The notes under the pieces: model-generated | Database searches by the model: none | Told to the model about the DNA's origin: nothing | Seen by the model: only the letters and a program-made list of their open reading frames with translations | Shown: positions 1-21,129 of the stretch, one piece after another | Numbering within the stretch: position 1 is the first letter of the stretch | Layout: each line of letters opens with the position of its first letter | Translations under genes and position numbers: made by a program | DNA from: Deltaproteobacteria bacterium | GTDB taxonomy: Bacteria > Desulfobacterota > DSM-4660 > Desulfatiglandales > HGW-15 | Assembly: GCA_019308985.1 (NCBI GenBank) | Contig: JAFDHB010000077.1 | Coordinates: 1 to 21,129, forward strand | Direction: 5' to 3' | Length of the DNA: 21,129 nt

Positions 1-467
1 CGCAACCTGATGGCCTTTTCCAGGACCTTCTGGGCAGAGGAGAAGTCCCCCGTTTGGATATATATGACGCCCAGATTGTTCAAGGCCTCCACGTGTCCTG
101 GATCCAGTTTCAGGAGTTCCATATAGAGCCTCTTGGCCTCCCGGATCTCCCCGCTCTTGTAATGCTCCCTGGCCCTTTCGTACAGAGAACTTGTGTCTAC
201 CCTCGAAGACCCTTGGCGGGGGTATGATACCGCCCGCGGTGTTGAAGTATCTCGGCGCAGGGGTTCCTGCTTCAATCCCGAATCCAACCATGAAAACCCC
301 GCAAAAGCAAGCAAAATGACGAGGATAGTAAAGCAGGCCCTCCAAACCACCCTGCGACCCGAAGTTTTTTCTTTCTCCGTGCTTCGGGCCAGGATACTAC
401 CATACCTGACGCCTTGGATATCCTTCTCCTGCTGGGCCTTTCTCAATGCGTCGTTGATGGAACTCAT
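1..467 (-). CDS. TPR-repeat protein of T2SS operon (partial, runs off left edge)
   Basis: Reading the minus strand from the ATG at 467 gives an open frame that continues past position 1, so the C-terminus is missing. The protein begins MSSINDALRKAQQEKD, an N-terminus I associate with TPR proteins of deltaproteobacterial Gsp operons. A short basic cytoplasmic segment is followed by one membrane helix (about residues 41-60, VVWRACFTILVILLAFAGF). A linker leads to a TPR (about residues 97-155) with motifs such as YERAREHYKSGEIREAKRLY and LNNLGVIYIQTGDFSSAQKV. The start lies 7 bases after the TGA of the upstream ATPase gene, with an AAGGGG ribosome site just before it, so it belongs to the operon. 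The likely role is an inner-membrane-anchored protein whose periplasmic TPR binds a secretion or envelope partner. The partner cannot be read from the sequence. Confidence 0.85.
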   Translation of the reverse strand, partial: MSSINDALRKAQQEKDIQGVRYGSILARSTEKEKTSGRRVVWRACFTILVILLAFAGFSWLDSGLKQEPLRRDTSTPRAVSYPRQGSSRVDTSSLYERAREHYKSGEIREAKRLYMELLKLDPGHVEALNNLGVIYIQTGDFSSAQKVLEKAIRL

Positions 468-474
468 AACCCCT

Positions 475-2070
475 TCACGGCTCAGACATCTGGTATAAGA
501 GGGCACCGGTACGAAGTCCGACGATGCCATCCGCATCCAGGCCAAACTCCCTTTGAAATTCTGTCACCGCTCGCCTCGTCTTTTCATCATATTGCCCTGT
601 GGTTTCCACCATGTATCCCATTTCCTTGAGCACCTTCTGCACCTGGAACACCCTGGGGTCCTCGGAGCCCTTTGATAGAAACAGGCTCCCCAGCAGCGAC
701 GGATAAACAAAGGAGACTTCCCCGCCCCAATTCTCCATGAGAAATGTCCTCTCAAGGAGTCGTTCATTCCCTTGACCATCTATGACAATGGCACCCCTTT
801 CTTTCACTTCCTTCACCAGGAGATAACCCGGAAGGCGAGATCCCGACGAAAGTAGAGGTCCCTTTACCCTGAACGGTTTTTTCATGAGCACATGGTACTC
901 CGGCGCTACGTCAAAGGAGATCAGAGCCGGCTGGGCATTCTCCATCTCCCTCCCTTGGCCTTCCACGCTGTCTTGGAAAAGGGAGAAGAGAAAGGCCAGG
1001 CTTAAACTGTCATCCAGCAAAATTTCGGGGTCCTCGCCTTTTTCCCTGTGGGGATCTCCCGCCTTAACCTCTGGTTCCGCTAGCGGAGCTTCGCTCACCT
1101 GCAAAGGACCCTGGTTCTCCTTCGTGGCCCCTGGCCATGGCAGCCTGTCCTTGAGGCTCCATCCCCCGTAACCCGCGACGAGTACCAGTATGAAAATGAG
1201 AACAAGGGGCGTTGCAAACCTCCTCCAGGTCCTAGTCTCTCCTTTGATCTCTACGTCCCTCTCTCCATGTAATTCCCACTTGGCCCTGTCGATGATACCC
1301 TTGTCTATAGAGAAGCTCTCCCGTGCATAGGCGATCAGAAGGGCCCTATCGCAAAGGGCGTTGATCCGCCTCGGATTCCCGTGGGAATACCGGTAGATTC
1401 TTCGGTAGGCGTTCGAGAAAAATCTCAGATTTCCGCTGCCACCGGCAACTGAGAGACGGTGCTCCACATAATCCCTGATATCCTTTGGATCAAGGGGTTT
1501 CAAATCATATCGAACCATGATTCTCTCGTTTAATTGCCTCATGGACGGGGCCGCAAGAAGATCCTTCAACTCGGATTGACCGACCAAGACGATCTGCAAT
1601 AATTTCTCCCTTTCCGTCTCCAGGTTACCGAGCATCCGAACCTGCTCAAGAACGGCGTGGGACAGGTTCTGGGCCTCATCGATCAAAAGCACGGCATTTC
1701 CGCCCCACCCGAAGTTTTCCAGGAGGAAGCGATTGAGCCTGTCGATGTGATCCTTCTTGCTTCCCCCTTCCGGGACTTCTCCGATCCCGAACTCCTCATT
1801 GATCGTGCGCAAGAGTTCCAGGTCAGAGATGAAGGAGTTCAATATGAGGGCGCTCCTGGTGCTTTGATTCAGGCGGCTCAGGAGTGCCCTGCACAGGGTG
1901 GTCTTGCCCGTGCCGATGCCTCCTATGATGGCGATGAATCCCTTCCGCTCATGGATCCCGTAAAGCAGGTGATCCAGGGCTTCCCGGTGGTGAGGACTGA
2001 GATAGAGATACCTGGGATCAGGGGTCAGATTAAAGGGATTCTCCCGAAATCCAAAAAAAGCCTCGTACAT
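475..2070 (-). CDS. gspA: ExeA/GspA-like AAA+ ATPase with C-terminal peptidoglycan-binding domain
   Basis: This 531-aa protein starts MYEAFFGFRENPFNLTPDP, the hallmark of ExeA/GspA. Visible parts in order are: a Walker A, GGIGTGKTT (residues 50-58); a Walker B, AVLLIDEAQ (126-134); the rest of an AAA+ module to about 265; one membrane helix (about 287-304); a linker; a beta-rich C39-peptidase-like GspA segment (about 385-460); and a peptidoglycan_binding_1 domain (about 471-528). In Aeromonas, ExeA with ExeB binds peptidoglycan and helps assemble the ExeD secretin in the outer membrane, so a similar envelope-remodelling role is inferred. No gspB-like gene is seen beside it. The ATG lies 4 bases after the gspC stop, and the downstream TPR gene follows by 7 bases. 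The general family of AAA/peptidoglycan-binding proteins is broad, but the T2SS context supports the GspA assignment. Confidence 0.9.
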   Translation of the reverse strand: MYEAFFGFRENPFNLTPDPRYLYLSPHHREALDHLLYGIHERKGFIAIIGGIGTGKTTLCRALLSRLNQSTRSALILNSFISDLELLRTINEEFGIGEVPEGGSKKDHIDRLNRFLLENFGWGGNAVLLIDEAQNLSHAVLEQVRMLGNLETEREKLLQIVLVGQSELKDLLAAPSMRQLNERIMVRYDLKPLDPKDIRDYVEHRLSVAGGSGNLRFFSNAYRRIYRYSHGNPRRINALCDRALLIAYARESFSIDKGIIDRAKWELHGERDVEIKGETRTWRRFATPLVLIFILVLVAGYGGWSLKDRLPWPGATKENQGPLQVSEAPLAEPEVKAGDPHREKGEDPEILLDDSLSLAFLFSLFQDSVEGQGREMENAQPALISFDVAPEYHVLMKKPFRVKGPLLSSGSRLPGYLLVKEVKERGAIVIDGQGNERLLERTFLMENWGGEVSFVYPSLLGSLFLSKGSEDPRVFQVQKVLKEMGYMVETTGQYDEKTRRAVTEFQREFGLDADGIVGLRTGALLYQMSEP

Positions 2071-2074
2071 GGCC

Positions 2075-2935
2075 TCATCTCAACTCGTAGTGTAAGGTCC
2101 TCTGCCTGCCGCCACGGGTTATCTGCAGGGAGATGCGAGACCCTGTTTTCAGTTGTTGATAGAGGGCAAGGATATCGTCCGGGCTCCTTATGGGCTTATT
2201 ATCTATGCCCTGCACGATGTCCCCGTCCCGCAACCCCAGCCTCGAAAAGAAGGAGTCGGGCTTTATCCTGGAGAGCCCCAAACCACTGGGTTTACCATCC
2301 TTGAAATAGGGCCGAATCCTGACCTGGGACAAGAGGGTATTAACGTTGCTCATGGCCTTCTGAAGATCCGACCTGTGCACCGTTATCTTCCCTGCCCTTC
2401 CAGATGTCTGCACCAATGGTTTCCCTTTGGTTGAGGCCTTTCCCTTAGAGGAATCCTCCATCGTGAGGATTTGATCCTTCCCGCCGACGTTCAGGACAAC
2501 CTTTCCCCTGAGGATCATCTTGACCAGGGCATCCTGGATGTTGTCTCCCACCTTGTAGAGGCCCTGCTTCCTCTTATTCTTTTCCTCAATAACCGCCACG
2601 GAACTCTCACGGTCCCCGACCACGGTCCCCAGGAGTTGCAGCCTGAGAGACGTAGGCTCCAGTCTTTCTATTTCCGTCACCTTGACCGGCGGGGCCGGGG
2701 CCTTTTCCTTGGAGCCGAAGAGATTCCTGTCCTTGATTATCCTGTATTCCCGCAGCGGCGGCCTTTGGGCACGCTTTTTCTCGGGCATCTCCGTTGCCAT
2801 CCCTTGCTTGAAGTCCACTCGGCCGAGCTCGGCCTTCACAATCCTGTAAAACAGATCGACTCCGATATAGACGACCAGGGTGATGGCAACGATACCAAGA
2901 AGGCCTGAGGAATATTTCGTGATTATCTTTACCAT
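2075..2935 (-). CDS. gspC: Type II secretion system protein GspC
   Basis: This is a 286-aa bitopic inner-membrane protein. It has one N-terminal membrane helix (about residues 10-28) and a periplasmic HR domain (about 65-160) containing IIKDRNLFG and LRLQLLGTVVGDRESSVAVI, which are typical of GspC. A C-terminal PDZ domain (about 205-286) contains GLGLSRIKPDSFFSRLGLRD and GDIVQGIDNKPI. In known systems the HR domain contacts the N-domains of the GspD secretin, and the PDZ domain takes part in substrate selection. The start ATG directly abuts the gspN stop, so the two are translationally linked. The position after gspN and before the ExeA-like gene, rather than at the head of the operon beside gspD, is unlike the enterobacterial order. 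Confidence 0.93.
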   Translation of the reverse strand: MVKIITKYSSGLLGIVAITLVVYIGVDLFYRIVKAELGRVDFKQGMATEMPEKKRAQRPPLREYRIIKDRNLFGSKEKAPAPPVKVTEIERLEPTSLRLQLLGTVVGDRESSVAVIEEKNKRKQGLYKVGDNIQDALVKMILRGKVVLNVGGKDQILTMEDSSKGKASTKGKPLVQTSGRAGKITVHRSDLQKAMSNVNTLLSQVRIRPYFKDGKPSGLGLSRIKPDSFFSRLGLRDGDIVQGIDNKPIRSPDDILALYQQLKTGSRISLQITRGGRQRTLHYELR

Positions 2936-3823
2936 TTAGAGAAACCTGATGACCGGCTCTCCAATCGTGCCCTTGATGACGAACGGGAGTCTGCCCCCTT
3001 TCAACTGCTTCTTGATCGACCGCATAAACTCCTGGGATGTCTTCAGATCCTTGAACATATCACTGTAGGGCTCCAGGCTCCCCGCGAGGTCCAGGGCGCT
3101 CCGAAGGAAATCCCTGTTCAAGGACACCTGCCCCGACAAAGTTCCATGCATCTGTTGCCCTCTCAGATCAAGGTTGGCCAGCCTGATCTTGCGATCATTG
3201 AGGGTCGCCCTGAGTCGGATCTCATTGAAATCTATGGACTCAAGACCCAGGATCGGTCTTAACAGCGCGATTCGTCCCGCTTTGAGCCTGAGCTCTGCCT
3301 CACCCCTTCCCCCGGCCAAAAAGCCCGGCCGGCCCCTGTAGGTCACCTCTCCACCTAAGATGCCCTGAACATCTCTACCCGTAACCTTAACAATGGGGTT
3401 TTCGGGATCCAAACGGATACCTTCCAGGGTAACCGTCGTTGAAAAGGGCTCACCTGCGCTGCCATCCTTCAAAGCGGCGCATCCTTTGACAGAGCCATCA
3501 TAAAGAGAGCCCTCAAAACAGCCTTCCAATTGCCCTCGAAGAATGGACCATACTGCCGGCCGGATGAAAACCCTCTCTAGCTCGAGGACCGGCGAAGGCG
3601 GTTGCGTCTCTTGGACGATCTTCATGCCCTTGAATTCGACTCCGAACTTCAGGGATAGAGAGACCTCCCGGAGCGAGACGTGGATACCGGGCCTCAGGCC
3701 GCTGATCTTGGCCGAAATGAAATCCCGCGATGCTTCCGACGGAAAGCGATAGTACAAAAGCGCAAGGGTAAGGGCAACCCCGTAAAGGCAATAGCCAACC
3801 GATCTTCGCTGTATGCCCTTCAT
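2936..3823 (-). CDS. gspN: Type II secretion system protein GspN
   Basis: This 295-aa protein has an N-terminal membrane anchor (about residues 9-26, GYCLYGVALTLALLYY) followed by a beta-rich periplasmic region. The region resembles the GspN/AsmA-like fold: LDLAGSLEPYSDMFKDLK and a C-terminal GGRLPFVIKGTIGEPVIRF are characteristic of GspN in deltaproteobacteria. GspN is found in only some T2SS operons and its role is not settled. The ATG overlaps the gspM stop by 4 bases (ATGA), and the stop abuts gspC, placing it in the inner-membrane platform block. Family assignment rests on sequence style and position, so confidence is a little below that of the neighbouring genes. Confidence 0.85.
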   Translation of the reverse strand: MKGIQRRSVGYCLYGVALTLALLYYRFPSEASRDFISAKISGLRPGIHVSLREVSLSLKFGVEFKGMKIVQETQPPSPVLELERVFIRPAVWSILRGQLEGCFEGSLYDGSVKGCAALKDGSAGEPFSTTVTLEGIRLDPENPIVKVTGRDVQGILGGEVTYRGRPGFLAGGRGEAELRLKAGRIALLRPILGLESIDFNEIRLRATLNDRKIRLANLDLRGQQMHGTLSGQVSLNRDFLRSALDLAGSLEPYSDMFKDLKTSQEFMRSIKKQLKGGRLPFVIKGTIGEPVIRFL

Positions 3824-4383
3824 GTGCCTCTACTAACCCTCTTCTTGGCTTCTCCCTGGGCCTCCCCCGGAAGGAAAGTCAAGACCTGCATCACAACGTC
3901 AAGGTAGCCCGAATCCTTTTTGTTCTCTCTGATGGAAATCCTTTTCACGCTGACGACATCGTCCGGGTTCTCAATGCGGTAGAGGTATTCAACCAGCTTT
4001 GCGAGGGTTACGCCCTCGAGTTTCATCTCTACGACGGATTCCCTATAAGGACCCGCGATGTTCGAAGTGGAAGGCCGCATGTATTTTATGTGCCTCTTGA
4101 CGTCCGTCTCACCGGCCGCCCTCTCCAGGTAGGAAAAGAGGGTGAAATTCTTGGCCCGGCGAGCAAGGAACCGCTCCATGTTCCTGTTGTTTCTTTTGTG
4201 AGAGCGATACTCATTGCTCAATCTCAGTATCTCCTCCAGGCCCTTCTCCTTGACCTCTATCCCCCTCCTGATCCTTTTCCTCTCTTCAAGAAACGGGATA
4301 ATGAGCGCCTGAAGGACCAAAAAGAAGGAAAGGACCAATGCGCCAAAAATGATGAAATGTTTTTCTCGCCGCGCCAGTTTCAC
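3820..4383 (-). CDS. gspM: Type II secretion system protein GspM
   Basis: This 187-aa protein has the GspM layout. A short cytoplasmic N-terminus (MKLARREKHF) is followed by one membrane helix (about residues 11-30), a charged coiled-coil stretch (EERKRIRRGIEVKEKGLEEI) and a small ferredoxin-like periplasmic domain ending near residue 170. GspM pairs with GspL in the inner-membrane platform. The start is GTG at 4383; an in-frame TAA lies 27 bases upstream, so the gene cannot be extended far. It is separated from gspL by 189 bases, the only large gap in the operon, and that gap is filled by the palindromic element at 4415-4571. Without the element and its duplicated target, gspL and gspM would be 27 bases apart. 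Confidence 0.88.
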   Translation of the reverse strand: MKLARREKHFIIFGALVLSFFLVLQALIIPFLEERKRIRRGIEVKEKGLEEILRLSNEYRSHKRNNRNMERFLARRAKNFTLFSYLERAAGETDVKRHIKYMRPSTSNIAGPYRESVVEMKLEGVTLAKLVEYLYRIENPDDVVSVKRISIRENKKDSGYLDVVMQVLTFLPGEAQGEAKKRVSRGT

Positions 4384-4406
4384 TTTGCCACTCTCGCCCC
4401 TTGGTG

Positions 4407-4414
4407 ATTATTTC
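4407..4414. repeat. Left 8-bp target duplication of the MITE
   Basis: The bases ATTATTTC at 4407-4414 are repeated exactly at 4572-4579, immediately outside the inverted ends of the palindromic element. This is the expected footprint of a transposition event. Confidence 0.7.
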
Positions 4415-4571
4415 GTAACACTTTAGCCTTTTGAAATGCCTCCTCAGATAGGGAGAACGGGTGATGATGCCTTTTCTGGAGTGACTGGCGGGAGGGCGCC
4501 GTCTTTTCGCGACTTGTCAGTCGTCCATCACCGAGTTCTCTGAATCGCTTTTCAAACGGCTAAAATGTTAC
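4415..4571. mobile_element. MITE-like palindromic element with IS66-type ends
   Basis: The ends, read inward, are GTAACACTTTAGCCTTTTGA on the left and GTAACATTTTAGCCGTTTGA on the right. Over 24 bases the two ends match at 21. An exact 8-base direct repeat, ATTATTTC, flanks the element (4407-4414 and 4572-4579). The interior is also palindromic (GAGAACGGGTGATG near 4452 against GAGAACTCGGTGATG on the other strand), centred near GGCGCC at 4495-4500. No open frame of note is inside. GTAA ends with 8-base target duplications are known for the IS66 family, so I infer a non-autonomous IS66-type element. It landed at the gspL stop codon, whose TAA lies in the target duplication, so gspL is intact. 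Confidence 0.75.
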
Positions 4572-4579
4572 ATTATTTC
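4572..4579. repeat. Right 8-bp target duplication of the MITE
   Basis: This is the second copy of ATTATTTC. On the minus strand it reads GAAATAAT and includes the gspL stop codon TAA (4575-4573), which shows where the insertion hit the operon. Confidence 0.7.
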
Positions 4580-6060
4580 TTTCTCTCCATCTTTACCTCA
4601 AATTGAACCCGCTTGCCCGAGCGGTCCAGGTTGGCCGAAGAGATCACCACTTCCTTATAGAGAGGGCTAGACTCCAACCGACCCTTTATAGTGTCCACCG
4701 TATTGAATGTGTCTGTCTCTCCGCTGACACGAGCGTTTTCAGGGTTTATCACCATGGTGGTGAGGTGCACATCCATGGATTTAGGGATCCGCAGAGAGAT
4801 ATCCCTCAGGATGTCAATAACCTTGGCCTCGGAGTCGCCCCCGGGAAGCAAGACCGAGGATCCTTTCACTTCATTCAAGGCAATTTTCATCTGTTTGAGG
4901 GGATCCACAACCCTGCTCGCCTCCGGAAAGGTCTCCCTGTAGACCTCTGTTATCTTCTCCTCCAGCACCTCGTGTCTCTTTTTCATGAGATGGTAATCAA
5001 CACCCAGATCGGCCATAAGGAAACACGCGACGAGGGCCAGGGCCAGGGAGACCTTTCGTATTCCCCTTCCCAGACCAGAATATGGGCCCTTGGTCTCGAA
5101 CTCGTCCTTCAGAAGATTGAGACCCGCCTCCCTCCTTTCTTCGCGCAGGGCAAGGGCAAGGGCATGATCCATGGACAGGGGGTTCCAGGCCTCGGCTATC
5201 TTCTTGTCCATGGTAACCCTTTTATCCCGGCGGACATTTATCTGTTCCACGGGAAGGTCAAAGAAACGGCCGATCATCTCTCCTGCCCCTGGGATGGCCC
5301 CATCCCCTGCCACAAAGATCTTCCGGGGATTTGATGCGCTTTTATTGGCGCACTTGAAGGCATGCATCGTGTTTTGAATATCTCTGCAAAGGAATTCCAT
5401 GCGAGAGGCCAATTGCTTGGGAGTTGCGGTGTCTGGCCCAGAATCTCCATCACCCCGAGGGGAGGGGTCACTCTTGAGAGGCAATGAGCGAACCAAGCTG
5501 ATGCGCCTCCTCAAGAAGAATACCATGGTTGCCCTCCTGAATCCGATATCCAGGAGGAGCCCGTCGCCAGGTGTGGCTTGCCGCTTCAGGAGCCAGGAGA
5601 CCAAAGGGAAACCCCGGATCTCTAGCAAATCAGGCTCAATACCATAGGCCTTTAACCTTCCCAAAGATTCCTTTATATAGTCCTTCCTCAACGAAACGGC
5701 CAGGATCTCGCTCTGCTCGGCCCTGTCGGTGACCAGGAAATCAACCACCACTTCGTCGACGGGAAAGGGGATCATGGACTCGACCTCGAAAGGGAGGGTT
5801 TGTTTGATTTTCTTCACCTCCCTGAAGGGCATTTGGAGGTTTCTGTAAGAGGCCTGATCCGCCGGGATGGTCACTCGATAGATATCGCTCGCGAGATCCA
5901 TGCCCCGGGAGATATCTTGAAGGGCCGCCTCCCAGCTGCCTTCCCCCTCTGCCACGGCATGGGCGCATGACAGGACGCGGTATCCCTTCAGCCCGCTCTG
6001 CACCTGCACCGCTGAAACGGAATCATGGTCGATATCCAGGCAAAGGAGCTTTCCCGGCAT
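4573..6060 (-). CDS. gspL: Type II secretion system protein GspL
   Basis: From the ATG at 6060 the protein has 495 residues. I prefer this start over the longer frame from 6129 because AGGT sits 5 bases upstream and the protein then begins MPGKLLCLDIDHDSVSAVQV, the first strand of the actin-like (PilM-type) fold. The cytoplasmic domain covers about residues 1-300, with GDGLLLDIG near 165-173 and IFVAGDGAIPGAG near 248-260. A PilN-like NLLKDEF motif (315-321), a membrane helix (about 337-353) and a ferredoxin-like periplasmic domain follow. GspL links the GspE ATPase to GspM and the platform. It starts 11 bases after the gspK stop. Its stop codon lies inside the target duplication of the element at 4415-4571. 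Confidence 0.9.
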   Translation of the reverse strand: MPGKLLCLDIDHDSVSAVQVQSGLKGYRVLSCAHAVAEGEGSWEAALQDISRGMDLASDIYRVTIPADQASYRNLQMPFREVKKIKQTLPFEVESMIPFPVDEVVVDFLVTDRAEQSEILAVSLRKDYIKESLGRLKAYGIEPDLLEIRGFPLVSWLLKRQATPGDGLLLDIGFRRATMVFFLRRRISLVRSLPLKSDPSPRGDGDSGPDTATPKQLASRMEFLCRDIQNTMHAFKCANKSASNPRKIFVAGDGAIPGAGEMIGRFFDLPVEQINVRRDKRVTMDKKIAEAWNPLSMDHALALALREERREAGLNLLKDEFETKGPYSGLGRGIRKVSLALALVACFLMADLGVDYHLMKKRHEVLEEKITEVYRETFPEASRVVDPLKQMKIALNEVKGSSVLLPGGDSEAKVIDILRDISLRIPKSMDVHLTTMVINPENARVSGETDTFNTVDTIKGRLESSPLYKEVVISSANLDRSGKRVQFEVKMERKK

Positions 6061-6070
6061 GGCACCTGCC

Positions 6071-7066
6071 CTAGTCCGCCTTCCAAGAGAGGACTTCAAC
6101 GGCGTTCTTTCCCCTCGCCACAAATCCAACGCACTGCTTTTGCATCCTGTCCTTGAAGGCCTCCACCTTTATCTCGAAGATAAGGCTCGAGGTCGTAATC
6201 CGATCGTCAATGGCAACCTCGCTGCTCATCTGGGGCACCTTCTTGTACCATCCCGGCTGGCTGATATCGTTGTCCTCGTTGCTGCGATAGGCAATCATCT
6301 CTTCCACCATCTCCCTGTCCAGGTCTTTTGACAGGGCCATGAGCACCAGGGGTTCTGCCGTGTTGATGTTTATTTTTCCATTTCCCCAGGCAGTCAGATA
6401 ATCGAAGATCCCGGGCCTGTCCTTTGTCCCGTAGAATAGCTCTTTCGTGATCCCTCTAACCAGGAGAAGCTCTTCGAGGGAATCGATCGGTCCGTTCTTG
6501 CAGGCATAGGGTCGTTCCAAGCCCTTGTAATAGGAATCCTCCGCACCGAACCTGGTCACTTCCCCGTCCGGGTCCAGCCAATCCTTGATGGCATCGATGA
6601 TATTCTCCACCTCATCCGGCTCCAAGGCAAACTCTTCGGAACTCAGGAGCCGGGAAAGCATCGCCTTCTGCACCGGATCGTAAGCCCCCTTCTTGTCGCC
6701 CTCGGCATAAACCAATTGATTGATCTGTATCCTGCCGGAGTGGTCGATGATCCTGAGGCGAAATCCTCCCTCCGTGAACATTCCTTCCGACCATTCCTCA
6801 AGGAGCCCGGGGTCGGCCCAGTCTTCCTCTAGGGAATCAAATCCTGTTCTCTTCCCGTCATCATAGAGGACTGCCATGGCATAGTGCAACCCCGACATCG
6901 CAAGATATCTCAGGCTTACGCCATCCTTGAGATTGACCGCTGCCTGGAGCTCTGACCTCATGGAGGAGTTGAGCTCCAGGCTCACCACCACGATGAGACT
7001 AATGATCAGCAGGGTCAGAATCAAGGCAAAGCCATCCCTGTTTTTATGAAACCTTTCCGCCTGCAC
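6071..7066 (-). CDS. gspK: Type II secretion minor pseudopilin GspK
   Basis: The 331-aa product has a prepilin-type N-terminus, RDGFALILTLLIISLIVVVS, with cleavage expected between G and F. It lacks the glutamate at position +5 of the mature protein, as is usual for GspK, the pseudopilus tip. The large C-terminal domain has the GspK features: ENIIDAIKDWLDPDGE, a run on NININTAEPLVLMAL, and YRSNEDNDIS. The start is GTG at 7066, overlapping gspJ by 23 bases, with GGGGG about 8 bases upstream. GspK forms a tip complex with GspI and GspJ, both encoded directly upstream. Confidence 0.93.
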   Translation of the reverse strand: MQAERFHKNRDGFALILTLLIISLIVVVSLELNSSMRSELQAAVNLKDGVSLRYLAMSGLHYAMAVLYDDGKRTGFDSLEEDWADPGLLEEWSEGMFTEGGFRLRIIDHSGRIQINQLVYAEGDKKGAYDPVQKAMLSRLLSSEEFALEPDEVENIIDAIKDWLDPDGEVTRFGAEDSYYKGLERPYACKNGPIDSLEELLLVRGITKELFYGTKDRPGIFDYLTAWGNGKININTAEPLVLMALSKDLDREMVEEMIAYRSNEDNDISQPGWYKKVPQMSSEVAIDDRITTSSLIFEIKVEAFKDRMQKQCVGFVARGKNAVEVLSWKAD

Positions 7067-7751
7067 CTTGCACCCCCACGGGAAGAGACGCGCTCGTGGA
7101 AAACCTTATGGGTGTTTCAGGATCCGAAGGGTCCAAGAACTCCAGGGTAATGGATACCCTTGGCGGCAAGCTGTTCCTGTGTTCTTCGCCCCTGGAATCC
7201 CAGGCCTCATAGGCATCACCCTCCTCATCGTGGTAAGAGAATTTCACGGAATAGAGCCCCTCACAGAGCAAGAATCCCTCCTCATCTTGATCCTCCCCTT
7301 CAAAGGGGGATCTGTCGGATCGGTAAAGATCAAAACCCTCGCTATCCGAGTGCCTTCTAACCCGGTAGATGATCTTTGCGATTCCCAGGGGCCTTTCCCC
7401 TTCCCAAAAGGAGACGTGGGCCCTGGACAGGAACTCGAGCGTGTCGGCTCTCCTGCCCTCAAGTTCCGTTTCTTCCCCGGCAAAGGCGGCAAACCCAGGT
7501 TCACTGCCTTCAGGCCCTTCATCCTGCATTTCAAGTGGGAGATATGCAGACTCAAGGTCTTCTACCATCCTCTCCAGGGCAATGCGGGCCGCCATATAAA
7601 GGTTCGCCTGGGATTCCACCCTTTCCCGGTTTCTGAAGGTCCCGCTGTAAGCAGAATAGATGACCGAAAAGACAACAGCACAGATAACCATGGCTATCAT
7701 TATTTCCAGGAGGGTAAAACCCGATCGCCCCTTTGATGATTTGAAGCTCAT
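7044..7751 (-). CDS. gspJ: Type II secretion minor pseudopilin GspJ
   Basis: This is a 235-aa pseudopilin with the N-methylation motif SGFTLLEIMIAMVICAVVFS, cleavage after G and Glu at +5. The body has the GspJ style (ANLYMAARIALERMVEDLES, near mature residues 40-60) and a C-terminal region rich in acidic and aromatic residues. I chose ATG at 7751 over the GTG one codon earlier because AAAGG lies 7 bases upstream and the A of the gspI TGA stop is shared with this ATG, a typical coupled start. Its C-terminus overlaps gspK by 23 bases. Confidence 0.92.
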   Translation of the reverse strand: MSFKSSKGRSGFTLLEIMIAMVICAVVFSVIYSAYSGTFRNRERVESQANLYMAARIALERMVEDLESAYLPLEMQDEGPEGSEPGFAAFAGEETELEGRRADTLEFLSRAHVSFWEGERPLGIAKIIYRVRRHSDSEGFDLYRSDRSPFEGEDQDEEGFLLCEGLYSVKFSYHDEEGDAYEAWDSRGEEHRNSLPPRVSITLEFLDPSDPETPIRFSTSASLPVGVQGAGGKVS

Positions 7752-8155
7752 CACTGCCTTTCCGGAAGAAACCGAAACGCACTCACCCGATATTGGTAGA
7801 TGCCTTCGTCGCCCCAGGAGACCTGAACGTCAACCCTCTTCAGGTAATCTGGCACCTTCCCGGGCATATCCAGGATCACGTTACTCACCGATACGTGCCA
7901 GGAATACCCCGGGAAATCCTCACCAAAGTCTCCTGAATCGGATATCAGTTCCTCCTCCGGCATCACATCCCACTCAGCCATCTTGGACTGGGCCAGAAGG
8001 GAGGCCGTGGTATAAAATTTGGCCTCGTTGGCAAAGGACACGCTCTGGGACTGGGATCCCAGCACCGCCGTCAATACTATGGCAATAATGGCCATGGCTA
8101 TCATGACTTCAAGGAGGGTAAAGCCGACCGATCCTTTTACCTTAGACCTCCTCAT
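7751..8155 (-). CDS. gspI: Type II secretion minor pseudopilin GspI
   Basis: This is a pseudopilin of about 134 residues with the motif VGFTLLEVMIAMAIIAIVLT, cleavage after G and Glu at +5. Three in-frame ATGs are possible (8173, 8164, 8155). The one at 8155 has AAGG about 9 bases upstream and gives a short MRRSKVKGSVGF leader, so I prefer it. All three overlap the end of gspH. Residues such as LLAQSKMAEWD after the helix are typical of GspI, the minor pseudopilin that nucleates the tip with J and K. Confidence 0.9.
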   Translation of the reverse strand: MRRSKVKGSVGFTLLEVMIAMAIIAIVLTAVLGSQSQSVSFANEAKFYTTASLLAQSKMAEWDVMPEEELISDSGDFGEDFPGYSWHVSVSNVILDMPGKVPDYLKRVDVQVSWGDEGIYQYRVSAFRFLPERQ

Positions 8156-8660
8156 ATTCGACATACCTTTCATAAATACCCACTTTGCCCAGGAAGGGGC
8201 TCAACTCGAGGGTGAATATTCTCCCATCTTCAGCGGCCAGATGGATCACTGAGGGCTGGATGTATCCCTTTCTGCTTATTGTGATCCAAACCTCTCCTGA
8301 CATGATCTTGCCGGAGCCCCTCAGCCAGACGTCCAGGACCGTGACGCCTTTTGGGAAAGGGCGAGCTTCCTTTTGCTCCCTTGCCCTCTCCTCTGGAGAC
8401 ATGGAAGAAGACTCCACCCAGTAAAGGTTTTGGTCCAGATCGAGGTGGAGCGCAAAATCAACGGCCCTGGCCACTGCCTCGGTCCTGAGATTCCTTATCA
8501 GGCCGACAAGCCTCCGCGTCGTGCCCTTGAGTTCATCAGACAAAAGGGAATCCCGGATACGAGGCATGGCCAGAGAAAGCATGAGGGCTACCAAGAGAAT
8601 AACAACCACAAGCTCAATGTAGGTATAGCCTCTTGCCCGACCATTGAGTCCACAGACCAT
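8142..8660 (-). CDS. gspH: Type II secretion minor pseudopilin GspH
   Basis: This 172-aa pseudopilin has the motif RGYTYIELVVVILLVALMLS, where the mature protein would begin with Y rather than F and Glu is present at +5. A GspH-type region follows, with LKGTTRRLVGLIRNLRTEAV and a beta-rich C-terminal domain containing WVESSS. Position H in the usual G-H-I-J-K order supports the call. The ATG lies 4 bases after the gspG stop, and the end overlaps the start of gspI. Confidence 0.87.
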   Translation of the reverse strand: MVCGLNGRARGYTYIELVVVILLVALMLSLAMPRIRDSLLSDELKGTTRRLVGLIRNLRTEAVARAVDFALHLDLDQNLYWVESSSMSPEERAREQKEARPFPKGVTVLDVWLRGSGKIMSGEVWITISRKGYIQPSVIHLAAEDGRIFTLELSPFLGKVGIYERYVEYEEV

Positions 8661-8664
8661 AGAT

Positions 8665-9108
8665 CTATTCCAGCTCCCAATTATTTATGTCCCCGTTCTT
8701 TCCTTCGCCCCCTGGCTCGCCGTCAGCCCCGTAGGACATCAAGTCAAAATCGCCGTGAAGACCCGGTGAGAGATAGATATAGTCATTCCCCCACGGGTCC
8801 TTGGGGATCTTTCCTTTTTCGAGGTAACCGCCTTCGCGCCATTTTCTAGGTATTGTGCCAATGGTGGGAGGTTCAACAAGGGCCTGGAGGCCTTGCTCTG
8901 TGGAGGGATACATACCATTGTCCAGCCTGTACAATTTGAGCGCTGTCTCCAGGGTGCTGATGTCCATCTTGGCCTTCAATATCCTGGCCTCTTCCGGTTT
9001 GCCCATGATCCGGGGGGCAATCTGCCACGCCAGGATGCTCAAGATGACAATGACGATCATAATCTCGATCAGGGTAAATCCTTCATTGTTCTTTCTCTCT
9101 CTCCACAT
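8665..9108 (-). CDS. gspG: Major pseudopilin GspG
   Basis: From ATG 9108 the product has 147 residues. I prefer this ATG to the GTG three codons earlier because AAGGGTGG is then at ribosome-site distance. The N-terminus [20 protein letters not shown] is a classic type IV prepilin peptide (cleavage G10/F11, Glu15). The body shows GspG signatures: [42 protein letters not shown], and a C-terminal loop with [16 protein letters not shown] whose acidic residues form the calcium site in this family. It is the main subunit of the pseudopilus that pushes substrates through the secretin. The GspO peptidase needed to process it is not in this window. Confidence 0.97.
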
Positions 9109-9184
9109 ATTGTCCACCCTTCTCTTATGACCATCATCGAGGTAAGACTCGACCAGGCCTTGGTTAGCTGTTATAGGTTGTCCG

Positions 9185-10411
9185 TCAACGGACCAGTTGA
9201 TTCATCTCGAATATGGGCAGCAGGATCGAGACCACGATGAACCCTATGACTACGCCCATGACGAGAATCATTGCCGGCTCGAGCATGGATGTCAATGCCA
9301 TGACCCTGGTCTCGACCTCTTTTTCATATATTTCCCCTATTCTATCAAGCATCCCTTCCAACTTGCCGCTCTTTTCGCCTATAGCAATCATTTGCTTTGC
9401 CACAGGCGGGAAGAATCGGCTCCGAGAGAGGGGAGCTGCCAGGCCCTTGCCGCCCTGAATCTCCTCTATGGCCCCGTCTATTACATGTGCAATCAAGACA
9501 TTGTTGACGATATTTCGGACGATCTGGAGGGACTGGATCAGTGGGACGCCGCTCCGGAGAAGGCTCCCGAGGGTCCGCCCGAACCTGGCTATTGCCATCT
9601 TTCCGTGAATCGGCCCTAGAAGAGGGACCCGTATCTTCAATTCATCCCAGACATACCGACCCCTTTTGCTCTTCTTGAATCTTCTCAGAAGAAGGATCAT
9701 GCCCCCTATGGCTGCCAGGACCAGCCACCAGGAAGACCTGAGGAAATTGCTGATTCCGATGAGGATGATAGTGGGAAGAGGCAAAGTCTGATGCATCTCA
9801 TTGAATATCTTCGTAATATTGGGCACTATGAAGGTCACAAGGAAAAAGAGGATTACCGTGCCGACAAAGAACATGAAAGCGGGATAGGCCAGAGCAGCCT
9901 TGAAACGATTTCTCAGTGCCTGTTGGTGCTCGCTGTATTCGGCCAGACGCTCCAGGACCAGCTCCAGAGAGCCGGACGCCTCACCCGCCCGAACCATGTT
10001 TATGTATACATTTGAGAATACCTTTGGGTATCTGGACAGGGAATGGGCCAAACTATTGCCCTCGTTTACCGACTCCTTGACCTGGGCCATGATTTTTTTC
10101 AGGGTGGGATTGCTGAGCTGCTCGATGAGCGCCTCCAAAGACGATACAAGGTTGACTCCTGCCCCAAGAAGAATGGAAAGCTGTCTTGTTGCAACGGCAA
10201 GTTCCCCCTGTTTCACTCGATTGAACAGGGGTGAAATAGAAACTGCCCTGGAAGACTGATCAGCAGGCATGGCAGTAGCTTCCCTTACCTCCACTGGGAA
10301 GACACCTGCGGACCTCAACTTCTGACGCGCGGCAAGGGCGCTGTCCGCATCAATGATGCCTTTGCGATTTTTGCCGCCCCTGTCCAGGGCCCTATATTCA
10401 TAGACTGGCAT
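9185..10411 (-). CDS. gspF: Type II secretion inner-membrane protein GspF
   Basis: The 408-aa product starts [20 protein letters not shown], which fixes the start even though no strong ribosome site precedes it. It has two T2SSF repeats, each ending in membrane helices. The first is around residues 75-190 ([20 protein letters not shown]) and the second around 275-400 ([20 protein letters not shown] and [19 protein letters not shown]). GspF is the polytopic platform protein that couples the GspE ATPase to pseudopilus growth. It is the first gene after the promoter at 10510-10538, followed by a 76-base gap before gspG. Starting the operon with gspF, without gspD and gspE before it, is unusual relative to the enterobacterial layout. 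Confidence 0.96.
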
Positions 10412-10440
10412 GACAAGAATGGGCCGACTTTGGTTTCTTG

Positions 10441-10457
10441 TCTCCGCTGGGCGGAGA
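10441..10457 (-). promoter_or_regulatory. Small hairpin in the gsp leader RNA
   Basis: Perfect 7-base arms TCTCCGC and GCGGAGA enclose a 3-base loop between the promoter and the gspF start. No T-run follows on either side, so it is not a simple terminator. A role in leader stability or translation is possible but not shown. Confidence 0.4.
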
Positions 10458-10509
10458 GAAAGATATCCGCTCCCATAACTGATTTTTAATATTACTATTT
10501 TTTTCAGAT

Positions 10510-10538
10510 TTTAGGTGGTCTGGCAGATATTGTCAACA
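10510..10538 (-). promoter_or_regulatory. Sigma70-type promoter of the gsp operon
   Basis: On the minus strand TTGACA (10538-10533) is followed after 17 bases by TAAAAT (10515-10510). This is a full -35 match and five of six -10 bases with ideal spacing. Transcription would start near 10503, leaving a leader of about 90 bases before the gspF ATG at 10411. No other good promoter was seen between the gspF start and the left edge. Confidence 0.7.
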
Positions 10539-10653
10539 ATCAGAAAAGCCCCTGGGCGAGGCCACGGATTTTGGCGTTTACTATTGCGAGTGGCCGTATG
10601 CTTCGTGCCCCTTTTTTGCATTGCTTATTCAGCCCATACCAGGTAGAAATGAG

Positions 10654-11631
10654 TTGTATTCTGTTCAGCAAACCCGTGGCGTGCCTCCAAAAAGGAAAAG
10701 GGCCTTGAAAAGACCTCGATCCATCCTTTGTTTCCTGGTGATGTTTGTCCTTTTGTCAGTGCCGGCCCGCGCCCTGTCAGGCGAGGTGATCCTTGACAGC
10801 GACGATCTCTTCCGCTTTGCTCTCGAGACCCTGGAGAAGGGCGAATATATGCGGGCCATAACCGAGTTCGAGCGGTTCATCCATTTCTTTCCCCGTGACG
10901 AAAGGGTCCCAAAGGCCCGTTATCTTGTCGGCTTCTGTTACGTGGGCGAAAAAAAATACTCCCTCGCGCGAAAGACCCTGGGCCATGTCTACGAGAAATA
11001 CCCGGGACATGACCTGGGCGGAAGGGCCCTCCTCCTCATTGGCGAAACCTACTACCTTCAGGGTGTCCTCGGAGAAGCGGAACGCTGCCTTCAAGGGGTC
11101 ATTGAGGCGTATCCCTCGCCCGAGCTCAGAAGCGCTGCCTATTACCGGCTGGGATGGGTGCGTTTGAAGTCCAACCAGTGGACCGAAGCATCCAATGCCT
11201 TCAGGATGGTAAGGGAAGAGAGCCCCCTCTACCCCAGTGCCAGGGACCTCGCAAAGGTGGCCCCAAGCGGGGAGGCATTACCCCGCAAGAGCCCTGCCCA
11301 GGCAGGTGTCTTGGCAGCCATCCTACCGGGCCTCGGGCATGGTTACTCTAATCGCTACAAGGACGGCTTCGTGGCCTTGCTTCTGAACGGGGCCTTTATC
11401 TGGGCCTCAATTGAAGCCTTTGATGAGGACCTGAATGTGTTGGCCGGGATCCTGCTGGCCCTTGAACTGGGGTGGTACTCGGGAAACATCTACAGTGCCG
11501 TCAACAGCGCGCATAAATATAACCGCAAGGTGCGGGAGGACTTCCGCCGAAATCTCACCGATCGGTTTCATTTCAACCTGTTCAGGACATCGAGGGGGAA
11601 CGTGGGCCTGGCCATTGCCTATCAGTTCTAG
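10654..11631 (+). CDS. Exported TPR protein with hydrophobic C-terminal domain
   Basis: The frame is open from 10621. The start is uncertain: TTG at 10654 has AGGT upstream, and GTG at 10681 is an alternative with no good ribosome site. Both precede a signal sequence (RPRSILCFLVMFVLLSVPARA), so the protein is exported. The first half carries three to four TPR-like helical repeats, for example FALETLEKGEYMRAITEFER, YLVGFCYVGEKKYSLARKTL and YYRLGWVRLKSNQWTEASNA. The second half contains AGVLAAILPGLGHGYSNRYK and hydrophobic stretches with ELGWYSGNIYSAVNSAHKYN, resembling DUF5683-type membrane domains. It ends in a beta-like VGLAIAYQF, as outer-membrane proteins often do. It is divergent from gspF and 90 bases ahead of the peptidase gene. 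A role in cell-envelope transport is possible; no precise function is known to me. Confidence 0.85.
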   Translation: MYSVQQTRGVPPKRKRALKRPRSILCFLVMFVLLSVPARALSGEVILDSDDLFRFALETLEKGEYMRAITEFERFIHFFPRDERVPKARYLVGFCYVGEKKYSLARKTLGHVYEKYPGHDLGGRALLLIGETYYLQGVLGEAERCLQGVIEAYPSPELRSAAYYRLGWVRLKSNQWTEASNAFRMVREESPLYPSARDLAKVAPSGEALPRKSPAQAGVLAAILPGLGHGYSNRYKDGFVALLLNGAFIWASIEAFDEDLNVLAGILLALELGWYSGNIYSAVNSAHKYNRKVREDFRRNLTDRFHFNLFRTSRGNVGLAIAYQF

Positions 11632-11721
11632 GACAACTCCCTCGGAGGGGCACTTTGGTTTGGGCGGGCGGAAATTGCAATTGGTTGGTCTCTCTGCTAG
11701 ACTGCCTAAGAGGACACTGAA

Positions 11722-12837
11722 ATGAAAAAGCCTTCTCACCAGCGCCAGAGGCTCAAGACCCTCAGGGAAAAACTGGCCGATCTTCCCTGCGATACCCTGT
11801 GGATAACCCAGCCGGAAAACAGGCGATACCTCTCCGGATTTCGGGCCCAGGACAGCCAGCCCAACGAGTCCTCCGGCTCCCTCCTCATCAATAGGACCAG
11901 GCACGTGCTGGTCACCGACTCCAGGTACACCCTCGAGGCCGAAAGGGAAGCCGCCGATTTTCGGGTCATCACCGTAAAGGGGGGGCTCCTTGAAGGCCTC
12001 CCGCGAATCATCCAGGACCTGGGAACGGAAAGGCTGGGCTTTGAGCCGGAACACGTCACCTGGGGACTCCACCGCAACCTCTCCAAGAAACTCAGGGGGC
12101 TCTCCGGGAGGGTCCGGCTCACCCCGATCAATGGTCTTGTGGAGGAGATGAGGGAGATAAAAGACCCTTCTGAGATCACCTCCATGAAAAAGGCAGCAAC
12201 CCTCATGAGCGCTATCCTGGACGAGATCATCAAGGACATGGCACCCGGCCACAGGGAAAGGGAGATCGCCTGGCGAATAGAACGCCTGGTCCGGGAGGCA
12301 GGTGCCGAGGGACTGGCCTTTCCCTCCATCGTGGCATCAGGCCCCAACGGCGCCCTGCCACACGCGGTCCCAACGAGCCGAAGAGTGCGCGCTGGGGAGC
12401 CCATTGTCCTCGACGTCGGCCTGAAGATCAACGGATACTGCTGCGACATGACCCGTACCGTCTTCCTGGGACGCCCCCGGAAGAAGTTCCGGGAGATCTA
12501 TCGGGTCGTTCGCCGGGCCCAGCTGGCAGCCCTCAGAGAGGTCCGGCCCGGGGTGGAGAGCACCCTGCCGGACTCGGTGGCCAGGGGTACGATCAGGGAG
12601 GCCGGTTACGGGGACTATTTCGGACACTCCCTGGGTCATGGTGTAGGTCTTGCGACCCACGAAGGCCCCCGGCTGGCGCCGGAAAAACCGGTCAAGCTCC
12701 GAGAGGGCATGGTGGTGACCGTTGAGCCGGGTATCTACGTGCCCGGCCTGGGCGGGGTCAGGTTGGAAGAGATGGTGGTGGTAGGAAAAAGGGGACCCCG
12801 GATCCTCACGGTAAACGACCACTTCTATGATTTTTGA
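11722..12837 (+). CDS. M24B metallopeptidase, Xaa-Pro aminopeptidase/dipeptidase type
   Basis: This is a 371-aa cytoplasmic protein with an N-terminal creatinase_N domain (about residues 10-140) and a C-terminal pita-bread peptidase domain (about 150-368). The five metal ligands are all visible: Asp231 (IVLDVG), Asp242 (CDMTRTVF), His306 (GHSLGHGVGL), Glu335 (VTVEPGIYVPG) and Glu349 (VRLEEMVVV). It should remove the N-terminal residue ahead of proline, or split Xaa-Pro dipeptides; the choice cannot be made from sequence alone. AGAGGA lies 7 bases before the ATG. The stop lies 10 bases before the preferred xerD start, so the two are probably co-transcribed. Confidence 0.93.
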   Translation: MKKPSHQRQRLKTLREKLADLPCDTLWITQPENRRYLSGFRAQDSQPNESSGSLLINRTRHVLVTDSRYTLEAEREAADFRVITVKGGLLEGLPRIIQDLGTERLGFEPEHVTWGLHRNLSKKLRGLSGRVRLTPINGLVEEMREIKDPSEITSMKKAATLMSAILDEIIKDMAPGHREREIAWRIERLVREAGAEGLAFPSIVASGPNGALPHAVPTSRRVRAGEPIVLDVGLKINGYCCDMTRTVFLGRPRKKFREIYRVVRRAQLAALREVRPGVESTLPDSVARGTIREAGYGDYFGHSLGHGVGLATHEGPRLAPEKPVKLREGMVVTVEPGIYVPGLGGVRLEEMVVVGKRGPRILTVNDHFYDF

Positions 12838-12847
12838 CAGGAGACCC

Positions 12848-13747
12848 ATGGGGCCTGACGGCAATCAGACGGACCTCCTGGTGGATCGATTCATCCGGTA
12901 CCTTAGGGTGGAACGGGGCCTGTCTGAAAACACGGTGATCTCCTACAATCGGGATCTGGTAAAGTTCTCCCAATACCTGGAGGAACGGGGCCTCTCGCCC
13001 CTCGAGGTGAGCCAGGACGACGTGACGGATTACATCTCAGGGATCAGTGCCTCCCTCTCCGCCAGGACCGTTGCCAGAAACCTCTCTTCTATCAAGATGT
13101 TCTTCCGTTTCCTCGTCTATGACAGACAGATGAAGGCCAATCCGGCCAGGCTCCTCGGAACCCCCAGGATCCCCCGCAACCTGCCCGAAGTCCTCTCCCG
13201 GGACGAAGTGGACCTTCTCCTGTCCCAGCCTGATTGCTCCAGGCCCATCGGCCAGAGGGACAAGGCCATGCTGGAACTCCTCTATGCCACAGGGCTCAGG
13301 GTCTCCGAACTGGTTGACATGAAATTCAACAACATGAACCTGGACGCAGGCTTTGTCAGGACCGTTGGCAAAGGGGCAAAGGAGAGACTCGTCCCTATCG
13401 GGCAAAAGGCCATCGAGGCCCTGAGATCCTACCTGGAAGAGGGCCGGAAGACCCTGTCAAAGGGGTCTTCCCCATACCTCTTCCTGTCCCTGAGAGGCAC
13501 GCCCATGACCAGGCAGGGGTTCTGGAAGATCATCCGGCAGTACGGCGCCAAAGGGGGATTGAAAAAGAACATCACCCCCCATGGATTGAGGCATTCCTTT
13601 GCCACCCATCTCCTGGAGGGCGGGGCAGACTTGAGGTCCGTGCAGGTCATGCTGGGCCACGCTGACATCTCCACGACACAGATATACACCCATGTGACAA
13701 GGGAGAGACTGAGGGAGGTCCATGAAAGACATCACCCAAGACCTTAG
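12848..13747 (+). CDS. xerD: Tyrosine recombinase, XerD type
   Basis: From ATG 12848 the product has 299 residues. This start has CAGGAG 5 bases upstream and matches the usual XerD length; an earlier ATG at 12827 overlaps the peptidase gene and lacks a ribosome site. The N-terminal SAM-like domain holds RYLRVERGLSENTVISYNRD. All catalytic residues are present: Arg151 (ATGLRVSEL), Lys175 (VGKGAKERL), His245 and Arg248 (HGLRHSFATHLL), His271 (LGHADISTTQ) and Tyr280 (IYTHV). Xer recombinases resolve chromosome dimers at dif near the division septum. The housekeeping context and intact active site argue for the chromosomal Xer enzyme rather than an element integrase. XerC and XerD are hard to separate by eye; the spacing of the residues fits XerD best. 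Confidence 0.9.
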   Translation: MGPDGNQTDLLVDRFIRYLRVERGLSENTVISYNRDLVKFSQYLEERGLSPLEVSQDDVTDYISGISASLSARTVARNLSSIKMFFRFLVYDRQMKANPARLLGTPRIPRNLPEVLSRDEVDLLLSQPDCSRPIGQRDKAMLELLYATGLRVSELVDMKFNNMNLDAGFVRTVGKGAKERLVPIGQKAIEALRSYLEEGRKTLSKGSSPYLFLSLRGTPMTRQGFWKIIRQYGAKGGLKKNITPHGLRHSFATHLLEGGADLRSVQVMLGHADISTTQIYTHVTRERLREVHERHHPRP

Positions 13748-13762
13748 ATAATCTGAGAAGCC

Positions 13763-14368
13763 ATGGCACATATCGTCAATCTTAAAAAGAGGCGCCCTGC
13801 CACCCCGGAGAACCTGATCACCTCAAGGCCGTGGGAGTTTCGCAGGTCGGATTGGGGCAGTGTGCACTTCGTTCAAATGTTGAGGTCCCAATCCGCAAGA
13901 CTGGAAGAGCACCGCCGCGCCCGCTTTGAAGAGAGGAAAGACGAGGCCGTCGGGCAGGTGCCGCCATGCTTTACCCTGAAGGGTGGTGTGGGATACACGG
14001 TCCACAGCATATTCCTCCACAGGGACCACGAGCCCATGATGCGAGATATCTACTACCTGGCGGGCCTGGTAGATTGCATGATCAACCAGGTGAGCCCCAT
14101 TTTGAGGACCTCCGGCATCCGGGACCTCTACAACAAGATCACGACCCTCCAGACCCTGCTTTCCGTGAAGTGGCAGGGCCCCCTGGATCAGGTCCTCTGC
14201 CCTATTGACAATCACCTTTTCAGTCCCGTTGAGTATCGCCGGACCATAGGCGATGCAGGGACCGTAACCCGGCTTTGCGAAAGCATCAGGGAGGCCACGG
14301 ACACGATGTTTGACATCCTCTCCCATGAATATGTCTTTTATACCCCGGGTATGATCCATGACCAATAG
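13763..14368 (+). CDS. Conserved-looking protein of unknown function
   Basis: This is a 201-aa soluble protein that I do not recognise. It begins MAHIVNLKKRRPATPENLIT, is rich in Arg, His and Glu, and has no signal peptide or membrane helix. Two cysteines, in VDCMINQVSP and DQVLCPIDNH, and a later one in TRLCESIREA are the only obvious candidate functional residues. A central segment with VHSIFLHRDHEPMMRDIYYL has the look of a helical bundle. It starts 15 bases after xerD, and its last 11 bases overlap the start of the histidine kinase gene, so the two are probably translationally coupled. A shared signalling role with the kinase is a reasonable inference, not more. Confidence 0.8.
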   Translation: MAHIVNLKKRRPATPENLITSRPWEFRRSDWGSVHFVQMLRSQSARLEEHRRARFEERKDEAVGQVPPCFTLKGGVGYTVHSIFLHRDHEPMMRDIYYLAGLVDCMINQVSPILRTSGIRDLYNKITTLQTLLSVKWQGPLDQVLCPIDNHLFSPVEYRRTIGDAGTVTRLCESIREATDTMFDILSHEYVFYTPGMIHDQ

Positions 14369-15887
14369 CACGGAAGAGACCGAGAGGACTGCGCGAGATC
14401 GGGACCGCCTGAAGGCGCTCCTTCGGGAGAAAGAGGAGGAGTTGAAGTCCCTGAGGTCAAGGGGCCTTTTCCTGGAGGCCCTCTATGAGAATAGCGGCGA
14501 AGAGATCCTGGTGATCGATCCCGACTTTACCATAAGGGAGGCAAACCAGACCTTCCTGTCGACCTACCGTCTGCGCAGGGAGGATGCTGTGGGACGGAAA
14601 TGTTACGAGGTAAAGGAGCATTCTGCCAACCCCTGCATCGTCAATGACAGGTTTTGCCCCCTGGTCGTCGCCAGGAAGATGGGCAAGAGGGTTGAAATCA
14701 CCCGGTCCCGAAAGGTCCCCGGCAGCGAAAAACGCGAACTCATCCAGATCATGGTCCCCATAACGACCGGAGAGGAGGACATTGAGTATTTCCTCGAGAT
14801 CTCAAGGGACGTAACCGACTACAAGAGGCTGTCAAAACAACTGAGGGCCTCTGAAAAGCGGTTCCGCGCCATCCTGGATACTGCCACGGATGCCATCATC
14901 GTCATCGACGATCAACACAAAATCATTCTCTTCAACAACGGAGCGGAGAAGATCTTTGAGTACACGAGGGAAGAGGTCCTGGGCAAGGAACTGGATCTCC
15001 TCATTCCCCCCCAGGAGGGAAAACAATATCAATATGTCCGGAGCTTTCTTGAAAAGAACGGCTCGCAACCCATAGGGCATACCCTCTTCTTGAAGGGCGT
15101 CCGGAAAGGTGGCGACAGATTTCCGGCAGAAGTGAGCTTGTCGTTTCTGGAGATGGCCGGCGCCACCACCTACACCTTCATCATAAGGGATGTCACGATA
15201 CAACGGCGCCTGGAAAAGAAATTGCTCCAGGCGGAGCGCCTGGCAGCGGTGGGAGATTCCGCGGCCCATGTTGTCCACGAACTCAAGAACCCCCTCATGG
15301 TTATCGGCGGGTTTTCAAGCCACATCAAGAATGCCCTGAGCGACGAAAAAGACCTCCAGAAGATGGACATGATCCTGGATGAAGTCAGGCGACTGGAAAG
15401 GCTGGTGGCTGACCTGGGAGAGTTCACCAGGGAATATCGCCTCGAGAAGAGAAAGACCAATATCAACGACCTCCTGAGGGACGTCATTAAGATCATGGCC
15501 GGGTTACATCCCGAGGGAAAGTACAGCTTCAAGGAATATCTCTCACCTCATGTCAGGGAGATCAACTGTGACCCGGATAGGCTGAAGCAGGTCTTCATGA
15601 ATATCATCAGCAACGGGTTTGAGGCCATGGCAGAGGGAGGCATCATCACCCTTTCCACGGAAAATATCCCTTCCGGCATCGAGATCAGGATCAGCGACAG
15701 GGGGAAGGGCATACCCACCGAGGGACTCAAACGCATCTTCGAACCCTTTTACACCACGAGGAAGAAGGGATCCGGCCTCGGCCTGCCCATATCTTACAAG
15801 ATCGTGGAGGCCCACCAGGGCGAAATAAATGCCGTGAGCGTTCCCGGCAAGGGGACCACGTTCATCATTCAGCTACCCGGTCCCTGA
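14358..15887 (+). CDS. Two-PAS sensor histidine kinase
   Basis: This 509-aa protein has no membrane helices, so it is a cytoplasmic sensor. A short coiled coil (about 12-35) leads to PAS domain 1 (about 36-155), with a three-cysteine pattern at Cys82, Cys93 and Cys100 (KCYEVKEHSANPC, DRFCPL). PAS domain 2 covers about 163-285. The HisKA region has phospho-acceptor His307 (HVVHELKNPLMVIGGF), and HATPase_c has the N box around Asn415 and Asn419, the G1 box DRGKGI (447-452) and the G2 box GSGLGL (471-476). All catalytic motifs look intact. The cysteine pattern in the first PAS is common in NtrB-like kinases of deltaproteobacteria, and a redox or metal input is possible. No response regulator lies in the window, so the kinase is an orphan here. 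Confidence 0.93.
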   Translation: MTNSTEETERTARDRDRLKALLREKEEELKSLRSRGLFLEALYENSGEEILVIDPDFTIREANQTFLSTYRLRREDAVGRKCYEVKEHSANPCIVNDRFCPLVVARKMGKRVEITRSRKVPGSEKRELIQIMVPITTGEEDIEYFLEISRDVTDYKRLSKQLRASEKRFRAILDTATDAIIVIDDQHKIILFNNGAEKIFEYTREEVLGKELDLLIPPQEGKQYQYVRSFLEKNGSQPIGHTLFLKGVRKGGDRFPAEVSLSFLEMAGATTYTFIIRDVTIQRRLEKKLLQAERLAAVGDSAAHVVHELKNPLMVIGGFSSHIKNALSDEKDLQKMDMILDEVRRLERLVADLGEFTREYRLEKRKTNINDLLRDVIKIMAGLHPEGKYSFKEYLSPHVREINCDPDRLKQVFMNIISNGFEAMAEGGIITLSTENIPSGIEIRISDRGKGIPTEGLKRIFEPFYTTRKKGSGLGLPISYKIVEAHQGEINAVSVPGKGTTFIIQLPGP

Positions 15888-16069
15888 CCCGGGGGCGGTC
15901 TATTCCGCAATACGGGTCTCCCCACTCGTTTAGTGCTCGCCCAAATCCTCACGTAAGCCCATGGCAAAGCCGGGTCTTCGAGCCTCTCCTGCCGGAGACA
16001 CTTCTCTTTTAATAGCAAAATGAAAGGCTTACCCTAATCCCAAGAGAATTGGACCCTATTAATTTTTCA

Positions 16070-16098
16070 TTGACTAAAGGCGGAGAGGCTATTATATT
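16070..16098 (+). promoter_or_regulatory. Promoter of the initiator tRNA
   Basis: TTGACT at 16070-16075, 17 bases, then TATATT at 16093-16098; each hexamer matches five of six consensus bases. The predicted start, near 16105, is just ahead of the mature tRNA 5' end at 16110. Confidence 0.7.
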
Positions 16099-16109
16099 GA
16101 AATAATTGC

Positions 16110-16186
<77 letters not shown>

Positions 16187-16194
16187 ATGATTTC

Positions 16195-16229
16195 AAGGAC
16201 TTACATCATTTCGGTGTAGGTCCTTTTTT
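16195..16229 (+). terminator. Rho-independent terminator after the tRNA
   Basis: An 11-base stem (AAGGACTTACA with TGTAGGTCCTT, one G-T wobble) and a 9-base loop are followed by a run of six T. The stem begins 9 bases after the tRNA CCA. Confidence 0.85.
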
Positions 16230-16267
16230 GTCACTGGGCTACTTTTGGGCTCTCTTTTTGAATAAAG

Positions 16268-16296
16268 TTGACATTCTTTTTGGAGGGAGCAATACT
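16268..16296 (+). promoter_or_regulatory. Promoter of the toxin-antitoxin pair
   Basis: A perfect -35 hexamer TTGACA (16268-16273) is followed after 17 bases by AATACT (16291-16296), which matches four of six -10 bases. Transcription would start about 20 bases ahead of the toxin start at 16322. Toxin-antitoxin operons of this kind are generally repressed by their own antitoxin, so an operator is expected around here. Confidence 0.55.
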
Positions 16297-16321
16297 ATGT
16301 AAGACTTTATTTGGGGGAATC

Positions 16322-16594
16322 TTGCGTATAGATGATTTTGAGTGGGATGAAGGCAACACTCTTCATATACAGCTTGGACACGGTATATCTCCAGAAGAGG
16401 TTGAAGAGGTGTTCGCTTATAGACCCTTTTTCCGAAAGACCAAAAAAGGGCATTATGTCGTGTTCGGTCCGACACTGGATGGCAGATTTATCACGGTCGT
16501 TTTTGAACTGAAGCAAAAAGGGATTGTCCGGCCCATTACAGGATGGGATATGAGCCGGGCAGAGATTCGGTATTATAAAAAACACAGGGGCTAA
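16322..16594 (+). CDS. brnT: BrnT family toxin
   Basis: From TTG 16322 the product has 90 residues, the usual BrnT size. The frame could be read from a TTG at 16268, but that triplet is the -35 box of the promoter; GGGGG sits just before 16322. The sequence follows the BrnT pattern: FEWDEGNTLHIQLGHGISPE, EEVFAYRPFFR, GHYVVFGPTLDGRFITVVFE and ITGWDMSRAEIRYYKK. BrnT proteins are RelE-fold ribonucleases that stop translation, held in check by a partner encoded just downstream. That partner is present 3 bases later. The gene sits directly after the tRNA terminator, in the part of the window with signs of mobile DNA. Confidence 0.85.
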   Translation: MRIDDFEWDEGNTLHIQLGHGISPEEVEEVFAYRPFFRKTKKGHYVVFGPTLDGRFITVVFELKQKGIVRPITGWDMSRAEIRYYKKHRG

Positions 16595-16597
16595 GCA

Positions 16598-16891
16598 GTG
16601 AGGAAAAAACAAGAAAAGGATAAAGTATGGAAAGATTACTATGATCGGAGAAACATTCTGGATGAAATCTCGGATGAGGCGGTGGACTTTACCCTTGAAG
16701 GTGATCTTCGGGAGGAAATCCTTTCAGGTAAACGAAAAAGAAAGCTCAAGAACGTTACAATCAAGATAGATCCCTTGCAAATTGTGGCCATTAAGAAGCT
16801 CTCCAATATGAAATCGATCCCATACCAGACGCTTATACGGCATTGGCTGGCCGAAGGGATTAAGAACGAAATGGATCTAGTGCTGAAATAG
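16598..16891 (+). CDS. Ribbon-helix-helix (CopG/BrnA-type) antitoxin
   Basis: This 97-aa protein starts at GTG 16598 with AGGGG about 8 bases upstream. The N-terminal half is charged and probably disordered (EKDKVWKDYYDRRNILDEIS) and would wrap the toxin. The C-terminal half, about residues 50-92, is a ribbon-helix-helix DNA-binding domain: a strand NVTIKIDPLQIVAI followed by IPYQTLIRHWLAEGI. It is the expected partner of the BrnT toxin just upstream and probably represses the promoter at 16268-16296. The order toxin then antitoxin is normal for brnTA. Its last 32 bases overlap the end of the integrase remnant on the other strand. Confidence 0.85.
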   Translation: MRKKQEKDKVWKDYYDRRNILDEISDEAVDFTLEGDLREEILSGKRKRKLKNVTIKIDPLQIVAIKKLSNMKSIPYQTLIRHWLAEGIKNEMDLVLK

Positions 16892-17090
16892 GTTTCTTTT
16901 TGCCCCTATAAACGACCGATTCAAAGACCCTCATCATGGCAGAACCGTCATTTCTCGTCTCTTTCGGTATCCAGGCATAATATTTCGTGAAGATCATCTG
17001 CAAAGAACTGTGGCCCAGCATATGTTGAACCCATCCGATGTTTTCCCCTTCGGATAAGGCGATAGTGGTCTTTTGTGGATACACGAACAT
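16860..17090 (-). pseudogene. C-terminal remnant of a phage-type tyrosine integrase
   Basis: The minus-strand frame encodes ALSEGENIGWVQHMLGHSSL then QMIFTKYYAWIPKETRNDGS, the last part of an integrase catalytic domain. The late histidine (LGHSS) and the nucleophile-region tyrosines (KYYAW) are present. The Arg and Lys motifs, the HxxR motif and the whole N-terminal DNA-binding region are missing. Homology ends near 17060, and the 61-bp stem-loop at 17091-17151 begins at the end of the frame, so this seems to be the break point. With the tRNA 670 bases away, this suggests an old integrated element that has lost its integrase. Confidence 0.8.
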
Positions 17091-17151
17091 AACGCTAAAG
17101 ATTGTAAACGGAGTTGAGCGCAGCGAAATTCCGGTTACAATCTTTAGCGTT
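17091..17151. repeat. Long stem-loop between integrase remnant and ORF6N gene
   Basis: The arms are AACGCTAAAGATTGTAA (17091-17107) and its exact complement TTACAATCTTTAGCGTT (17135-17151), a 17-base perfect match. The match continues inward as ACGG against CCGG with one mismatch. The loop, GAGTTGAGCGCAGCGAAATT, has no obvious further pairing. It ends 28 bases before the ORF6N start. It could be an interspersed palindromic repeat, an operator for the downstream gene, or the edge of a mobile unit. Confidence 0.75.
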
Positions 17152-17179
17152 TACCAACCTACATGAAGGGAGCGTAAAC

Positions 17180-17707
17180 ATGCCATCTATTGTGCCGATA
17201 GAAAGGATCACCGGCAAGATATACCTCATTCGAGGAACGAGAGTCATGCTTGATCGCGACCTCGCCGAACTTTACGGGGTCAAGACCAAAGCATTGAAGC
17301 AGGCAGTGCGGAGGAATATCAAGCGCTTTCCCGAAGACTTCATGTTTGAGCTTACGAAAGAGGAATTCGCCGATTGGAGGTCACAATTTGTGACCTCCAA
17401 TCGTGACAGGATGGGCCTGAGGTACCCCCCTATGGTCTTTACGGAACAAGGGGTCGCTATGCTTTCATCGGTTCTCAACAGCGATAGGGCCATTGAAGTC
17501 AACATCGCGATTATGAGGGCCTTCATGCGCCTCCGCCAAATGCTCTCGACACATGAAGAGTTGAAAAGGAAAATCGAAGACATGGAGGCGAAATACGACA
17601 GTCAATTCAGGGTCGTATTCGAAGCAATAAAGCAGCTCATAGAGACTGAAGACAAGCCCAGAAGGAAGATCGGCTTTCAAGTCAAGAACAAGAAAGACAT
17701 CCAGTAG
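17180..17707 (+). CDS. ORF6N-domain DNA-binding protein
   Basis: From ATG 17180 the product has 175 residues, with AGGGAG 7 bases upstream; a longer frame from 17114 would run through the stem-loop and lacks a ribosome site. The ORF6N domain covers about residues 8-100: [52 protein letters not shown] and [21 protein letters not shown] coiled coil follows (about 110-150) and then a basic tail. ORF6N domains occur in phage and mobile-element proteins and are thought to bind DNA. The coding region contains a perfect 33-bp palindrome at 17371-17403. The gene stands alone after the integrase remnant, fitting a phage-derived origin. Confidence 0.88.
17371..17403. repeat. Perfect 33-bp palindrome inside the ORF6N gene
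   Basis: The arm CGATTGGAGGTCACAA (17371-17386) and its exact complement (17388-17403) surround a single T. It encodes [11 protein letters not shown], the most conserved motif of the ORF6N domain. Confidence 0.9.
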
Positions 17708-17744
17708 GAGCAAGCTGCTGCTTGCGATCCTCCCCATATGGAGT

Positions 17745-17763
17745 GCGGCAACCATGTTGCCGC
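17745..17763. repeat. Intergenic hairpin between convergent genes
   Basis: The 8-base arms GCGGCAAC and GTTGCCGC enclose a 3-base loop, in the short gap between the ORF6N gene and the convergent coiled-coil gene. A weaker hairpin with 6-base arms (GCAAGC and GCTTGC) is at 17710-17725. Neither has a T-run, so termination by them is only a possibility. Confidence 0.4.
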
Positions 17764-17811
17764 GTCTGGGCCGAGCCGGCCGTGTCGGCGGTCCCCCTCC
17801 CCCCTCCCCGA

Positions 17812-18522
17812 TTAATTTCCATCAAACATGCTGCCACATTCGGCTTTCATTCTTTCCATGGTACCATCCTTCATCGGATCAGAACTGCGATCATATGCAG
17901 CAATCGCCTCTTCACAGGAATTTAGATATGGCTGGATCTCATTAAGTCTTGCTTTTATCCTGTTTCCTGCGTCAATAAGTTCCTGTCTGTGAGCAAGGTA
18001 CGCATCAATTTCTCGCTGCAGAGTCTGTTCTTGTTTCTTCTGGTTATCAATCAATCCCTGGACTCTAGCCCTCTGCTCATTGTTGTATTGAATTTCCCCT
18101 CCTAAGGTTGCCTTACGGGAGTCCAACGCAGCCTTGCTACGTACACATTGATCGTATTCGCTTTGGGTGTCAACTGTACGGTCGCACCGGCTGTTATGTC
18201 TCGCGACATCTGCCTTGTAATTATCCACTTTCGTTTGAAGCCTGGCTTTTGCCGCCTTCCACTTCGCAATTTCTTTCTTAACCACCTGTCCTGACCATTC
18301 TAAATCACTTTTCCTCTGCTTGAGGCGCGGTCCTTTGGCTTCGTTCAAGTTAAACTCTTTTTCGAGTGCATCCATAGCATCCAGAAGACGTGACTTTTCT
18401 CTCTTCAAGAAAGCTATGTCAGGTTTTGCTGCGACATCAGCACCAGAAGCGTTTGTCGGAACAGTTGCCAAAAGGCAGAACACCACGAATACAACTGACA
18501 CTGTTAGCGTACCCTTTTTCAT
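17812..18522 (-). CDS. Secreted coiled-coil protein of unknown function
   Basis: This 236-aa protein has a clear signal peptide (MKKGTLTVSVVFVVFCLLAT, cleavage near NASGA). The mature part is almost wholly helical and charged, with heptad-like stretches such as FLKREKSRLLDAMDALEKEF, KEIAKWKAAKARLQTKVDNY and RVQGLIDNQKKQEQTLQREI. It has four cysteines, in two pairs (CDRTVDTQSEYDQC, and one in NSCEEA with one in AECGSM), which may form disulfides after export. AGGAGG lies 7 bases before the ATG, a strong ribosome site. I recognise no family; a periplasmic structural or adaptor role is plausible from shape alone. Confidence 0.75.
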   Translation of the reverse strand: MKKGTLTVSVVFVVFCLLATVPTNASGADVAAKPDIAFLKREKSRLLDAMDALEKEFNLNEAKGPRLKQRKSDLEWSGQVVKKEIAKWKAAKARLQTKVDNYKADVARHNSRCDRTVDTQSEYDQCVRSKAALDSRKATLGGEIQYNNEQRARVQGLIDNQKKQEQTLQREIDAYLAHRQELIDAGNRIKARLNEIQPYLNSCEEAIAAYDRSSDPMKDGTMERMKAECGSMFDGN

Positions 18523-18554
18523 AAGATTCCTCCTGTGTTACATTTAATGAATAG

Positions 18555-18570
18555 ATACGTTCATACGTTT
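18555..18570. repeat. Tandem 8-bp repeat upstream of the coiled-coil gene
   Basis: ATACGTTC is directly followed by ATACGTTT, 33 bases upstream of the coiled-coil gene start. Tandem sites of this size can be operators. No convincing promoter hexamers were found beside it, so the role is open. Confidence 0.3.
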
Positions 18571-18727
18571 CCAAGAACGGTTTTGGAGATCTGCCCAATG
18601 GCTTGTTCAAACCAAACGTAAGGGTTTAGTCATCCGGATATTGAAAGTCATCCCGCTTTCGCTTGTGAAGTATTGCCCGAAATGGGTGAAGCCCAATAAA
18701 TGCTGGGCCGGCCGAGGGAGTTTGTAA

Positions 18728-19240
18728 TCAGATTGCGTCTATGATCATAAGATAGCATCCCAGCAGCATTAGGACTGGGAGCTCCGACATGTAAAGGCCA
18801 AAGCGGGTAATCTCCACCGTGCCAGTAGAGTAACCCTTGGGCACAGCCAGGATGCTGAGGGGATTGGAGTTCCTCCTGAAGTAAAGGAGGTGCTCTCCAA
18901 AGGCGTCCGTGAATACGCATTTATTGCGCCACACACTCTTGGACAGCCACTGGTAGACATGGCCGTCGGTGAACTCCAGGAGGCCTTTCTCTCTGCCCCA
19001 CCGTGTCTTGAAGACAGCCAATTTTGTACCAGAATCCTCCTGGTACACTATGACCTTCTCCCTGGGAAACCACTTCTTCCTGAACCTCCAGTTCCCATGT
19101 GCAGATTCGGCCGTACCTTGTGTGACGTGCCCGGCTTTCAACCGGAGCGCCCCTATGAGGTCTTCCCCGGCCTGGAGCACATATTCCCAACAACCTTTCC
19201 AGTTTGCTTCATGCTCGCTGACCTCTGTAATCCTCTTCAT
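18728..19240 (-). CDS. Unrecognised 170-aa protein, possible Tubby/LURP-like fold
   Basis: From ATG 19240 the product has 170 residues. I prefer this to the GTG at 19255, which has no ribosome site; GGGG lies about 9 bases before the ATG. The body alternates short strands rich in Trp, Arg and aromatic residues (GNWRFRKKWFPREKVIVYQE, HVYQWLSKSVWRNKCVF). It ends in a hydrophobic helix, LPVLMLLGCYLMIIDA. A strand-rich barrel closed by a C-terminal hydrophobic helix is the layout of Tubby/LURP-one/scramblase-like proteins, so I suggest that fold with low certainty. The C-terminal helix could also be a membrane anchor. It has a possible promoter at 19269-19298 and no operon partners. Confidence 0.65.
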   Translation of the reverse strand: MKRITEVSEHEANWKGCWEYVLQAGEDLIGALRLKAGHVTQGTAESAHGNWRFRKKWFPREKVIVYQEDSGTKLAVFKTRWGREKGLLEFTDGHVYQWLSKSVWRNKCVFTDAFGEHLLYFRRNSNPLSILAVPKGYSTGTVEITRFGLYMSELPVLMLLGCYLMIIDAI

Positions 19241-19268
19241 TCGGAACTGCCCCACGAAATATGTACCT

Positions 19269-19298
19269 ATACTATGACCCCGGTTGCGCCAGAGTCAA
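19269..19298 (-). promoter_or_regulatory. Possible promoter of the 170-aa protein gene
   Basis: On the minus strand TTGACT (19298-19293), 18 bases, then TAGTAT (19274-19269). The -35 box matches five of six bases and the -10 box four. It lies just upstream of the gene start at 19240. Confidence 0.4.
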
Positions 19299-19326
19299 GA
19301 CGCATTAGACTTTGATCGGTAATTCA

Positions 19327-19578
19327 GTGAATCAGGGGACGTTGTTGACTATCGTGATTATCATTTTTGCCAGGAGAATTCATGCTGGCGCACCTCCGAG
19401 TCGACTGGCCCTTATTCAAGCACCAACAATATGGTGTAGGAATGCCTTTCGCCAAAACCCCTGTGTTTGGCGAAGCTTGTCTTAGAGAGTTACGTGCTTT
19501 GTGCAAAAACAACCCTTCTGTCGCTCCTTCCGCGACAAAAGATGCTTTGTCACGATAGTCAACAACGTCCCTATTCAC
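19327..19578. mobile_element. 252-bp inverted-repeat element (MITE/REP-like)
   Basis: A 21-base perfect inverted repeat (19336-19356 and 19551-19571, core ACGTTGTTGACTATCGTG) bounds about 190 bases. With a small gap the match extends outward to GTGAAT at 19327-19332 and ATTCAC at 19573-19578. Inside are further hairpins: TTCGCCAAA with TTTGGCGAA near 19447-19473, and CACCAA with TGGTG near 19421-19436. No clear target duplication is seen. Open frames cross it on the minus strand, but they include the repeats themselves and look non-coding. I cannot assign a family; a non-autonomous element moved in trans by a REP-type or other transposase is the best guess. Confidence 0.7.
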
Positions 19579-19853
19579 CCTATTCACACAACTGCGGTAA
19601 GCCTTTCTCAAATCGGGTGAAAGCGGTAAGAGGTATAATGTTTCTGAATCTGTATTCCATTTCTTGGTTCAGGTGGAAGCAAGGTTTCTGGGCTAACTAC
19701 GGGCTCCCTCCGTATCACCTTCTCCCGGAAATAGCTAACTTTGGGGGCAATGGCAAACCGGGAATTTTAATTGCCGCTGGGGGAAAAAATTGTTGACGTC
19801 AGTCACCTGAGGCTCCACCGCCACCAGGATTCTCATCTGAGGTGTGATCTGGA
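19579..19853. other. Intergenic stretch without an assignable gene
   Basis: Between the inverted-repeat element and the IS66-associated remnant I see no gene I can support. A plus-strand frame ending at 19796 has a protein-like stretch (WKQGFWANYGLPPYHLLPEI) but begins inside the inverted-repeat element and has no ribosome site. It may be debris of a disrupted gene. Confidence 0.4.
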
Positions 19854-20263
19854 TCATGACTTGCGGCTCAAGAAACCACGGATCATCGCCACCGGATCGG
19901 GATGGAGGCTCTGGCTTTGGAAGGTCATCTTCATCGTGGCGCCCGAAGCATTGCTGAGCTATACCACGCACGTAGAAGATATAGCCAGTGCAGGGATCTC
20001 TACAAAGCACGCGGGGGTTGGCTGCTGCATTTGCGTCTCCTGAGTCGCGGCGGCGTACCGTCGCTTTAACTCCGTGTAGTTGAGGCTAAGGCCCTCGACA
20101 CCTCACAGATGGAATGGACACCGCACAGATCCACCGCGGCCGCCCATAGGGATTTGGGAATCCGGCTGCCGGCCATCCTGCGCTTACGCCAGATCTCGAA
20201 TCGGGTCAGGACTTCTTGCAAGGCGGGCTTCTGTATGGTGGGCACTACAGAGAGCTTTTCCAT
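19854..20263 (-). pseudogene. Broken IS66-associated accessory ORF (TnpA-type)
   Basis: The minus strand starts at ATG 20263, with AAGGAGG 8 to 9 bases upstream, and reads RFEIWRKRRMAGSRIPKSLW then DLCGVHSICEVSRAL. This is the pattern of the small helix-turn-helix-like ORF at the head of IS66-family elements. After VSRAL the frame breaks (near 20081-20091, a one-base deletion fits) and continues in the next frame as LNYTELKRRYAA and FVEIPALA. A TAG stop at 19961-19959 follows, then SNASGATMKMTFQSQSL and PDPVAMIRGFLSRKS, the usual C-terminal part, ending at TGA 19854. tnpB and the tnpC transposase are absent. A GTAAGC on the minus strand at 20336 could be the old left end. The gene is clearly dead. 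Confidence 0.8.
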
Positions 20264-20451
20264 CGGCCATTCCTCCTTCGTTACTGGAATGGGCCAGTAC
20301 TACCGCAATCCCAATGGCTATGTCATGCATGCTTACCGGAAGGACACGTTTAATTATGAATCTGCGCCCCCGGAACAGGTGGGAGGGACCCCTTTCTAGA
20401 ATTCAAGCTTTGGCCCTCTGTGTTTTTGCGTCACCAACTTGGGTTTGGATC
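20264..20451. other. Intergenic stretch with possible gene debris
   Basis: No complete gene is seen. A plus-strand frame ending in TAG at 20399 reads MGQYYRNPNGYVMHAYRKDT near its end, which looks protein-like and may be the tail of a gene cut by the IS66 remnant. The stop of the small membrane-protein gene on the minus strand bounds the right side. Confidence 0.3.
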
Positions 20452-20598
20452 TTAGTTGTTATTCCTTTTCCTCTGCTTAAGAATTAGATAGACTCCAACA
20501 ACTCCGATGGCGAAACCAAGGGGTTTTAATGGGAGAGTGTTTGTTGCAATATTTATCCAAATCGCGAATAGTATTAAAACAAGTCCAAGCACCAGCAT
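20452..20598 (-). CDS. 48-aa membrane protein next to Rhs tip, possible immunity protein
   Basis: This short gene starts at ATG 20598 with GAGG 7 to 8 bases upstream and ends at TAA 20452. The product has two hydrophobic segments, MLVLGLVLILFAIWI (residues 1-15) and LGFAIGVVGVYLIL (27-40), joined by a short polar turn and followed by a basic tail, KQRKRNNN. It is a two-helix membrane protein with the tail predicted in the cytoplasm. It begins 33 bases after the Rhs tip stop, on the same strand, which is where the immunity gene of a polymorphic toxin normally lies. That role is an inference from position only; I recognise no family. Its base composition is AT-rich like the Rhs tip and unlike the secretion operon. 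Confidence 0.55.
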   Translation of the reverse strand: MLVLGLVLILFAIWINIATNTLPLKPLGFAIGVVGVYLILKQRKRNNN

Positions 20599-20631
20599 TG
20601 ATTTTTCCTCATACTTTTGGTAAGTAGAAAA

Positions 20632-21012
20632 TTATGGACAGGATTCAGAAGTATTTTCAACCTCTTCGCTAAGATTTCTTTTGATCGCATCATATGTTAT
20701 GTCAATCGCCTCATCTTTCGCTTTGTCTAATACAGGGTTTTTTATTGGTATTAACATCTTAATCGACTCTCGAATTCCCGCCCAAAAGGGGTCTTCAGAA
20801 TAAATTCCTATTTCTAACGCCGTTGCTACAAAAGATACTGTTGCAAAAGTTATGGCTGCTGACTGTCCTCCAGGAATAAACGCTGCAATAGCAGCTCCCA
20901 TCCAAGCATATGTTATCGAGTCTTTCAATCCTTGCCTAAAAGAATAAAGCCCCGAGACATCAACCCAATTGAGAGGATTATCCTGCACATACAAATAGAG
21001 CCCTAAACTCAT
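20632..21012 (-). CDS. Orphan Rhs C-terminal tip (truncated Rhs protein)
   Basis: The frame begins MSLGLYLYVQDNPLNWVDVS then GLY. LYLYVQDNPLNWVDVSGL is the end of the RHS-repeat-associated core, the point after which variable toxin tips begin. The core itself is missing: upstream in frame is a TAA 24 bases before the ATG, and no ribosome site is visible. This is therefore a displaced tip or a broken rhs gene. The remaining 104 residues contain Ala/Gly-rich hydrophobic stretches (WMGAAIAAFIPGGQSAAITF, VSFVATALEIGIY) followed by a charged C-terminus ending SESCP. Rhs tips are delivered toxins whose activity varies; membrane insertion is one possibility here, though no catalytic motif is seen. 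A 48-aa membrane protein gene follows. Confidence 0.75.
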   Translation of the reverse strand: MSLGLYLYVQDNPLNWVDVSGLYSFRQGLKDSITYAWMGAAIAAFIPGGQSAAITFATVSFVATALEIGIYSEDPFWAGIRESIKMLIPIKNPVLDKAKDEAIDITYDAIKRNLSEEVENTSESCP

Positions 21013-21129
21013 AAAGCTAGCAGTCTGTCGGTCTTAGCGCTCTGAGCCGAGTTTTACGCCGGGCAAAATTTTCTCGCTGGCGTAATATGTCGATCGCATG
21101 GTGAACCCTAAGGGTTCGTTGGTTCGGTT
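21013..21129. other. Edge region with palindromes and a 21-codon frame
   Basis: A 7-base palindrome pair around one base (GAACCCT/AGGGTTC, 21103-21117) lies beside an inverted repeat TTACGCC...GGCGTAA (21054-21085). A minus-strand frame at 21034-21099 reads MRSTYYASEKILPGVKLGSE and R before a TAA. It may be the edge of a mobile element that separated the Rhs tip from its core. Confidence 0.3.

Follow-up and report, generated by a model that had tools for sequence, protein, structure and literature searches.

A MITE at the gspL–gspM junction belongs to a mobile family whose conserved, folding core is shared with differently ended repeats

The RUP and Correia/NEMIS elements are MITEs, that is, short, non-coding sequences with terminal repeats and target duplications that occur in many intergenic copies and yield stem-loop transcripts, as described in PMC2229807. 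The element analysed here shares their shortness, lack of coding sequence, terminal repeats, duplications and copy number, but its interior is conserved across genera and families and is found with several terminus types. ERIC/IRU is a 127-bp intergenic palindrome that is kept across genera and has one end type with TA termini; an orientation-dependent effect on mRNA stability, exerted through RNA structure, has been proposed for it (PMC2229807). The likeness to ERIC/IRU lies in the cross-genus conservation of an intergenic palindrome, whereas our type a elements have 8-bp duplications, a core common to several backbones, and an even orientation. REPs measure 20–40 bp (PMC3733652), in contrast to a core of 160 nt that is branched and co-varies; together with REP-targeting insertion sequences, they resemble the present family in that palindromes act as gathering sites of mobile DNA (PMC1525189).

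SINEs are structured cores spread on borrowed mobility, and the present repeats are similar in both respects, although they have DNA-transposon-like ends and duplications, and no cellular RNA parent emerged in Rfam scans. MITEs are usually taken as shrunken transposons with an unimportant middle. In the present family, the middle is conserved and the ends vary, so that the middle calls for a testable function. What is new here is a conserved core used with different ends, a description of which was not found in the accessible text of the open-access literature searched.

The element at the gspL–gspM junction

The element was found in a 21,129-nt stretch of DNA (hereafter, the window). The features of the insertion and its neighbouring genes were as follows.

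3820–4383, − strand: gspM, GTG start (ORF; weak Pfam T2SSM; same position in relatives)
4407–4414, no strand: left 8-bp target duplication ATTATTTC (sequence; exact duplications in 8/8 two-ended type a copies)
4415–4571, + strand (the core sense strand): element, a MITE copy of 157 bp with type a ends, probably shortened inside
4415–4438, + strand: left terminal inverted repeat, motif GTAACAYTTTAGCC (sequence)
4439–4464, + strand: left outer arm (comparison with locus L012, in which the core model begins at element position 51)
4465–4521, + strand: conserved core, left half only, the remainder being absent in the window (identity to copies in genome G001)
4522–4547, + strand: right outer arm, directly abutting the left half-core (G001 contig C164 has 60 extra interior bases before 4522)
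4548–4571, − strand: right terminal inverted repeat (sequence)
4572–4579, no strand: right 8-bp duplication ATTATTTC, containing the gspL stop codon (sequence, ORF coordinates)
4573–6129, − strand: gspL, stop codon 4573–4575 (ORF; Pfam T2SSL above cut-off; relatives fetched)

The T2SSM score of gspM (24.3 bits) was below the Pfam cut-off of 27.8 bits. The sequence bore out the preliminary description of an insertion with 24-bp ends and an exact 8-bp duplication: the ends form a 24-bp inverted repeat with 21/24 identities, and inverted-repeat detection returned end arms of 25 nt with 88% complementarity. The gspL stop codon had been placed at the insertion, and it does fall in the right repeat. 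No ORF of ≥80 aa was present inside the window element. The gspL–gspM spacer is 189 nt long (4384–4572), and subtracting 165 leaves 24 nt by coordinates; the 27 bp given earlier for the excised junction is obtained when the stop codon is counted. In structure prediction, 4407–4579 folded as RNA at −65.3 kcal/mol (z −5.19), and none of 200 shuffles equalled it.

The length of 157 bp is correct as read in the window but is probably not the true length, because the same junction holds 60 more interior bases in G001, the closest genome, which contains 100% of the window's sampled words. The G001 assembly comprises 5.1 Mb in 420 contigs and is 91% complete. In G001, the junction is split over two contigs; C190 stops at element position 107, and C164 opens with the 60 interior bases absent from the window. 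Full copies measure approximately 288 bp (107 + 130 + 51, from C345 and C254). A copy of 287 bp (L155) was assembled through without such an internal deletion, and many other through-assembled copies showed internal deletions of varied size (L001, L014, L019, L022, L145, L146, and L157). Judging from these sequences, the window copy is probably collapsed internally, and its 157 bp would reflect either sequence joined wrongly during assembly or a deletion truly present in a different strain. Both this shortening and the widely shared core were missed in the preliminary description. Many G001 contigs end inside these repeats; since repeats break short-read assemblies, insertions like that in the window may be hidden or their length misread.

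The exact position between gspL and gspM and the strong fold would also suit a regulatory RNA that is a fixed part of the secretion operon. Twenty gspL loci were fetched, 19 of them from relatives, with both gspL and gspM readable. In these 19 relatives, gspM lay −4 to 505 nt past gspL, and four spacers exceeded 300 nt and contained other DNA. The element (by BLAST), its ends and the core model were all absent from the 19 fetched loci. This comparison, which had been suggested at the outset, does not favour a fixed RNA; given, in addition, the many copies elsewhere with target duplications and the missing half of the core in the window, we regard that explanation as very improbable.

Mobility of the family and the search for a mobiliser

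The left part of the element was found at no fewer than 40 places in G001 (BLAST, best 40 of 160 candidates), and the end motif GTAACAYTTTAGCC gave 146 matches there with up to one mismatch, compared with 2 for the reversed control. Eight of the fetched type a copies, that of the window among them, could be matched at both ends; all eight had exact 8-bp duplications, each different from the others, although one was a single base off that of the window. Two further duplications were recognised by eye, one exact (L022) and one with one mismatch (L155). The search for further copies with other 8-bp duplications, run in G001, thus succeeded, and the earlier designation as a MITE held. The element family is mobile and non-autonomous, and the window copy is inserted at the end of gspL, where insertion would have generated the 8-bp duplication. 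In a genome from another family, 77 bases agree fully with the end type of the window (L031, G069:C179:38–114), reflecting either recent transfer or contamination.

GTAA ends with 8-bp duplications are the rule for IS66-family elements. The window element has GTAA tips and an 8-bp duplication and is, in these respects, like the IS66 family and its derived MITEs, from which it differs in that its ends were matched to no IS66 element. The IS66 transposase (PF03050) had no match in G001 (91% complete), nor in G065 and G063, which carry a sister end type; it was present in three of the ten genomes searched (G007, G042, and G067). Hence, the ends and duplications fit the IS66 link proposed earlier, but IS66 as the mobiliser was not supported. 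The broken IS66-associated ORF reported at 19854–20263 was not borne out either, as the pieces at 19735–20487 had no Pfam match and three had no NCBIfam match.

An autonomous partner with matching ends was not found in the carrier genomes, whose assemblies break at repeats; in G065, some pairs of type e ends enclose long frames. Two candidates were rejected: type a ends with another interior proved to be a second palindromic MITE, and at L033 and L034, which are orthologous loci, the supposed transposase gene beside the element gave way to neighbouring genes that by eye look thiolase- and acyl-CoA-dehydrogenase-like. The transposase would be expected to act on the GTAACA ends.

A conserved core in repeats with different ends

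When the window element was searched in 99 relatives, 35 matched, mostly only within positions ~45–107, and the matched loci shared a conserved unit of ~160 nt in unlike surroundings. In the full element, this core would be flanked on each side by an outer arm that ends in a terminal repeat. In 28 chosen core copies, the mean column identity was 75%, and the consensus fold had 55 pairs, 23 of them with double changes. A covariance model (R1) matched at least 43 of 85 genomes of the order (best 32 or fewer candidates per genome) and at least 12 of the 30 best assemblies, spanning five of the six families. In a sample of the phylum, it matched at least 13 of 395 genomes (best 7 candidates per genome). 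Seven of these lay outside the order, five with E < 1e-20 and two with weaker values (1.8e-10 in G427 and 6.7e-5 in G095). The core thus appears to have spread among differently ended repeats in one Desulfobacterota order and thinly beyond it. R1 gave no hit on the window copy at E 0.01, because half of the core is absent there; the link to the core is provided by window element positions 1–107, which are 100% identical to G001 copies, and by other G001 copies of full length.

Scanning named genomes with a core pattern yielded 53 stretches. By title, 52 came from MAGs called deltaproteobacterial or desulfobacterial, and one came from a Bathyarchaeota MAG. The core in the latter contig (JAOZHM010000179.1, L108) resembles desulfobacterial MAG cores, and its filing is probably a binning error. 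In Rfam 15 scans of the window and 13 loci, no match within the cores reached the gathering score; MIR839 scored 29 bits over one core, against a cut-off of 200. Searches of phage and plasmid records with a single core sequence, and of viral contigs with a single core pattern, gave no match.

The same core lies within at least six terminus types, the boundaries of which were read largely by eye.

Type a: GTAACAYTTTAGCC (G001)
Type b: TTACTACTGGGAGCA (G007; variants in G041, G047, and G053, from another family)
Type b2: GTAACGTTCAAAAGTG (G007)
Type d: two hairpins, CCCACGGGC..CCCGTGG, without inverted ends (G042 and G068)
Type e: GTAAYAGCTCARTAA (G063, G065, G067, and G038)
Type f: AGGCTGTTGCCCAA (G033, which also has another type)
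Type i: TATTAACGGYCTC (G167)

Types a, b2, and e have a GTAAY tip in common. For type e, 8-bp duplications with up to one mismatch were found in 6 of 27 copies and in none of 702 mismatched pairings, and 28 copies of types b, b2, f, and i showed no 8–9 bp duplications. The MITE load of G065 is extreme, with 575 matches to the type e terminal repeat in 3.1 Mb (control, 1). Many short copies of 121–128 bp were also observed in this genome, with the core interior lost through differing deletions. In one type b arm (L189), there are short tandem repeats of ~17 bp.

Exchange between cores and ends was evident in two ways. Backbone b of G007 bears two core variants, the second being the variant of backbone b2, as in L184, where b ends stand on either side of a backbone-b2 core variant. 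Conversely, type a ends flank a different palindrome without a core match in G001 (L365, L370, and L381), and diverged type a ends do so in G010 (L376, L377, and L379). Two core variants on one backbone and type a ends on another interior mean that core and ends are separable. In nine elements of different types, the cores were 85.9% alike on average and the arms 77.1% (by a gap-tolerant measure that gave 77.8% for shuffled arms). The second palindromic MITE is ~277 bp long with the motif CTCAGCAATCTCTTT (L376:4126–4402 and L377:3070–3348) and has weak matches in G006; its interior may be a second conserved core.

With mobility, a shared core, co-variation, and separability each demonstrated, the reading we prefer, with moderate confidence, is a MITE with a separable, folding core module that also travels in differently ended repeats and is kept for the carrier's benefit. 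Recombination between cores would shift variants among backbones; against this reading, the exchange of cores could be explained by gene conversion. Gene conversion is also central to a quite unlikely alternative, namely, one old MITE lineage whose ends diverged or were replaced, whose middle was homogenised, and whose fold is a by-product of its palindromic origin. Cores are indeed alike within a genome, the G007 chimaeras show exchange, and the GTAAY tip is common to types a, b2, and e. However, types b, d, f, and i have no ends in common with a, strand-asymmetric wobble pairs occur in the fitted alignment, and distant cores keep their helices paired with other letters while their unpaired motifs stay constant (G167, G217, G375, and G446).

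The arrangement of arms and core also bears on a rather unlikely scheme of nested palindromes, in which the core is an old mobile element that entered palindromic repeats centrally, at their hairpin loop, the end types being its hosts. In many types, the core is centred between arms whose pairing extends to its very edge, small palindromes occupy the core's own loops (L042, L045, L069, and L088), type b elements of G007 lie within a further inverted repeat (L086, L184, and L186), and REPs are known as targets of insertion sequences (PMC1525189). Nevertheless, no clean pre-insertion backbone was found, and no target signature was seen at the core's own edges. L181, which lacks the core, and the short copies of type e have the look of deletion products. 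The further inverted repeat, GAGTGACGAGTAACAAGT .. ACTTGTCACTCGTGACTCG, surrounds the type b elements L086, L111, L184, and L186 (G007/G100). Small hairpin insertions in core loops were likewise observed in G001 (L116, L120, L121, L125, L127, and L131), where one subfamily has its core side hairpin extended by CTTCCGGCTTGGAGAGCCTCCAGCTCGGAAAGGAGG.

Structure and possible role of the core

In an alignment of 55 distinct sequences, which was fitted to the model and leans towards its fold, 96.9% of cells pair, compared with 41.5–54.4% for slid partners. Double changes were found at 40 of the 55 pairs (shuffles 24.4, sd 2.2) and in 414 cells (shuffles 99, sd 11), and none of 500 shuffles, which take no account of relatedness, reached any of the five covariation measures. 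Helix 1 is fully variable yet paired in 95.6% of cells. A point against the preferred reading is that palindromes can co-vary through self-templated repair. At orthologous insertion sites, for which three genome sets yielded two usable pairs (both G037/G027), one of the 175 core positions had changed at the first site and six at the second (7/350). The flanks had changed at 123/2517 and 87/1200 positions, the outermost 661+ segments of the second site being excluded as more diverged; approximately 21 core changes were expected, against the 7 observed. Gene conversion would equally give such slow change.

Cells with G-U numbered 157 and those with A-C 23 (118 and 22 without one constant U-G pair). 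At pairs predicted on both strands, the ratio of G-U to A-C was 68 to 15 in the fitted alignment A3, but the unfitted A2 lacked a wobble bias there (12 to 11); its sense-only pairs gave 82 to 16. The fold of the sense strand was the more stable in 56 of 57 cores, which is partly a composition effect, as shuffles of L103 likewise folded better on that strand. Under these models, the asymmetry of wobble pairs and folding suggests a single active strand, which may act as RNA. The core would be pictured as a separate module forming a long branched hairpin, better folded on one strand.

The one-strand signal is equally valid for DNA. A core acting as single-stranded DNA, for example as a replication-exposed hairpin that binds a transposition or replication protein, would make orientation to genes immaterial, and type d, with two terminal hairpins and no inverted ends, looks by eye like elements moved as single strands. 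We consider this unlikely, given that types a and e carry 8-bp duplications such as double-strand transposases leave and that there is no known binding protein; RNA would be the likelier active form.

The relation to genes was even. In 55 copies (12 others were dropped for want of a clear ORF on one side), the core was oriented in the same direction as the flanking frames in 16, opposite in 16, between convergent frames in 14, and between divergent frames in 9; a bias of orientation was thus rejected. A script that looks at core-crossing frames found no open frame through the core in the 55 copies. With even orientation and no such frame, a role of the core in serving neighbouring genes is unlikely; against the preferred reading, half of the copies would be transcribed antisense. 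This applies to the window, where the operon is read from the − strand but the core has its sense on the + strand, so that the operon mRNA would carry an antisense half-core.

On the operon strand, the element contained no terminator-like site. A promoter-like match (9/12) at 4435–4407 (−), built from the left end and the duplication, points at gspM; two such sites were found in the 601 bases scanned, against 0.5 expected. From the sequence, the effect of the element on gspM is expected to be modest at most, and a local effect on the operon gained after insertion is possible.

Under the preferred reading of a core module kept for its carrier, retention would come from helping the carrier to spread or persist, rather than from serving adjacent genes; for example, read-through transcripts might be given a defined structure that is processed or protected. 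More tentatively, and at somewhat less than even likelihood, the core may be a passenger module, a structured RNA or single-strand hairpin, found across the phylum and shared by repeats of different mobility classes. It would then be a bacterial counterpart of SINE cores, maintained by selection for itself, passing from one backbone to another, and reaching dozens of copies in a genome.

Elsewhere in the window, a CopG-antitoxin-like protein (16598–16891, below the Pfam cut-off) and an ORF6N-domain protein (17114–17707) are encoded near a tRNA-Met gene.
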